From NCBI RefSeq assembly GCF_004341445.1, contig NZ_SLXV01000010.1, positions 1-64,000 on the forward strand: a stretch of DNA of 64,000 bases, written 5' to 3'. This stretch comes from Baia soyae. GTDB taxonomy: Bacteria > Bacillota > Bacilli > Thermoactinomycetales > Thermoactinomycetaceae. Under the pieces are notes generated by a model. That model was given only the letters and a program-made list of their open reading frames with translations, was not told where the DNA came from and made no database searches. Made by a program: the position numbers and the translations under genes. Positions 1 through 64,000 of this stretch are shown here, in pieces (position 1 is the stretch's first letter; every line of letters begins with the position of its first letter).

Positions 1-44
1 AGCTATCCCTCCATGTAGTCGATTCTATATAATTAGAATTCGAC

Positions 45-91
45 AAAAAAGACCGCAAACCTTGTCTATAAAATAGACTTTGTCTGCGGTC
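45..91 (-). terminator. leftward-oriented hairpin with T tract
   Basis: A nested inverted repeat pairs GACCGCA (51-57) with TGCGGTC (85-91), with an inner GTCTAT/ATAGAC pair at 64-78. Six A residues at 45-50 become a U tract when read leftward, so it has the form of an intrinsic terminator for minus-strand transcription. No minus-strand gene lies between it and the next terminator at 838-869, so its source transcript is unclear. Confidence 0.5.
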
Positions 92-129
92 TGAAGTATG
101 TAATACATAATACATTTTCGAGGAGGATT

Positions 130-801
130 ATGATGAGATCACTAAGCCTTGTAGAAGAAATAGTACTTTTCTGTTTGGATCGGAGAGCTCAGCGTTTTAA
201 AGGAAATGATCAAACATATAAAGAGCTGTATACGATAGGTAGTGTTTTTATTGAATTATGGTTAAAAGAGCTGATCCAAATCAATGAAGATGGAAAAGTT
301 CGATTGGATCATTCCTACTCTACTGGAGTTGATTACCTAGATCAAGTCATCCAAGTGATTTCGGAATCTCCGAAAGAAAAAACAATCAAAAAGTGGATCA
401 CCTCCTTTTATTACAAGAGGAAGGATCGAAAAAAGATATATCAAACTATTTTAATGGATTTATGTCAAGTTGGAGTAGTGAGAGAGGAAAATGCTAGATT
501 GCTGGGTGTTTTCTCGAGACAAATATTTGTCGGATCGGGGCAGGAGCAAGAACGAACGGTTCGACGAATTCGCGCTGAACTGTTGGGAAATAGCACTGTG
601 GAGAAGCAGACGGTTGCTTTAAGCTTGTTTTTGAAAGAAATGAGAGTGCTAAAGGAATACTTTTCGAATCATGATATGAATCGATTGAAAGAAAAAATGA
701 AGGAACTGAAACAGGACGAAGTTTTTCAATGGATCAAAGGAATTGAAAAGGCTATTACTGCAATTAAAGCCTCCGCTCATAGTCATACTCCTGTTATGTA
801 G
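130..801 (+). CDS. GPP34 (GOLPH3/Vps74-like) family protein
   Basis: A 223-residue soluble protein with the layout of the GPP34 domain family. It has an N-terminal SLVEEIVLFCLDRR helix, a middle helix followed by IQINEDGKVRLD, a ywITSFYYKRKDRKK-type stretch, and REENARLLGVFSRQ near residue 125. In eukaryotes GOLPH3/Vps74 binds phosphatidylinositol 4-phosphate at the Golgi; bacterial members are mostly uncharacterised. No signal peptide or membrane segment is visible, and the C-terminal half is a basic helical region. AGGAGG at 122-127 lies very close to ATG 130, so the next in-frame ATG (133) may be the true start. The gene stands alone and ends in a clear terminator. Family assignment rests on pattern recognition only. 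Confidence 0.65.
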   Translation: MMRSLSLVEEIVLFCLDRRAQRFKGNDQTYKELYTIGSVFIELWLKELIQINEDGKVRLDHSYSTGVDYLDQVIQVISESPKEKTIKKWITSFYYKRKDRKKIYQTILMDLCQVGVVREENARLLGVFSRQIFVGSGQEQERTVRRIRAELLGNSTVEKQTVALSLFLKEMRVLKEYFSNHDMNRLKEKMKELKQDEVFQWIKGIEKAITAIKASAHSHTPVM

Positions 802-837
802 CTTCCTCGCGATGAGAGAGGTCGCATAAAAGAAAGA

Positions 838-869
838 AACCGCCGATTAACTCAATCAGCGGTTTTTTT
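838..869. terminator. bidirectional intrinsic terminator
   Basis: AACCGC/GCGGTT and GATT/AATC arms around a 5-nt loop, followed by seven T on the plus strand and preceded by an A-rich stretch that gives a U-rich tail on the minus strand. It sits between the convergent GPP34-like gene and the subtilase gene and probably serves both. Confidence 0.8.
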
Positions 870-888
870 ACATTAACGCTAGACTACC

Positions 889-3579
889 TTACTTCTTAAG
901 GTTTACTTTCGTTTTGGTTTGGTTTCCAGCGTCATCTGTGGCGAGGATGGTCATGCTTGTCTTGCCTGAATCAAGCCATTCTTGCTTGATTTCGATCTCC
1001 ATTTTTTCTTCATCAAGCGGAACGCGTACTCGATCGCTTGTTCCTTCAAGAATATACTCTACTTTTACGAGATCATCTTGGGCTAAGCCAAACATCTTGA
1101 AAAAGTAATTGTATTGCATTAAGAAATCTTCGATCTTCAGGTTCATCTTAGTGCCTTCTTCATTGAGGTTCGCTGTGATGACAGGTGCGGTCTTGTCCAC
1201 TAGTACGAGAGCTGCAGTCGAGCTTTCTACCTCGTCATCGGAAGCTACTGCTTGCATTTCATAAATTCCCTCAGGTACTGCTTTTTTATCTACTGTGTTT
1301 CCTGTCCACTTCTGTCCATGCCATCCGGATCCAACATTTTCTGCTTGATGAATGAGGCTTACTTTACTTTCATCATCCAGATTTCGTAGATAGAAGTTTA
1401 GATGTTTGGCAACGGTCGGGACGTAGTAGGAAAGGGAAGTAGACTCTTCTTTACCGTCTCCATTTGGTGAGAAGATAAGGTCGCTTACACCTAGGTAGTT
1501 CACACGGTTGTAGCTGGCAGGGTCGATGCTAAATGTAAATGGAACTTTTAACTCTTCTTTACCTTCTGTTAAGTAGAGATAGCCGGAGTAGACGTCACGA
1601 GGCAGGGAGCTATCTACTGTGATTTTGACAGTAAGATCTTCCTGTCCATTTGCACTAACTTCTACTTGATTTGGAGCTTGAACTTGAATCCCTGTGTTTG
1701 TAGCCATTTCAACACGGCTTGTATAGGTTTTGCTCGCTCCACTTGTATTCTTAATGGTGAGTTTTTTCTCAAGCTTTGCTTCTCCACTGTTTGGTTTTAC
1801 GAGGCCAAATGTGAAGTTATTTGGAGTGACGAGTGTAGTAGCCTGAATTGCTTTCGGAATATCAATTCGACCTGAACCTTGTGTCATCACATCATAGCGC
1901 TTTCCAGTTATGTCTGTTAAGGTCTTCGCTGTATTGGAAAGAGATGCTTTTACATCTTCAGGTGTCCAATCAGGGTGCATTTGACGGAGTAATGCGGCTG
2001 CTCCAGCTACTTGAGGGGCCGCCATGCTTGTCCCATCGTATTCTGCATATTTTTCTTCACCTGGCACGGTACTTTTAATAGCTACACCTGGAGCTACAAC
2101 GTCAGGCTTAACGGCCCATGTTTCATGAACAGGTCCACGTGAACTAAACTCTGCCATAAATTCGTAAGGCTTATATTCTTTCAAGGATGCAATTGCTTTA
2201 CCAGCTTTTAGTGACGCTTTTAGAGCTGTTGCATCTTTTGCTGCTAATTGTACGGCAGGAATTTTGTTTTCTAAGCTAGCCTCGATACTTTGTAGATCTG
2301 CTTGCTCCTGTCCTTTCGCATATAAAAGAACTCCTGTTGCGCCGGCTTTCTGGGCATTTGAAACGTAGATGTCTTGCTTGGCTGCTCCTTGTTGGACAAT
2401 TACATATTTTCCTTTTACATTCACTTTCTTGTAATCAAGTGGGGAGCCAAATCCGACATCAACCATTTCAAACTGAGAGTTGCTAGGGAATTTCATCTTG
2501 GTGAGTTGAGCCCCATCAAAGGAGGTCTCCGTTCCTACCACTTCGAATTTTGGGAATTCTTTCTCCAGAGTGGAAGCACCTACAGAGATTACCTTATCGG
2601 CAGTTGCTGGAATCCCAACTGTCCATGCATCACTCCCCGAGTTTCCGTTTGCAACTGCCACAGAAACACCGATCTTAGCTGCATGATTTAGTGCCGATAC
2701 GAGAGGATCATCAGGGTAGTTAGCATCTGCACCAAGTGAGAGGTTCATCACATCTGCACCGTCTCTGACTGCCATCTCAATCCCAGTTAAGATGTCGCTT
2801 GTCGTTCCACCTTGTTTTCCTAATACGCGATAAGCTAGGATAGAAGCTTCGGGTGCGACTCCTTTGATCTCACCGTTTGCGGCAATAATCCCTGCTACAT
2901 GGGTACCATGGCCGGCCTCGTCCTGAGGGTCATTATCCCGATCTACTACATCATATCCTCCGATGTAATTGCTTTTTAAATCGGGATGTTTGGAATCGAC
3001 TCCCGTGTCAATTACGGCTACTTTGATTCCTCTGCCATCAACAGGAAGGCCTTGTGCATCTTTCATTCTCCAGACTTCGGGTGCACCTACTGTAGAACTA
3101 CCGTTACCTAAGGCTTTATACTTTAATGTAGGATAGACTGCTTTTACCTCAGGCATTGCGGCTAATTTATGGATTTGATTCGCAGGTACGGAAACAGCAA
3201 AACCAGAAAAGACGGTATCAAATCGCTGCTTCACTTTTACCTTTGAGTTTACTTTTGTGAGTTTCTTCTCAGCTTGATTAAGGGCTTCTTTCATCTGCAT
3301 TTGATAGTCTTTAGCTGGTGAAGACTTCAATTGCTTGTGATTTTTCACCACTTCGCCAACTGGTTGTTGATTCATCTGAACGATTACATCAACGGGCTTG
3401 CTAGATTTCGTATCGATATATTTCGACACTTTGTTCTTTGCTAATTTGGCAATCTTTTCTTCCATTTGCTTAGGCAACTTTTTTGATGTAGCTGCCTGTG
3501 CGCCGGGAGAGAGCCATCCTAGGCTAGAAACAGAGACGGCAAGCAAGGTACTTAGCACAATGGTTCCTGTTTTTCTCAA
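889..3579 (-). CDS. Vpr-like secreted subtilisin (S8 peptidase)
   Basis: Extracellular serine protease precursor of 896 residues. A signal peptide ends near AQA (residue 29). Residues about 60-155 look like an I9-type propeptide inhibitor. The S8 catalytic domain has D191 (VIDTGVD), H224 (GHGTHVAG), oxyanion N313 (NGNSG) and S518 (GTSMA). A PA-type insert occupies about 345-465, as in Bacillus Vpr, and it is followed by FSSRGP. The C-terminal third (580-896) is beta-rich with an FSPNGDGKE motif near 705, as in FlgD/Fn3-like repeats. The start is TTG with GGAGGAAG upstream; there is no nearer ATG that keeps the signal peptide. It probably supplies peptides by degrading external protein. It is monocistronic, with an AT-rich 260-bp upstream region shared with the divergent membrane protein gene. 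Confidence 0.93.
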   Translation of the reverse strand: MRKTGTIVLSTLLAVSVSSLGWLSPGAQAATSKKLPKQMEEKIAKLAKNKVSKYIDTKSSKPVDVIVQMNQQPVGEVVKNHKQLKSSPAKDYQMQMKEALNQAEKKLTKVNSKVKVKQRFDTVFSGFAVSVPANQIHKLAAMPEVKAVYPTLKYKALGNGSSTVGAPEVWRMKDAQGLPVDGRGIKVAVIDTGVDSKHPDLKSNYIGGYDVVDRDNDPQDEAGHGTHVAGIIAANGEIKGVAPEASILAYRVLGKQGGTTSDILTGIEMAVRDGADVMNLSLGADANYPDDPLVSALNHAAKIGVSVAVANGNSGSDAWTVGIPATADKVISVGASTLEKEFPKFEVVGTETSFDGAQLTKMKFPSNSQFEMVDVGFGSPLDYKKVNVKGKYVIVQQGAAKQDIYVSNAQKAGATGVLLYAKGQEQADLQSIEASLENKIPAVQLAAKDATALKASLKAGKAIASLKEYKPYEFMAEFSSRGPVHETWAVKPDVVAPGVAIKSTVPGEEKYAEYDGTSMAAPQVAGAAALLRQMHPDWTPEDVKASLSNTAKTLTDITGKRYDVMTQGSGRIDIPKAIQATTLVTPNNFTFGLVKPNSGEAKLEKKLTIKNTSGASKTYTSRVEMATNTGIQVQAPNQVEVSANGQEDLTVKITVDSSLPRDVYSGYLYLTEGKEELKVPFTFSIDPASYNRVNYLGVSDLIFSPNGDGKEESTSLSYYVPTVAKHLNFYLRNLDDESKVSLIHQAENVGSGWHGQKWTGNTVDKKAVPEGIYEMQAVASDDEVESSTAALVLVDKTAPVITANLNEEGTKMNLKIEDFLMQYNYFFKMFGLAQDDLVKVEYILEGTSDRVRVPLDEEKMEIEIKQEWLDSGKTSMTILATDDAGNQTKTKVNLKK

Positions 3580-3844
3580 AAGACTTCCTCCTCTAAATGC
3601 TTGAACTTAATTTAATACATGTAAATTGTAACATAATGAATTGTATATTTATATAAAATTTTCTATTTTATATGATTTTTTAGTTTTAATAGGAAATGTA
3701 ACTGATAATTTCCTTACAATAGGTATTATTCGATAAATTTTAGCTAAATCACCTTGATAATATGGTTTTATTTGTTTCGTGATTTTATGGTAGTATGATT
3801 CTTTAGGTATTTATTATAATTTCACCTGTTAACGGAGAATGTAT

Positions 3845-5233
3845 ATGAAGGCAAAAGTGGAACGGCAGATTACGAAAATGATGATACCATTTGCCTACAA
3901 CGCTCCTTATCAAGAATTAACAAAAGATTTGGAGGAAGAAGTTGGTAGGGAGACGGATGGGAAGGTATGGAGAGTAAAAAATATTTCGGGCAAGCGTTTG
4001 TTTCATCACATTGATCGACTGATACAGTCAGATCCAGGCGGTAATCAATCGATTGGATCTCGTTTTGTGTTAACACAGAACGGTTGCGCTGAATATGATC
4101 TTCCAAATAAAAATCAGATCATCTCTTTTGGACATAAGGATTATGAATACGAACTCTATATACATGAAGTAAGTCTAATTTTGTTTGAGACACAGATTGG
4201 GTTTTTAACTTTTTCGATTGCATACCCCAGAGGCCAGGATTTATCTGACCTCATTCAAAATAATTATTATGTAAAGCAATTTCTCCAAAACTCTGAACGG
4301 TTCGTACGAAAGCTACGGAAAAATAATCAATATCCAGTCCAATGTAATCTGGGTAGATGTATGCATCAGCTTTTTAAACAAGTACAGGTAGCAACCTTAT
4401 TTGAATCCAGATACGGATCCACGAAAAATGTTCTGGTGTATAATGCGATTACATTGGAAGAAATGGATCAGCCTTCGGATCATCGGGAGTTTATGAAGAG
4501 CTTGTATTTGCTTAGCAGAACTTATCACGAGGTACATAATCCTCCACGAATCGAGTTACATGAAGATGAGGAGACGATGAGGATTTTTCAAAATAGCTAC
4601 TGGCGCGTATCAGTAGAGGGAATTGCTCACGTGTGCCATTTAACAAATAATAAGGATTCAAATGAGTTCCTATTAGGAGAAAATCAACAAAATTTAAATA
4701 GTAATTACTTTTATATGTATGTATTAACGCTACACCAATTTTACTCGCTTCAATATTTTTCGATTCTAGCCTCGCATCTACCTCATCAATTGGATGGGCA
4801 GGAGAAGCAGGCTTTTGTGGAGGTACGGGAACTAAAGAAAAGAATGGTTTTCTTTACGCTGAGATGTTCCTTTAAGCAGGTAAGCCGAATTACACATATT
4901 GCTCGTCTGTATGAGATGGTTCGTCGTAGTTATCGAATAGAAGAACTAATGGATGAGCTTCATTTGGAACTAGATGCGATGACGACGATGTTAGAGATGG
5001 AAGAGAGTAAACGAAGATTAAAGTTAGAGCAGATGGTCCTTATTTTTAGCTTTTTCTATATTATGATTTCAACGATTGCGGATGGATGGGATATTGTTAA
5101 AAACACATTGGCCTTTCAAGTAATGGGGAATTATTGGATTGCATGGATTGAGGTTGGATTATTACTCGGAGTGATGGTAGCGGGAGTTTGGTCTATTCTG
5201 TCCTATTATGTACGGGAAAAGAAGCGAAGATAG
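3845..5233 (+). CDS. hypothetical protein with two C-terminal membrane helices
   Basis: A protein of 462 residues that I do not recognise. About 390 residues are soluble and mixed alpha/beta. A charged helical stretch (roughly 320-395: ELKKR, MVRRSYRIEELMDELHLELD, MEESKRRLKLEQ) leads into two C-terminal transmembrane helices (IFSFFYIMISTIA and IEVGLLLGVMVAGVW) and a short basic tail. This outline resembles CorA-like or RMD1-like membrane proteins, but the CorA GMN motif is absent from the loop. The in-frame ATG at 3839 is only one base past GGAG (3834-3837); ATG 3845 has normal 7-nt spacing and is preferred. It is divergent from the subtilase gene. Confidence 0.7.
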   Translation: MKAKVERQITKMMIPFAYNAPYQELTKDLEEEVGRETDGKVWRVKNISGKRLFHHIDRLIQSDPGGNQSIGSRFVLTQNGCAEYDLPNKNQIISFGHKDYEYELYIHEVSLILFETQIGFLTFSIAYPRGQDLSDLIQNNYYVKQFLQNSERFVRKLRKNNQYPVQCNLGRCMHQLFKQVQVATLFESRYGSTKNVLVYNAITLEEMDQPSDHREFMKSLYLLSRTYHEVHNPPRIELHEDEETMRIFQNSYWRVSVEGIAHVCHLTNNKDSNEFLLGENQQNLNSNYFYMYVLTLHQFYSLQYFSILASHLPHQLDGQEKQAFVEVRELKKRMVFFTLRCSFKQVSRITHIARLYEMVRRSYRIEELMDELHLELDAMTTMLEMEESKRRLKLEQMVLIFSFFYIMISTIADGWDIVKNTLAFQVMGNYWIAWIEVGLLLGVMVAGVWSILSYYVREKKRR

Positions 5234-5323
5234 TGATTTAGACTATCTCCCGAAGTTCTAAAACCCAAATAAAGTTGATATAGATGGACTATATAAAAAT
5301 TTGTGGATCGAAGAGGAACTGGA

Positions 5324-5369
5324 GAGTAAATGTAGAATAGGATAAAGGTTGTTATTCTATCATTTACTC
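5324..5369. repeat. 16-bp inverted repeat in a leader region
   Basis: GAGTAAATG (5324-5332) plus TAGAATA (5333-5339) pair with TATTCTA (5353-5359) and CATTTACTC (5361-5369). There is one bulged T and a 13-nt loop. No T tract follows, so it is not a standard terminator. It lies 60-110 bp before the start of the next gene and could be an operator or an RNA hairpin in its leader. Confidence 0.55.
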
Positions 5370-5430
5370 ATATACGAACATGTTTTCTCAAATTCCTCGT
5401 ACTATTGATCCTCTTATAAGGGGAGGATAT

Positions 5431-6075
5431 ATGGGTACGGTTTTTATTTTTCATGCACTTTCTTCCTTTGAACGATCGAAGTCTGTTGAAAAGGTGCTTC
5501 ACAAATTTTTGGAGACATATCAGCTTGCATGCCCTGAAGATCAATTTATTTGGGGTCCTTCCACTTCTTCTGTAGTACACTCGCATGCTCTCCTTCAGTC
5601 AATTCCACACACCACAGATCAACCTGTTCACTTACTTGATCAAAAACCAGATGAATGGATTCATTCATTTTTAGAAGCAGATCGCTATCTTTTTGTGACA
5701 GATGAATATCATGTCGATCTCCAGGCGAGTCTTATGAAACTTGGTGCGGCTATTCATAACTTTTTTCAGGACGAACACCAAATTCAAAACTATTTTTCCG
5801 GGCGAGAAGTTGTCCATATTACAACGGGAAATCGTTATCACTTAGATCCATTTCAAGAGCCGTACACGGAGTCTAAAATGGATAATGCGTTATGGCGTTT
5901 TTTGCAATTATTAGGCTTTATCAATTATGAAGTGATTACCATTTGGAATGTTGATGATGAGGAAGAAGCGTATATCAGCTTGTATCAAGCGATTGAGCAT
6001 GCTAAAACAGTTGCCCTTTCTTTCGCATGGGAAGGTCGAGTTTTGGAGCGCCGTTTTGGATTTCAATGGTTGTAA
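5431..6075 (+). CDS. flavodoxin-fold NAD(P)H oxidoreductase-like protein
   Basis: A 214-residue protein starting MGTVFIFHALSS. GGGGAGG at 5420-5426 fixes the start at ATG 5431; the frame is open 17 codons further upstream, but that part has no ribosome site. The stretch ADRYLFVTDEYHVDLQASLMKL-like (about 85-106) matches the position and shape of the FMN-binding loop and helix of azoreductase/NAD(P)H-quinone reductase proteins. A HITTGNRY strand follows, as in the second half of such folds. The typical N-terminal SxxR motif of azoreductases is poorly preserved, so cofactor use is uncertain. The gene may be co-transcribed with a small ORF just downstream. Confidence 0.55.
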   Translation: MGTVFIFHALSSFERSKSVEKVLHKFLETYQLACPEDQFIWGPSTSSVVHSHALLQSIPHTTDQPVHLLDQKPDEWIHSFLEADRYLFVTDEYHVDLQASLMKLGAAIHNFFQDEHQIQNYFSGREVVHITTGNRYHLDPFQEPYTESKMDNALWRFLQLLGFINYEVITIWNVDDEEEAYISLYQAIEHAKTVALSFAWEGRVLERRFGFQWL

Positions 6076-6118
6076 AGGTCGCGAAAGTTGTGAAAAGGGT
6101 TTGAGGGGGTTTTTTGAC

Positions 6119-6265
6119 TTGGGTCACGTTTTGGATGTTTCTCAGTGTATGGCCATACAGGACTTGCTGGAGATTCAGTCTGGAAAGATTTCGTTGGAAG
6201 AGTTTAAAGAGAAGTGGTCAGAGTATGTCACGGATGATAGAAAGTCAGAGCGTAGTTTATGGTAA
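6119..6265 (+). CDS. possible 48-aa small protein
   Basis: A reading frame with TTG start at 6119, nine bases after AGGGGG, and stop just before a terminator. The product would be small, acidic and helical, including ISLEEFKEKWSEYV. I know no family for it. Its position between the flavodoxin-like gene and a strong terminator favours a real gene. The rare start codon and short length argue against it. Confidence 0.35.
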   Translation: MGHVLDVSQCMAIQDLLEIQSGKISLEEFKEKWSEYVTDDRKSERSLW

Positions 6266-6267
6266 AG

Positions 6268-6304
6268 AAAGCTACTGGATCCACGGATGATCCAGTAGCT
6301 TTTT
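6268..6304. terminator. intrinsic terminator
   Basis: An 11-bp perfect stem, GCTACTGGATC (6271-6281) and GATCCAGTAGC (6289-6299), followed by T5. The minus-strand side also gives a U-rich tail (TTTCTTT). It lies between convergent genes. Confidence 0.85.
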
Positions 6305-6452
6305 AATTTGCGTTCTTTTTGTGTGATTGATCTTTTAGTTCGTGTAAACATTTCTGACAAACCAATTGATTTGAACCGTTCATATACGTGCGGGCTTCAT
6401 ATTTTGCCGTTGAGTGACCACATTGTTCGCACAAGTACATATAGTTTTTCAT
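6303..6452 (-). CDS. 49-aa zinc-ribbon protein
   Basis: A small gene below usual length cut-offs. The product begins MKNYMYLCEQCGHSTAKY and ends with a lysine/asparagine-rich tail. Two CxxC pairs (CEQC at 8-11 and CQKC about 33-36), separated by about 20 residues, form a likely zinc ribbon. A strong GGGAGG Shine-Dalgarno site lies 8 bases before ATG 6452. It ends directly against the terminator at 6268-6304. Role unknown; such mini-ribbons may bind nucleic acid or be folded metal carriers. Confidence 0.75.
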   Translation of the reverse strand: MKNYMYLCEQCGHSTAKYEARTYMNGSNQLVCQKCLHELKDQSHKKNAN

Positions 6453-6696
6453 AATGAATTCCTCCCTTTCTCAATAGATGTGTAAATCAAAAACGTTTTT
6501 CAAAATAGGATGAAGGTAGCCGGACGGGTAAGATGATATACATCATTATATACCCTGGTATATACATAGTAAACAGGTGGATCATGGAAATGAAGGGAGG
6601 AGTATTTGGGTCTGTTTTGAAATAAAAAATTGTCAAAATGGAATCTATTTGCTCTAATAAAATGGTAAGCATTATAACGTGAAGGAATGAAAGCAG

Positions 6697-7803
6697 ATGA
6701 ATCTTCGAATAGGGAAACTTCAAAATTGGTTACAAGAACAACAAATTGATTTTGCTTTTATTAATCATTCCCGAAATATCTATTACCTAACTGGCTATGA
6801 CTCAGAGCCTCATGAGAGACTATTAGGTTTAGTCGTTCCAGCACTTCATGATCCAATTTTAATCTGTCCGAAATTAGATCAAGCAGCCGCTCAGCAATCA
6901 GGTTGGAGCGGAGAAATGGTTACTTATGATGATACGGAGGATCCATGGGTTATTCTGCAGGATTCTTTGTCAGAGAAATCTTTTACCGGGCCAGCTATGA
7001 AAGTGGCAATCGAGATGGATTCGATTTCCTATTCACGTGCTCTGCGAGTACAATCTCTCGGACAGGAGATATCGTTTACGGATCTTGAGGCACAAATTAA
7101 CTTCATGCGCCAAGTAAAAGACGAACAAGAGCTACAAATTTTGCAAGAAGCGGCTAAGTTGGCTGATCTGGGTGTTGAAATAGGAGTAAAAGCGCTTCAA
7201 GTAGGAATCACTGAGACAGAGGTGGTTGCTAAAATCGAGTATGAGCTAAAGAAACAAGGAATTCAGGGCATGTCCTTCGATACCATGGTACTTTTTGGTG
7301 AGAAGTCGGCCTTGCCACACGGAACACCTGGAGATCGGAAGCTGAAAAAAGGAGACCTAGTCTTATTTGATCTAGGAGTGGTGTGGCGAGGGTACTGCTC
7401 TGACATTACCCGTACCATCGCATTTGGTTCCATTACATCTGAACAAGAGCGAATCTATCAGACTGTTTTAGAGGCAGAATTGACCGCTATTAGCCGAGTG
7501 AAGGCTGGCGTTCCATTAGGAGAGATCGATCGCGCTGCACGTGATGTCATTCGCCAAGCAGGATACGGCGATTACTTCCCACACCGCATTGGCCATGGAC
7601 TGGGAATTAGTGTTCATGAATTTCCTTCCATCACCGAAACGAATCAAGATTTACTAGTAGAAGGCTTCGTATTTACGATTGAGCCTGGAATCTATCTACC
7701 TAATGTAGGTGGTGTACGGATCGAGGATGATATAGTAGTTGGAGCGGATGGTCCGGTGATTTTAACAGGCTTCCCAAAAGAATTATTAATAGTAGAAGAG
7801 TAA
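6697..7803 (+). CDS. M24 family Xaa-Pro peptidase (YqhT/PepQ-like)
   Basis: Cytosolic metallopeptidase of 368 residues that removes amino acids before proline. The N-terminal creatinase-like domain covers residues 1-130 (HSRNIYYLTGYDS). The catalytic pita-bread domain shows all five metal ligands: D225 (LFDLG), D236 (CSDITRT), H300 (HRIGHGLG), E329 (IEPGIYL) and E343 (RIEDD). Length and motifs fit B. subtilis YqhT. A GAAGGA ribosome site precedes ATG 6697 at a rather long distance. It is monocistronic, with a terminator at 7818. Confidence 0.9.
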   Translation: MNLRIGKLQNWLQEQQIDFAFINHSRNIYYLTGYDSEPHERLLGLVVPALHDPILICPKLDQAAAQQSGWSGEMVTYDDTEDPWVILQDSLSEKSFTGPAMKVAIEMDSISYSRALRVQSLGQEISFTDLEAQINFMRQVKDEQELQILQEAAKLADLGVEIGVKALQVGITETEVVAKIEYELKKQGIQGMSFDTMVLFGEKSALPHGTPGDRKLKKGDLVLFDLGVVWRGYCSDITRTIAFGSITSEQERIYQTVLEAELTAISRVKAGVPLGEIDRAARDVIRQAGYGDYFPHRIGHGLGISVHEFPSITETNQDLLVEGFVFTIEPGIYLPNVGGVRIEDDIVVGADGPVILTGFPKELLIVEE

Positions 7804-7817
7804 GAAAGCGGTAGTAA

Positions 7818-7867
7818 ATGTGCTTATATTGGTCTCGTATCACGGGTTAATATAAGCACATATTTTT
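7818..7867 (+). terminator. intrinsic terminator
   Basis: A 13-bp stem, ATGTGCTTATATT (7818-7830) with AATATAAGCACAT (7849-7861), an 18-nt loop and a T5 tail. It follows the peptidase stop by 14 bases. Confidence 0.8.
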
Positions 7868-7955
7868 ATCTATAAATTGTCCGAATAAACAGGGATTTAA
7901 CCTCTCGGTTGGCGAATTGTAAAGGGATGGGTAAAGATGAAGGAGAGAAAAGAAA

Positions 7956-8675
7956 ATGAGACATACAGAGATATCGTATGAAGGGTTGATAGGTGATTTT
8001 GTCATAGGCTGGTCTTATTGTCGATTTGTACCTGAGTCTCGTTTAGATAAGCTGGGGCCGATGAAGCATATCGTATTCGGATCTCCGGTTTGTAATCGAA
8101 CAAATGAATTTTTTGTCACTCATTATGACTTAGCCGAGGGGCTTCAAATGCTTCATTCGAGTCAATTTTATGAGCCGCATCGGTTGACTGTTTTTGAGCA
8201 AGGAGAAGGATTTGATTTAGATTCATTTACAGAACAATATGGTTACACCTTTAAATATAAAGAGTACTTAATGACATTAGACTTATCCTCTATGAATGAA
8301 CCAAAATCAGATTTAGTCTCTCTCATCCGAGAGCCTCGTGAAGTCGTATTGGTCAATGATAGTTTCCAAAAAGAGATTGTGGATCCAGAGAGAATTGAGG
8401 ATAAGCAGTTGTTTACCTATTATGTAGAAAAAAATCGTCCGGTTACACATGGGCGTTTTTCCTTAATTGGAGATACAGCGTGTCTGGATCATGTGATTAC
8501 ATTGGAGGAATATAGAGGAAAGGGGCTCGCAAAGGCATTATGTAAGACGATGTTGATGGATGCGAAAGATTTTGGGGCTGGGACCAGTGTTTTAGCGGCA
8601 AGTTTGACAGGATATCCTCTCTATGTTTCCTTGGGTTATCGAGAGGTAGCAAATATGTATATTTTTGAAAAATAA
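7956..8675 (+). CDS. GNAT family N-acetyltransferase
   Basis: A 239-residue protein. The C-terminal 110 residues carry the GNAT fold: a GRFSLIGDTACLDHVIT strand pair, the acetyl-CoA pyrophosphate motif YRGKGLAKAL near residue 187, and a YPLYVSLGYREV motif B at the end. The N-terminal half (1-140) is less typical and probably sets substrate choice, so the acceptor cannot be named. GGAGAG precedes ATG 7956 with 9-base spacing. It sits alone between two terminator/promoter regions. Confidence 0.8.
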   Translation: MRHTEISYEGLIGDFVIGWSYCRFVPESRLDKLGPMKHIVFGSPVCNRTNEFFVTHYDLAEGLQMLHSSQFYEPHRLTVFEQGEGFDLDSFTEQYGYTFKYKEYLMTLDLSSMNEPKSDLVSLIREPREVVLVNDSFQKEIVDPERIEDKQLFTYYVEKNRPVTHGRFSLIGDTACLDHVITLEEYRGKGLAKALCKTMLMDAKDFGAGTSVLAASLTGYPLYVSLGYREVANMYIFEK

Positions 8676-8703
8676 GTTGTTTTGTCAACCTAGCGGGTAG
8701 ACT

Positions 8704-8733
8704 TTGCGTCATCTTTTACAGATGTGTTATAGT
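8704..8733 (+). promoter_or_regulatory. putative SigA promoter of the yqeG operon
   Basis: TTGCGT at 8704-8709, then 17-18 bases, then TTATAG/TATAGT at 8727-8733. It is 70 bases before yqeG. Confidence 0.4.
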
Positions 8734-8803
8734 TATGCCAAAAAGACTTGTAGGGTCGGTTGACCTTACTTGTTTTTGCTACAGATTGGACGGGATGTGA
8801 AGT

Positions 8804-9310
8804 ATGTTTCGTCGATTGATACCGTATTCTTATGTTCCTTCGATTTACCATATCAATGTGGAAGAACTAAGAGGACACGGCGTAAAAGGGATGATTTTTG
8901 ATTTGGATAATACGTTAGTCGAGTCAGATCGTCCAGATGCAACCCCGGAATTATTAGTATGGTTAAAAGAAATTACAGAACAAGGCATTCAAGTGATCAT
9001 TGTGTCTAACAATAATCATGTAAGGGTGCGAAAGTTTGCTGAGCCGCTGGATATTCCGTTTATTCATGCTGCCCGCAAACCTTTTTCTAGGGCATTTGTT
9101 AAAGCGTTATCACTATTGAACACAAAGCGACATGAAACCGTCGTCGTAGGTGATCAATTGTTAACGGATGTGCTAGGTGGAAATCGAATGGGGCTAAAGA
9201 CGATTTTAGTGGTCCCTGTGTCAAAGCGTGAGGGTTTCTTCACAAAGGTGAATCGCTTAATTGAACGAGGCGCATTTCGCTGGATGAGGAAACGTGGTTA
9301 TCTAGGTTAG
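8804..9310 (+). CDS. yqeG: YqeG family HAD-IIIA phosphatase
   Basis: A 168-residue HAD-superfamily phosphatase. Motif I is FDLDNTLVE with nucleophile D33 and D35. Motif II is VSNNNHVR, the conserved lysine follows (ARKPFSRAF), and motif III is VVGDQLLTDV. In bacteria and plants this family includes phosphatidylglycerophosphate phosphatase-like enzymes; the Bacillus role is not settled. The next gene, yqeH, starts 11 bases downstream, which is the conserved yqeG-yqeH arrangement. Confidence 0.93.
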   Translation: MFRRLIPYSYVPSIYHINVEELRGHGVKGMIFDLDNTLVESDRPDATPELLVWLKEITEQGIQVIIVSNNNHVRVRKFAEPLDIPFIHAARKPFSRAFVKALSLLNTKRHETVVVGDQLLTDVLGGNRMGLKTILVVPVSKREGFFTKVNRLIERGAFRWMRKRGYLG

Positions 9311-9321
9311 GAGGAACTTCG

Positions 9322-10428
9322 TTGATCGAGACAGAACAGCATCATTGTGAAGGTTGTGGGGTGCGCATCCAGACGGAAGATGAAAGCCGTCCTGGTTATG
9401 CGCCTTCTTCTGCGTTAAAGAGAGAACATATTGTTTGTAAGCGCTGCTATCGAATTCGCCACTATAATGATATTGCGCCAGTGGAGCAGGATCCAGGTGT
9501 CTATTTACAAAAGTTACAGGAGATCGCTCACACGGACAGTTTAGTGGTCCTGGTAGTGGATATCTTTGATCTAGCGGGTAGTTGGATTCAAGGGATCCAT
9601 CGTCATATTGGGAAGAATCCACTTCTATTGTTGGCGAATAAAATTGATCTATTTCCCAAGTCTGTTAAGTGGGGGAGATTAAAAGATTGGGTGCGTGCAA
9701 CGGCGAAAGAGCTGGGTGTGGATCCGATCGAAATCGCGCTAACTTCAGCTGCTAAGGGAGAATATTTCCGTCAAACGGTGGAAGCGATCGAGCATCATCG
9801 AAAAGGAAGAGATGTCTACATTATTGGCGTGACGAATGTAGGGAAGTCTACTTTTGTGAATCGCTTGTTAAAAGAGTTTGGTGAAGAGGATGAATATATC
9901 ACAACTTCTCCGTACCCAGGTACGACGCTAGACTCGATCTATATTCCACTCGAGGATGGAAAAGCGATTATCGATACTCCAGGAATCGTGCGGAAAGATC
10001 GCATGAGTGAGTGGGTAACACCGAAAGAGCTACAGATCGTCATGCCTCAAACGGGAATTAAGCCGAAGGTATTCCAATTAAATGAGCAGCAAACGCTGTT
10101 TTTTGGTGGGTTAGTACGATTTGACTTCTTGGAGGGAGCGAAACAATCATTTGTTACCTACCTTTCGAATCGATTGTATATTCATCGGACAAAATTGGAA
10201 AAAGCGGATGAGATCCAAACCAAGCATCGTGGTAGCATCCTTACTCCTCCAGAAGATCCAGCTCAACTTCCTAAATGGCGGAAGCATCGGATTCAGCTAA
10301 ACGGGAAGGAAAAGCAGGACATCGTGATTGCTGGATTGGGTTGGATTGCTTGTGGACAAGATCGAGCTGTGATTGATGTGTGGGCTCCGGAAGGTGTGCA
10401 GGTGGGGATTCGGCCGGCGATTATTTAG
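9322..10428 (+). CDS. yqeH: ribosome biogenesis GTPase YqeH
   Basis: A circularly permuted GTPase needed for 30S subunit assembly. Zinc finger cysteines C9, C12, C39 and C42 lie at the N terminus. The GTPase motifs come in permuted order: G4 NKID (106-109), G5 region SAAKGE, G1 GVTNVGKST (169-177), G2 PGTT, then G3 DTPG (218-221). The C-terminal domain (225-368) is the usual RNA-binding tail. The start is TTG with TAGGAGG upstream. Length (368) equals the Bacillus norm. Confidence 0.96.
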   Translation: MIETEQHHCEGCGVRIQTEDESRPGYAPSSALKREHIVCKRCYRIRHYNDIAPVEQDPGVYLQKLQEIAHTDSLVVLVVDIFDLAGSWIQGIHRHIGKNPLLLLANKIDLFPKSVKWGRLKDWVRATAKELGVDPIEIALTSAAKGEYFRQTVEAIEHHRKGRDVYIIGVTNVGKSTFVNRLLKEFGEEDEYITTSPYPGTTLDSIYIPLEDGKAIIDTPGIVRKDRMSEWVTPKELQIVMPQTGIKPKVFQLNEQQTLFFGGLVRFDFLEGAKQSFVTYLSNRLYIHRTKLEKADEIQTKHRGSILTPPEDPAQLPKWRKHRIQLNGKEKQDIVIAGLGWIACGQDRAVIDVWAPEGVQVGIRPAII

Positions 10429-10460
10429 GTTGCTAGGGGTTTAACAGAGGGGTGAAGAGA

Positions 10461-11297
10461 TTGAGATTGGGGTTGATTGGAGATCCGGTGGGTCATTCTC
10501 GTTCGCCACAGATGATGCGAGCGGCGTTTGCTCATATGGGCTTGGATGCTAGCTATGAAACGGTAGCAGTATTGAAAGAGGAGCTATTCCAGGATGTTGG
10601 TCAGGAGCCAATTAGCGGCTGGGATGGTTTTAATGTGACGATTCCGCATAAAGTGGGAATCATGGGTTTATTGGATGATGTAGATGAATCTGCGCGGACG
10701 ATTGGTGCTGTTAATACGGTGGTTGTGCGAGATCGGAAGCGGATTGGATATAATACGGATGGTGTGGGATATCTTCGTTCATTGAAACAAGAGACGGGGA
10801 TAAATGTGCCTGGTCAATCTGTTGTGATATTGGGGGCAGGAGGAGCCGCACGAGCTGTGGCTACGATTTTGGCTAAAGAGGGCGCTACCCGCATCCAGAT
10901 CCTGAACCGTACTTACTCGAAAGCGGAGGAACTGGCTAATCATCTAGGCCGATGGACAACAGCAAAAGCTTGTTCATTGGGAGATGGGAAGGAAGCTATT
11001 AGCCAAGCTACCTTGCTAATCAATACCACATCCATCGGGATGCACCCACATGTAGACCAACTGCCCATTCCAGAAGAATGGATTTCGCCTCATCTGTTAG
11101 TAAGCGATCTAATATACAATCCCAAAGAGACTCCTCTGATCCAAAAGGCACGTCAAAAAGGTTGCGAAGTTCATTACGGCCTAGGCATGCTCGTCCATCA
11201 AGCGGCGTATGCACTCGAGCTATGGACAGGTCAAAAAGCGCCTGTTGAAGTGATGCGACGTGTATTAGAAGAATCATTGATTGTGCAAAATACATAA
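10461..11297 (+). CDS. aroE: shikimate dehydrogenase
   Basis: NADP-dependent reduction of 3-dehydroshikimate in aromatic amino acid synthesis. It shows the substrate motif DPVGHSRSP, catalytic K64 (NVTIPHK) and D100 (NTDGVGY). The dinucleotide loop is GAGGAARAVA, with NRTYSKAEEL for NADP choice, and a C-terminal YGLGMLVHQAA follows. The frame is open from GTG 10452, but that codon overlaps the GAGGGG ribosome site. TTG 10461, with 8-base spacing, is the better start (278 residues). It is the last gene of the yqeG-yqeH-aroE run. Confidence 0.94.
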   Translation: MRLGLIGDPVGHSRSPQMMRAAFAHMGLDASYETVAVLKEELFQDVGQEPISGWDGFNVTIPHKVGIMGLLDDVDESARTIGAVNTVVVRDRKRIGYNTDGVGYLRSLKQETGINVPGQSVVILGAGGAARAVATILAKEGATRIQILNRTYSKAEELANHLGRWTTAKACSLGDGKEAISQATLLINTTSIGMHPHVDQLPIPEEWISPHLLVSDLIYNPKETPLIQKARQKGCEVHYGLGMLVHQAAYALELWTGQKAPVEVMRRVLEESLIVQNT

Positions 11298-11387
11298 AAC
11301 AAAAAAACAAGCTATTGGGTTATCGAGGGCAGGAGAATCCTAATTTATTTGTTAATCAATAGATCTGATATATGAGTAAATTTATCA

Positions 11388-11604
11388 TGATCAAGCAAAT
11401 GAATATGGAATAGGGGCAATGTGTCAGACCACTGCGATGTTAGTGAGTCTGCTTAGTGTAGTTCTTCGAAGCAAGGGCGTTTTGTGGCAATGTTTGAGCG
11501 TTCTTTGCGAGTTTTGCCACTTGCCCGAAGCTTCGATGGACGAAGCGGACATACCCTACATCTGTGTAGGCTCACTATTTGAGCTGTAGGCTGATACATG
11601 CCCC
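11388..11604 (+). repeat. structured dispersed element, copy A
   Basis: A 217-bp element, about 95% identical to the reverse complement of 48481-48698 over the 104-base core (11428-11531) and less so at its ends. Predicted pairing: outer stem 11413-11427 with 11591-11604, inner stem 11442-11452 with 11566-11576, and a central hairpin GGGC...GTGGCAA (11475-11490) with TTGCCAC..GCCC (11514-11526). Two pairs differ between the copies by compensatory changes (11445:11573 and 11426:11592). No ORF or poly-T end is visible. It fills the 395-bp aroE-nadD gap; 11298-11387 shows nothing clear, and 11618-11651 is a small hairpin. Confidence 0.8.
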
Positions 11605-11692
11605 GAGCCCACTTAATAGCTGATCATTACAGCTTTGATAGTAATTCAGCTTTCGATTAACAAACCCGACACGAACAAACGAGGTGACATCG

Positions 11693-12277
11693 ATGCGAAT
11701 TGGTATCATGGGCGGAACCTTTGATCCGATACATCATGGACATCTTTTAATCGCTGAACAAGCGAGAGAAGGAATGAACTTAGACCAAGTATGGTTTATC
11801 CCTGCCGGTGACCCACCGCACAAAAGGCATAAAACCATTACTTCAGCAAAACATCGCCTACATATGGTGCAGCTAGCAACTGAAAATCATCCATACTTTC
11901 AAGTCAAAGATATCGAAATCAAAAGATCTGGTCCTTCCTATACCCTATTAACCATTCAGGAATTTACGGAACAATATCCCGATGCCCAATTTTTTCTGAT
12001 AATGGGTGAGGATATGGTGAAAAATTTACCCGAGTGGTATAAAATAGAGGAAATACTACAATATGTGCAGATTATTGGACTACATCGACCAGGCACGAAG
12101 GCAGACGATATACCAGACTACGTAGATAAGCATGTTTGTTGGATAGAAGATGCGGTTGAAATCAGATTGTCTTCTACTTTCGTTCAAAAACAAGTGCGTT
12201 TGGGAAAATCAGTTCGTTACATGGTACCTGATTTGGTGGACCAATATATAAAGGAGCAAGGCTTGTATGGATCTTGA
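11693..12277 (+). CDS. nadD: nicotinate-nucleotide adenylyltransferase
   Basis: Joins nicotinate mononucleotide and ATP to give deamido-NAD in NAD synthesis. It shows GGTFDPIHHGHL with the HxGH nucleotidyltransferase motif (residues 14-17), LDQVWFIPAGDPPHK, and a C-terminal SSTFVQKQVRLG corresponding to the ISSTxxR signature. The frame opens at GTG 11684, which overlaps GAGG (11681-11684). ATG 11693, 8 bases past it, is chosen, giving 194 residues. The last 11 bases overlap yqeK, which suggests translational coupling. Confidence 0.95.
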   Translation: MRIGIMGGTFDPIHHGHLLIAEQAREGMNLDQVWFIPAGDPPHKRHKTITSAKHRLHMVQLATENHPYFQVKDIEIKRSGPSYTLLTIQEFTEQYPDAQFFLIMGEDMVKNLPEWYKIEEILQYVQIIGLHRPGTKADDIPDYVDKHVCWIEDAVEIRLSSTFVQKQVRLGKSVRYMVPDLVDQYIKEQGLYGS

Positions 12278-12857
12278 TGTTTTATTGCAAGCTACCAAAA
12301 AGCAGTTAAAACCAGAACGCTTTGAACATACTTTGCGTGTAGTGGATACCGCAGTTGAATTGGCCAAGCGGTTTGGTGCAGATCCACCTAAAGCAAAGAT
12401 TGCCTCCATTCTCCACGATTATTGTAAGTTTTGGTCTCGTGAACAGCTAACACAATGGATCAAGCGGTGCCAATTGCCACTCGATTTGCTGGAGTATCAT
12501 AAGGAGATTTGGCATGCTCCTGTTGGTGCAGAAGTGGCCCGAGAAGAATTTGGCATAGTGGATGAAGATATTTTGCAATCGATTCGATCACACACGGTTG
12601 GAAGGCCTGGGATGTCCACTCTTGAAAAAGTGGTCTATCTGGCTGATTACATCGAGCCGGGAAGAAGGTTTCCGGGGGTAGATGAAGTGCGTAGATTGGC
12701 CGAGATCGATTTAGATGTAGCTGTATTACAAGCAATGGATAATACGATACTGTTTTTACAATCACAACAACAACCGATTTATCCACTGGCGATTGCCGCC
12801 CGTGATGAGTTGAAACGAATGTTGTCTGGAAAGAGACTAAGGGAGGAATCTGTTTGA
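12267..12857 (+). CDS. yqeK: HD-domain nucleotide hydrolase YqeK
   Basis: A 196-residue HD-superfamily protein. H21 (FEHTLRV) and H50-D51 (ILHDYCK) are metal-ligand candidates, followed by HAPVGAEVA and HTVGRPGMSTLEKVVYLADYIEPGR, typical of YqeK. The family splits diadenosine tetraphosphate symmetrically. It overlaps nadD upstream by 11 bp and rsfS downstream by 4 bp, the standard nadD-yqeK-rsfS order. Confidence 0.94.
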   Translation: MDLDVLLQATKKQLKPERFEHTLRVVDTAVELAKRFGADPPKAKIASILHDYCKFWSREQLTQWIKRCQLPLDLLEYHKEIWHAPVGAEVAREEFGIVDEDILQSIRSHTVGRPGMSTLEKVVYLADYIEPGRRFPGVDEVRRLAEIDLDVAVLQAMDNTILFLQSQQQPIYPLAIAARDELKRMLSGKRLREESV

Positions 12858-13198
12858 ATTTGTTGCATCTAGCACAACTAGCAGCCACAGTTGCTGAGGA
12901 TAAAAAAGCTCATGGTGTTACCATTTTGGATATTCGCGGCCTTTCCGTTTTTGCCGACTACTTTGTGGTCTGCCACGGTAACTCTCAAACTCAAGTTCAA
13001 GCAATTGTAACTGGCATAAAAGAAAAAATGAATGAAGAAGGAATTCACATCCGTGGAGTCGAGGGCTTCCAAGATGCACGTTGGGTGCTTGTGGACCTTG
13101 GTGATGTAGTGGTTCATGTGTTTCACAGAGACGAAAGGGATTTCTACGATCTCGAACGCCTCTGGGGAGATGCTCCAAAAATCGATCTAGCTCAATAA
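12854..13198 (+). CDS. rsfS: ribosome silencing factor RsfS
   Basis: A 114-residue protein that binds L14 and keeps the ribosomal subunits apart in starvation or assembly. The family signatures are clear: DIRGLSVFADYFVVCHGNS, an EGFQDARWVLVDLGDVVVH strand and a FHRDERDFYDLERLW end. The start is TTG, overlapping the yqeK stop, with GGGAGGA 8-9 bases upstream. In B. subtilis yqeM and comER follow; here the next gene is leuS. Confidence 0.95.
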   Translation: MNLLHLAQLAATVAEDKKAHGVTILDIRGLSVFADYFVVCHGNSQTQVQAIVTGIKEKMNEEGIHIRGVEGFQDARWVLVDLGDVVVHVFHRDERDFYDLERLWGDAPKIDLAQ

Positions 13199-13216
13199 TG
13201 TTGCGGGCCAAGTAGA

Positions 13217-13245
13217 TTGACAATCCGAGTAAGGTTGCCTATAAT
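13217..13245 (+). promoter_or_regulatory. SigA promoter of the leuS T-box transcript
   Basis: Perfect TTGACA (13217-13222), 17-bp spacer, perfect TATAAT (13240-13245). It is followed directly by the T-box leader, with a transcription start expected near 13252. Confidence 0.88.
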
Positions 13246-13251
13246 GGCAGA

Positions 13252-13520
13252 TAACTATTTATAGACGAAAGCTATGATAAAGAGTAGTAGTAAGAACGTT
13301 TGTGTCTTTAGAGAATTGGCGGTTGGTGCAAGCCAATATGCAAACCCTTATGAACTCGCTTTATCGCTCTGTAGGTGAACCTTTAGTAGCTTATGGCGTC
13401 TGTCCGCGTTACGGACAATGAAGTGAGGATTGTTTTTGTAATCCTAACTAGGGTGGTACCGCGAGAAGAGAACAAACCTCTCGTCCCTAGCTTAATCAAG
13501 CTAGGGACGAGAGGTTTTTT
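13252..13520 (+). ncRNA. T-box riboswitch, leucine specifier
   Basis: A leader RNA that senses uncharged tRNA-Leu and allows read-through into leuS. Stem I contains AGTAGTAGTAAG and a GGTGCAAGCC distal loop. The specifier region GAACTCGC has the Leu codon CUC at 13355-13357. The T-box AGGGTGGTACCGCG is at 13450-13463. The terminator (13475-13520) is a long CCTCTCGTCCCTAGCTT stem followed by T6. The leader makes up most of the 357-base gap before leuS. Confidence 0.93.
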
Positions 13521-13555
13521 GGTGCAGAAAGAAATCAGTGAAGGGAGACTTAAAA

Positions 13556-16018
13556 ATGGACTACATAGCAAGAGAGATTGAGCCTAAGTGGCAAGAGAAA
13601 TGGAAAGATGCGCAGTTATATAAAACGGATGAGAATCTATCGAAGCCGAAGTACTACGCTTTAGAGCAATTTCCGTATCCTTCAGGTGAGGGGCTTCATA
13701 TGGGGCATATGCGGGTTTATTCGATTGGCGATGTAGTGGCTCGTTTCCGTCGCATGAATGGATACCGTGTGTTGCACCCTATGGGAGCGGATGCATTTGG
13801 CTTACCAGCAGAAAATGCAGCTATTGAACGGGGAGTTAATCCAAGAGAACTAACCATCCGCAATATGGAGAAAATCCGACGTGAGCAGGAATTAGTAGGC
13901 GTTTCATATGATTGGGATCGTTATCTAGGTTCCTGTCTGCCTGACTACTATCAGTTTACGCAATGGCTATTCTTGTTGTTTTATGAGCGGGGCTTGGCTT
14001 ATCGCAAAAAAGCATCTGTCAACTGGTGTCCAAAATGTGCGACCGTACTTGCCAATGAGCAGGTTGAGGATGGTTGCTGTTGGCGTTGTGATTCAGAAGT
14101 GACGAAGAAGGATTTGGAGCAATGGTTCTTACGCATCACAGACTACTCTGATCGTCTGATAGAAGGATTAGATCGTCTGCCAAAGTGGCCTGAACGGGTC
14201 CGTACCATGCAACGAAATTGGATTGGGAAGAGCGAAGGAACACATGTTACGTTTACCATTCCAGAACTGAATGAGGAACCCGTTACGGTATTTACCACAC
14301 GATCGGATACCTTATATGGCGTTTCGTATATCGTACTTGCTCCAGAACATTCGTTAGTAGAGAAGTTAGTAGCAGGAAAGCCGCAAGAAGCGGAGATCCA
14401 AGACTTTGCCCAGCAGATGAAGAAGGCAACGGAAATCGAGCGTACTTCTACGGATGCAGAGAAGACGGGATACTTTACAGGATCGTATGCGATTCATCCG
14501 CTAACTGGAAAACAGGTACCGATTTGGGTGGCCAACTATGTGTTGATGGATTACGGCACAGGAGCAGTTATGGGTGTACCTGCACATGATGAACGCGATT
14601 TTTCGTTTGCGAAGAAGTATGATCTGCCGATTCAAGTCGTCATTGAACCAGCAAAAGAGAAATGGGAGCTTCCTCTGCAAGAAGCATTTACAGAAGATGG
14701 TTTGCTAGTGAACTCCGATCAATTTGATGGTATGGCGAATCGTGATGCGATTAAGGCGATTGCCGATCATTTGGAAGAAAAATCATTGGGTGGATCGACT
14801 GTAAACTATCGTTTGCGCGATTGGTTGATCTCACGTCAACGTTACTGGGGAACACCGATTCCGATTGTATATTGTGATGATTGTGGAGCTGTTCCGGTAC
14901 CGAAAGATCAACTACCAGTCGTATTACCAGAGGATGTAGTATTCGATGGGAAACGAAATCCGCTAACCACATCAGAGACGTTTGCCCATACGAATTGTCC
15001 GAAGTGTGGGCATGAGAAGGCACGACGTGAAACGGATACGATGGATACGTTTATGGACTCCTCTTGGTACTATTTGCGGTTTACTGATTCAGCTAATGAC
15101 ATGCTTCCGTTTGACTCGAAAAAGGCAAACGAATGGATGGGTGTGGACGAGTATATTGGCGGTATTGAACATGCAGTGCTTCACTTGTTATATTCTCGCT
15201 TCTTTACCAAAGTATTATTTGATGCGGGAATGGTGGATCAGGATGAGCCGTTCCACAGCTTGTTGACACAGGGGATGGTGTTAAAAGGCGGCTTCAAGAT
15301 GTCGAAATCCAAGGGGAACGGAGTTAGCCCATTGGAAATCATTGATAAGTATGGTGCAGATACGGCTCGCCTCTTTATCCTGTTTGCTGCCCCACCTGAA
15401 CGTGACTTGGAGTGGAGTGATAGCGGAGTAGAAGGGAGTTATCGTTTCTTAAACCGTGTGTGGCGTCTGGTTGTTCAGCATCTTGATTTGTTTAAGCAAG
15501 AGATTGCGGTTTCTCCTGAGCTAAGCGGACAGGCAAAAGAACTGCGACGTTTGTTACATGCGACGATTAAGAAAGTAACTCATGAGATTGGGGAACGGAG
15601 CCATTTTAATACAGCAGTTAGCTCCATTATGGAACTTGTGAATGGCATCAACGCATACCCGGCTGATGCGGATCGTGCTGTATTGAAGGAGTCGTTGGAG
15701 GCTATGGTGGTCTTGTTGGCACCATTTGTCCCGCATATTACGGAAGAGTTATGGCGATTGATCGGGCATAGCGATAGTGTGCATCTAGCCACATGGCCGA
15801 AAGCAGATGAATCGGCACTCGTTCAAGATGAGGTCGAGATCGTCGTTCAGATTAATGGCAAAATGCGTGGCAAGATTGTGGTTCCAGCTGGAGCGGATCG
15901 TACAGAGATCGAGAAACAAGCGATGGAGCATCAAACGATTCAGATGTGGTTGGAAGAAACAACGGTACGAAAAGTGATCGTCGTGCCTGGAAAATTGATT
16001 AATATTGTAGCCAATTAA
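13556..16018 (+). CDS. leuS: leucyl-tRNA synthetase
   Basis: Class I synthetase of 820 residues charging tRNA-Leu. The HIGH motif is HMGH (48-51) after YPSGEGL. A CP1 editing domain (about 220-415) contains TTRSDTLYG and GVPAHDERD. KMSKS is at 581-585, and a C-terminal VQINGKMRGKI domain is present. Zinc-binding cysteine pairs are visible (CPKC and CWRC, 155-180). The frame is open to GTG 13538, but GAAGGGAG lies just before ATG 13556. It is controlled by the T-box leader upstream. Confidence 0.97.
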   Translation: MDYIAREIEPKWQEKWKDAQLYKTDENLSKPKYYALEQFPYPSGEGLHMGHMRVYSIGDVVARFRRMNGYRVLHPMGADAFGLPAENAAIERGVNPRELTIRNMEKIRREQELVGVSYDWDRYLGSCLPDYYQFTQWLFLLFYERGLAYRKKASVNWCPKCATVLANEQVEDGCCWRCDSEVTKKDLEQWFLRITDYSDRLIEGLDRLPKWPERVRTMQRNWIGKSEGTHVTFTIPELNEEPVTVFTTRSDTLYGVSYIVLAPEHSLVEKLVAGKPQEAEIQDFAQQMKKATEIERTSTDAEKTGYFTGSYAIHPLTGKQVPIWVANYVLMDYGTGAVMGVPAHDERDFSFAKKYDLPIQVVIEPAKEKWELPLQEAFTEDGLLVNSDQFDGMANRDAIKAIADHLEEKSLGGSTVNYRLRDWLISRQRYWGTPIPIVYCDDCGAVPVPKDQLPVVLPEDVVFDGKRNPLTTSETFAHTNCPKCGHEKARRETDTMDTFMDSSWYYLRFTDSANDMLPFDSKKANEWMGVDEYIGGIEHAVLHLLYSRFFTKVLFDAGMVDQDEPFHSLLTQGMVLKGGFKMSKSKGNGVSPLEIIDKYGADTARLFILFAAPPERDLEWSDSGVEGSYRFLNRVWRLVVQHLDLFKQEIAVSPELSGQAKELRRLLHATIKKVTHEIGERSHFNTAVSSIMELVNGINAYPADADRAVLKESLEAMVVLLAPFVPHITEELWRLIGHSDSVHLATWPKADESALVQDEVEIVVQINGKMRGKIVVPAGADRTEIEKQAMEHQTIQMWLEETTVRKVIVVPGKLINIVAN

Positions 16019-16023
16019 CAACA

Positions 16024-16058
16024 ATAGACCTAGAGGGAATTTCTCTAGGTCTATTTTA
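16024..16058 (+). terminator. intrinsic terminator of leuS
   Basis: AATAGACCTAGAG pairs with TCTCTAGGTCTATT around GGAAT, ending in T4. It begins 6 bases after the leuS stop. Confidence 0.85.
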
Positions 16059-16060
16059 GT

Positions 16061-16093
16061 ATGGTTAACAACTCTTTCTAAAGTGTTGACCAT
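16061..16093 (+). promoter_or_regulatory. inverted repeat, possible operator of the two-component system
   Basis: ATGGTTAACA (16061-16070) and TGTTGACCAT (16084-16093) form a 10-bp inverted repeat with one mismatch and a 13-bp spacer, 59 bases before the regulator start. The right arm contains TTGACC, which could be part of a -35 box. A dimeric regulator could bind here. No T tract follows. Confidence 0.45.
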
Positions 16094-16151
16094 AAAACCA
16101 CCAAATTTCATCTGTACAATGGGATTATGAAAAATAAAGGATGTGTTTCTC

Positions 16152-16838
16152 ATGCAACATTCTATTTTAGTTGTTGATGATGAACAGAAGGTACTTGATA
16201 TTATCTGCCCATATTTAGAACAAGAAGGATTTCGCGTCTCTTCGGCTACGACTGGAAATGAGGCGATTCAAAAAGTAGAGGAGATCAAACCCGATTTAGT
16301 GGTGCTAGATTGGATGCTCCCAGAGAAGAGTGGCCTTGATATTTGTCGAGAAATTCGAGGGATTTCTGGCATCGCGGTGATTATGCTGACGGCGAAAACC
16401 GAGGAGATGGACCGGGTACTAGGCCTGGAGATGGGCGCCGATGATTATATGACGAAGCCATTTAGCCTGAGGGAGCTTTCGGCACGGATTCGCTCTGTTC
16501 TTCGGCGCGTAAGTAGCAAAAAATCAGAGGAAGAGATTTTGCAACGTGGTGATCTATTCATTGATGTGGAAAAAGTGCGTGTGTGGAAGAATGAAGAAGA
16601 GGTTTTTTTAACAGCTGGCGAGTTTCAAATCCTATATACATTGGCTAAACGTCCGGGAGTGGTGTATAGTCGACTTCAATTATTACAAGCAACGACAGGG
16701 GATGCCTACATCAACTACGAACGAAGTATTGATAGTCACGTTAGCCACTTGCGTAAAAAAATCGGTGATGGAGAGAGCGGTGTCCGCTATATTCAGACGG
16801 TTCATGGGCTAGGCTACCGTTTCCGAGATGACCGATGA
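16152..16838 (+). CDS. OmpR-family response regulator
   Basis: A 228-residue DNA-binding regulator. The receiver domain (5-120) has the acidic pair DDE, phospho-acceptor D53 (LVVLDWMLPEKSG), T (MLTAK) and K (TKPF). The winged-helix effector (about 130-228) ends VRYIQTVHGLGYRFRD. The frame begins at GTG 16143; ATG 16152 follows AAAGGA with better spacing. Its stop overlaps the kinase start by 4 bp, so the two form an operon. The stimulus cannot be told from sequence. Confidence 0.93.
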   Translation: MQHSILVVDDEQKVLDIICPYLEQEGFRVSSATTGNEAIQKVEEIKPDLVVLDWMLPEKSGLDICREIRGISGIAVIMLTAKTEEMDRVLGLEMGADDYMTKPFSLRELSARIRSVLRRVSSKKSEEEILQRGDLFIDVEKVRVWKNEEEVFLTAGEFQILYTLAKRPGVVYSRLQLLQATTGDAYINYERSIDSHVSHLRKKIGDGESGVRYIQTVHGLGYRFRDDR

Positions 16839-18184
16839 AAGTACGAACAAAGTTACTCGTTTCGTTATTAGCTCTCATCGTTTTTATGGGAACTGTTTAT
16901 TATGGGATTTCCTATCTATATTCTAAAAATCTATTTTCCCAGTATGTGCAGGAGAGTCAGAAGGATTACGCAAAGCAACTTGCCAACTACTACAAGAAGA
17001 ATGAATCATGGGCGGGCATTGAAAATTACATCAATAAAAAGCTCTTAGGTGAGAAGCAAAAAAGTTCATCTGAATGGGTTCGTGATATTAAAATTTATGA
17101 TGCCCATGATCATTTGCTGGTATCGACAAATGTACCAAACCGTTCGGTGGAGGGTAAAGTACAAACAGATCAATATCCCATTCTTTATGAAGGAACACAA
17201 GTCGGGGTTGTAGAGATTACAGGGACGACACCAATAGGTCTTTTAATGGCGGAACAACAGGTCTTTCGTACGATCTCATTTGGAACACTGACCGGAATCA
17301 TATGTACTTCGATGATTGCTTTGTTACTTGGAGCTTGGCTCACCAAAATTTTCACGAGACCTCTTGGGACGATTTTGCAAGGGATTCAAAGGGTGAAAGA
17401 AGGAGACTTGCAAACGCAATTAAAGCTGGATACACAGGATGAATTTGGAGAGGTGGCCAATTCATTTGATCTAATGACACAAAAGCTATATAAAACGGAG
17501 CAGGCAAGGACTCACCTCGTGGCGGATGTGGCTCATGAGCTTCGGACTCCCCTAACGATTATCCAAGGACAGCTTGAATTGATCCAACAAGGAATTAAGC
17601 CAGCCGAGCCTTCTACCTTGCTACCTATTCAAGATGAAGTGGCTCGCTTAACCAGGCTAGTTCAAGATTTGCATCAACTATCGTTGGCAGAAGTTGGAAA
17701 GCTACCACTGGAGAAAAAGACTGTATCGTTGCGCCAATTACTTGAGCAGATTACGAGTATGTATCAATTTGAAGCAGAAGAGCGGAAGATTCAATTACGA
17801 TTTGAAACAGAGCTAGAAGATGTATCAACATTTGTACAGATTGATCCAAATCGAATTACGCAAGTGATTGTCAATCTATTGTCCAATGCGTTTACCTACA
17901 CCCCAGAAGAAGGAGAAATCATCGTTACGCTAGAGAAATCTTTAGCAGGAGGACTTCTCATGAGGGTGATGGATACGGGTTCGGGGATAGATGCGGAACA
18001 CCTGCCCCATCTATTTGATCGCTTTTATCGAGCGGATACGAATCGATCTAGGCAAGAGGGTGGGACAGGTCTTGGGCTTGCGATTGCGAAGGAGTTTGTA
18101 GAGGCACATGGTGGTACGATCACGGTAGCCAGCAAAAAAGGTAAAGGTACTTGCTTTACCATTCATATTCCTATAGGGGGATAG
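16835..18184 (+). CDS. sensor histidine kinase
   Basis: A 449-residue membrane kinase, partner of the regulator before it. TM1 is 7-28, an extracytoplasmic sensor loop spans about 29-145 and TM2 is 147-170. A HAMP domain (170-222, FTRPLGTILQGI) follows. HisKA has H234 in DVAHELRTPL. The HATPase domain has N-box NLLSNAFTY, G1 DTGSGID, F-box HLFDRFYR and G2 GGTGLGLAI. The 117-residue outer loop has no recognised sensor family. It is similar in overall form to BaeS/ResE-type kinases. Confidence 0.93.
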   Translation: MKVRTKLLVSLLALIVFMGTVYYGISYLYSKNLFSQYVQESQKDYAKQLANYYKKNESWAGIENYINKKLLGEKQKSSSEWVRDIKIYDAHDHLLVSTNVPNRSVEGKVQTDQYPILYEGTQVGVVEITGTTPIGLLMAEQQVFRTISFGTLTGIICTSMIALLLGAWLTKIFTRPLGTILQGIQRVKEGDLQTQLKLDTQDEFGEVANSFDLMTQKLYKTEQARTHLVADVAHELRTPLTIIQGQLELIQQGIKPAEPSTLLPIQDEVARLTRLVQDLHQLSLAEVGKLPLEKKTVSLRQLLEQITSMYQFEAEERKIQLRFETELEDVSTFVQIDPNRITQVIVNLLSNAFTYTPEEGEIIVTLEKSLAGGLLMRVMDTGSGIDAEHLPHLFDRFYRADTNRSRQEGGTGLGLAIAKEFVEAHGGTITVASKKGKGTCFTIHIPIGG

Positions 18185-18190
18185 AAATGA

Positions 18191-18220
18191 TTCCAGTAGA
18201 CAAATGCTACTGGAATTTTT
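18191..18220 (+). terminator. intrinsic terminator
   Basis: TTCCAGTAG (18191-18199) pairs with CTACTGGAA (18207-18215), followed by T5ATT6. It ends the two-component operon. Confidence 0.85.
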
Positions 18221-18336
18221 TATTTTTTTAAAAATTGAAACAAAACCGCTTTTTTGGTAGGATAAGGAAAGATGTTGTCTAGTGTCTCTTTATCTGCACG
18301 TTCATATATCACATTTTTGCGAAAGAGTGGGTAAAT

Positions 18337-18597
18337 ATGTCCGAGATAAAGTTTTGGTATGATGAGTCGATTGAACGGCTTATCGTCCTCAACTTAGATA
18401 ACCAGAAGCGAGTGGTGTATCGCAGTAAGAAGAGGATTGAAAAATTCTTAAGCACATATGATCTAGCTCTATCTAGCTGCAAAGGCGTATTTCTAGATGT
18501 GGATCGGGCAGGGGTCTTTAAGGCTGGGGAACGGGAATTTACCCCATTTAAGTGGTTTAGAAGAAAAGAGAATACGTGTAGTGAATCGGTTGAATAA
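18337..18597 (+). CDS. hypothetical 86-aa protein
   Basis: A small, charged protein beginning MSEIKFWYDESIERLIVLNL, with a basic stretch RSKKRIEKF and no membrane segment. I recognise no family. The ribosome site is weak (GAGTGGGT). It is flanked by terminators on both sides, which supports it as an independent short gene. Confidence 0.5.
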   Translation: MSEIKFWYDESIERLIVLNLDNQKRVVYRSKKRIEKFLSTYDLALSSCKGVFLDVDRAGVFKAGEREFTPFKWFRRKENTCSESVE

Positions 18598-18605
18598 AGA
18601 AGCTG

Positions 18606-18636
18606 GGACAAACCTTTTGCAGGGTTTGTCCTTTTG
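18606..18636 (+). terminator. intrinsic terminator
   Basis: GGACAAACC (18606-18614) pairs with GGTTTGTCC (18623-18631), followed by T4. It follows the 86-aa gene. Confidence 0.75.
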
Positions 18637-18671
18637 TATAAGGAAATATATGGATATAGGAGGTGTGCGGT

Positions 18672-19310
18672 ATGTTATCCAGATGGACAGATCGAGAGAA
18701 AAAACTAGTAGTAGCGTTAAGTGTAGCGGTTTTGTGCTTGTTGTCAGTTCTTCTGTTTAAAGGGGAGGGTTGGTTTAGTGCAGGGGGGCCTCAAGTGAAA
18801 AATGCAGAGAACCCCCAAAATTGGATGGATCAAAATGAAAAAATGGCGTTGGTTCCCCCGAACCGAGAGGGTGTACAGCTATTAGTTGTAGATGTAAAGG
18901 GTGCAGTCAAAAAGCCAGGGATTTACCAGTTTAAAAAAGCAACTAGGCTATATGAAGTGATTGAAACAGCGGGTGGAAGTACAGAGGATGCAGATTTAAA
19001 AAAACTAAACTTGGCTCAAGAAATCGCGGATGGTTCGGTACTCTATATCCCGCGGAAGGGTGAGGAGGGTCAGCCGTTAGTGGGTCAAACGGATCCAAGT
19101 AGTAAAAATGGAACTGGCAAGATTGCGATTAATTCGGCTAGTAGTAAAGAATTAGAAGATCTACCGGGGGTTGGAGCGGCAAAAGCGGAAGCAATCATTC
19201 AATATCGGGAGAAAAATGGTCCCTTTAAACGAGCGGCAGATATTGCGAAGGTGCCAGGGATTGGAGAGAAGTTATTAGCACGTTTTAAGGATAAAATTAC
19301 GGTTCCATAA
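18672..19310 (+). CDS. comEA: competence DNA-binding protein ComEA
   Basis: Membrane-anchored receptor for transforming DNA. One transmembrane helix lies near residues 14-32, followed by an SLBB domain (VDVKGAVKKPGIYQ, about 75-130). A C-terminal tandem helix-hairpin-helix domain follows (INSASSKELEDLPGVG ... IAKVPGIGEKLL, about 155-212). AGGAGG (18658-18663) sets the start at ATG 18672; the GTG at 18663 overlaps it. comEB, usually next, is absent, and a reversed rocD follows instead. Confidence 0.93.
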   Translation: MLSRWTDREKKLVVALSVAVLCLLSVLLFKGEGWFSAGGPQVKNAENPQNWMDQNEKMALVPPNREGVQLLVVDVKGAVKKPGIYQFKKATRLYEVIETAGGSTEDADLKKLNLAQEIADGSVLYIPRKGEEGQPLVGQTDPSSKNGTGKIAINSASSKELEDLPGVGAAKAEAIIQYREKNGPFKRAADIAKVPGIGEKLLARFKDKITVP

Positions 19311-19348
19311 AAAGAAGCTCTAGCCAATCGTTTGGCGAGAGCTTCTTT
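19311..19348. terminator. bidirectional intrinsic terminator
   Basis: AAAGAAGCTCT (19311-19321) pairs with AGAGCTTCTTT (19338-19348), with an inner GCCAA/TTGGC stem. It lies between convergent comEA and rocD. A or T tracts are part of the stem on both sides. Confidence 0.75.
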
Positions 19349-19363
19349 GGTAGCTAGTTATGA

Positions 19364-20554
19364 TTAGGCCATGATTTTACGTACTTTTTCTAATGCAAGG
19401 TCTAGCTCTTCCTTCGTAATCGTGAGTGGTGGTGCAAATCGGATGGTGTTATCATGCGTTTCTTTACAAAGAAGTCCTTCTGCCATTAATGCTTCACAGT
19501 ATGGACGAGCTTTTTCGTGTAGTTCCATTCCGATAAACAAGCCTTTTCCGCGCACCTCTTTTACAACTGGATTTTGAATCTTTTCCAGTTCTTGTTTAAA
19601 GTATTCGCCTAGTTCACGAGAACGCTTTGGAAGTTCATCCTCAGCTAATACATCTAGAGCGGCGATGGCAACAGCACAAGCGAGTGGGTTGCCGCCAAAA
19701 GTAGAACCATGAGAGCCCGGCTCAAATACGCCAAGGATATCGTTATTTGCAGCTACAGCAGAGATTGGCATTACACCCCCACCGAGCGCTTTCCCCATGA
19801 TATACATATCAGGATGTACTTCTTCCCAATCACATGCAAACGCCTGTCCCGTACGACCAAATCCAGTTTGGATCTCATCGGCTACAAACAATACGTTGTT
19901 TTCTCGGCAGATTTGGAGAGCTGATTTTAGATAACCAGCAGGAGGAACGATTACGCCTGCTTCTCCTTGGATCGGTTCTAAGATAAAGGCAGCTGTATTT
20001 GGAGTGATAGCAGCTTTCAAAGCTTCTAAATCTCCATAAGGCACGATTTTAAAGCCCGGAGTAAGTGGACCAAATCCACGTGTGTATTCAGGATTTGAAG
20101 AGAGAGAGACGGTTGTTACAGTACGCCCGTGGAAGTTATCTTCACATACGATGATTTCTGCTTGATTATCGGGTACTTTTTTTACATCATAAGCCCAGCG
20201 ACGAACGGTTTTGATAGCGGTTTCAACAGCTTCTGCACCTGTATTCATAGGCAAGATCATTTCCTTGCCTGTTAACTCGGATAGTTTTTCATAAAATGTG
20301 CCTAATTGAGCATTATGAAAGGCACGAGAAGTTAACGTGATTTGATCCGCTTGATCTTTTAATGCTTGAATCAAACGTGGATGGCGATGTCCATGGTTTA
20401 ATGCAGAATAAGCGGAAAGCATGTCCATATAGCGATTTCCATCTGCATCTTCTACCCAAACACCTTCTCCGTGGGTGAGAACAATCGGCAGTGGATGATA
20501 ATTTCTTGCACCATATTTTTCAGTTAAATCGATTAGATCTTTGTTCTTAGACAT
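19364..20554 (-). CDS. rocD: ornithine aminotransferase
   Basis: PLP enzyme converting ornithine and 2-oxoglutarate to glutamate semialdehyde and glutamate. A 396-residue class III aminotransferase with NHGHRHPRL, the GAEAVETA cofactor-phosphate site, [14 protein letters not shown] lysine K255 (IMGKALGGG) and [13 protein letters not shown]. The start is ATG 20554 behind AGGGGG; an in-frame TTG lies 18 bases upstream. It stands alone between comEA and comEC on the opposite strand. It would also compete for ornithine, a likely NRPS substrate here. Confidence 0.94.
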
Positions 20555-20773
20555 AACGAACCCCCTGTTCAAAACTTACTATTCCCCTATATTGTATGGA
20601 ACTTACTTGCTAAGATCAATCAAATGTATGTTCACTCATAGGGGTGCATAAAGTTTAGGATTTTTATGTCTATTAGTGATGAAAATTGCATAAAAAGAAT
20701 GTCAAAAGAAGGAAAAATTTAGGTAATAGAGAAGAGGAATAGAGTAGAGATGATACAGAAAGTGGCGAAGTAG

Positions 20774-23188
20774 ATGAATCGCCCTCTTGTCAAAGTGGTG
20801 ATTGGCTGGTTAATGGGGGTCCTGTGTGTTCAGTTAACAGGTGGCCAATGGCTTTTGTATACATGCGGGTTTATGGTTGTTCTGATTTCGGGAGTTACGT
20901 TTATAAATAGTGAGGTTCGGGGTTCTTATTTGCTAGTAGCCTTGACGTGTATGGTGAGTGGATTTGTTTATTCCTATACCATGCTACAAAATGTTTCTGA
21001 ACTTCGGATTGCCTCTGATGAGGATATCCATGTGACGGGCACCATCGAGTCAAAACCCATTCGTGATGGTGACCAATTACGCTTTGATTTACAACTAGCT
21101 CAAATATGGCATCAAAGCAAGTGGATTCATACAAAGGAACGCATAAAGGTTGTCATCAAAATAGAGTCAATGAAGCAATGGGAACAGTCTCAGCAAGTAC
21201 GAAGAGGGTGGGTGATCCAAGCTCCTCTGCATATGGAGCGTCCTTCGTTACCTAGAAACCCTGGAGCGTTTCACTATCGAGATTATTTGCAACAACAATC
21301 GATTTTCTGGATTGGCAAAAGTACAGGCTTACAAAGCCTCAAACAGATCGGAACGGAAAGCTCTCTGATGACATGGATTGATCGAGTTCATCAGTTGTTT
21401 ACCGACCAGATGGCGCATCTCTATTCCGATACAGAGGTTCAGGGATTTATGAAAGGGCTTCTTCTGGGAGATCGTTATGATGTTCCAATGGAGTGGGAGG
21501 AACAATATCAAACTCTTGGCCTTGTTCATATTCTCTCCATTTCGGGGTTTCATGTAAGTTTACTGGTTGGAGCGCTTTTCTTGATGCTTCGATATGTAGG
21601 AATGACTCGTGAGAAATCGGCATGGCTAATGCTTTGCTTTTTACCTTTCTATGTACTGCTTACAGGGGCTGAATCACCGATTGTGAGGGCGGGTCTCGTA
21701 TCAGGGATGATGTGTCTCGCGATAGCTTGGCGAAAGGAGAAGGATATCCTTTCCTTTTTATGCCTGGCTGCCCTCATCCAACTTTGCTTTGAACCGTTTT
21801 TGATTTTTAACCCTGGTTTTCAACTGAGTTATGTAGTAACAGCCGCGTTAATCGTGGGAACAACCCCACTTGCCAATCGTTTTCCATATGGGTATGAGTG
21901 GTTTCGATATACCCTTGCAGGGGCTTGTGTGGCACAGGCGGCATCGTTTCCTTTGTTGGTTTATTATTTTCACGAAAGTTCACTTTTTTCGTTGATGGCC
22001 AATGTTTTGTTTGCCCCCTTTTTTAGCGTAGTTGTCTTGCCGATTGGATATGGAAGCTTACTCGTATCTTTCTTAGTGCTTCCAATCGGAATCTGGCTTA
22101 CTCAAGGTTTGACTTGGATCATTCAATTTAGTCAAAACGGGATCGAATGGGTACAGCAGGTTAGTGGACATCTATTTTCATTTGCCCATCCGAATTGGAT
22201 CTGGTTGTCTGTCTATATCCTACTGATGGTAGGAAGCTGGTGGACTTGGGTAAGTGTTCGTTATGTTCATTCCAAGATTCCGTGGCTGATCAGTAGCGTT
22301 TGGATTTGTTGGATTGGAGTAGGGATCTGGGGAACTTTTTGGCCTGCTTCCCATCATGAGATTACGATGATTGATGTAGGACAAGGGGACGCTTTTTTGA
22401 TCCGAACCAAGCTCGGAAAAACCATATTAATTGATGGTGGTGGCAGACTACCCTATCCTCAAAAAGAATGGCAAAAAAGGAGAAATCCGTTTGATGTGGG
22501 TGAGGATGTCGTGGTTCCGTTTCTCACATATCAGGGTGTGAATCAGATTGATTTACTTGTCTCCACACATGGCGATGCGGACCATCTTCAAGGATTAGGT
22601 GCTGTGGTCAAGCGCTTCCCGATCGAAAAAATTATCCGGAACCCATTACCAACCATCTCGAAATTGGAAAAAGAGTGGACCCGAGAAGTAAGAGGGCGCG
22701 ATATTCCGATTCACATAGCTCCGATAGGACAGATATGGGGGATCGAGCCGGGTGTCTCGATTACGTTTCTATATCCCGATTTCAGAGATGAGGCGTTATA
22801 TGGGGGAACGTCCAATAATGCAGGACTGGTACTCCTGTTTACGATAGATCAGAAACATATTTTATTTACAGGTGATATTGAACAGCATGCTGAGGAAAAA
22901 ATTCTTCAGGCATGGAATCTACCAAAGATTGATATATATAAAGTAGCCCATCATGGTAGTAAGACTTCCAGTACAGAGGCATTTATTCACCAGATGCGGC
23001 CGCGATATGCGCTCATTTCGGTTGGAGAGAAGAATCTTTACGGCCATCCATCCCCTGAAGTGGTAGGTAGATTACAAAAAGCCGGCACGCAAATCTATCG
23101 AACCGATCAGATGGGTGCGGTCACGGTTCGTATTAATCAAGAAGAGGTCCAGTTTTCATCCATGTTGCAGGAGAAAGGGAGAGAGTGA
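20774..23188 (+). CDS. comEC: DNA internalization channel ComEC/Rec2
   Basis: An 804-residue polytopic membrane protein that takes single-stranded DNA across the membrane. An N-terminal pair of helices and a soluble OB-like region (about 70-200) precede the competence domain (about 215-500; KGLLLGDRYDVP, HILSISGFHVSLL, GAESPIVRAGL). The C-terminal metallo-beta-lactamase domain (about 530-800) has HGDADH at 599-604 and AHHGSKTS. The ribosome site is weak. The adjoining sigma gene begins 2 bases after its stop. Confidence 0.94.
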   Translation: MNRPLVKVVIGWLMGVLCVQLTGGQWLLYTCGFMVVLISGVTFINSEVRGSYLLVALTCMVSGFVYSYTMLQNVSELRIASDEDIHVTGTIESKPIRDGDQLRFDLQLAQIWHQSKWIHTKERIKVVIKIESMKQWEQSQQVRRGWVIQAPLHMERPSLPRNPGAFHYRDYLQQQSIFWIGKSTGLQSLKQIGTESSLMTWIDRVHQLFTDQMAHLYSDTEVQGFMKGLLLGDRYDVPMEWEEQYQTLGLVHILSISGFHVSLLVGALFLMLRYVGMTREKSAWLMLCFLPFYVLLTGAESPIVRAGLVSGMMCLAIAWRKEKDILSFLCLAALIQLCFEPFLIFNPGFQLSYVVTAALIVGTTPLANRFPYGYEWFRYTLAGACVAQAASFPLLVYYFHESSLFSLMANVLFAPFFSVVVLPIGYGSLLVSFLVLPIGIWLTQGLTWIIQFSQNGIEWVQQVSGHLFSFAHPNWIWLSVYILLMVGSWWTWVSVRYVHSKIPWLISSVWICWIGVGIWGTFWPASHHEITMIDVGQGDAFLIRTKLGKTILIDGGGRLPYPQKEWQKRRNPFDVGEDVVVPFLTYQGVNQIDLLVSTHGDADHLQGLGAVVKRFPIEKIIRNPLPTISKLEKEWTREVRGRDIPIHIAPIGQIWGIEPGVSITFLYPDFRDEALYGGTSNNAGLVLLFTIDQKHILFTGDIEQHAEEKILQAWNLPKIDIYKVAHHGSKTSSTEAFIHQMRPRYALISVGEKNLYGHPSPEVVGRLQKAGTQIYRTDQMGAVTVRINQEEVQFSSMLQEKGRE

Positions 23189-23189
23189 T

Positions 23190-23750
23190 TTGATAGAGTT
23201 GTTTCAAAAGGCACAAGGTGGTTGTCGAGAATCGTTAAAAGATTTCTTACATCATTTAGAAGAGACTTTCTACCAAACTGCCTACTATGTAACCGAGAGG
23301 CAACAAGATGCGATGGACGCTACACAGAAGGCCTTGGTTTATGTATATAGACATGTGAAAGAGATTCAAGTGAGTGATCTAGAAGTGAAGCAACAGGTGT
23401 GGGAACAAAAGCTAATTGTACAAGCATGTTTTGATTTATCAAAGGAACGCTCTAAAGTCGTTTCGATGTTGCCTCATCTTACAAGAGATAGTTTAGTGAA
23501 AAAGCTCCCCGGAAATGTGAGCTTTGTTGCTAGTCTGAAGAGAGCCGTATATGATCTTCCCGAGCGTCCCCGGTTCATCTTAGTCCTACGTTACATTCAG
23601 AATCTAACGATTCACGAGATCGCAGAAGTCTTAGGGATTCCGGTAGAATCGGTGAAAAAGCAACTATACCGTGCTCGTAAACAGCTACAAGAATGGCTCA
23701 GTGACTATCAAGAAGGGGGACTTTTTCAATGGCAAATCCACAAATCATAG
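23190..23750 (+). CDS. ECF RNA polymerase sigma factor
   Basis: A 186-residue sigma-70 family protein with only regions 2 and 4. Region 2 is about 1-75 (LIELFQKAQGG ... DAMDATQKALVYVYRH). Region 4 is about 120-175 (LPERPRFILVLRYIQNLTIHEIAEVLGIPVESVKKQLYRARKQL), a clear helix-turn-helix. TTG 23190 with GGGAGAG upstream is preferred over the longer frame from 23115, which overlaps comEC. Its end overlaps the following membrane protein by 22 bp, the usual sigma/anti-sigma layout. Confidence 0.85.
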   Translation: MIELFQKAQGGCRESLKDFLHHLEETFYQTAYYVTERQQDAMDATQKALVYVYRHVKEIQVSDLEVKQQVWEQKLIVQACFDLSKERSKVVSMLPHLTRDSLVKKLPGNVSFVASLKRAVYDLPERPRFILVLRYIQNLTIHEIAEVLGIPVESVKKQLYRARKQLQEWLSDYQEGGLFQWQIHKS

Positions 23751-24355
23751 ATCTTCTACAAAAGGATCTAGATCAAGAATTGACAAGTACAGATCAACAA
23801 TATTTAGACGTTTATCTTGCTAATTCTCCTGAAGATGCAGCCATGGCAAGTCGATTCCAACAATTAGTCTTCGAACTATCGAATCTATGTAAAGTAACCC
23901 CGGTGCTTCCATTGACAGAAATGGTGTTTGAACAAATGGAAGAGGAAGAGCGACAACAGCAACGCGCACGAGTTTTAAAGCGATGGAAGGTAGCAAGCAT
24001 TGGGATTGGGATTGTGGTCATATTGCTGACAGCGGTGATCGCTTTTGTGCCGATTGGAACGACATCTTGGCCGATGAAAATACTATCGAATCCGCGTCTT
24101 TATACGGAGAGCGTAAAGAAAGGTGGAATACTCTCACCTGATAAAGATTTAGTGGCACTATGGGACGAAAAAAATCAAATACAAGTTTATGATAAAAAGG
24201 GCAATGAAGCGATTCCCAAACAAAGTATGGTAAGTGCGAAAGATCCGAAGATAGAGTGGCTTAATAACGATCGGCTCATTGTTAAGTTCACCGATTCAGT
24301 AGGAGGGCTTGTTGCATTTGAGTTTCCAGTAGAAACGGATGCTAAGAAGCGATAA
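23729..24355 (+). CDS. putative anti-sigma factor, single-pass membrane protein
   Basis: A 208-residue protein. The N-terminal cytoplasmic part (1-90; LLQKDLDQELTSTDQQYLDVYL) has the helical form of an anti-sigma domain, but the zinc motif HxxxCxxC is missing: only one cysteine, in SNLCK, is present. A transmembrane helix lies at about 91-112 (ASIGIGIVVILLTAVIAFV). A roughly 95-residue outer domain follows. The partner role is inferred from the 22-bp overlap with the sigma gene and from topology. Confidence 0.65.
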   Translation: MANPQIIDLLQKDLDQELTSTDQQYLDVYLANSPEDAAMASRFQQLVFELSNLCKVTPVLPLTEMVFEQMEEEERQQQRARVLKRWKVASIGIGIVVILLTAVIAFVPIGTTSWPMKILSNPRLYTESVKKGGILSPDKDLVALWDEKNQIQVYDKKGNEAIPKQSMVSAKDPKIEWLNNDRLIVKFTDSVGGLVAFEFPVETDAKKR

Positions 24356-24382
24356 ACTAAAGGGATGAAGAGGTGAATGGAA

Positions 24383-25396
24383 ATGGATCGTAAAATACTA
24401 CAAGACATCAAGAAAAACCAAATTCATCCTGTTTATTTTTTGTATGGGGAAGAGGAGTTTCTACTAGAAGAAACGTTAGACTGGATCAGGCAGCAATTAT
24501 GTGAGCGTAGTACAGGGGATCGGGAATGGAATGAGATTGTTTTTGATCTTGACGAGACACCGATTCAATCTGTGCTACAAGAACTAGAGACTCCTTCTTT
24601 CTTTGGGGATCGTAGGTGGATTATAGCAAAGAATGCGCAGTTTTTTGGTAATCATAAAAGTAAAGTGGAGCATGATATTGATTTATTCCTCGAATATGTA
24701 AAAGATCCCTACCCTGATAATATACTCATCTTGACCATGGCAGGGTCTACTCTAGATAAACGAAAGAAAGTAGTTAAGCAGATAGAGAAGGTAGCTAAAA
24801 TCTTGAAATTTGATTTTTTAGAAGGGCAGGAGTTACAGAGATTTGTCGCAAAGAGGTTTCAGTTATTGCAAGTGCAAGCTGGTATGGAAGTGATCAATCG
24901 GTTAATAGAATTGGTTGGAAATCATTTGCGGCTACTTGCTCAAGAATGTCAAAAGGTAGCTTTATTCGCAGGAAAACAAGGTGTCATCACGTTGGAGCAA
25001 ATTGATCAACAAGTGGTACGAACGTTAGAACAGGATGTATTTCGTCTAACGGATCAGATGGGGAAACAGAATAAAGAAAATGCGATCCAAATCTATCGTG
25101 ATCTTGTCTTTCAAAAAGAAGATCCAATTAAAATCTTGGCTTTGATCACAAGACAATTTCGCATCATGTTACAAGTAAAACTACTAGCACAAACGGGGAA
25201 AAATGAAAAAGAGATAGCGAGTCTATTAAAACTTCACCCCTATCCAGTGAAACTTGCTCTACAACGGGGGAATTCGTATTCAGAAGAGCAACTTCAGACG
25301 CTACTGGAACAGGCGATTGAAGCAGATCAAGCTATCAAATCGAATCGAATCATTGATAAAGAATTTGCTGTGGAGCGTATACTCATTCTATTATAG
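24383..25396 (+). CDS. holA: DNA polymerase III delta subunit
   Basis: Clamp-loader subunit that opens the sliding clamp. A 337-residue protein with PVYFLYGEEEFLLEE at the N terminus, ELETPSFFGDRRWIIAKNAQFF, EQDVFRLTDQMGKQNKENAI and a C-terminal LLEQAIEADQAIKSN collar domain. GAGGTG is only a base from ATG 24377, so ATG 24383 is preferred. In B. subtilis rpsT lies close downstream; here over 21 kb of other genes intervene. Confidence 0.94.
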   Translation: MDRKILQDIKKNQIHPVYFLYGEEEFLLEETLDWIRQQLCERSTGDREWNEIVFDLDETPIQSVLQELETPSFFGDRRWIIAKNAQFFGNHKSKVEHDIDLFLEYVKDPYPDNILILTMAGSTLDKRKKVVKQIEKVAKILKFDFLEGQELQRFVAKRFQLLQVQAGMEVINRLIELVGNHLRLLAQECQKVALFAGKQGVITLEQIDQQVVRTLEQDVFRLTDQMGKQNKENAIQIYRDLVFQKEDPIKILALITRQFRIMLQVKLLAQTGKNEKEIASLLKLHPYPVKLALQRGNSYSEEQLQTLLEQAIEADQAIKSNRIIDKEFAVERILILL

Positions 25397-25418
25397 CAGT
25401 GGGTACTCCAGTTCATAT

Positions 25419-26120
25419 TTATAATCCTGATTGTTTAATCAGATCTTGAATGTGTATATCTCTGTGGAAGTTCTTAGGAAGGATGATACCAAGTCCATGA
25501 TTTGTAAGCGCACGATGAAAAGAGAGCTGAAAATCTGTCTCTTTTAAATAATCTTCAACGGCTGTTAAAATACCATTTCTCTCTCCGTGCTCGTAGGTCG
25601 CTTTGTGAAAACCAGACAAAAAACCTCCTTCAGGTGCTAGCATAGAAATACCTTGTATGACACCTCCAGCTGTATCATAAGGCTGTCGAAATTCTTCAGG
25701 TATTGTCTCAGGGTTATAGTACATATCTCGCCTGCCAAAAGGCCATTCTGTATCATGTAAAAAAATAATGGGGTATTTTTTGTTATTTTTCGCCTTCTCC
25801 TCTATGAGCTTTAATTCATGATAGACTGTATACCAGTTATGATCTCCATCTAGGAAAATGGCATCAAACTGACTAATTTTAGGTAGGGCAGAAAGACTGA
25901 GATCGAAAAACATTTGCAGCGTATCACCAAATCTTTTTTGTAATTCACCTGAATCAAACCCAGGAGCTGGATCAATAATATATAATTTGCCGTTTTTCTC
26001 TTTACAATACGGAAGAAGATTGTTTGTATTTGCGCCTCTTTCCGCGCCAACTTCTACAATTGTCTCTACCTCCTCTGCAATGCAGATGGGCTTAATGATT
26101 TTCTCCCAAAAAACATGCAT
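25419..26120 (-). CDS. class I SAM-dependent methyltransferase
   Basis: A 233-residue enzyme. The SAM site is VETIVEVGAERGANT, followed by IIDPAPG after strand 2 and FDAIFLDGDHNWYTVYHEL. This DGDH pattern is typical of the Methyltransf_24/TylF-CmcI-like group that often methylates sugar or small-molecule hydroxyls. FLHDTEWPFGRRD adds a possible metal-binding pair. In-frame TTG/ATG codons at 26129 and 26126 lie too near GAGAGG, so ATG 26120 is favoured. The substrate is unknown, and an NRPS tailoring role is possible but unsupported. Confidence 0.75.
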   Translation of the reverse strand: MHVFWEKIIKPICIAEEVETIVEVGAERGANTNNLLPYCKEKNGKLYIIDPAPGFDSGELQKRFGDTLQMFFDLSLSALPKISQFDAIFLDGDHNWYTVYHELKLIEEKAKNNKKYPIIFLHDTEWPFGRRDMYYNPETIPEEFRQPYDTAGGVIQGISMLAPEGGFLSGFHKATYEHGERNGILTAVEDYLKETDFQLSFHRALTNHGLGIILPKNFHRDIHIQDLIKQSGL

Positions 26121-26279
26121 TCTCATCAACCTCTCATCAACTAAGGTTTAAAACATTAAATAAATCAAGGATGTCTATGTATATTCAAATTTTCAATTAG
26201 TTAGACTGAGAATTTTGTTAATGATTCAATACAAACAGAATGTGATATGATGAACATGTTAGATTAATAGAAGGGACAA

Positions 26280-26882
26280 ATGACTATGGAAGATACACAA
26301 CTTCGCTCCCTGCGACAAAAAGAGTTGTTATACACAAACATTCTTTTTGTCGTTTATGCTGTAATCGTATTTGGACTTATTTTTAGTCGAGCTTCTACCC
26401 CTTTGGTTTATGCGGTATTAGCAATCATTTTTGCAATTTCACCACTTAGCATGGTGTTGGCTCGTAAGTCTAATATTCTCTATCTTATGTTTCCAGGAAT
26501 GAATGAGCTTCTTCGTTATGAGCAAGAGAAGCTAGGAGATCAATGGTTACGTTATCAGTTGTCCAATGTATATTTGCAAGTGGCAGTTTCACTTTTTTTT
26601 GTGATTCAAGCTATTATTCGTCCCGCTCATCCCTTTAGTAATGGTTTACCTCTATGGTATTTTCTTGTGGTTCCAGCTGTTTTGTTGATATTAGGCAATC
26701 TAAATGTTCGAAGCCAAGCTCGTAGAATTGATCAGTCTAATTATGAACAGTTAAAGATTTATACGGGTGATCGCGTTTTATTTACTTCTATTTTTGCGAT
26801 TGTGGCACTTGTGATAACAGGTGTTGTATTTGTAGCTTATAAAATATTAGAGAAGTCTTGGTCGCATATTGGCCCATTTTAA
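26280..26882 (+). CDS. four-helix integral membrane protein, unknown
   Basis: A 200-residue protein with four predicted transmembrane helices: about 20-37, 42-60, 98-115 and 125-142. A further hydrophobic stretch (about 172-192) could be a fifth. A cytoplasmic-looking loop (NELLRYEQEKLGDQWLRYQL) lies between helices 2 and 3. I recognise no family. ATG 26280 follows AAGGG by 4 bases; ATG 26286 is an alternative. Confidence 0.6.
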   Translation: MTMEDTQLRSLRQKELLYTNILFVVYAVIVFGLIFSRASTPLVYAVLAIIFAISPLSMVLARKSNILYLMFPGMNELLRYEQEKLGDQWLRYQLSNVYLQVAVSLFFVIQAIIRPAHPFSNGLPLWYFLVVPAVLLILGNLNVRSQARRIDQSNYEQLKIYTGDRVLFTSIFAIVALVITGVVFVAYKILEKSWSHIGPF

Positions 26883-26967
26883 AATGTAGCCTGCGATTAG
26901 CAATATTGCCCCAAGCCTGTTCCTATTTATTGGTTAATTAATAGGCCTTTCGGTTGTATATATAATA

Positions 26968-27003
26968 AAACCCCCTGATCTCTTATAGCGGATCAGGGGG
27001 TTT
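26968..27003. terminator. bidirectional intrinsic terminator
   Basis: AAACCCCCTGATC (26968-26980) pairs perfectly with GATCAGGGGGTTT (26991-27003). It separates convergent genes. Confidence 0.85.
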
Positions 27004-27007
27004 ATGC

Positions 27008-28327
27008 TTACTTCGCTTCTGCTAGGTTTTCTTTTGGATGTGTTTTGCTATGTTTTAAAATGCGGCTTGTGACTTCGTAGGCGGAGGTGAAGGATAGCTC
27101 GGAGAGTTGGCCTTCTCCTTGGCACCAGTCGCCGGCAAACGATGCATTTGGTAAGCTGTAGAATTTTACTGGCATGAGGCGTTGGTCGTTGATACATTTG
27201 ATTTCTTGTACGGTAGCTTTTTTGGATAGACGTTTGGCTACTAAGAGATCACGCCAGCCAGCGTAGTGCTTGTCGTACACGGTTTCGATGGCGGCAACTT
27301 TTTCATCGGCCCTGCCTTCAGCAATTTCGTCTTCGTTTAGATAGGCAATAGCTTGCAGAAGTTGCCCGCCCTCAGGAACGCAAGTGTGGTCATAATGCGA
27401 AATATCCGTGATAAAGACTCGTTCTTGCTTGTGGTAGATGTAGGTATATGGACTCGAAATCCGCTTGCTTAAGCCGAGGTCATATACAACCACTTGTGTC
27501 GGTTTATACTGATTGTACTCATCAAATAACGATGCGTATTTGGTTTCGGCAAACAAAGTCGCCAGATCCTTAGGTGGGATGCAGAAAATGATCTGATCAG
27601 CGATATACTTGGCGCCTTCTTTGCCAATTAGTTTTGTGACTCGATTGCCTTCCATCTCTATCTTCGAAACCTTTTCTTTGGTGATAATCTGTCCACCATT
27701 TGATTCGATAATGTTCGCAAATCCTTCTACGATTGACTGCCAGCCGCCACCGATATAGGCAACAGCACGGTTGGTAGAGAATAAACGTTTATAGTATTGG
27801 AAGAAGAGGGGTGATGGAATTTTTTCGGATTCATTGGTAAAGAAATTGGATGATGCTACAGTAAGTAACAAATCCCGAATTTGAGCGGGTTGGTTTTCTA
27901 AATATTCCCCGATCAGAACACCATCTTCTCCGCGTTCAATGGAAGAAAGAGTTTTTGCGATTTCATAAGCAAAACGCACCTTATTGTTAGCATCTAATAT
28001 TTTGGTTTTATACAAGCCTTCCAATGTGGCGGGCATAGGCGTAGTAAAAGACCCTAAATCATAGTAAGCTTTCGAAGGTGTAAAGTCTTTCCAATCCACT
28101 TGAAGGTGAATTTCGCTTTCAAATTTTCGTAAGATGGATCGATCTCTTGCGTAGATAGCATGGGCTCCAAAGTTAAAGTTAAACCCTTTCATGGGAATCG
28201 TGATGGCACGACCGCCAAGCTTAGGTGCTTTTTCGAGTAAGGTAACTTGATATCCGTGATGTGCGAGTCGCGCAGCTGCAGAAAGGCCAGCTAGACCTCC
28301 TCCAACTACTATTACTTTCTCCGGCAC
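27008..28327 (-). CDS. FAD-dependent oxidoreductase (phytoene desaturase/amine oxidase type)
   Basis: A 439-residue flavoprotein. The Rossmann motif VIVVGGGLAGLSAAARLA at the N terminus is followed by LLEKAPKLGGRA. A GGWQSIVEGFANII segment near 205 and EKVSKIEMEGNRVT are typical of the CrtI/protoporphyrinogen-oxidase-like group. The C-terminal FAD motif is ASFAGDWCQGEG. GTG 28327, 9 bases after GAGGAG, is preferred to GTG 28336. The substrate is unknown; a carotenoid or porphyrin precursor is possible, and no pathway partners are adjacent. Confidence 0.78.
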   Translation of the reverse strand: MPEKVIVVGGGLAGLSAAARLAHHGYQVTLLEKAPKLGGRAITIPMKGFNFNFGAHAIYARDRSILRKFESEIHLQVDWKDFTPSKAYYDLGSFTTPMPATLEGLYKTKILDANNKVRFAYEIAKTLSSIERGEDGVLIGEYLENQPAQIRDLLLTVASSNFFTNESEKIPSPLFFQYYKRLFSTNRAVAYIGGGWQSIVEGFANIIESNGGQIITKEKVSKIEMEGNRVTKLIGKEGAKYIADQIIFCIPPKDLATLFAETKYASLFDEYNQYKPTQVVVYDLGLSKRISSPYTYIYHKQERVFITDISHYDHTCVPEGGQLLQAIAYLNEDEIAEGRADEKVAAIETVYDKHYAGWRDLLVAKRLSKKATVQEIKCINDQRLMPVKFYSLPNASFAGDWCQGEGQLSELSFTSAYEVTSRILKHSKTHPKENLAEAK

Positions 28328-28699
28328 AACAAACACTCTCCTCTATTAAAAGCGATTACACTTTTTGTTTTCATTTGAAGATATATACAAAATTCATTTT
28401 TTCATCATCTTCTATTGTAACAATTTGTGAGTCAATGAGGTAGTGTTCATGGTATGTTCGAAAATTTCTCTTTATTTTATTATATGTGCTATTTCCAATC
28501 AGGATACTATATTTTAAGTTTTCTTATATTTACTACTCTTTGATGTGGCTCTTTTTCATGTAAGTAATCATTTATAAAATCATATGACATAACATTCATT
28601 CTATATATTTATTTATGAATAAATTGATTTTTAAACAATATATTTACAAATAAAAAATATAAATATTAATTTTTATTCACTAAAAATTATAAAATAGTC

Positions 28700-28727
28700 T
28701 TGAAAATGAAAATAGAATATGTATAAT
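28700..28727 (+). promoter_or_regulatory. putative SigA promoter of the NRPS operon
   Basis: TTGAAA (28700-28705), 16-bp spacer, TATAAT (28722-28727). A start near 28734 would give a leader of about 147 bases. The surrounding 28328-28880 gap is very AT-rich and otherwise shows only a 13-bp direct repeat, TTAAATCAATTTA, at 28733-28745 and 28799-28811. Confidence 0.55.
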
Positions 28728-28880
28728 TTTTATTAAATCAATTTACATAATGTATGAAAACAACTTGTTGGCTTATGGAGTCAATTTGGAGGGATGATTT
28801 AAATCAATTTATTTTCTTTGAAGTTATTTCTATCTACTTGAGAGAGATAAAAAATCAAGTTAAATAAGGAGAATTTTTAT

Positions 28881-31800
28881 ATGAACGAGATATATTATCC
28901 TTTAAGTCATCCGCAGAAGCGGATATGGTACACAGAAGCGATTTATGCAGATAAGGGAATATGCAATCTAAGATTCTTGGTAAGAATGCCCAGCGAAATG
29001 AACTATTTGCTATTGAATCGGGCTATAAACCGAATGATTAGTGAAAATGATAGTTTCGGTATCCGACTCAAAGAAAATAAGCATCAGGAGCCGGAGCAAT
29101 ATTTTGTCAAACATCAAGAAAGGAAATTTGACTTTTTTGACTTCAGTGCTGAAGAGGATTCAACTCGATTAGATCAGTGGTTTGACCAAAAGAGAAACGA
29201 AAAGTTTACGTTATTTGATTCCGATCTATATGATTTCTCCATCATAAAGGCAAGTGAGAATGAATGTATTGTCTATGGTGAAGCGCATCACATCATGATA
29301 GATGGTATATCGATTGAGAAATGTTTAAATCAAATTTCCTGTTTTTACTACTCTTTTCTAAATGGAGAAGATTTTATAATAAATTCTAAAAATTCATATG
29401 TCCAATTTTTAGAGAATGAACAGGCTTACTTGAAGAGCAATCGATTTGAAAAGGATGAGCAATTTTGGCTAGAGGAGTTCGAAACCGTTCCGTCTGTAAC
29501 GGGATTAAAAGAGTATAATCCCTATCTAGTAAGTACGAAAGCATCACGGGAGACGTTTACACTACCAGAAAGCTTGATGAAAAAGATTGATGGATTTTCG
29601 AAAGAACATGATTTTAGTATCTTTACGCTGTTTGTTTCAGCTCTTTCCCTTTCGATGTATCAATGGATGTCATCGCCTGATATTGTTTTAGAAATGTCCT
29701 ATGGGAACCGTACGAATAAGCAAGAGAAAGAGCTTATGGGGATGATGGTGAGTACAGTCCCTTTAAGAATAAGCATGGATCCTAATGAGGAAGTTCTTAC
29801 TTTCATTAGGCGCATATCGAGAAAGCAACGAAAAATATTACGGCATCAGAAATACCCGTTTAATTTATTATCAAAGCATATTAGTCAAAAGAACGGCGGT
29901 AGCAACCGTTTGTGTGGTATCTCAATCGATTATAGAGAAATGGATAATAGTGATGTAACTTGGATCTCTCCGAATGAAGAACCAAATGATTTTGCTATCC
30001 ATTTAGAACGGCTAACGACTTCAGGAATTCTACGTGTGCATGTAGATTACCGGAATGAATTATTTACCAAAGAAGAAATGAATCGCTTTTTTACATCGAT
30101 GTTGAATCAACTGTTAAACACAGTAGAAGGTCCAAGTCGGAAGGTTAAGGAGATAGAGATTCTTTCAGAAGAGGAAAAAGAGAAGATCTTAGTAGGGTTT
30201 AATCATACACAAGTAGATTTCCCATCGGATAAAACCATTCACGAATTCTTTGAACAGCAGGTGGCACGGGATCCCGAAGCGATCGCAGTAGTCTATCAAG
30301 ATCAGAAACTTACTTATCAGGAGCTGAACGAGAAAGCAAACCAGCTGGCTCACTACCTTCAGAAAAAAGGTGTCAAACCTGAGACGTTAGTGGGAATCTG
30401 TGTGGATCGCTCGCTTGAGATGATTATCGGTCTTTTGGGAATTTTAAAAGCCGGAGGGGCATATGTTCCGCTTGATCCCACTTATCCAGATCAGCGACTT
30501 CAATACATAGTAGACGATGCTGGAATTCAGTTACTCGTCACTCAAGAAAGGTTACAGGAAAAAAAGGAGTTATTTAGAAACATTGAATCCATTTGTCTTG
30601 ATCGAGACTATGATGAGATTACACAAGAAGATGTTACACTGCCTTTCTCTGGTGCTCTTGCCAATTCTCTTGCTTATGTGATCTATACTTCAGGCTCAAC
30701 TGGAAATCCAAAGGGTGTTATGGTCGAACATCGACAGTATGTAAACGTGGCATTAGGATGGCGAAAAGAGTTTGCATTGGATCGGATTCCCGTTCGTTTA
30801 TTGCAAATGGCGAGCTTTTCATTTGATGTTTTTGCAGGAGATGTTGCGAAAGCATTGCTAAATGGTGGCGAGTTGATCTTATGCCCTGAAGAAATCCGCT
30901 TTGATCCAACGAAACTCTATCAACTTTGTAGAGAAAATCGGATCACCATTTTGGACTTAACCCCTGCCATGGCCGCTCCTTTTATGGATTATATTTATGA
31001 AAATCAATTTAGTTTACCTGACCTAGAGTTATTTATATTGGGTTCGGATAGTTGTTCTGTAGAGGAGTATAAAAAGCTTTTATCTCGTTTTGGAAATCAA
31101 TTCCGAATTGTCAACTGCTATGGAGTGACAGAGGCGAGTATTGATACAAGTTACTTTGAAGCGTCTAGAGATTTGTTGCCGGATGCAGGGCATGTTCCGA
31201 TCGGGAAGCCATTGCCTAATATGCAAATGTATATTGTGAATCAGCAGTTGCAATTACAACCGATCGGTGTTGCTGGGGAATTATGCATAGGCGGAAGCAG
31301 TGTTGCAAGAGGGTATTACAACCGACGAGAGTTAACAGCTGAGAAGTTTGTTGATAATCCATTTATGCTTGGCGAGCGCCTATATAGAACAGGAGACTTA
31401 GCTCGCTGGTTACCTGATGGGACAGTAGAATTTTTAGGAAGAATGGATCATCAAGTTAAAATTCGTGGATATCGAATCGAGCTAGGTGAGGTTGAATCTG
31501 GATTGGTCCAAACTCCACCTATAAAAGAGGCAGTTGTCATGGCTCGGGACGTTTCAGGTAATCAAAGTGAGTTATGTGCCTATATTGTATCAGAAGAAAG
31601 TTGGTCTAAAGATTCTCTGCGAGATCAGTTATCTAGTTTGTTGCCATCTTACATGATCCCCACACATTTCGTTCAACTGGATCAAATCCCACTAACTCCA
31701 AATGGAAAAGTGGATCGTAAAAATCTTCCTGCGCCTAAGGGAGTTTCAAAAGATGTGCCATTTGAAGCCCCAGAGACCGAAATGGAGAAAACCTTAGCTA

Positions 31801-33425
31801 CCATTTGGAAAGACATTCTGGATGTAGAAAAAGTAGGGAGATTGGATAACTTCTTTGATTTGGGTGGGGATTCCATAAAGGCGATTCAAGTTTCAGCGCG
31901 TCTTCATGCAGTCAAGCTAAAGTTAGAAATGAAATATTTACTTGGTGCCCCACAATTAGCAGAGGCAGCACTACGAATGGTCAGAACAGAAAAACAGAAT
32001 TCACAATCAAAGGTGGAAGGAACTATACCCTTAACGCCAATTCAAAAGTGGTTTTTCAGCCAATCGTTTGTGGATTCCAGCCATTGGAATCAGTCCATGA
32101 TGCTGTATAGTCGGGATGGTTTTGATGAACAAAAAACGAGTCAAGTTTGGACTTCTCTTGTTGAACATCACGATGTCTTACGATCCACCTTTCTCAAAGA
32201 AGCAGAGGGCATGGTTGGCTTTATTCAAGAAGGATTGGAAACAACAACACCATTATTTAATATGACAGTCTTTGATCTAACGAATGATAAAAATCCAAAA
32301 ATGAAGATGGATCATGGAGTAAATGATTTGCAAGCGGGTTTCAATTTGGAAGAGGGCCCCTTAGTTCACCTAGCTTTATTCCGAACAATAGAGGGTGATC
32401 ATTTGTATATGATCATTCATCATCTGGTTGTGGATGGTGTTTCTTGGCGGATTCTTTTAGAAGATTTTGCTACTGGCTATATGCAGTTGACAGAAGGAAA
32501 AAAGATCGAGCTACAACCAAAAACAAGCTCCTATCAAATGTGGGCAAATGGTTTACAAAAATATGCACGAAGTGAACGGATAAAGAAAGAATCATTATAT
32601 TGGGAAAAAATACAAATGACAGAGTCTGTAGAATTGCCAAAATGCAGGAAAGTTCCTGATAGGATGACGCAGGATCTGAACCATATCATGGTTACTCTTC
32701 AGGAAGAAGATACATTACACCTTGTGAAAAAAGCACATCAAGCTCACCAGACAGAATTGAATGATTTGTTACTGACAGCATTGGCATTAACGCTCCAATC
32801 ATGGACAGGCCAATCCAACGTACTCATTGAATTAGAAGGGCATGGTCGAGAGCCAGTTGTAAAAGATTTGGATATTTCTCGTACAGTAGGGTGGTTTACG
32901 ACGACATATCCTGTTTTATTACATGTACCAGGTTCAAATAAATTGGGTGAGACCATAATCAATGTCAAGGAGACGCTCCGTAACGTTCCACATAAAGGAA
33001 TTGGATTTGGTATTTTGAAATATTTAGCACCAGAGGTAGCAGAGTTGCCATTTACCAAACAACCTGAAGTGATCTTCAATTACCTTGGGGAATTTGATAA
33101 ACAGATGGGAGAATGGGAAATGTCATCATTTTCTTCTGAGAATCGAGACATTGGACCAAGGAACCATGAACTGTTCCCTTTAAGTATCAATGGTATTCGC
33201 GTAGGAAACCAGATGAATTTTTATTGGTCGTTTCATCCAGAGGAGTTTGCAGTAGAGACGATACAGGAAATCGCGAATCAGTTTGTTCAGCATTTGAAAC
33301 AAATCGTTCAATACTGTACTTCTGTAGAAGAGACAGAAAAAACTCCATCCGATTATGGATATACAGGGATGAGTGTAGATCGTTTTCGTCAATTACGTCA
33401 AAAGATCCAATTGAAACTAAAATAG
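28881..33425 (+). CDS. NRPS, starter module Cs-A-T-E (predicted D-Orn-like)
   Basis: A 1514-residue nonribosomal peptide synthetase. The N-terminal C domain (1-440) begins YPLSHPQKRIWYTEAIY, very like the lipo-initiating starter C domain of surfactin synthetase SrfAA, with active HHIMIDG at 136-142. The A domain is about 450-930 (core TSGSTGNPKG from 604). Pocket residues read D-V-G-D-I-G-C-I-D(-K), close to the ornithine code DVGEIGSID. The carrier serine is S998 (GGDSIKA). The E domain is about 1035-1480 (HHLVVDG from 1180), so the residue should become D. A basic C-terminal tail probably docks with the next protein. AAGGAG precedes the ATG by 9 bases. I infer that it attaches a fatty acyl group to D-Orn. 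Confidence 0.92.
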   Translation: MNEIYYPLSHPQKRIWYTEAIYADKGICNLRFLVRMPSEMNYLLLNRAINRMISENDSFGIRLKENKHQEPEQYFVKHQERKFDFFDFSAEEDSTRLDQWFDQKRNEKFTLFDSDLYDFSIIKASENECIVYGEAHHIMIDGISIEKCLNQISCFYYSFLNGEDFIINSKNSYVQFLENEQAYLKSNRFEKDEQFWLEEFETVPSVTGLKEYNPYLVSTKASRETFTLPESLMKKIDGFSKEHDFSIFTLFVSALSLSMYQWMSSPDIVLEMSYGNRTNKQEKELMGMMVSTVPLRISMDPNEEVLTFIRRISRKQRKILRHQKYPFNLLSKHISQKNGGSNRLCGISIDYREMDNSDVTWISPNEEPNDFAIHLERLTTSGILRVHVDYRNELFTKEEMNRFFTSMLNQLLNTVEGPSRKVKEIEILSEEEKEKILVGFNHTQVDFPSDKTIHEFFEQQVARDPEAIAVVYQDQKLTYQELNEKANQLAHYLQKKGVKPETLVGICVDRSLEMIIGLLGILKAGGAYVPLDPTYPDQRLQYIVDDAGIQLLVTQERLQEKKELFRNIESICLDRDYDEITQEDVTLPFSGALANSLAYVIYTSGSTGNPKGVMVEHRQYVNVALGWRKEFALDRIPVRLLQMASFSFDVFAGDVAKALLNGGELILCPEEIRFDPTKLYQLCRENRITILDLTPAMAAPFMDYIYENQFSLPDLELFILGSDSCSVEEYKKLLSRFGNQFRIVNCYGVTEASIDTSYFEASRDLLPDAGHVPIGKPLPNMQMYIVNQQLQLQPIGVAGELCIGGSSVARGYYNRRELTAEKFVDNPFMLGERLYRTGDLARWLPDGTVEFLGRMDHQVKIRGYRIELGEVESGLVQTPPIKEAVVMARDVSGNQSELCAYIVSEESWSKDSLRDQLSSLLPSYMIPTHFVQLDQIPLTPNGKVDRKNLPAPKGVSKDVPFEAPETEMEKTLATIWKDILDVEKVGRLDNFFDLGGDSIKAIQVSARLHAVKLKLEMKYLLGAPQLAEAALRMVRTEKQNSQSKVEGTIPLTPIQKWFFSQSFVDSSHWNQSMMLYSRDGFDEQKTSQVWTSLVEHHDVLRSTFLKEAEGMVGFIQEGLETTTPLFNMTVFDLTNDKNPKMKMDHGVNDLQAGFNLEEGPLVHLALFRTIEGDHLYMIIHHLVVDGVSWRILLEDFATGYMQLTEGKKIELQPKTSSYQMWANGLQKYARSERIKKESLYWEKIQMTESVELPKCRKVPDRMTQDLNHIMVTLQEEDTLHLVKKAHQAHQTELNDLLLTALALTLQSWTGQSNVLIELEGHGREPVVKDLDISRTVGWFTTTYPVLLHVPGSNKLGETIINVKETLRNVPHKGIGFGILKYLAPEVAELPFTKQPEVIFNYLGEFDKQMGEWEMSSFSSENRDIGPRNHELFPLSINGIRVGNQMNFYWSFHPEEFAVETIQEIANQFVQHLKQIVQYCTSVEETEKTPSDYGYTGMSVDRFRQLRQKIQLKLK

Positions 33426-33453
33426 TCGTTAGTCAAGTGGAGGAGATATATAT

Positions 33454-36400
33454 ATGGTAGATATTCAGAGTATGTATCCGTTATCACCAATGCAGCAAGG
33501 CATGTATTTTCATGCCTTGCTAGATCCAGAGTCAACTGCCTATTTTGAACAAACCATCTTTACGATCGCGGGTGAGTTTGATGCCAAATGTTTCGCGGAT
33601 AGCTTTCAACAGTTAGTGGATCGTCACGATATTTTACGAACGATTTTTATTCAAGAAGGAACGGAGGAACCGGTTCAGGTTGTTTTACAAGGGCTACAAG
33701 CGCCAGTAGAAATCAAAGACATAACAGGTTTAAGTGAAAAGGAGCAAAATGAATTTCTTAATCAATGGATATATGGAGATCGAAAGAAAGGGTTTAAGCT
33801 CTCAGAGGAATGCTTGACACGTCTCATGATTTTTCAAACCACCCAGGATGAGTATAGAGTGATTTGGAGTTGTCATCATCTCTTAATCGATGGATGGTGT
33901 ACGCCAATCCTGCTTCAAGAATGGCTCGAGATCTATGATGCACAAAGAGAGAATCGGAGTGCGAACCTGTCTTCAACCGTTCCGTACCAATTATACATAG
34001 AGTGGTTGGAACAACAAGATCAAGAAGAATCTCTTGCGTTTTGGAAAAATTCCTTAACCGGATATAACGAACAAGTTGACTTACCTCATCGTTCGAGTTG
34101 GGAGGAAGCAAGCCAATATTCATTTAAAGAAATCATTTTTGATTTAGACGAAGATACTACCAAAAAATTAGATATGTTATCTAAATCTCAACAAGTGACG
34201 TTAAATACAGCATTGCAAGGGATCTGGGGACTTTTATTAGGTAAATACAATCAATCGCAAGATGTGATTTTTGGTAATGTCGTTTCTGGTAGGCCTTCTG
34301 AAATCCCTGGAGTCGAAAATATAGTCGGTTTATTCATTAATACGATTCCCCTACGTGTTCAATGGGAGAAAGAGCAAACTGTTTTAGAGTTTCTTCAGTC
34401 ATTGCAAAAGCATGCAATTCTGTCCCAAGGCTATGAGTACTGTTCACTTGCAGATATTCAAACGCAAAGTGAATTAAAACAAGAGCTAATTCAGCATTTA
34501 TGGGTTTTTGAAAATTACCCAATGGAGGTAGGAGGTAAGTCGATTGCGAATAATCTTACGATCAAGGATATAGTTGCATTTGAAGAAACCAACTATCATT
34601 TAAATTTGATTGTGATGCCTGGCTCGCAATTGCGTATTCACTTTAAGTTTAATGAAAACAAATATGATCCACACATGATTGAACAAGTAAAAAAGCATCT
34701 GCAAACCCTAATACATGCCGTTTTACAAAATCCTGATCAACCCATATCGCAACTTGACTTTTTAACAGAAGCTGACCAAAAACAGCTTCTGGTCGATTTT
34801 AATGCGACAAAAAGCATATTTCCAAAGGATAAAACGATTCCACAATTGTTTGAAGAGCAAGCTGTGCAAACTCCTGATCAGATTGCAGTGGTTTGTAAAG
34901 ATCAAAATGTAACTTTTTATGAGTTGAATCAACAAGCAGAAAAAGTGGCTCATCTTCTAGCTGAAAGAGGAGTTGGAGCGAATCAGATTGTTGGTTTATT
35001 AGTACCTCCTTCGATCGAAATGATGATTGGCTTGGTAGGGATTTTAAAGTCTGGGGGCGCATTTTTACCTATTGATCCGGATACTCCGATGGATCGCATA
35101 GAGTATATGGTTCAGAATAGCGCTGTCAAACAAATTTTAACAATCGCTGATTTTTTTAATCGGGTACCTGATACGGTTGAAAAGATCGATTTACATAAGC
35201 TTTGGTTGGAACCTCCTTCTAATGGGAATGTATGCGCATTAAAAGGAGGAGAATCAACTGATCTTGCCTATGTGATTTATACTTCGGGTACGACAGGTTT
35301 GCCAAAGGGAGTCCAAGTGACTCACCGCAATGTGATTCATTATATAACATCTGTTGTGACTCAAACATCTGTTTCATCCGCTGATAAAAGCATGCTTCTG
35401 TCTTCATATGCTTTTGATTTGGGCTATACCCCTATTTTTCTAACGTTACTTTCTGGTAGTCAACTACATCTTGTTCCAAGAGAAGATTATACGGAACCAG
35501 AAGTTCTTTTGGAATATATAAGGCAATCAAACATTACATTCATCAAGTTAACTCCGTCTTTGTTTAGTATGATGGTTGGAAGTGTTTCGTTTGCTAAAAC
35601 CAATCCGTGTGAAACCATTCGGCAAATTATATTAGGTGGAGAGGAAATTAAATATTCGGATGTCATTTCCTACTTTAAGCAAAATCCGTCTGTTCATATT
35701 ATGGATGAGTATGGTCCCACAGAAACAACGATTGGTTGTATTTCTTCTATGCTCACTCATAATCAGATTCCAAATATGCAAATGCAATCGCTTCCAAACA
35801 TAGGTCGGCCGATTGCTAATACACAAGTGTTTATTTTGAATGAAGATAATGGTCTTCTTCCTATTGGTGTAGCAGGTCAGTTGTGTATTGGCGGTGAAGG
35901 GATCTCGGCAGGCTATCAAAATTTGCCCGAGTTGACTTCTGAGAAGTTTATTGCCAATCCATTTTTGCCAGATGAACGTATCTATAAAACAGGGGATTTA
36001 GCTCGTTGGTTACCGGACGGAACCATCGAATACTTGGGAAGGATAGACAATCAAGTAAAAATCCGCGGATATCGCATCGAACTTGGTGAAATCGAATCAC
36101 AGTTATTACAGATTTCCTTTATAAAAGAGGCCGTCGTCATCGCGAGTACCATGGATGATGGTCATAAGGCACTTTGTGCTTATATTGTATCTGAGCAGGA
36201 GTTGGTTACGTCTGAACTAAAAGCATTATTAGCGAAAACGTTACCGAACTATATGGTTCCGAACTATTTTATCAAGGTAAAGAGTATCCCATTAACAGCA
36301 AATGGGAAAGTGGATAAAAAGTCATTGCCGCATCATGATGTTTTCAATGAGACAGGAGTAGAGTTTGTTGCTCCAAGAACTGAAATTGAAGGTCAGCTTG

Positions 36401-39400
36401 TTCAAATTTGGCAAGATGTATTAGGTGTTAAGAAGATTGGTGTTTATGATGACTTTTTTGAGCTCGGAGGTCATTCTTTGAAAGCTACCATGCTGGTAGC
36501 TAAAGTTCATCAGGTTTTAAATCAAATGATCCCACTACGCTATGTATTTACTTATCCAACCATTGCAGCAATGGCATGTGAGTTGGATCAACTTGAGGAG
36601 AAGGCATTTACAGCGATTTCACCTGTAGAACAAAGTGACCATTATCCGGTATCTTCAGCACAAAAAAGGATTTACCTCGTGCAACAATTGCAAGATACGA
36701 GTATCAGCTACAATATGCCATGGGCCATCAAGATCGAAGGTCCTTTACAAAAGGATCGATTTAAAAAAGCATGGAAAGCTGTGATCGAACGTCATGAAAT
36801 GCTCCGAACCTCTTTTGTGATGGAAAAGGGGGAGATTGTACAACGCATTCACGATCAAGTGCAATTTGAAGTAGAGGAATCGGATTGGAACGGGGCCGGG
36901 ATCGATTCGTGTATGCGTTCTTTTATACGTCCATTCGATCTTGGACAAGCTCCGCTTATACGGGTGGGTCTCATTAACTTGAGCAACAATGGCTATGTCA
37001 TGTTATGCGATATGCATCATATTATTGCAGATGGAGTTTCACTTGAAATTCTGTTAGAAGAATGGATGATCTTTTATACGGAAGGTACTCTACCCGAACA
37101 ACGCATTCAATATAAAGATTTTGCGGCTTGGCAAAATTCATCTTTCCATAGTGAAGAGTATCAAGCTAGGCAGGAATTTTGGTTGAACCAATTCCAAACC
37201 ATCCCGCCGGTATTATCACTGCCGACTGATTATACCCGGCCCGCTGTACAAGGTTTTGGTGGCGATCGCTTCCATCTCACATTAGATTCTGGACTCACTA
37301 AAAAATTATACCGTCTTACCAGAGAAACAGGAACGACATTGTACATGGTTTTGCTTGCCTCGTATCAAGTTTTGCTTCACAAATATACAGGACAAGAAGA
37401 CATCGTCGTAGGAACACCGACTGCAGGTAGGCCACATGCGGAAGTTCAGTCAATGATTGGAATGTTTGTCAATATGTTGGCGATAAGGAACTATCCGGAG
37501 GAGCAAAAAACAATCCGTCACTTTTTGGAAGAGGTTAAACATAACTCCCTCCAAGTCTTTGAAAATCAAGACTACCCGTTTGAACAGCTAGTGGAACAGC
37601 TGGAGGTCCAACGGGAGCTAAGTCGTCACCCATTGTTTGATACCCTAATGGTCTTACAAAATACGGGGAGTAAACAATTGGATTTACCTTCTCTTCACTG
37701 TACACCTTTGGATGTTCCATTCGACATTGCTAAGTTTGATCTAACTCTCGAGATTGCAGAGAATGAGAATGAGATTGGCTGTGATTGGGAGTATAACACT
37801 TCTTTATTTAAACGCGAAACGATTGAACGTATGGCGACACACTGGATAAAAGTGTTACAGCAATTCGTCGAAAATGTAGATCAAGAAATTGGTGATGTGG
37901 AATGTTTATCAGAGGATGAGAAGCACAAGATCCTGGTTGAATGGAATGATACGAAAAGCGACTACCCGTATGAGAAAACGATCCAGCAGCTTTTTGAAGA
38001 ACAGGTAGAAAAAACACCGAATCATATTGCAGTCCAGTTTGGCAATCAAAAAATAAGCTATCTAAAGCTAAATGAGACGGCTAATCGATGGGCACGAATA
38101 TTACGGAAACAAGGTGTAGAAAGAGAGAGTCGAGTAGGTTTAATCATGGATCGTTCTTCTGAAATGATCATCGGAATTCTCTCTATTCTTAAAGCCGGCG
38201 GAAGCTATGTTCCCATGGATCCTAGCTATCCGGAAGATCGAAAGCAGTATATTTTAGAAGACAGCAAAGCCTCACTTCTCATAGTCCAAGATGCTTCTAT
38301 GATCCCGCAAGGGTATGTAGGGGAAGTTCTTGTATTAGCCGAAATAGATCAGATAGATGAAGAGAGTTCAAATCTTGAACCAATCAGTCTAGCTGAAAAT
38401 GTAGCCTATATCGTTTATACATCGGGATCAACAGGAAAACCAAAAGGCATTTTAACCACGCATCGAAATATAGTGAAAACCATTTTAAATAATGGTTATA
38501 TTGACATCCATGAAAGTGATCGCATCTTACAGTTGTCCAACTATGCTTTTGATGGATCGACATTTGATATCTACGGCGCGTTGTTACATGGAGCTGGCTT
38601 AGTATTGGCTTCGAAAGAGGTAGCTACCAATCCGGATGCACTAGCGTCTTTTATTCAGGATGAGAAGATTACGGTCTCCTTTATGACGACTGCTTTATTT
38701 AACACACTTGTAGATCTGAACTCTGTATGCCTCTTAGGTGTTAGAAAGATTCTTTTTGGTGGTGAAAAGGTTTCTGTCAAACATGTGCAAAAGGCACTCA
38801 AGGTTTTAGGTGATGGTCGATTGATCCATGTGTATGGACCTACTGAGACGACTGTTTTTGCCACCTACTATGTTATCAATCAATCTGTGCTTGAAACAGG
38901 AACGGTTCCGATTGGAAAACCATTGAATAATACTCAGGTATACGTTTTGGACCAGAATCATGGTGTCCAACCAATAGGGGTTCCAGGTGAGTTATGTATC
39001 GCAGGAGATGGTGTTGCTAGTGGCTATCTGAATCGCCCGGAACTAACAGCAGCGAGTTTTATTGAAAATCCATTCTCAGAAGGGAAAATGTATCGAACAG
39101 GAGATTTGGTCCGCCTTTTACCTGATGGGAATATTGAATATCTGGAAAGATTGGATCATCAAGTCAAAATTCGTGGATATCGGATTGAGTTAGGAGAAAT
39201 ACAAGAACAATTAATTCAAATTCCGATTGTGAAAGATGCGATTGCGATAGCCACGGAGATGGAAAATAGTCATCATAAAGAGCTCTGTGCCTATATCGTG
39301 GCCAATGAAGAGTTAACAACAGCACAACTAAGGTTTGAATTAGCAAAATCATTACCTAGCTATATGATCCCTAGTTATTTTGTGCAAATGGATTATCTCC

Positions 39401-42400
39401 CCCTAACACCAAATGGGAAAGTGGACCGCAAGGCTTTACCTGCTCCGACAGGGGAAATGAAGTCTGGATACGATTACGTGGCACCTCGAAATTTATTGGA
39501 GGAGATCCTCGTAGATATTTGGCAAGAGGTATTAAAAGTAGATCGAGTGGGTGTGGAGGACGATTTCTTTGAATTAGGAGGCCATTCCCTAAAGGCTACT
39601 CAGTTGGTAGCCCTCATCTATAAAAAGTTAAACGTAAATATTCCCATACACCATATTTTCCAATCTCCTACTATTGATGCATTAGCCAAGGTACTAGAGG
39701 ATATGGAAAAAGGCACATATACATCGATTTCGAGTGTGCAGAAAATGGAGTATTACCCAGTCTCATCTGCTCAAAAAAGAATGTATCTGTTACGAGAGCT
39801 AGAAAAAGAGGCATTAAACTATAATATGCCGTGGGCGTACTTGCTAGAGGGAGTATTCAATACAGAGAAGATGGTGGAAGCGTGGAAAACCGTGGTCAAT
39901 CGACATGAGGCACTACGGACTTCGTTTGGTTTGCACAAAGGGGAAATCGTTCAACTTATCGATGATACGATTTTATTCGAAGTGGAAAGATACGAGGTTG
40001 AAAGTGAAGCGGAAATTCAGGCAACCATTGATCAATTTATACGTCCATTCGACCTGAGTAAGGCACCGCTATTAAGAGTAGGTCTAATCAAGGTTTCGGA
40101 AAACAAACATGTTTTGATGATGGATATGCACCATATTATTTCAGATGGGACTTCTGTGGATATTCTGGTAAGAGAGTTAATAAGTTCTTACTCTTCTCAG
40201 ACATTGGACAAGGTAGGAATTCAGTATAAAGACTATGCGGTATGGCAAAACACGTTCCAACAGAGTGAAGCGTTTAAAGCTCAAGAAACGTACTGGAAAG
40301 AAATATTCCAGACTATGCCGGAGGCGTTGCAACTCCCAACAGATTCCACCCGTCCTGCAGTACCATCATTTGCTGGAGAACATCATAGCTTTATATTGGA
40401 TCCAGAACTCAGCTGTAGGTTAAATCAACTCAGCAAAGAAACAGGAACCTCTTTATATATGTTGTTACTAGCAGCATATAATGTTCTTTTGCATAAATAC
40501 ACGGGTGAATCGGATATCGTTGTGGGCTCCCCGATCGCAGGTAGATCACATCCTGATGTACAGTCTGTTGTCGGCATGTTTGTAAATACCCTTGCTATGC
40601 GAAACCATCCAGAGGGTCATAAGTCGTTTCGAACGTTTTTAAATGAGGTGCGAGAAAGCTCTTTAGGTGCTTTTGATAATCAAGATTATCCGTTTGAAAA
40701 ACTAGTAGAAGGCTTAGATATGACAAGAGATTTAAGCCGTCATCCTTTGTTTGATACCATGTTTCTGGTTCAAAATATGGATTGGACGGAGTTAGAATTA
40801 CCTAATCTACGGATTCATCCGTATGACTTGGAATCCCAAATTGCCAAGCTAGATCTCATGTTAGAGGTAATGGAACAAGGAGAAGAAATCAAATTCCATT
40901 GGGAGTATAGTACAGCCTTGTTTAAACCTGAGACGATCATTCGGATGTCTGAACACTGGAAACACCTGTTACACCAGATCGTGGAGTCTCCTGACCAGCC
41001 TATAGCTGAGTTTCGTATGGTTACAGAGCCAGAAGCGCATCAGTTATTGGTTGAGTTTAATGACACGAGTCAAGATTACCCAGAAGATAAGACTGTTCAT
41101 CAATTATTTGAAGAACAAGTGATGCGGACACCAGACAATGTGGCACTTATCTATAAAGAACAGACTTTGACGTATCAAGATGTGAATGTGCGGGCAAATA
41201 AGTTAGCTAAGAAATTACAAAGTCTGGGTGTTCAGTCTGAAAGTCTCGTTGCCATGATGGTTGAGCGATCACCGGAAATGATGATCGGGATCTTAGCCAT
41301 TTTAAAATCAGGTGGAGCTTATGTTCCAATTGATCCTGATTATCCGGAAGATCGTATTCAATACATGTTACAGGATAGTGGTTCGGATATCCTACTTACT
41401 CAAAGAAAGCTCGTAGCTCTTGTTGATATGCCTCATGTCCTTTGTATAGATGAAGAGGATCGTTACCAGGATGGATATGGCTCAGAGAATTTAGACATAC
41501 ATGTAGATCCGAAGCAATTAGCTTATGTCATTTATACTTCAGGTTCCACAGGAATGCCTAAAGGTGTAATGATTGAACATCAATCGGTTGTCTCCCGTCT
41601 ACATTGGATGCAAACAGAGTATCCATTAACCGAATCGGATGTTGTGTTACAAAAAACCTTGTTTTCATTTGATCTATCCGTTTGGGAGATATTTTCGTGG
41701 TTTATGGGAGGATCTAGTCTTTGTTTACTGCCTACGAAGATGGAAAAAGATCCTGAAATGGTCGTACAAGCGATTGAAAAGTATCGAGTTACCTCCATGT
41801 ACTTTGTCCCATCCATGTTATCTATTATCCTACATCATGTCGATCGCCAGTCACGCAAAGTAGATCTATCCTCCGTGAAGAGAATCTTTACATGTGGCGA
41901 GGTATTAAGTGCTGAACAAGTGAAGATGTTCTATCAAACGTTCCAGTTTGAGCAAACGAAGCTAATCAATATGTATGGTCCAACGGAAGCAACGGTCAAT
42001 GTTACCATCTATGATTGCTATCCAGATAGTGAGCAAACCATGATCCCGATCGGAGTCCCGATTCATAATGCGAAACTATACATTGTGAATGAACATCATC
42101 AACCTCAGCCTGTAGGAGTGATCGGAGAATTGTGCATTGGGGGGATCGGGATTGCTAGAGGATATCACGGTAAACAGGAGTTAACCGATGAAAAGTTTGT
42201 AGCAAATCCATTCTCTAGTGGTGAGAAAATGTATAAAACGGGGGATTTAGCTCGTTATCTATCAGATGGAAATATTGAGTATGTCGGACGGACAGACCAT
42301 CAAGTAAAAGTACGTGGTTTCCGAATTGAGCTAGGCGAGATCGAATCTCAATTATTACAGATTCCAATAGTGAGAGAAGCAGTGGTGATTACTCGCCCCA

Positions 42401-43545
42401 ATGTCCAAGATCAATTAGAACTTTGTGCGTATTTTGTTGCTGAACAAGAGTGCTCAGTATCTGATTTAAGAGCGAAGCTATCTCAAGTGTTGCCTCACTA
42501 TATGGTTCCATCCTACCTTGTACAATTAGAAAACATGCCACTCACGTCAAACGGGAAAGTAGACCGAAAAACGCTACCTGCACCTGAAGGACTGCAAAAG
42601 GCAGCCATGGAGTATATGGCTCCTAGAAATGAGCTTGAGAGGAAATTAGTTGCAATTTGGTCGGATGTTCTGGGTGTCGAACAAATGGGAATTGATGATC
42701 GTTTCTTTGAAATGGGAGGGAACTCACTCAAGATACTAGAAGTAGGATACAGAGTAAACGAGCTTTACCAATCAACACACTTCAGTATCCCACTCAGTTT
42801 CTTTTATGAGAATCAGACGATCCGTAGCATTTGTCATCAATTAAGTGAAATGCTTAATCTCGCTTCGCAACCATCGGTCATGAACTTGTTAAATGCAAAG
42901 GGTCAAAAAAATGTATTTGGCTTTCCACCTGTATTTGGTTATGGAATTGTTTATAAGCCCTTAGCAGAACAAATGGATGGAGAAATGAGTTTGTATGTGG
43001 CAGATTTTATTGAGTCAGATGATCGGATTGAACGCTATGTAGAAAGTATTACCCAGATTCAGCCGTTGGGGACGATTACCTTAATTGGTTATTCAGCAGG
43101 AGGGAATTTGGCCTTTGAAGTAGCGAAAGTATTAGAAGGAAAAGGTCGAGAAGTCTCTCAAGTGATTCTTTTTGATTCGATAAGAAAAGAATCTCATTTG
43201 GAAGGAAAGAAAATTGAAGAGGAGAATATGGAAGACATACGGAGAGTAATCGGAGAAACAACGGATCTGTCTCTGCTTAGTCAAAAGTATAAAGCTTACG
43301 TATCCTACTTTCTATCACTCGTAAACACTGGAAATATTCATGGGGAAATTCATCAAATCTTAGCTGACGTAGATCCTACTAACACGGTGCATGACTTTAC
43401 ATCTTGGTCAACGACGACGGAAAATTATCGATTACATCAAGGACATGGCACTCATTTTGAAATGCTGAGTCACCCTAATGTAGAGAAAAATGCCGTCTTG
43501 TTAAGAGAGATTGTAAAAGAACTTTGTGTACTTGTCGCACATTAA
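33454..43545 (+). CDS. NRPS, three modules C-A-T x3 plus thioesterase
   Basis: A 3363-residue synthetase. C1 follows an E domain (HHLLIDG from 141), A1 core from 610, carrier S1008. C2 (HHIIADG from 1188), A2 core from 1656, carrier S2045. C3 (HHIISDG from 2226), A3 core from 2695, carrier S3091. The thioesterase is about 3120-3363 with nucleophile S3214 (GYSAGG) and HGTHFEM near the end. Pocket residues: A1 D-L-T-K-I-G-E-I-G (Asn-like), A2 D-G-F-F-L-G-V-V-F (Ile-like), A3 D-L-W-Y-F-C-M-V-N (no match known to me). All domains look intact. GGAGGAG precedes the ATG, 28 bases after the first NRPS gene. The predicted product is acyl-D-Orn-Asn-Ile-X, linear or cyclised. Confidence 0.93.
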   Translation: MVDIQSMYPLSPMQQGMYFHALLDPESTAYFEQTIFTIAGEFDAKCFADSFQQLVDRHDILRTIFIQEGTEEPVQVVLQGLQAPVEIKDITGLSEKEQNEFLNQWIYGDRKKGFKLSEECLTRLMIFQTTQDEYRVIWSCHHLLIDGWCTPILLQEWLEIYDAQRENRSANLSSTVPYQLYIEWLEQQDQEESLAFWKNSLTGYNEQVDLPHRSSWEEASQYSFKEIIFDLDEDTTKKLDMLSKSQQVTLNTALQGIWGLLLGKYNQSQDVIFGNVVSGRPSEIPGVENIVGLFINTIPLRVQWEKEQTVLEFLQSLQKHAILSQGYEYCSLADIQTQSELKQELIQHLWVFENYPMEVGGKSIANNLTIKDIVAFEETNYHLNLIVMPGSQLRIHFKFNENKYDPHMIEQVKKHLQTLIHAVLQNPDQPISQLDFLTEADQKQLLVDFNATKSIFPKDKTIPQLFEEQAVQTPDQIAVVCKDQNVTFYELNQQAEKVAHLLAERGVGANQIVGLLVPPSIEMMIGLVGILKSGGAFLPIDPDTPMDRIEYMVQNSAVKQILTIADFFNRVPDTVEKIDLHKLWLEPPSNGNVCALKGGESTDLAYVIYTSGTTGLPKGVQVTHRNVIHYITSVVTQTSVSSADKSMLLSSYAFDLGYTPIFLTLLSGSQLHLVPREDYTEPEVLLEYIRQSNITFIKLTPSLFSMMVGSVSFAKTNPCETIRQIILGGEEIKYSDVISYFKQNPSVHIMDEYGPTETTIGCISSMLTHNQIPNMQMQSLPNIGRPIANTQVFILNEDNGLLPIGVAGQLCIGGEGISAGYQNLPELTSEKFIANPFLPDERIYKTGDLARWLPDGTIEYLGRIDNQVKIRGYRIELGEIESQLLQISFIKEAVVIASTMDDGHKALCAYIVSEQELVTSELKALLAKTLPNYMVPNYFIKVKSIPLTANGKVDKKSLPHHDVFNETGVEFVAPRTEIEGQLVQIWQDVLGVKKIGVYDDFFELGGHSLKATMLVAKVHQVLNQMIPLRYVFTYPTIAAMACELDQLEEKAFTAISPVEQSDHYPVSSAQKRIYLVQQLQDTSISYNMPWAIKIEGPLQKDRFKKAWKAVIERHEMLRTSFVMEKGEIVQRIHDQVQFEVEESDWNGAGIDSCMRSFIRPFDLGQAPLIRVGLINLSNNGYVMLCDMHHIIADGVSLEILLEEWMIFYTEGTLPEQRIQYKDFAAWQNSSFHSEEYQARQEFWLNQFQTIPPVLSLPTDYTRPAVQGFGGDRFHLTLDSGLTKKLYRLTRETGTTLYMVLLASYQVLLHKYTGQEDIVVGTPTAGRPHAEVQSMIGMFVNMLAIRNYPEEQKTIRHFLEEVKHNSLQVFENQDYPFEQLVEQLEVQRELSRHPLFDTLMVLQNTGSKQLDLPSLHCTPLDVPFDIAKFDLTLEIAENENEIGCDWEYNTSLFKRETIERMATHWIKVLQQFVENVDQEIGDVECLSEDEKHKILVEWNDTKSDYPYEKTIQQLFEEQVEKTPNHIAVQFGNQKISYLKLNETANRWARILRKQGVERESRVGLIMDRSSEMIIGILSILKAGGSYVPMDPSYPEDRKQYILEDSKASLLIVQDASMIPQGYVGEVLVLAEIDQIDEESSNLEPISLAENVAYIVYTSGSTGKPKGILTTHRNIVKTILNNGYIDIHESDRILQLSNYAFDGSTFDIYGALLHGAGLVLASKEVATNPDALASFIQDEKITVSFMTTALFNTLVDLNSVCLLGVRKILFGGEKVSVKHVQKALKVLGDGRLIHVYGPTETTVFATYYVINQSVLETGTVPIGKPLNNTQVYVLDQNHGVQPIGVPGELCIAGDGVASGYLNRPELTAASFIENPFSEGKMYRTGDLVRLLPDGNIEYLERLDHQVKIRGYRIELGEIQEQLIQIPIVKDAIAIATEMENSHHKELCAYIVANEELTTAQLRFELAKSLPSYMIPSYFVQMDYLPLTPNGKVDRKALPAPTGEMKSGYDYVAPRNLLEEILVDIWQEVLKVDRVGVEDDFFELGGHSLKATQLVALIYKKLNVNIPIHHIFQSPTIDALAKVLEDMEKGTYTSISSVQKMEYYPVSSAQKRMYLLRELEKEALNYNMPWAYLLEGVFNTEKMVEAWKTVVNRHEALRTSFGLHKGEIVQLIDDTILFEVERYEVESEAEIQATIDQFIRPFDLSKAPLLRVGLIKVSENKHVLMMDMHHIISDGTSVDILVRELISSYSSQTLDKVGIQYKDYAVWQNTFQQSEAFKAQETYWKEIFQTMPEALQLPTDSTRPAVPSFAGEHHSFILDPELSCRLNQLSKETGTSLYMLLLAAYNVLLHKYTGESDIVVGSPIAGRSHPDVQSVVGMFVNTLAMRNHPEGHKSFRTFLNEVRESSLGAFDNQDYPFEKLVEGLDMTRDLSRHPLFDTMFLVQNMDWTELELPNLRIHPYDLESQIAKLDLMLEVMEQGEEIKFHWEYSTALFKPETIIRMSEHWKHLLHQIVESPDQPIAEFRMVTEPEAHQLLVEFNDTSQDYPEDKTVHQLFEEQVMRTPDNVALIYKEQTLTYQDVNVRANKLAKKLQSLGVQSESLVAMMVERSPEMMIGILAILKSGGAYVPIDPDYPEDRIQYMLQDSGSDILLTQRKLVALVDMPHVLCIDEEDRYQDGYGSENLDIHVDPKQLAYVIYTSGSTGMPKGVMIEHQSVVSRLHWMQTEYPLTESDVVLQKTLFSFDLSVWEIFSWFMGGSSLCLLPTKMEKDPEMVVQAIEKYRVTSMYFVPSMLSIILHHVDRQSRKVDLSSVKRIFTCGEVLSAEQVKMFYQTFQFEQTKLINMYGPTEATVNVTIYDCYPDSEQTMIPIGVPIHNAKLYIVNEHHQPQPVGVIGELCIGGIGIARGYHGKQELTDEKFVANPFSSGEKMYKTGDLARYLSDGNIEYVGRTDHQVKVRGFRIELGEIESQLLQIPIVREAVVITRPNVQDQLELCAYFVAEQECSVSDLRAKLSQVLPHYMVPSYLVQLENMPLTSNGKVDRKTLPAPEGLQKAAMEYMAPRNELERKLVAIWSDVLGVEQMGIDDRFFEMGGNSLKILEVGYRVNELYQSTHFSIPLSFFYENQTIRSICHQLSEMLNLASQPSVMNLLNAKGQKNVFGFPPVFGYGIVYKPLAEQMDGEMSLYVADFIESDDRIERYVESITQIQPLGTITLIGYSAGGNLAFEVAKVLEGKGREVSQVILFDSIRKESHLEGKKIEEENMEDIRRVIGETTDLSLLSQKYKAYVSYFLSLVNTGNIHGEIHQILADVDPTNTVHDFTSWSTTTENYRLHQGHGTHFEMLSHPNVEKNAVLLREIVKELCVLVAH

Positions 43546-43575
43546 GTGTAAATGATTTGAAACAAACAGCACTAA

Positions 43576-43616
43576 AAATCATGACCATCCGTTCAACGGA
43601 TGGTCATGATTTTTTT
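43576..43616 (+). terminator. strong intrinsic terminator of the NRPS operon
   Basis: A 16-bp perfect inverted repeat, ATCATGACCATCCGTT (43578-43593) with AACGGATGGTCATGAT (43595-43610), followed by T6. It marks the NRPS operon end, so the next gene is not obligatorily co-transcribed. Confidence 0.92.
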
Positions 43617-43735
43617 CAAAGCAATAGGAAGGTTGAATAACACAATGCCCACATTTTGACCACGCACTAATGTAGTGGGTTTATGTTAAGATTGATCTTG
43701 ATATTCCGTACTTAAGTAGAGAAAGGATGATTTGG

Positions 43736-44854
43736 ATGAATCTGTCTTCCACGGAGGAACCGAAAGTAATCGCCCTCTATTTACCTCAATTTCATCGTGT
43801 GATAGAAAATGATAAGTGGTGGGGTGAAGGTTTTACGGAGTGGACGAATACCCGTAAGGCGACTCCATTATTTCCCGGGCATTACCAACCGAGAGAACCA
43901 CTTCATGACTTTTACTACGACTTAACAGATCCAGATGCGCGAAAATGGCAAGCAGATATAGCAAAAGAACATGGAGTATTTGGCTTCTGTTATTATCATT
44001 ATTGGTTTAAAGGAAAAATGTTACTAGAGACCCCGTTAAATGAAGTGCTACGTTTAGGAGAACCGGATTTTCCTTTCTGTCTTTCATGGGCCAATGAAAC
44101 ATGGAGCCGTAGGTGGAATGGGGCGGATCAAGATATATTAATGGCTCAGGAGTATGGGGATGAAGAAGACTGGAAGGAGCATTTTGATTATTTAGTACAA
44201 GCTTTTAAAGACCCAAGATACATCTGTATCGATCAGAAGCCCCTTTTCACTATCTATCGTGCAGGAGATATCCCGCGCTATCGTGAGATGTTATCCTATT
44301 GGACCGATCTGGCGAAGCAACACGGATTTGAAGGTATTTACTTTGTAGAAACGGTATCGGGGAGGCCGCCGTTTAAGGAATTGGATGGCTTTGATGCTAC
44401 ATTTGAATTTGAGCCTACCTATACGTTGGCATGGGATCGAGCGAATCGGAGTGAAATCGTTAGGCAAGTTCCATCCGACCAAAATCCAAATAAATCCTTC
44501 CGCTTGTACGATTATGATGGGATGTGGGAGCGGATTCTGAAACGTAACCCGGACAGGGGAGAGAAGAAAACGATTTTAGGCGCATTTGTGGATTGGGATA
44601 ATTCTGCGAGGGTAGGAGAGCGTGCTTCTGCATTTACGATTTCAGATAGTACACCCGAAAAGTTTGGGAACCATATGGCTGAGCAATTAGAGAGAGCGGA
44701 GCAAATGAGGAGTCCTTTTGTTTTTGTAAACGCGTGGAATGAGTGGGCAGAGGGTACTTATCTCGAACCAGATAAGAAGCATGGGCTTAGGTATCTGGAG
44801 GAACTAAAACGAGCAGTAGAACAGGCAAGTGGAAAGAAAAAACAGCCTAGATAA
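43736..44854 (+). CDS. WbsX-type glycosyl hydrolase/transferase-like protein
   Basis: A 372-residue protein of the Glyco_WTY/WbsX family, related to GH99-like TIM barrels. It opens VIALYLPQFHRVIENDKWWGEG and has FTEWTN, GFCYYHYWF, LSWANETWSRRW and a C-terminal FVNAWNEWAEGTYLEPD. Such proteins accompany O-antigen or exopolysaccharide loci; their catalytic role is poorly defined. The ATG at 43727 abuts its AAAGG site, so ATG 43736 is preferred. It is a single gene without other polysaccharide genes nearby. A possible -35/-10 pair lies at 43656-43687 with unfavourable spacing. Confidence 0.8.
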   Translation: MNLSSTEEPKVIALYLPQFHRVIENDKWWGEGFTEWTNTRKATPLFPGHYQPREPLHDFYYDLTDPDARKWQADIAKEHGVFGFCYYHYWFKGKMLLETPLNEVLRLGEPDFPFCLSWANETWSRRWNGADQDILMAQEYGDEEDWKEHFDYLVQAFKDPRYICIDQKPLFTIYRAGDIPRYREMLSYWTDLAKQHGFEGIYFVETVSGRPPFKELDGFDATFEFEPTYTLAWDRANRSEIVRQVPSDQNPNKSFRLYDYDGMWERILKRNPDRGEKKTILGAFVDWDNSARVGERASAFTISDSTPEKFGNHMAEQLERAEQMRSPFVFVNAWNEWAEGTYLEPDKKHGLRYLEELKRAVEQASGKKKQPR

Positions 44855-44868
44855 CTTACTCTAGGCTG
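44843..44868. terminator. hairpin across convergent stop codons
   Basis: CAGCCTAG (44843-44850) pairs with CTAGGCTG (44861-44868) around a 10-nt loop. It overlaps the stop codons of both flanking genes. The T tract is weak, so efficiency is doubtful. Confidence 0.4.
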
Positions 44869-45380
44869 AGGGATGGAACGGTGATGGAAGAAGAGTCCGA
44901 AAGATTTTTTTCCACCTTCTTATACTTTCGATACATCGCAATCCGCCAAGGGAGTAACATCCCAAATGCGAGGATGAAGAAAACGCCAGCTGTTTGAGGG
45001 ATGCTGATGTGTTGTTCGATGTAATTATGTAGCGAGAGTCGGATGATTAATAATGTAACGATAATGACTAAAAATGCTTTCGATCGCTTCAAGTAGATTT
45101 CGTTGTTTTGAATTTGAAAGTTAGACGTGAGAATGAGTGGGATGGCGAGAAAGATAAAACCACACACAAAAGCGATCAGCGCCCAACTCCATGGAATTCT
45201 GGTAAATGGAAATAAAAACATAGCAAATCCAGTACTCATCCCAAGCGGGGGGATCAGGATTTTCTTTGCTGATGTAGGTTTTTTCGTGGCACGAATTCTG
45301 ATGATCATCACGGTACATGCCATTACAATCAGAACAATGGTCGTAATGATATGTACATTAAAAGGAATGAACTGTTCCAT
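44856..45380 (-). CDS. ccdC: CcdC family membrane protein
   Basis: A 174-residue protein with five likely transmembrane helices. It carries the CcdC signatures: RIRATKKPTSAKKILIPPLGMSTG, FLFPFTRIPWSWALIAF, IYLKRSKAFL, RLSLHNYIEQ and an FGMLLPWRIAMY end. In Bacillus ccdC lies near cytochrome c maturation gene ccdA, but it is not required for that process and its function is unknown. Here no cytochrome genes are adjacent. Confidence 0.88.
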   Translation of the reverse strand: MEQFIPFNVHIITTIVLIVMACTVMIIRIRATKKPTSAKKILIPPLGMSTGFAMFLFPFTRIPWSWALIAFVCGFIFLAIPLILTSNFQIQNNEIYLKRSKAFLVIIVTLLIIRLSLHNYIEQHISIPQTAGVFFILAFGMLLPWRIAMYRKYKKVEKNLSDSSSITVPSLSLE

Positions 45381-45497
45381 GACTAAAGCCCTCCTTCGTT
45401 ACAGGAAAACGCTAACACAAATATTTTTGAAAGTAAACCGCTTGACTATAGCATATCGTTACATCATAATGGCTATACCTATATTGTAAGTGTTAAT

Positions 45498-45527
45498 TTG
45501 ACATCTTAAACCTATTCTACATATAAA
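45498..45527 (+). promoter_or_regulatory. SigA promoter of the trpS T-box transcript
   Basis: Perfect TTGACA (45498-45503), 18-bp spacer, TATAAA (45522-45527), just upstream of the T-box leader. Confidence 0.75.
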
Positions 45528-45537
45528 TAATAAAATG

Positions 45538-45772
45538 CGATGAAGAAGAAGAGTATCTAAGGAAGAATTGTGCAGAGAGTTGATGGTCGGTGCAAATCAA
45601 CCAATTCCCTTGGTGAATGGGCTTCTGAGCAGTGCTGTGAACAGGTAACCTCATTAGCAGATAACCGGCGGAATCCGTTATGATTCATTGAGAGCACAAT
45701 GTTTGTTAGTCATGCATTGTGAACTAGGGTGGTACCGCGACAAAAGCTCGTCCCTTTGAGGATGGGCTTTTT
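45538..45772 (+). ncRNA. T-box riboswitch, tryptophan specifier
   Basis: A leader sensing uncharged tRNA-Trp. The Stem I distal loop GGTGCAAATCAA matches that of the leuS leader. The specifier region GAATGGGC places UGG (Trp) at 45618-45620, in the same sequence frame as the leuS specifier. The T-box AGGGTGGTACCGCG is at 45726-45739. The terminator AAGCTCGTCC/GGATGGGCTT with a T5 tail is at 45744-45772. Together with its promoter it accounts for most of the 419-base gap before trpS. Confidence 0.92.
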
Positions 45773-45799
45773 GTGTATTTAAAAAGGAGATGATTTGAG

Positions 45800-46786
45800 T
45801 TGAAGTGTGTATTTAGTGGTGTGAAACCTACAGGGATTATCACATTAGGTAACTATCTAGGTGCCATTAAGCGATTTGTGGATGTTCAAGACCAAGCGGA
45901 GCAAAATTTCTATTCGGTAGTGGATCTTCATGCGCTGACTGTCGCACAAGATCCGAAAGAAATGTACGAGAACACATTAAATATTGCTGCTGTCTATCTG
46001 GCGGTAGGATTAGATCCTCGCAAAGCAACCCTTTTTGTTCAATCTCATGTTCCTGCTCATGCTGAAGCTTCATGGATGCTAACATGCTTGTCCCGGATGG
46101 GTGAGTTAAATCGTATGACCCAGTTTAAAGATAAGGGAAGAGGATCTGATAGTGCAGGAGTTGGCTTATTTACGTATCCAGTGCTAATGGCTGCTGATGT
46201 TTTACTATATCAGACGACTCATGTACCGGTAGGAGAAGACCAAAAACAACATCTTGAGTTAACTCGCGATCTAGCTGAGCGTTTTAACCGTGATTATGGA
46301 GAAATATTTGTTATGCCGGAGCCACTAATCGCAGAAGTAGGCGCTCGTATTATGGGGCTACAAAATCCAGAGAATAAGATGTCTAAGAGCGATGATAGCG
46401 ATGCTAACTACATCACTTTGATGGATACTCCTAAAGAGATTGAGAAGAAAATTAAGCGGGCGGTAACCGACTCCGAAAATGCGATTTACTTTGATGAAGA
46501 GAACAAACCAGGAGTAAGCAATCTGCTCTCCATTCAAAGTGTGCTTACAGGCCAGAACATGGACAATATTGTCCAATCGTATGAGGGTCTGGGATATGGA
46601 GCGTTAAAGAAAAATCTCATTGAAATCACAGTGGATCACCTAACTCCAATTCAGCAGCGCTACCAAGAAATTCGCCATTCAGAGGAGCTAACGAATATCT
46701 TGCGCCACGGAGCCGAACATGCGGAAGCAGTAGCCGGTGAGACGTTAAAGAAAATAAAAGATGCTCTCGGTTTAGTACGTTTGTAA
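45800..46786 (+). CDS. trpS: tryptophanyl-tRNA synthetase
   Basis: A 328-residue class I synthetase charging tRNA-Trp. It shows FSGVKPTGIITLGNYLGA (HIGH-like region), the DLHALTVAQDP segment, GEDQKQHLELTRDLA and KMSKS at 193-197. The start is TTG with GGAG about 10 bases upstream; no ATG is available near the conserved N terminus. It is regulated by the T-box leader. It is followed by a terminator and convergent rpsT. Confidence 0.96.
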   Translation: MKCVFSGVKPTGIITLGNYLGAIKRFVDVQDQAEQNFYSVVDLHALTVAQDPKEMYENTLNIAAVYLAVGLDPRKATLFVQSHVPAHAEASWMLTCLSRMGELNRMTQFKDKGRGSDSAGVGLFTYPVLMAADVLLYQTTHVPVGEDQKQHLELTRDLAERFNRDYGEIFVMPEPLIAEVGARIMGLQNPENKMSKSDDSDANYITLMDTPKEIEKKIKRAVTDSENAIYFDEENKPGVSNLLSIQSVLTGQNMDNIVQSYEGLGYGALKKNLIEITVDHLTPIQQRYQEIRHSEELTNILRHGAEHAEAVAGETLKKIKDALGLVRL

Positions 46787-46800
46787 CTCGATATAGAGAA

Positions 46801-46832
46801 AACCCCACTCTTTTGAAGACGTGGGGTTTTTT
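46801..46832 (+). terminator. intrinsic terminator of trpS
   Basis: AACCCCAC (46801-46808) pairs with GTGGGGTT (46821-46828), ending T6. Confidence 0.88.
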
Positions 46833-46840
46833 ATATAACA

Positions 46841-46872
46841 AAAAAGCCTTCCCACAATTCAGAGGGTCGGCT
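46841..46872 (-). terminator. intrinsic terminator of rpsT
   Basis: On the minus strand a GCC...GGC hairpin with a CCC/GGG inner stem (46847-46872) is followed by U6 (46841-46846). It begins 10 bases after the rpsT stop. Confidence 0.75.
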
Positions 46873-46882
46873 GGTTGCCTAC

Positions 46883-47149
46883 TTACGCTTGAAGCGCTTG
46901 TAGTCTTTTCGCTAGACGGGACTTCTTACGAGCTGCTGCGTTTTTGTGCAATAAACCTTTGCTTACTGCTTTATCCAAAGAACGGCTAGCCTCTTGTAAA
47001 GCTTGAACAGCTAGGTCTTTGTTGGAAGCATCAACTGCAGTGATATACTTTTTCACAGAAGTACGAACAGCGGATTTTTGAGCCGCATTGCGTTCGCGAC
47101 GTACCTCGTTGGTTTTAGCGCGTTTAATAGCAGATTTAATGTTAGCCAA
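46883..47149 (-). CDS. rpsT: 30S ribosomal protein S20
   Basis: An 88-residue basic protein of the small subunit. It has the typical [20 protein letters not shown] opening, a lysine-rich helical body and a [15 protein letters not shown] end. TTG 47149, with GGAGGTG 7-8 bases upstream, is the right start. The longer frame from 47212 adds residues not seen in S20. It is convergent with trpS and divergent from gpr, as in B. subtilis. Confidence 0.96.
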
Positions 47150-47312
47150 TGAATTCACCTCCAGAGAAAACGTTACGCATCTCATTACGTGCAACATGCA
47201 ACATTTTAACATGCGTATTGGTAAAAAGCAATCAAATACAGAGAATTAGAAGATCCATCCTGGGTCAAAATACCTATAGAGAAGAAAAGGATGAAAGTAG
47301 GTATAGATTATT

Positions 47313-48416
47313 ATGAACCAAGAGCATCAAATTCAGCTACCCCCTTTTTCGATTCGAACCGATCTTGCTCGTGAGGCGCATGAAATGGCGGTTCAAAAGC
47401 ATCAAGAAAAAGGACAGAGTCAGATCTCAGGTGTTCGAATCGAAGAGACAGAAGATCAAGGAATCACGACTAGCTGGATTTGGATTGACAATCAAGCTGG
47501 CGCACAAGAACTGGGGAAAATGCCCGGAACTTATCTTACGATTGAAGTTCCTGCACTACGAGGCAAAGATTCCGTTCTCCAACAGAGAGTAGCGCAACAC
47601 TTTGCTAAGGAATTTTCGCGCTTTCTTCAGGAAATTGGCATTGGTCCCGATGCTTCTTGTTTGTTAGTGGGCTTAGGGAATCGTAATGTAACAGCGGATG
47701 CACTAGGGCCTTTAGTAGTGGAGCACTCTATGATTACCAGACATCTATTTTTATTAGCCCCGGATCAAGTGGCGGAAGGGTATCGCTCGGTAGGTGGAAT
47801 CGCTCCTGGAGTACTCGGAACGACAGGAATGGAGACGAGTGAAATTATTAATGGAGTTGTGCAACATGCGAAACCTGATTTTATCATCGTGTTTGACTCC
47901 TTAGCGGCACGTGCGCTAAATCGTGTAAATACAACGATTCAAGTGGCAGATACGGGGATTCATCCCGGGTCAGGAGTAGGTAATAATCGTAAAGCATTAA
48001 ACAAAGAGACACTAGGAATTCCTGTTATAGCAATAGGAATTCCGACCGTCGTAGACGCTGTTACGATCGCTCACGATGCGATTGATTATGTGTTATCTCA
48101 TGTGAGTCGTGAGATGCAGGGTGTTCGAAATAATCCGCTGGATCCTTATAATCGTCCGACGGTTCGTGATCTACAATCGCATGAGGTTCCATTGGAGACA
48201 CGGAATCGTATGATGGGGATGATCGGGAAGTTAAGCCCGGAGGATAAGCGGGGGTTAATTAAAGAAGTGTTACAGCCACTGGGACAAAATTTGATTGTAA
48301 CGCCAAAGGAAGTGGATGAGTTTATCGGTGATATGGCAAAGCTTGTTGCGCTTGGGGTGAACTGTGCGTTGCATCCTGCGGTTAATAATGAGAATGCTTC
48401 GATGCATATGCACTAG
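47313..48416 (+). CDS. gpr: germination protease GPR
   Basis: Starts breakdown of small acid-soluble spore proteins when spores germinate. A 367-residue member of family A25. IRTDLAREAHEMA lies at the N terminus, close to the self-processing site, followed by LLVGLGNRNVTADALGP, VGGIAPGVLGTTGMETSEI, IVFDSLAARALNRVNTTIQVADTGIHPGSGVGNNR and GIPTVVDAVTIAHDAID. It shows the organism forms endospores. It would be expected in the forespore under SigG, but I could not place a clear SigG promoter. Confidence 0.96.
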   Translation: MNQEHQIQLPPFSIRTDLAREAHEMAVQKHQEKGQSQISGVRIEETEDQGITTSWIWIDNQAGAQELGKMPGTYLTIEVPALRGKDSVLQQRVAQHFAKEFSRFLQEIGIGPDASCLLVGLGNRNVTADALGPLVVEHSMITRHLFLLAPDQVAEGYRSVGGIAPGVLGTTGMETSEIINGVVQHAKPDFIIVFDSLAARALNRVNTTIQVADTGIHPGSGVGNNRKALNKETLGIPVIAIGIPTVVDAVTIAHDAIDYVLSHVSREMQGVRNNPLDPYNRPTVRDLQSHEVPLETRNRMMGMIGKLSPEDKRGLIKEVLQPLGQNLIVTPKEVDEFIGDMAKLVALGVNCALHPAVNNENASMHMH

Positions 48417-48480
48417 GAATGATTGAGAGGAAAGATGAGGGCGGGGGCTACTATTGACTGGATCGGTATTGGATGCACCA

Positions 48481-48698
48481 GGGCAATATATCTGCCCACA
48501 GCTCAAATAGTAAGCCTGCGAGGATGTGAAAAGCAAGTCCGCTCCGTCCTTCTCCGCTTCGGGCAAGTGGCAAAACTCGCAAAGAACGCTCAAACATTGC
48601 CACAAAACGCCCTAGCTACGAAGAACTACGCTAAGCAGGCTTACTAACATCGCAGTGGTCAGATACATTTCCCCTATTCCATCTTCATTTACTGATCA
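48481..48698 (-). repeat. structured dispersed element, copy B (inverted)
   Basis: A 218-bp element, matching 11388-11604 in reverse orientation. Outer arms are 48660-48668 with 48486-48494. Inner arms GCAGGCTTACT (48635-48645) and AGTAAGCCTGC (48509-48519) are perfect complements. The central GTGGCAA/TTGCCAC hairpin is unchanged. It lies in the 403-bp gap between gpr and the AAC(3) gene. The plus-strand frame 48423-48647 reads through it but is not considered coding. Confidence 0.8.
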
Positions 48699-48765
48699 AC
48701 AAATAGAACTTTTGGAAAAAAGATACAGTGCTTGTCTTTCGGGTTTTTCCGATGAGTTATATAAA

Positions 48766-48805
48766 AATGAGTGATTTTCTTAATTAAAGGATCGCTCATT
48801 TTTTA
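48766..48805. terminator. bidirectional intrinsic terminator
   Basis: AATGAGTGA (48766-48774) pairs with TCGCTCATT (48792-48800), with T tracts on both strands. It ends the AAC(3) transcript on the minus strand and any read-through from gpr on the plus strand. Confidence 0.75.
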
Positions 48806-48819
48806 TTTGCTATTCAATT

Positions 48820-49614
48820 TTACTTACAACCATATAACGATTGCAGATAAGAAACGGCAAACTCATGCGCAGGCTGAACGGGAAATAGGTAGCATTCTCC
48901 TTTGCCAATGAGTCCACTTACACAATCAACTTCCTTTTTCCACTTCTCCCCCATCGCTACAAACGGTTCTGCATCGACTTCTATATGTGAAAATGTCTTC
49001 CAAACTCTTGTGCCATCTTCAATCATGGCGCATGCATATGTAGTTGTAGCAACGTTGCATTCATACTCAGCACGATGCCAAAAGGTGGTCGTGTCTAAAG
49101 TAGATCCTAGATGAAGGACATAACCTCTTTTTGCTAATAGTTGATCTAAGGGTGAATTGGGACCGAATCCGATGTCAATGGTGTGATTAGCGACAATCTC
49201 ATCGGCATCTTTTCCCCAAGCGGCAAATGACCATGTAGGGTGCTCACTTCGTACGACCCTAGGAAGTGTGCGAAATAGCTCGGGGACAACTCCCATTCCC
49301 ATGGTTGGTGTATAGGTTGATTCATAAGGAGGCATATGTTCTCGAATGGATTCCCACCAATCTTCAGGTGCTGGAGGGGCTACCCAATGGGCTGGATCGG
49401 AATTACCGGCAGTTTGTGTGGGCATGATGATCGTTCCCTGATTCGTTACGATTTCCATTAGTGCACGACATACTACTGCTGCACCACCGCATACCCAACC
49501 TAGCTTGGATAAAGAGGAATGGACAATCAGTGTCATTCCTTCGCATACTCCGAGATTTCGTAGATCTTCTTTTAGCGATTCGAGGGTAATCATAGGTCCT
49601 TTTAGTGGTTTCAT
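48820..49614 (-). CDS. AAC(3) family aminoglycoside N-acetyltransferase-like protein
   Basis: A 264-residue protein of the antibiotic N-acetyltransferase (AAC(3)/YokD) family, which moves acetyl groups from acetyl-CoA. It shows LIVHSSLSKLGWVCGGA at the N terminus, GTIIMPTQTAGNSDP, MGMGVVPELFRTLPRVVRSEHPTWSFAAWG with the catalytic-type histidine, and GPNSPLDQLL. ATG 49614 has GGAG 8 bases upstream; the frame continues to 49719 without support. It need not confer resistance, as many homologues act on other amines. It is inserted between gpr and spoIIP, which are neighbours in B. subtilis. Confidence 0.85.
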   Translation of the reverse strand: MKPLKGPMITLESLKEDLRNLGVCEGMTLIVHSSLSKLGWVCGGAAVVCRALMEIVTNQGTIIMPTQTAGNSDPAHWVAPPAPEDWWESIREHMPPYESTYTPTMGMGVVPELFRTLPRVVRSEHPTWSFAAWGKDADEIVANHTIDIGFGPNSPLDQLLAKRGYVLHLGSTLDTTTFWHRAEYECNVATTTYACAMIEDGTRVWKTFSHIEVDAEPFVAMGEKWKKEVDCVSGLIGKGECYLFPVQPAHEFAVSYLQSLYGCK

Positions 49615-49757
49615 TATTTTTGCTCCGTTTCTTTTCCTATTAATAATCGTTTCAATACCCTCATCTCTAGTAGAAAAAACAATCTCATAATCTAGTTCTA
49701 TCAACTTCAACTCTCTCATATTGTGTTAGAGAAACCACAACTGTGGGAGGAATAGAG

Positions 49758-50930
49758 TTGAAAAAATGGAAATTTGCTAGTTTCACTTCGGTCAATATGT
49801 CTGGACAACGTGTCCGTCGAAATTTTGTCATTTTAATGTTGTGTACGGCGGTGATCTTTGCGATCGCAGGGGGCTTTGCGGTGCTGCAAGCGAAGGTTAC
49901 GACTCATACAACAGACGGGAACCCTCTCACCTCCCATGTATCAAATCAGACTCTTGTCTCTCTATTAGGAGGAAATATTCCTTACTTAAATGAGAGTGTC
50001 CAAACGCCTAGTAAAGATAGTTTGGTCTCTAGGCTAGTCCTCGAACTTATGATGAGCATCGATATAAAGGATCCGCGTACCTTTCTCGGTCATGAGTTGC
50101 CAAGCTTTGCGCTATTTGATACTGAGATTTATCTAGCAAGTGAGGATGTTACCTTTGATTCGATTCCGATTGATACGCCTCCGGATGCGAAGATTGAAGA
50201 CCAGATAGCGAAGGCGATAGAAAAGGCAGTGCAGAGTGGGGAGTTATCAGATGATCCGAAGCGTTTGGTAGGGGCGGGCCCTGGTATTAAGAAAGTGTTT
50301 ATCTATCACTCTCATTTCTCGGAGTCGTTTCTACCAGAGATAGGGAGTACGAATCCTAATTCGGCCAGTCATATGAGCAAGAATATCACAATGGTCGGAA
50401 AGAAACTCCAGGAAGACCTAGCTAAGATGAATATCGGTTCGATTGCATCCAATAAACCATATCCCTATACCACTGCTTATGCGATGTCAAAGCAAACGGT
50501 AGTTGCTGCGATGAAACAAGAGAAAGAGTTAGAGTATTTTATCGACATTCACCGAGATTCGCAGAGAAGGGACCATACTACTAAGGATTTTAATGGGAAA
50601 CCGTATGCTAGATTTGCTTTTGTAGTGGGAAAAGCTAGTAAAAACTATGCCGAGAATTTAAAACTAGCGGAGTATTTGCATAAAGAAATTAATCGTCTCT
50701 ACCCGGGATTATCGAGAGGTGTGTTCCAAAAGCCGAAGACGAGTGGGACGAATGGCGAGTACAATCAATCCCTCTCGCCTAATTCGATGCTTGTCGAAGT
50801 GGGTGGGGTTGATAATAATTTTGAAGAAACGTATCGAGCGATAGATGTTTTGGCAAAAGTGTTAGGTGAGAGGATTGTGGACGCTACTCCTGCCAAAGGG
50901 ACCGTCCCCTCCACCAAGGAGAAGAAGTGA
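49758..50930 (+). CDS. spoIIP: stage II sporulation protein P
   Basis: Peptidoglycan amidase/endopeptidase acting with SpoIID and SpoIIM during engulfment. A 390-residue protein with one N-terminal membrane helix (about 20-42). A linker follows, then the catalytic domain from about 170: VFIYHSHFSESF with H184, H186 and E189, DIHRDSQRR, and LVEVGGVDNNFEE near the end. TTG 49758, 8 bases after GGGAGG, is the start; GTG 49743 overlaps that site. yqxA follows 10 bases downstream. Confidence 0.95.
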   Translation: MKKWKFASFTSVNMSGQRVRRNFVILMLCTAVIFAIAGGFAVLQAKVTTHTTDGNPLTSHVSNQTLVSLLGGNIPYLNESVQTPSKDSLVSRLVLELMMSIDIKDPRTFLGHELPSFALFDTEIYLASEDVTFDSIPIDTPPDAKIEDQIAKAIEKAVQSGELSDDPKRLVGAGPGIKKVFIYHSHFSESFLPEIGSTNPNSASHMSKNITMVGKKLQEDLAKMNIGSIASNKPYPYTTAYAMSKQTVVAAMKQEKELEYFIDIHRDSQRRDHTTKDFNGKPYARFAFVVGKASKNYAENLKLAEYLHKEINRLYPGLSRGVFQKPKTSGTNGEYNQSLSPNSMLVEVGGVDNNFEETYRAIDVLAKVLGERIVDATPAKGTVPSTKEKK

Positions 50931-50940
50931 GGTGTCTTCT

Positions 50941-51423
50941 ATGCGCTGGATGATTCAATCAGTCAGCTTACTGGTCATGTTAATCTTAGGTATTTTCCTT
51001 GGGATTGATTCTGCAGAGAAGAACATGCAGAAGATACAGGGAACAGAAGGTGCTCCCCGGGCGGTTCAAGTTACGCCGACAGATGGGAAAGTACAAATTC
51101 AAGTACTGGGGAAAGATGTAATTCTAAACAAAAATGATTCCTTGTTTGAGGATCCATCTTCTTCACCAGCACCTTCGACTCCGACCCCAGCTCCAGAATC
51201 GGCGAAACCGAAAGGGCAGACGTCTTCTCCGCCACCATCCAAAGTGAATGCCGCTACGGGTAGTGGAAGTGGCCTAGCTCAGTTTGGAAATGAACTAGGT
51301 GGGGGATTAAAGACGACGACTCGTAAGGTGTTAGACTTCATGTTTGGTTGGGCAAGTAATGATGGAGCGAACCAATCTGAACCCCATATACAGGGCTCAG
51401 ATTCGAATACAACTCTTCCATGA
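50941..51423 (+). CDS. yqxA: YqxA family (DUF3679) protein
   Basis: A 160-residue protein starting MRWMIQSVSLLVMLILG with one N-terminal membrane helix and the FLGIDSAEKNMQKIQG motif of the YqxA family. The middle (about 70-105) is rich in Pro and Ser, and the C terminus is soluble (ARKVLDFMFGWAS-like). It is longer than B. subtilis YqxA. GAGGTG sits before ATG 50941. The longer frame from 50866 overlaps spoIIP and is rejected. Function is unknown; it lies with spoIIP in sporeformers. Confidence 0.85.
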   Translation: MRWMIQSVSLLVMLILGIFLGIDSAEKNMQKIQGTEGAPRAVQVTPTDGKVQIQVLGKDVILNKNDSLFEDPSSSPAPSTPTPAPESAKPKGQTSSPPPSKVNAATGSGSGLAQFGNELGGGLKTTTRKVLDFMFGWASNDGANQSEPHIQGSDSNTTLP

Positions 51424-51440
51424 TGAGGAGTTGTATTTTT
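51406..51440 (+). terminator. intrinsic terminator of spoIIP-yqxA
   Basis: AATACAACTC (51406-51415) pairs with GAGTTGTATT (51428-51437), followed by T tail. It overlaps the last codons of yqxA. Confidence 0.85.
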
Positions 51441-51530
51441 TATGTTTTCTTTCACCTAGCAAAAGCCAATCCCCCTCTGTTATAATAAGAAAATGCAATT
51501 CGTGCGCCTAAGTAAGCAGGAGGTAACGGG

Positions 51531-53348
51531 ATGGATAGAAAAGAACGTCAGCAACACACCCGTAACTTTTCCATTATTGCTCATATTGACCACGGAAAGT
51601 CGACTTTAGCAGATCGCATTCTCGACTTTACAGGGGCTTTGAGTGAACGGGAAAAACAAAATCAATTCCTAGATAAAATGGATTTGGAACGTGAACGTGG
51701 AATTACGATTAAATTACAATCAGTTCGGCTTCCCTATAAAGCAAAAGACGGAAACGAATATATCTTGAACCTAATTGATACACCAGGACACGTAGACTTC
51801 TCCTATGAAGTATCGCGTAGTTTGCAAGCGTGCGAGGGAGCTTTGCTTGTGGTGGATGCGGCTCAAGGGGTAGAAGCACAAACCCTCGCTAACGTATATC
51901 TAGCTTTGGAAAATGAGCTAGAGATCGTGCCGGTTATTAATAAGATTGATTTACCCGCTGCCGATCCAGAGCGTGTAAAACAAGAGGTAGAAGATGTGAT
52001 CGGTCTGGATGCGAGTGATGCGGTTTTAGCATCCGCGAAAGCTGGAATCGGGATCGAAGAGATCTTAGAACAGATCGTAGAGAAAGTGCCAGCACCAGAA
52101 GGGGACCCAGATGCTTCTCTGCAAGCACTCATTTTCGATTCTTTTTACGATGCCTACAAAGGTGTTATCGTCTACATGCGTGTCGTGAATGGTTCGGTAC
52201 GTAAAGGTACAAAGATTAAAATGATGGCAACAGAAACTGTGTTTGAAGTGATCGAGGTGGGGGCTTATACGCCTCATCCGGTAGCATTGGATGAGCTTTC
52301 GGTTGGCGATGTTGGATTTATTGTAGCTAACATTAAAAACGTGAAAGATACCCGCGTCGGGGATACGATCACAGAAGCAAATCGACCAGCCGCGGAGCCA
52401 CTACCAGGTTATCGAAAAACCAATCCAATGGTATTCTGCGGATTATATCCAGTAGAATCCAATGAGTATGAGGATCTCCGTGAGGCATTGGAGAAATTAG
52501 AATTAAATGATGCGTCACTTGCTTACGAGCCTGAGACTTCCAATGCACTTGGTTTCGGCTTCCGTTGCGGATTCTTGGGGCTCCTTCATATGGAAATCAT
52601 CCAAGAGCGTATCGAGCGTGAGTTTAATATTAACTTGATTACAACGGCTCCAAGTGTTGTGTATCGAGTTCATCATACAGATGGCACGATAATCGATATT
52701 GAGAACCCATCTTTATTCCCGCCACAACAAAAGCTAGATCGTGTCGAGGAACCTTATGTCAAAGCAACGGTACTGGTTCCTAATGACTATGTAGGAACCG
52801 TCATGGAGCTTTGTCAGAATAAGCGTGGTAACTACATGGATATGAGCTATCTGGATACGAACCGGGTGCAGATTGTCTATGAATTACCACTTGCTGAGAT
52901 CGTGTATGACTTCTTTGATCAACTGAAGTCGAGCACCAAAGGCTATGCGTCGTTTGATTACGAGATGATTGGTTATAAAGAATCCAGCTTAGTGAAGATG
53001 GATATCTTGCTAAACGGAGAATCAGTGGATGCTTTATCCTTTATCGTTCACCGTGATCGTGCATACCATCGTGGGCGGATTTTGGTAGAGAAGTTACGTA
53101 AACTGATCCCCCGCCAGATGTTTGAAGTGCCAATTCAAGCCACGATTGGACAAAAAGTAGTCGCACGTGAGACGATTAGTGCCATTCGAAAAAATGTATT
53201 GGCCAAATGTTACGGTGGAGATATCAGTCGGAAGCGGAAATTGCTAGATAAGCAAAAAGAAGGGAAAAAGCGGATGAAAGCAGTTGGTTCCGTAGAGGTT
53301 CCACAAGAAGCATTCATGGCTGTCCTTCAGGTAGATGACGATAAATAG
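51531..53348 (+). CDS. lepA: elongation factor 4 (LepA)
   Basis: A 605-residue translational GTPase acting on the ribosome. G1 AHIDHGKST (17-25), G3 DTPGH (83-87) and G4 NKID (137-140) are present. EF-G-like domains II, III and V follow, then the unique C-terminal domain ending in the [26 protein letters not shown] signature. There is a TATAAT at 51481-51486 but no convincing -35 box. GGAGG precedes the ATG. It ends in a terminator before hemW. Confidence 0.97.
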
Positions 53349-53356
53349 ATAAATAT

Positions 53357-53394
53357 ACCGTGATGTGGAGTTTTCTCGCCACACACGGTTTTTT
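53357..53394 (+). terminator. intrinsic terminator of lepA
   Basis: ACCGTG pairs with CACGGT and TGTGG with CCACA across a short loop, followed by T6. It is just upstream of the hemW ribosome site. Confidence 0.75.
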
Positions 53395-53410
53395 CTATGG
53401 AGGAATTAAA

Positions 53411-54565
53411 ATGGCTCCAAAAGCAATTTACTTGCACATACCTTTCTGTACTCATAAATGTTTCTACTGCGATTTTACTGCTTATGTGGTCGAGGGACAG
53501 CCAGTAGAAGAGTACTTGACTGCGATCGATCACGAGATGGAGCTCACGGTGAATCAAGTTCCTCCCAAAGAAATCGATGCGATTTTCATCGGCGGAGGTA
53601 CCCCCACTGTGCTAACTCCAGCGCAGATGAAACGATTTTTAACAAGTATTCGTCAAAAATTCCCTAATTGGTCACCACATATTGAGTATACGATAGAAGC
53701 CAATCCAGGTACGACCACTCCAGAACTTCTTGATGTAATGAGAGAAGGTGGGATTAATCGGATTAGCTTTGGTGCTCAAACATTTCGCGCGGATCTACTA
53801 AAAGATATTGGGCGCATTCATGGAGTGTCTGATATTGAGCGAAGTGTGCGGCAGGCGCGGGAAGCTGGATTCGATAATCTCTCACTGGATTTGATGTTTG
53901 GATTACCTAAGCAGACGGTCGAAGATGTACAAGATACATTGGAAAGAGCAGTTGCACTTCAACCTGACCACTTTTCTGCATATAGTTTAAAGGTAGAGGA
54001 AGGAACGCTTTTCCATCATCTCTATGAACGAAAAAAATTGCCTCTACCAAATGAAGATGATGAAGCGCAGATGTATCTATTAACCCGACAATATCTAGGT
54101 CAGCATGGTTACGATCAATACGAAGTAAGTAATTTTGCCAAACCAGGACGAGCGAGTCGGCATAATAAAACGTATTGGTATAACGAAGAGTATTATGGTC
54201 TGGGAGCAGGTGCTCATGGTTACATGGATGGAGTGCGTTTTGCGAACATCAAAGGGGTAAAGGAATATAATGCCCGCTTGCAAAAAGGGGAGCGCCCTGT
54301 AGCAGAGTCCTATCAAGTGGATCGCAATGAAGATATCGAAAACTTCATGATTCTGGGTCTTCGTCTCATGGAAGGGGTAAGCAAAGATCTATTTCTGGAA
54401 CGTTATGGATTGGAGATGGAGCAGGTCTTCGGACATGTAATCATGCCATGGATAGAGAAAGGTTTATTACATTGGCAAGGAGATCGACTTATCTTAACCG
54501 AGCAGGGATTGATGTTTGGCAACGATGTTTTTGCTTCATTTTTAGAAAATGCTCGAATTGATTAG
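53411..54565 (+). CDS. hemW: radical SAM heme chaperone HemW
   Basis: A 384-residue protein related to coproporphyrinogen III dehydrogenase and thought to insert heme into respiratory enzymes. The 4Fe-4S ligands are C13, C17 and C20 (CTHKCFYC). It also shows FIGGGTPT, EANPGT, RISFGAQTF, DLMFGLPKQT and YEVSNFA. The HemN-type N-terminal extension is missing, as usual for HemW. GGAGG sits just before ATG 53411; the frame from 53360 crosses the terminator and is rejected. It is just upstream of hrcA, as in B. subtilis. Confidence 0.94.
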   Translation: MAPKAIYLHIPFCTHKCFYCDFTAYVVEGQPVEEYLTAIDHEMELTVNQVPPKEIDAIFIGGGTPTVLTPAQMKRFLTSIRQKFPNWSPHIEYTIEANPGTTTPELLDVMREGGINRISFGAQTFRADLLKDIGRIHGVSDIERSVRQAREAGFDNLSLDLMFGLPKQTVEDVQDTLERAVALQPDHFSAYSLKVEEGTLFHHLYERKKLPLPNEDDEAQMYLLTRQYLGQHGYDQYEVSNFAKPGRASRHNKTYWYNEEYYGLGAGAHGYMDGVRFANIKGVKEYNARLQKGERPVAESYQVDRNEDIENFMILGLRLMEGVSKDLFLERYGLEMEQVFGHVIMPWIEKGLLHWQGDRLILTEQGLMFGNDVFASFLENARID

Positions 54566-54574
54566 GTTTGTTCG

Positions 54575-54604
54575 TTGACATCTATTTAGACATTTTGGTA
54601 AGTT
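54575..54604 (+). promoter_or_regulatory. promoter of the hrcA-dnaK operon
   Basis: Perfect TTGACA (54575-54580), 18-bp spacer, TAAGTT (54599-54604). It is followed by the CIRCE operator. Confidence 0.65.
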
Positions 54605-54616
54605 AAATGTAGTATT

Positions 54617-54643
54617 TTAGCACTCAACCAACTAGAGTGCTAA
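54617..54643. promoter_or_regulatory. CIRCE operator (HrcA binding site)
   Basis: A perfect TTAGCACTC-N9-GAGTGCTAA inverted repeat between the promoter and hrcA. HrcA bound here represses the heat-shock operon. The site lies 15 bases before the hrcA start. Confidence 0.97.
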
Positions 54644-54658
54644 CGAGGGGGGAGGCAG

Positions 54659-55693
54659 ATGTTAACAGAGCGGCAAAAACGTATTCTCTGGGCGATTTGT
54701 GAAGATTACATTGAGTCAGCGGAGCCTGTTGGTTCTCGTTCTGTATCGAAGAAGGACGACGTAGGTTTTAGCGCAGCAACAGTTCGGAATGAAATGGCTG
54801 ATTTAGAAGAGATGGGTTTTTTAGAGCAACCGCATACATCTGCCGGTCGGATTCCTTCACAGCAAGGATACCGATTCTATGTCGATCATCTTCTGACCCC
54901 GCAGATTTGGGGAGATGAGGAGATTCATGCGATCCATAATCTCTTTCAAAAAGATACTACACATATTGAGCAAGCAATTGAGCATACTTCTGAACTGTTG
55001 TCTCAACTAACCAACTACACATCTGTCGTCATTGGCCCTAAGCTTCAAGACCATCGGCTGAGGCACTTGCAGATGATCCCTCTTACAGAACACAGTGCAG
55101 TATTGATCATCGTTACGGATTTAGGTCATGTGAACCAACAACGGGTCTTGCTCCCAGAAGGTATGTCTATTTCTGTGATGGAGCGCTTAGTAAACTTACT
55201 AAACAAACGCCTACAGGGAATCTCTTTGTCCAAGTTACGTCTCGTGGTAGAGCGGGATCTTGCAGATGAGCTAACTCGGTATGTAGCTGAGTATGGTAGC
55301 ATGGTTTTTCTGCTTGATCAGATGTTAGCCCCGCAACCAGAAAGCCGTATTTATACGAGCGGCACTACCAAAATGTTGGATCAACCTGAATTCCGAGATT
55401 TACACAAAATGAAATCGTTGCTAGACTTGCTAGATGGGAAAAATCAATCGATTATTCAGTTACTAAACTCATCACCTTCAAGTGGTGTACAGGTGAAAAT
55501 AGGGAATGAAATTTCGATTGAAGGTGCTAATCATATTAGTTTTATTATCGCTTCCTTTTCCCTCGATTCAGAGTCCATTGGCGCGATCGGAGTCTTAGGA
55601 CCCACTCGTATGGAATATGCCAAAGTAATTGGCCTGATGGATGTTATCTCAAAAGATATTTCCAAACGCCTCACAGAATTCTATGAAAAATAA
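54659..55693 (+). CDS. hrcA: heat-inducible transcription repressor HrcA
   Basis: A 344-residue repressor of class I heat-shock genes that binds CIRCE. An N-terminal winged helix (1-75; LTERQKRILWAICEDYIESAEPVGSR, FSAATVRNEMADLEE, PHTSAGRIPS) precedes a GAF-like domain ending IGVLGPTRMEYAKVIGLMDVIS. The GGGGGGAGG ribosome site is strong. It is first in the operon and autoregulated through the adjacent CIRCE. Confidence 0.97.
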   Translation: MLTERQKRILWAICEDYIESAEPVGSRSVSKKDDVGFSAATVRNEMADLEEMGFLEQPHTSAGRIPSQQGYRFYVDHLLTPQIWGDEEIHAIHNLFQKDTTHIEQAIEHTSELLSQLTNYTSVVIGPKLQDHRLRHLQMIPLTEHSAVLIIVTDLGHVNQQRVLLPEGMSISVMERLVNLLNKRLQGISLSKLRLVVERDLADELTRYVAEYGSMVFLLDQMLAPQPESRIYTSGTTKMLDQPEFRDLHKMKSLLDLLDGKNQSIIQLLNSSPSSGVQVKIGNEISIEGANHISFIIASFSLDSESIGAIGVLGPTRMEYAKVIGLMDVISKDISKRLTEFYEK

Positions 55694-55748
55694 TCCTTTT
55701 TTCCGTATAATCAAAGGTGTTCATGAACAGGGAAGGAAGTAAGCCAAC

Positions 55749-57287
55749 GTGCCTGACAACAAAGAGCATGTAAGAATCGAGTCTGGTGAGAATCGCCAAT
55801 TACAAGCACTACAATCAAATGCAACGGCTGTAAAGGCAGTGGCTTCGGCAGTTGAGTCTACAATTGGTCCTAAAGGTTTGGATACGATGCTAGTCAATGA
55901 AGCTGGAGAAGTGATCATTACAAACGATGGAGTTACGATTTTAGATCGTATGGAAGTGAGCCATCCAGCGGCGAAGATGATTGTCAATGTAGCCAAAGCA
56001 CAACAGGCTGAAGTAGGAGACGGTACCACCACGGCTACCCTCCTAGCCACAGCAATTGTGGATGAAGGTGTGAAACAGGTAGCTCGTGGTGTGCCAGTAG
56101 TTAAGGTGATTGCAGGTATTCAGCGCGGGGTTCGATATGCCCTACATAAAATGAAAGAAAAAGCTCGTCCTATCAGGGAGCTAGAGGATGACTGGTTACA
56201 ACGTATTGCATTTACAGCGAGCCGTGAAAACGAAGATATTACAGTGGCTGTCATGGAAGCTGTTCATCTAGTAGGCCGTGATAAGTTACTGGAAAACAAT
56301 TTCAGACTTTCGCAAGCTGTAGTAGCTCATCCGAGGGCAACAAGTGCTGTATTCTCCGGCATTCTCCTTAACAAAACGAGAGCGAATCTCCAGATGCCAA
56401 GATATCTAGAAAATGCTCAAGTTCTTGTGCTCGCTGATTCACTTGAATCAGAGTGGGTAGATGATGAGTCACTAAGTACCGAAGCTGGTTTTAACAAACA
56501 AGAGCATCTTCGTAAGCAATTTCTTGCTGCTCTTGAATCCTTGATGGGGCTCGGTGTAAAGTTAGTTGTTACCTCAAGAGGATTAGATTCGCTAGCTGAG
56601 GATATTTTGACCGATTCTGGAATAATGGTTATTCAAAGAGTAGCACCAGATGAGCTTCAAAAAGTAGCTGAACATACAAACGCAAAGATATTAAAGCGTA
56701 ATGGCCTCTATAAACCAATAGAAGAAATCAAATCTTATCTTGGTCTTGCTGAAGAAGTAGAAGATAACGAAGTATTAGAGAGAGTTCGGATCAGTGGCGG
56801 TAAAGGAAAGCCATTTGCCACCATTTTGGTTAGTGCCGCTACCGATGAAGTAGTAGAAGAACGGGAGCGAATTACGAAAGATGCCGCTTCTGCTGTGCAA
56901 GCCGCTGTTCGAGGAGGCTATCTACCGGGTGGTGGAGCACTTGAACTTTCTCTAGCAAGAGATGTAGAAAAGTTCCGCGAAACCGTGCAGGGAATGGAAC
57001 GATTTGGTGTGGGTGTTGTCTCAGAGGCATTGCTAAGACCGATGACACAAGTAGTTGCCAATGCTGGATTTAATCCATTAGAAAAAATTGAAATGGTAAA
57101 GGCATTGCAACTCAAAAGAGAATCGGATTCTTTAGGCATTGACTGCGATCGTGGTGTCGTGGTAGACATGGTCGAGATGGGAGTAGTAGACCCATTATTA
57201 ATTAAGTTTCATGCATTAGGAGCGGCTGGAGAAGTAGCTACAGCTATATTGCGAATTCATTCTATTGTTCGGATGAAGAATTATTAG
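55749..57287 (+). CDS. group III (thermosome-like) chaperonin
   Basis: A 512-residue chaperonin far closer in motifs to archaeal thermosome/CCT than to GroEL. It shows GPKG (40-43), NDG (59-61), [22 protein letters not shown] (90-95), [10 protein letters not shown] near 400, and a C-terminal [26 protein letters not shown]. The apical region (about 210-290) keeps a thermosome-like helical protrusion ([20 protein letters not shown]), the built-in lid that replaces GroES. The start is GTG after AGGAAG. Known group III chaperonins, first described from Carboxydothermus, also sit in dnaK operons. It is probably heat-induced under HrcA. GroEL/GroES are not in the window. Confidence 0.93.
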
Positions 57288-57302
57288 AAGAGGAGGGGGA
57301 CT

Positions 57303-57893
57303 ATGTCAAAAGAACATTTAGACCCTTCGCAAGTAGAAAACACAACTCATGAAGATGTAACCCAGGAGGATGTCACAGAGGAATCCGTCCAAGAGGAAGA
57401 ATTGACACCTGAAGAGATGCTTCTAAATCAATTAGAGCAAGCTCAGATTCACATGCAAGAGTTACATCAAAAGGCAGAAGAACATCAGCAAAACTATCTT
57501 CGTGCTCTTGCTGATTTAGAGAATTATCGTCGTCGTGCTCGTAAAGAGAAGGAAGACGTACTCAAATATGCAAGCGTTCCTTTGGTTGAGTCTCTCCTTC
57601 CTGTGCTTGATAACTTCGAGCGGGCACTAGATGCTGCTGATGGAAATCAAGATGTAAAAGTGTTACAAGAAGGAATTGAAATGGTGTATCGTCAATTCTT
57701 ACAGTCTCTTTCTAAGTCAGGTCTGACTCTGATCGAGGCAGTAGGCAAACCATTCAATCCACATGAACATAATGCTGTGATGCAAGTAGAGATGAATGAA
57801 GTAGAGCCTGGGACTGTTGTAGAAGAGTTACAATCAGGTTATAAATTTTCAGATCGGATCATCCGTCCTTCCATGGTAAAAATTTCCCAATAA
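57303..57893 (+). CDS. grpE: nucleotide exchange factor GrpE
   Basis: A 196-residue DnaK cofactor. An acidic, disordered N terminus (1-45) leads into a long coiled coil (about 50-105; RALADLENYRRRARKEKED). The beta domain has VGKPFNPHEHNAVMQVE and a VEELQSGYKFSDRIIRPSMVKIS end. AGGAGGGGG lies before the ATG. It follows the chaperonin by 15 bases. Confidence 0.96.
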   Translation: MSKEHLDPSQVENTTHEDVTQEDVTEESVQEEELTPEEMLLNQLEQAQIHMQELHQKAEEHQQNYLRALADLENYRRRARKEKEDVLKYASVPLVESLLPVLDNFERALDAADGNQDVKVLQEGIEMVYRQFLQSLSKSGLTLIEAVGKPFNPHEHNAVMQVEMNEVEPGTVVEELQSGYKFSDRIIRPSMVKISQ

Positions 57894-57928
57894 TGAAGGA
57901 TGGAATGTAAAAATAGGAGGTTATCTAC

Positions 57929-59761
57929 ATGGCTAAAATTATCGGTATTGACTTAGGAACAACTAACTCTTGTGTATCCTTTATGGATGGGAATGAACCG
58001 GTTGTCATTCCAAACGAAGAGGGAGGTCGTACAACTCCTTCGATTGTGGGCTTTTCGAAAACCGGAGAGCGTTTGGTAGGGGATGCTGCAAAACGTCAAG
58101 CAATCACCAATCCAGATAACACGATTATGTCCATTAAACGTTACATTGGAACAGATCATAAAACGACTGTAGAAGGCAAAGATTACACCCCTCAAGAAAT
58201 TTCAGCTATGATTTTACAAAAATTAAAAGCAGATGCAGAGGCATATTTAGGCGAATCTGTGACACAAGCGGTTATCACCGTACCTGCATATTTTAATGAT
58301 AGCCAACGTCAAGCGACCAAAGATGCTGGTAAAATTGCTGGACTTGAAGTACTTCGTATCATCAACGAGCCTACCGCTGCTGCTTTAGCATATGGCTTTG
58401 AGAAAAACGAAGACCAAACCATTCTCGTATTTGACCTCGGTGGCGGTACCTTTGACGTATCGATCTTATCCTTAGGTGATGGTGTATTCGAAGTTCTTTC
58501 CACTAGCGGAGACAACAAACTAGGTGGAGATGACTTTGACCAAGTGGTAATCGATTACCTAAAAGAGCAATTCAAAAAAGATAATGGTATCGATCTTTCC
58601 CATAACAGCATGGCGATGCAACGTCTGAAAGATGAAGCTGAAAAAGCGAAGAAAGCACTTTCTGGTGTCTTAACAACTACGATCTCGCTTCCTTTCTTGA
58701 CAATGGATGCAAACGGAGCTCCACTTCACTTAGAAGTTACTCTTACTCGTGCGAAATTTGAGGAGCTTAGCTCTTCATTAGTGGAGCGCACTATGGTACC
58801 AACTCGCCGTGCGCTACAAGATGCAAACCTCACTGCAAACGATATCGATAAAGTAATCTTGGTTGGTGGTTCTACCCGAATTCCAGCTGTACAAGAAGCG
58901 ATTAAAAAACTAATCAGCAAAGACCCATCTAAAGGTGTAAACCCAGATGAAGTAGTTGCGATGGGTGCAGCGATTCAAGGTGGCGTATTGTCCGAAGACG
59001 TAACAGGAGTTGTTCTTCTCGACGTAACACCTCTTTCACTCGGGATTGAAACCTTAGGTGGTGTATTTACAAAGCTGATTGATCGTAACACAACGATTCC
59101 AACAGAGAAGTCACAAGTATTCTCTACTGCTGCTGACAATCAAACCTCTGTAGATATCCATGTCTTACAAGGTGAGCGTCAAATGGCGGGTGACAACAAA
59201 ACACTTGGTCGTTTCCAATTGACTGGTATCCCACCAGCACCACGTGGTCTTCCACAAATCGAAGTAACCTTTAAAATCGATGCGAACGGAATTGTAAACG
59301 TAGGTGCGAGTGATAAAGCAACTGGTAAATCTCAAAATATCACCATCCAATCTTCGTCCGGATTGTCTGATGATGAGATTGAACGCATGGTGCAGGATGC
59401 AGAACTTCATGCCGATGAAGATAAAAAGCGAAAAGAGCAAGTGGAAATTCTCAACAAAGCAGATCAATTGATCTTCACAGCTGAGAAAACCGTAAAAGAA
59501 ATTGGCGACAAAGTAGAAGCTACTCTTGTAGAAGAAGTAGAGAAAGCGAAAGAGGAATTAAAAGCAGTCTTGAGCAGTGAAGAACAAGATCTTGAGAAGA
59601 TTGAAGCCGCAACCACTGCGCTAGAAGAGAAAGTGCAAGCTCTTTCGATCAAGCTATATGAACAACAAGCTCAAGAAGCACAAGCTGCGCAAGCGGAACA
59701 AGAAGATGGCAAGAAAGAAGAAAAGAAAAACGTTGTAGATGCTGAGTACGAAGAAATCTAG
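57929..59761 (+). CDS. dnaK: chaperone DnaK (Hsp70)
   Basis: A 610-residue Hsp70. The ATPase domain has [11 protein letters not shown] at 5-15, [13 protein letters not shown] and [11 protein letters not shown]. The interdomain linker is [12 protein letters not shown], followed by the substrate domain, a helical lid and an acidic tail (DAEYEE). AGGAGG precedes the ATG. It works with the flanking grpE and dnaJ products. Confidence 0.98.
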
Positions 59762-59792
59762 AGCTTGAATTCATAGTGGGAGAGGTGACTTG

Positions 59793-60905
59793 GTGAGCAA
59801 TCGTAACTTCTATGAAGTACTCGGGGTAGAAAAAGGTGCTTCTGATGATGATATTCGTAAAGCTTATCGGAAACTTGCTCGTAAGTACCATCCTGACGTA
59901 AACAAAGAACCGGACGCTGAAGGAAAGTTTAAAGAAGTAAAAGATGCGTATGAAGTTCTGGGAGATGCTCAGAAACGTTCTAACTACGATCAATTTGGTA
60001 CAGCAGAGCCAGGTGGCTTTGCTGGTGGAGGAGCAGGATTCAATCAAGACTTTGGATTTGGCGATATCTTTGATATGTTTTTTGGTGGGGGAAGGCGGGC
60101 AAATCCCAATGCCCCTCGCCAGGGAGCAGATCAAGAAGTACGAATCCAAATTGAATTTAAAGATGCTGTATTTGGTAAAAGTGTTGATGTGCTCATTACG
60201 GTTCCTGACAATTGTGATGCTTGTCATGGAACGGGCGCAAAAGAGGGTAGCGAACCAGAAGTTTGTACAGCTTGTCACGGTAGCGGACAACAAGAAGTGG
60301 TCCAAAACACCCCATTTGGTCGTGTGGTAAACCGTCGAGTTTGTCAAAACTGTCAAGGAACGGGTAAAATCATTCGCGAGAAATGTGAGCCATGTGCGGG
60401 TGCAGGTCGCGTTAAGAAAAAACGAAAAATCCCTGTCAACATTCCTGCAGGGGTTAATGATGGCGATCAATTACGGGCAGTAGGCGAAGGAGAACCAGGT
60501 ATTAATGGTGGACCTTCTGGTGATCTGTACGTAACCATCTTCGTGAAGAAACACGACTTCTTTACACGTGAAGGATATGACCTAACCTGTGAAGTGCCAA
60601 TCAGCTTTGCACAAGCGGCATTAGGGGACGAAATCGTCGTTCCAACCTTAGACGGTCGTGCTAAATTGAAGATTCCTGCCGGGACGCAAACGGGTACCGA
60701 ATTCCGGATGCGTGGCAAAGGAGTTCCGCATCATAGTGGAGTTCAAGGAGATCTTCGTGTGATGGTAAAGCTGATTACCCCAACGAAATTAACAGATGAT
60801 CAAAAAGCGGCATTACGTGAATTTAATCGCCTCTGCGGTGAGTATATCCACGAGCAAAATGACAACTTTTTTGATAAAATGAAAAAAGCATTTAAAAACG
60901 ACTAA
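59793..60905 (+). CDS. dnaJ: chaperone DnaJ (Hsp40)
   Basis: A 370-residue type I Hsp40. The J domain (4-70) has HPD (YHPDVNKEP), then a Gly/Phe-rich segment (about 72-115). The zinc domain has four CxxCxGxG repeats ([32 protein letters not shown]; about 148-212), followed by C-terminal substrate domains. GTG 59793 has AGAGGTG with better spacing than the TTG one codon before it. A small terminator follows. Confidence 0.97.
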
Positions 60906-60913
60906 AGGAGAAG

Positions 60914-60936
60914 CGGGCGATGTTGCCCGTTTTTCT
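60914..60936 (+). terminator. weak terminator after dnaJ
   Basis: CGGGC (60914-60918) pairs with GCCCG (60925-60929) with a 6-nt loop, then T5C. The short stem may allow read-through into prmA. Confidence 0.55.
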
Positions 60937-60955
60937 TTATCTAGGGGGACCTAGC

Positions 60956-61894
60956 TTGAAATGGATGGAAGTGTGTGTACATACGAATCATGAAGCAGTA
61001 GAAGCGATTAGCAATTTATTGATTGAGTTAGGTGCGGATGGTGTATCGATCGAAGATTCTGAGGTATTAACACGGAACTGGACAAATCAATATGGAGAGA
61101 TTATCGATCTGAATCCAGATGATTATCCGGCAGAAGGTGTTCGGATTAAGACATATTTGCCTGAAATGGTGTCAGGTGATGAATTTATCAGCCAAGTCAA
61201 AACCGGATTACTAAATATGAAAGAGCTTGGTTTGGATGTAGGATTGGCAGAGGTCACAGGTCGGGAAGTGGATGAAGAGGATTGGGCCAATGAATGGAAA
61301 CAGTATTATAAGCCCATCCGCGTAACAGAGAAACTGACGATCAAGCCCTTTTGGGAAGAATACATCCCAACGAGTGAAACGGAACAAATAATCGAGTTAG
61401 ACCCTGGTATGGCATTTGGGACCGGAACGCATCCAACGACCACGTTATCGATGAAGTTAATGCAGAAGTATTTAAATCCAAACTGTACCGTAGTCGATGT
61501 AGGATGTGGAAGCGGAATTTTAAGTATTGCAGCAGTCAAATTAGGAGCCAAGCAGGCTCTAGCGCTTGATCTTGACCCCATTGCAGTCAAAAGTGCGAGT
61601 GAGAATGTGGAGTTAAATAACGTTCAAGAGATTGTACAAGTGAGGGAAGGGGATTTACTAAAAGGAATGGGAGAACGTACGGATGTGGTAGTAGCCAATA
61701 TTTTGGCTGAAATCATCGTATTGTTTACTCATGATTTGCCTCGTGTACTGGTACCAGGTGGTATTTTTATCGGATCTGGTATTATTGAAGAGAAAGCGGG
61801 CCTTGTAATCCAGTCCCTTAAAACCAATGGCCTTCAGGTCTTGGAAACGGTTCATCAAGATGGTTGGGTAGCGATTGCGGCGAAAAAATGGTAA
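60956..61894 (+). CDS. prmA: ribosomal protein L11 methyltransferase
   Basis: A 312-residue SAM-dependent enzyme methylating ribosomal protein L11. An N-terminal L11-recognition domain (WMEVCVHTNHEAVEAI...GADGVSIED) precedes the SAM site VVDVGCGSGILSIAA, the DLDP acidic loop and the VVANILAEII catalytic strand. TTG 60956, 7 bases after AGGGGG, matches the family start (MKWxEV). The frame from 60920 overlaps the dnaJ terminator. Confidence 0.94.
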   Translation: MKWMEVCVHTNHEAVEAISNLLIELGADGVSIEDSEVLTRNWTNQYGEIIDLNPDDYPAEGVRIKTYLPEMVSGDEFISQVKTGLLNMKELGLDVGLAEVTGREVDEEDWANEWKQYYKPIRVTEKLTIKPFWEEYIPTSETEQIIELDPGMAFGTGTHPTTTLSMKLMQKYLNPNCTVVDVGCGSGILSIAAVKLGAKQALALDLDPIAVKSASENVELNNVQEIVQVREGDLLKGMGERTDVVVANILAEIIVLFTHDLPRVLVPGGIFIGSGIIEEKAGLVIQSLKTNGLQVLETVHQDGWVAIAAKKW

Positions 61895-61911
61895 ACTGGT
61901 AGGAGTTTTGT

Positions 61912-62646
61912 ATGCAAAGATACTTTATCGATCCAGAACAAATCACGGATCAGACCGTTTATATTACAGGTGATGACGTTCATCACATAAAGACCGTGAT
62001 GCGCTTCAAGCCAGGAACTACGATCCTCGTAGCAGATGGAACGGGAGCTGAATACATCGCGGAAATAGAGAAATACGATCTAGATCGTGCATGTTGTCGT
62101 GTGGTAGAAACGAGAAATGCACGTGGAGAATCAAATACTCGTGTTACCATTGCTCAATCGATGCCCAAAGGGGATAAGTTTGAGTTGATTTTGCAAAAAG
62201 GTACAGAGCTTGGAGCTAATTGTTTTCTTCCCTTTCACTCTGAACGAACCGTAGTAAAGATTGAACCGAAGAAGGTAGCTAAAAAATGGGACCGCTGGCA
62301 AAAAATCTCTAAAGAAGCAGCGGAACAAGCACATCGTGGACAAGTTCCCACTGTAGAGGCGCCCATCTCATGGAAACAGCTATTGCAACAAATCGAGTCC
62401 TTTTCAGGTACGGTTTGGATTGCATATGAAAAGGGCGGTAAGCCTTTGACACAAGCAATCTCTGAGGCTCATGAAGATCAGATTATGGTAGTAATTGGTC
62501 CAGAAGGTGGATTTTCAGAGAAGGAAGTAACAGAAGCACAGCAGGCAGGGGCGATTCCTCTATCTCTGGGCAGTCGGATTTTGCGTACAGAGACAGCTTC
62601 CTTAATGGTGCTTTCCTGTATCTTTTTTGCTCGTCATGAACTTTAG
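61912..62646 (+). CDS. rsmE: 16S rRNA m3U1498 methyltransferase RsmE
   Basis: A 244-residue SPOUT-fold enzyme. An N-terminal PUA-like part (MQRYFIDPEQ, GDDVHHIKTVMR) is followed by QSMPKGDKFELILQKGTELG, VVIGPEGGFSEKEV and LGSRILRTETASL, the knotted SAM site. The start lies 18 bases after prmA behind a TAGGAG site, as in the usual dnaJ-prmA-rsmE-mtaB order. Confidence 0.96.
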   Translation: MQRYFIDPEQITDQTVYITGDDVHHIKTVMRFKPGTTILVADGTGAEYIAEIEKYDLDRACCRVVETRNARGESNTRVTIAQSMPKGDKFELILQKGTELGANCFLPFHSERTVVKIEPKKVAKKWDRWQKISKEAAEQAHRGQVPTVEAPISWKQLLQQIESFSGTVWIAYEKGGKPLTQAISEAHEDQIMVVIGPEGGFSEKEVTEAQQAGAIPLSLGSRILRTETASLMVLSCIFFARHEL

Positions 62647-62658
62647 GAGGTGAAACAA

Positions 62659-64000
62659 ATGAGTCGTATTGCCTTTCATACGTTAGGATGTAAGGTGAAT
62701 TCCTATGAAACAGAGGCTATGTGGCAATTGTTTCAACAAGCCGGATATCAAAAAGTAGACTTTGAACAAGAGGCAGATGTCTATTTGATTAATACCTGTA
62801 CTGTAACCAACACAGGTGATAAAAAGAGCCGGCAGATTATTCGGCGTGCCGTTCGTCAAAACCCAGATGCTGTAATCGCTGTAACCGGTTGTTATGCACA
62901 AACTTCTCCAGCAGAAGTAGCGGCTATCCCAGGTGTAGACATCGTCGTAGGAACGCAGGGACGTGACCAACTAGTAGGCTATGTTGATCAGTTCCGCCAA
63001 GAACGTCTGCCGATTAATGCAGTAGGAAATATTATGAAGCAACGTGAATACGAGGAGTTAGAGGTTCCTACGTTTTCTGATCGTACACGTGCTTCCTTAA
63101 AGATTCAAGAAGGATGTAACAACTTCTGTACCTTCTGTATCATCCCATGGGCCAAGGGTCTTTCACGTAGCCGAAAGCCTGAAAACGTACTCGCTCAAGC
63201 GCGCCAACTGGTGGCGGCGGGCTATAAAGAGATCGTACTAACCGGGATTCATACTGGTGGTTATGGTGATGATTTTGAAGACTACAAATTAGCCGACTTA
63301 CTATGGGATTTGGACAGGATCGAAGGTCTTAAACGAATTCGGATCAGCTCGATCGAAGCGAGCCAAGTAAACGAAAAAGTGATTGAAGTCCTAAATGCAT
63401 CCGAGAAAATGTGTCGCCACTTGCATATTCCCTTACAAGCCGGTGACAACGAAGTCTTAAAACGCATGCGCCGTAAATATACCGTAGAAGAATATCGCGA
63501 AACCATCCGCCAGTTACACGAGGCGATGCCAAACTTAGCGATTACCACAGATGTGATCGTTGGTTTCCCTGGCGAAACCGATGAACAGTTTGAAAATGGA
63601 CTCCGTTTTGTAGAAGAATTAGGGATGTATCAACTTCACGTTTTCCCATATTCCAAACGAACGGGTACTCCAGCCGCACGTATGACCGATCAAGTACCTG
63701 AGAATGTTAAAAACGAACGCGTTCGTAAGTTCATCGAGCTTTCCAAACGTCTCCAACTCCAATATTCCCAGCAGTTTGTAGGAGATGTACTCGAAGTAAT
63801 CCCCGAGCGACCATATAAAGAAGATCCAACCGGTGGCTTATATATGGGTTACGCCGACAATTATCTCCAAGTTGCCTTTCCTGCGACCGAAGAGATGGTA
63901 GGACAAGTTTGTAAAGTGAAGATTGACCGAGCAGAAGCAGATTACGTCTTCGGCTCCTTCGTCCGCATCATCGACAAAGTCCCACGCCCGGCCGTTTTAT
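62659..64000 (+). CDS. mtaB: tRNA N6-threonylcarbamoyladenosine methylthiotransferase, partial
   Basis: A radical SAM enzyme converting t6A37 to ms2t6A37 in tRNA. The first 447 codons are present, and the gene runs off the window without a stop. The UPF0004 domain has C11, C47 and C78 (LGCKVNS, NTCTVT, VTGCYA). The radical SAM cluster is C154, C158 and C161 (CNNFCTFC). TTDVIVGFPGET and HVFPYSKRTGTPAA follow, then the start of the TRAM domain. TAGGAGGTG precedes ATG 62659. Confidence 0.95.
   Translation, partial: MSRIAFHTLGCKVNSYETEAMWQLFQQAGYQKVDFEQEADVYLINTCTVTNTGDKKSRQIIRRAVRQNPDAVIAVTGCYAQTSPAEVAAIPGVDIVVGTQGRDQLVGYVDQFRQERLPINAVGNIMKQREYEELEVPTFSDRTRASLKIQEGCNNFCTFCIIPWAKGLSRSRKPENVLAQARQLVAAGYKEIVLTGIHTGGYGDDFEDYKLADLLWDLDRIEGLKRIRISSIEASQVNEKVIEVLNASEKMCRHLHIPLQAGDNEVLKRMRRKYTVEEYRETIRQLHEAMPNLAITTDVIVGFPGETDEQFENGLRFVEELGMYQLHVFPYSKRTGTPAARMTDQVPENVKNERVRKFIELSKRLQLQYSQQFVGDVLEVIPERPYKEDPTGGLYMGYADNYLQVAFPATEEMVGQVCKVKIDRAEADYVFGSFVRIIDKVPRPAVL

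Follow-up and report, generated by a model that had tools for sequence, protein, structure and literature searches.

MITE-like elements with a conserved RNA fold in Baia soyae and related Bacilli, and their likeness to IS1182 elements

The window, i.e. the whole stretch of DNA analysed here, comprises 64,000 nucleotides (positions 1 to 64,000 of contig NZ_SLXV01000010.1 of Baia soyae). It contains two related elements, copy A and copy B, which the first-pass annotation had placed at 11388-11604 (plus strand) and 48481-48698 (minus strand). The pair is real: 187 of 219 aligned columns are identical, the best 104-column window is 95.2% identical, as had been claimed for the core, and the lengths of 217 and 218 bp are practically equal. 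In a blastn search of the own genome with copy A, copy B was matched at E 5.6e-66. The compensatory differences described between the copies can be read from the sequence, with G-C in A and A-T in B at 11445:11573 of the inner stem, and A-T in A and T-A in B at 11426:11592 of the outer stem. The GGGC...GCCC hairpin is the same in both. The earlier limits proved too short, however, as the inverted-repeat ends reach about 11378-11636 and 48451-48706. The statement that no IS-type end is present was wrong: both copies are bounded by inverted-repeat ends, and in relatives the ends and the target habit are IS1182-like (see below). A and B are the sole covariance-model matches within the window. The features are as follows.

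11378..11636 (limits approximate), plus strand: copy A, whole MITE-like element of type 1, outer repeat to outer repeat, from local alignment of both ends
11425..11594, plus strand: copy A, structured RNA core (covariance model R2, whose building set included copy A: 168.4 bits, E 2.9e-40 within the window)
11413..11432, plus strand: closing stem P1 of copy A, 5' side, from sequence, consensus structure and a single fold
11586..11604, plus strand: closing stem P1 of copy A, 3' side, on the same grounds
11475..11526, plus strand: copy A, central hairpin with GGGC/GCCC and GTGGCAA/TTGCCAC, from the sequence and a compensatory change between types 1 and 2
11313..11339, minus strand: remnant of a type 2 outer 3' end beside copy A (similar to the type 2 copies in L034, 95% over 22 bp, and in L037, 85% over 27 bp)
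48451..48706, minus strand: copy B, whole MITE-like element of type 1, from end-to-end alignment of the inverted repeats
48491..48662, minus strand: structured RNA core of copy B (model R2, 192 bits, E 3.6e-46 in the window)

The ends of copy A are worn and its outer limit is uncertain; those of copy B are likewise worn. The ends of copy A are similar to the arrangement CAGG..TGTTGATTA..TAATCAACA..CCTG of better preserved relatives. The remnant at 11313-11339 is probably the vestige of a head-to-head pair with copy A, judging from its similarity and position. The sense strand of 11410-11604 is predicted to fold at -89.2 kcal/mol (z -7.5), and its complement at -69.7 kcal/mol (z -5.5). Elsewhere in the window, T-box leaders were found at 13265-13491 (130.9 bits), upstream of a leucyl-tRNA synthetase gene, and at 45531-45758 (136.7 bits). 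Two reading frames at 28881-43545 are very large, with 1514 and 3363 amino acids; the 1514-aa frame contains nonribosomal peptide synthetase domains (condensation and AMP-binding).

Searched by blastn with copy A, the own genome (G000, 2.9 Mb) gave 46 matches at E ≤ 0.01, and the copies fall into two types. Type 1 comprises 31 own-genome copies that are 77-100% identical. Type 2 is 73-78% identical to A, and 16 copies were found when the own genome was queried with a type 2 sequence. The fold plan is common to both types, the closing stem being GGGGCAATGTATCTGACC in type 1 and GGAGAGTCTGTTCGAT in type 2, and the apical stem GTGGCAA/TTGCCAC and GGTGCAA/TTGCACC, respectively. A covariance model (R1) built from the 31 own type 1 copies gave, at E ≤ 0.01, 61 matches in the own genome and 75 and 16 in the sister species G001 and G002, counts that include fragments and, in at least two cases, antisense echoes of stronger matches. 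By blastn, no match at E ≤ 0.001 was found in the 58 further relatives searched. R1 matches occurred in 13 of 42 genomes of the order, including 51 in G036 and 20 in G039, both from another family. The cross-family model R2 matched 53 of 398 genomes of the class at E ≤ 0.001, representing 25 of the 146 genera sampled; in a fuller search of six R2-positive genomes at E ≤ 1e-4, 13, 29, 27, 41, 56 and 24 matches were obtained. A search for plasmid carriage gave no plasmid match by blastn, and a search of viral sequences with one exact pattern found it in 0 viral contigs. One pattern match in an alphaproteobacterial MAG lies, on reading, inside an EF-G-like coding sequence and looks like chance.

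The core of about 170 nucleotides has a branched fold with conserved internal loops. The loops GCGA..GAGC and CAGCG..GGAGCGGAC recur in many copies and are absent from some, GCGA..GAGC for instance from L275 and L279. Among the 31 own type 1 copies, 97.0% of 1,484 cells fall in standard pairs and 11 of 48 pairs show changes on both sides; none of 500 shuffles reached any of the measures and slid controls paired at 33-48%, the structure having been derived from the same 31 sequences on which it was scored. When type 2 and copies from another family were added (two families, 62 distinct rows), 95.0% of cells were paired, 31 of 48 pairs changed on both sides, and the score was 0.433 against 0.157 for shuffled alignments. 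Class-wide, 39 distinct, hand-chosen rows, of which those from distant families lay outside the training set, gave 90.7% pairing, both-side changes at 41 of 48 pairs and a score of 0.596 against 0.168; the weakest stem in this set was the closing stem (76.5%). The 62-row and 39-row alignments were fitted to the model and only rows matching it were kept, which favours the model, and the shuffles ignore the relatedness of the rows. Pairing maintained through both-side changes thus exceeds shuffled and slid controls, and the statistics show that selection maintains the sense-strand fold of the interior, a conserved structured RNA. The first-pass annotation had taken many copies with covariation as the support to look for, and both are present, with 61 own-genome matches and covariation beyond the shuffles. 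It had also suspected a fold under selection, belonging either to a small RNA family or to a mobile structured repeat; selection is well supported, and the two alternatives hold together. Its remark that no named RNA family is recognisable stands for Rfam 15, in which no family came near its gathering score for copy A or for the copies of other families.

Which strand folds can be told from the kind of mispairing, because the opposite strand would turn each G-U into A-C. Departures from Watson-Crick pairing in the 31 type 1 copies are G-U in 68 cases and A-C in 8 (pairs with a G-U consensus omitted), and changes private to one copy are 14 and 3, respectively (p 0.013), so that the folded strand is the sense strand. 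The bias is weak in type 2 (19 G-U and 6 A-C overall; 11 and 4 private, p 0.12), and private changes in a mixed-genome type 1 set number 16 and 7 (p 0.09). Predicted RNA energies favour the sense strand in 58 of the 62 distinct rows from the window's order; class-wide they do so in 24 of 39 rows (p 0.07), which is no clear asymmetry. With DNA parameters the sense strand is likewise favoured, for 25 of the 31 type 1 copies and 25 of the 39 rows of the class set.

Many copies lie between the same genes in the sister species. Twenty-five matched sites of G000 and G001 were entered, at loci chosen for holding copies; type and orientation agree in 19 of them and not in 6. In the set of 22 same-site element pairs, the flanking genes are 91.6% identical in protein and 29.4% of their fourfold sites differ (1524/5176). 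The elements themselves differ at 9.3% of paired sites (193/2081) and 13.8% of unpaired sites (222/1607), and so evolve two to three times more slowly than fourfold-degenerate sites. Changes that keep a wobble pair outnumber A-C changes by 60 to 19 (p 4e-6) in this set, which omits one spurious row and four G002 rows; all 27 rows give 74 and 23. Eighteen double changes led from one Watson-Crick pair to another; against this, 39 single changes broke a pair otherwise and 9 double changes left a side unpaired. The slow evolution of resident copies, together with the preference for G-U over A-C, points to selection on the fold in place, including in copies fixed at one site since the species split. 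The partner is the closest own-genome copy (of about 44) in only 12 of the 22 pairs. The bias persists when closest-copy pairs alone are taken (28 to 12, p 0.017), and also when 14 pairs are kept (37 to 13, p 0.0009).

These data bear on the reading that the elements are dead palindromic MITEs, whose fold is a by-product of inverted repeats and whose compensation arises, instead of by selection, through gene conversion or through quasipalindrome correction templated by the hairpin. In favour of this reading, the family has inverted-repeat ends and, in relatives, target duplications, degenerate or deleted copies occur (e.g. type 1 in L040 and L042), and in 10 of the 22 same-site pairs the partners are not the closest copies. 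Correction, however, predicts perfect palindromes and equality of the strands, in contrast to the 68 G-U and 8 A-C departures of type 1 and to the asymmetric internal loops that persist in many copies, and resident copies evolve more slowly than fourfold sites. The mean distance of same-site copies (0.113) is lower than that of same-type paralogs (0.193), which argues against wholesale gene conversion; local conversion remains compatible with it. Dead palindromes are therefore judged an improbable account.

The ends of this MITE family, whose members measure about 255-265 bp and have terminal inverted repeats, are better preserved in relatives. In G039, CAGGGCTGTTGATTAACCA..TGGTTAATCAACACGCCTG marks the two ends of copies some 260 bp long, and this end pattern occurs 75 times at up to two mismatches (0 times in a backward control). 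Both ends were resolved in 13 of 16 copies from G039, G038 and G041, and exact repeats of 9 bp flank 5 of these 13; a further 9-bp repeat was seen by eye at L187. In a wider G039 set, which takes in elements with extra hairpins and elements that lack the core, an exact 9-bp repeat flanks 5 of 18 end pairs. The same ends also bound modular MITEs of 94-364 bp in G039 (L211-L228), some with extra hairpins in the loops of the core and some lacking the core. The duplications in G039 and G038 are of 9 bp and are not hairpins. The idea that the termini of different genera are unrelated was dropped, since by eye they resemble diverged forms of one inverted repeat.

A different target habit was observed in G262 and G230, two genomes outside the window's family. 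Of 27 copies examined there, 3 lacked the core pattern, 5 had unresolved ends and 19 had both ends resolved. Exact flanking repeats of 20-30 bp, counted at the ends or within 5 bp of them, accompany 12 of these 19, and the remaining 7 have shorter exact repeats of 7-15 bp. The repeats vary from copy to copy. Twenty repeats of at least 20 bp (12 at MITEs, 8 at the IS elements described below) were folded and all are hairpins, 18 beating all of 300 shuffles and the other two at least 96% of them. From our own reading of their A- and T-runs, the duplicated hairpins read as intrinsic terminators.

Other sites with these ends were read in 20 stretches, 14 from G230 and 6 from G262. G230 contains 13 such end pairs of 1.53-2.76 kb, the commonest length being 1,545 bp, and repeats of 20-31 bp flank 8 of the 13 longer elements. 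Two frames were scanned in G230 (L320 and L324); both are open and encode transposases of the IS1182 family (NF033551, E 2.5e-147 and 2.4e-143) with the domains PF13751, PF05598 and PF01609. The right end of the G230 MITE, CTTTGTCTACAGGCTG, is identical over 16 bp to that of the IS1182 elements, and the left ends are alike (TTGCGTGTAGACAAAA in the MITE, CAGATTGCAGACAAAC in the IS). Terminal repeats of IS1182 type thus occur in the same genome as the MITE, and MITE and IS agree in the choice and duplication of the target, as seen at 12 of 19 resolved MITE copies in G262 and G230 and at 8 of 13 end pairs of the IS in G230. In G262, three end pairs of 74, 306 and 942 bp have no flanking repeat. 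Since the IS1182 elements of G230 share end sequence and target habit with the MITE, they are its likely movers. The MITE, and with it the forebears of A and B, would have been mobilised in trans by an IS1182 transposase.

The transposase itself was sought in six genomes, and the curated cut-off was passed in one of the six only, G002, by a match carrying two stops. The own genome has only a fragment, and no intact IS was found there with which the ends could be compared. G001 has no match, and the own genome and G262 have partial matches only; MITE duplications are nevertheless present in G262. Both matches in G039 lie at one place, with no matching ends nearby, and a mover for the 9-bp type was not found. 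Because the own genome's transposase is a fragment and copies are shared at matching sites of the sister species, movement in the window's genus seems to be over.

According to the available text of PMC4923244, IS1272 of staphylococci, a member of the same family as IS1182, takes terminator hairpins as its targets, and a preference for palindromic targets is claimed for some IS1182 members. The end identity in G230 and the duplicated hairpins at both MITE and IS1182 elements fit this company, while the MITE differs in having no transposase gene. A further difference concerns the target, as here the whole hairpin is duplicated whereas for IS1272 partial loss of the stem-loop, with no duplication, has been reported (PMC4923244; PMC5678879, as far as the text of both was available).

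The copies are oriented at random to neighbouring genes. With a simple ORF caller, the downstream frame of the 31 type 1 copies lies on the same strand in 15 cases and on the opposite strand in 16. This orientation count refutes a cis-regulatory leader or riboswitch of downstream genes as the general role, even though some copies stand directly upstream of a likely start codon, and we consider such a role very improbable. Better preservation of copies in sense with the upstream gene was looked for, and model scores did not differ with that gene's direction (p 0.25). Random gene orientation and an orientation-independent score argue against a simple 3'-UTR role as well.

In G000, G001 and G002, 142 of 152 matches were entered and 27 pairs have less than 800 bp between starts, of which 26 are head-to-head (5' ends facing), 1 is tandem and 0 are tail-to-tail. 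One partner of such pairs is frequently degenerate. Copy A and the adjacent type 2 end remnant fit the head-to-head arrangement. Outside the genus, among the matches listed (150 of 190 in six genomes), 13 of 16 close neighbours are tandem (G238, G081, G134) and 3 are head-to-head; G134 has two additional head-to-head cases (L276 and L287). In L316 of G238 a unit of about 519 bp is repeated four times in tandem; every unit holds one RNA core and, by eye, a second long palindrome. These arrangements are relevant to the proposal of a trans-acting small-RNA gene family within mobile ends, each copy being its own transcription unit. Such genes would accord with a complex fold conserved class-wide and with a score independent of the direction of neighbouring genes, and head-to-head placement in 26 of 27 genus pairs is expected if divergent promoters lie in the gap. 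A simple score for sigma-70-like promoters, however, fell below that of shuffled sequence on all four flank sets, which rules against an own promoter and leaves the flanks with no promoter-like enrichment; the 31 aligned copies have no U-run at the 3' end, and the neighbours outside the genus are mostly tandem. Independent small-RNA genes seem unlikely.

The fold might instead matter as single-stranded DNA of one strand, in transposition or replication. IS1182 relatives pick hairpin targets, the sense strand is also the more stable one with DNA parameters (the 25 of 31 given above), and in G238 37 of the 40 copies listed are oriented against the replichore (27 of 29 once arrays are collapsed), if the origin is assumed at position 1 and the terminus opposite. 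G262 has no such bias, with 14 copies in either direction, and mobility alone leaves the constraint on copies that no longer move unexplained. A DNA-strand role is accordingly considered rather unlikely. A transcribed fold, rather than a mere DNA palindrome, is favoured as the acting form, since the bias is strand-specific and resident copies are constrained.

In the reading that we hold to be probable, A and B have long been resident and belong to a MITE family with IS1182-like ends, the interior of which is a selected RNA fold. An IS1182 transposase supplied in trans would have mobilised the MITE, including the ancestors of A and B, with insertion at terminator-like hairpins and duplication of the hairpin, as observed in G262 and G230. 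The predicted RNA would then work as a folded module once transcribed, most likely through read-through from neighbours. The likelihoods attached here to the several readings overlap and do not add up to one.

Small bacterial MITEs with stable RNA folds are already known, namely NEMIS/Correia, ERIC/RU-1, CIR and RUP, and NEMIS RNA has been proposed to affect neighbouring mRNAs through RNase III (PMC2229807, in the text available). Compared by description only, and as far as that text goes, the present elements share with these a small size, a mostly intergenic position, inverted-repeat ends and transcripts predicted to form stable stem-loops, and differ in the branched fold, the conserved internal loops, the class-wide covariation and the measured constraint in place. 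A literature search found no report of this MITE/RNA family, with subscription papers only partly covered, and no paper devoted to bcr1. The latter, from the Bacillus cereus group (also Bacilli), is a mobile repeat that occurs in many copies and has a conserved RNA fold, and by description the present family is alike as a mobile multi-copy RNA-fold repeat. HEARO/omega RNA and similar RNAs of mobile elements are also structured RNAs carried by a mobile element; the present family resembles them in this respect, and came near the gathering score of no Rfam family.

A MITE with an RNA fold is therefore rated as a known kind of element, to which the present family adds a variant. It adds a strongly covarying structured RNA that is unmatched in Rfam 15, found in 25 of 146 genera and with up to 75 matches per genome, and it gives clear cases of insertions that duplicate their target hairpin. 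A bolder reading, possible though doubtful, is that the RNA is functional throughout the class, is kept because it benefits the host or itself, and exploits IS1182 transposases by which tens of copies are scattered into transcription terminators. If that were true, the elements would form an RNA gene family with dispersed members, frequently arranged as head-to-head pairs or tandem arrays, and not a decaying transposon remnant. As resident copies still seem to evolve as RNA, the family allows a concrete test of whether functional RNAs arise from bacterial MITEs.
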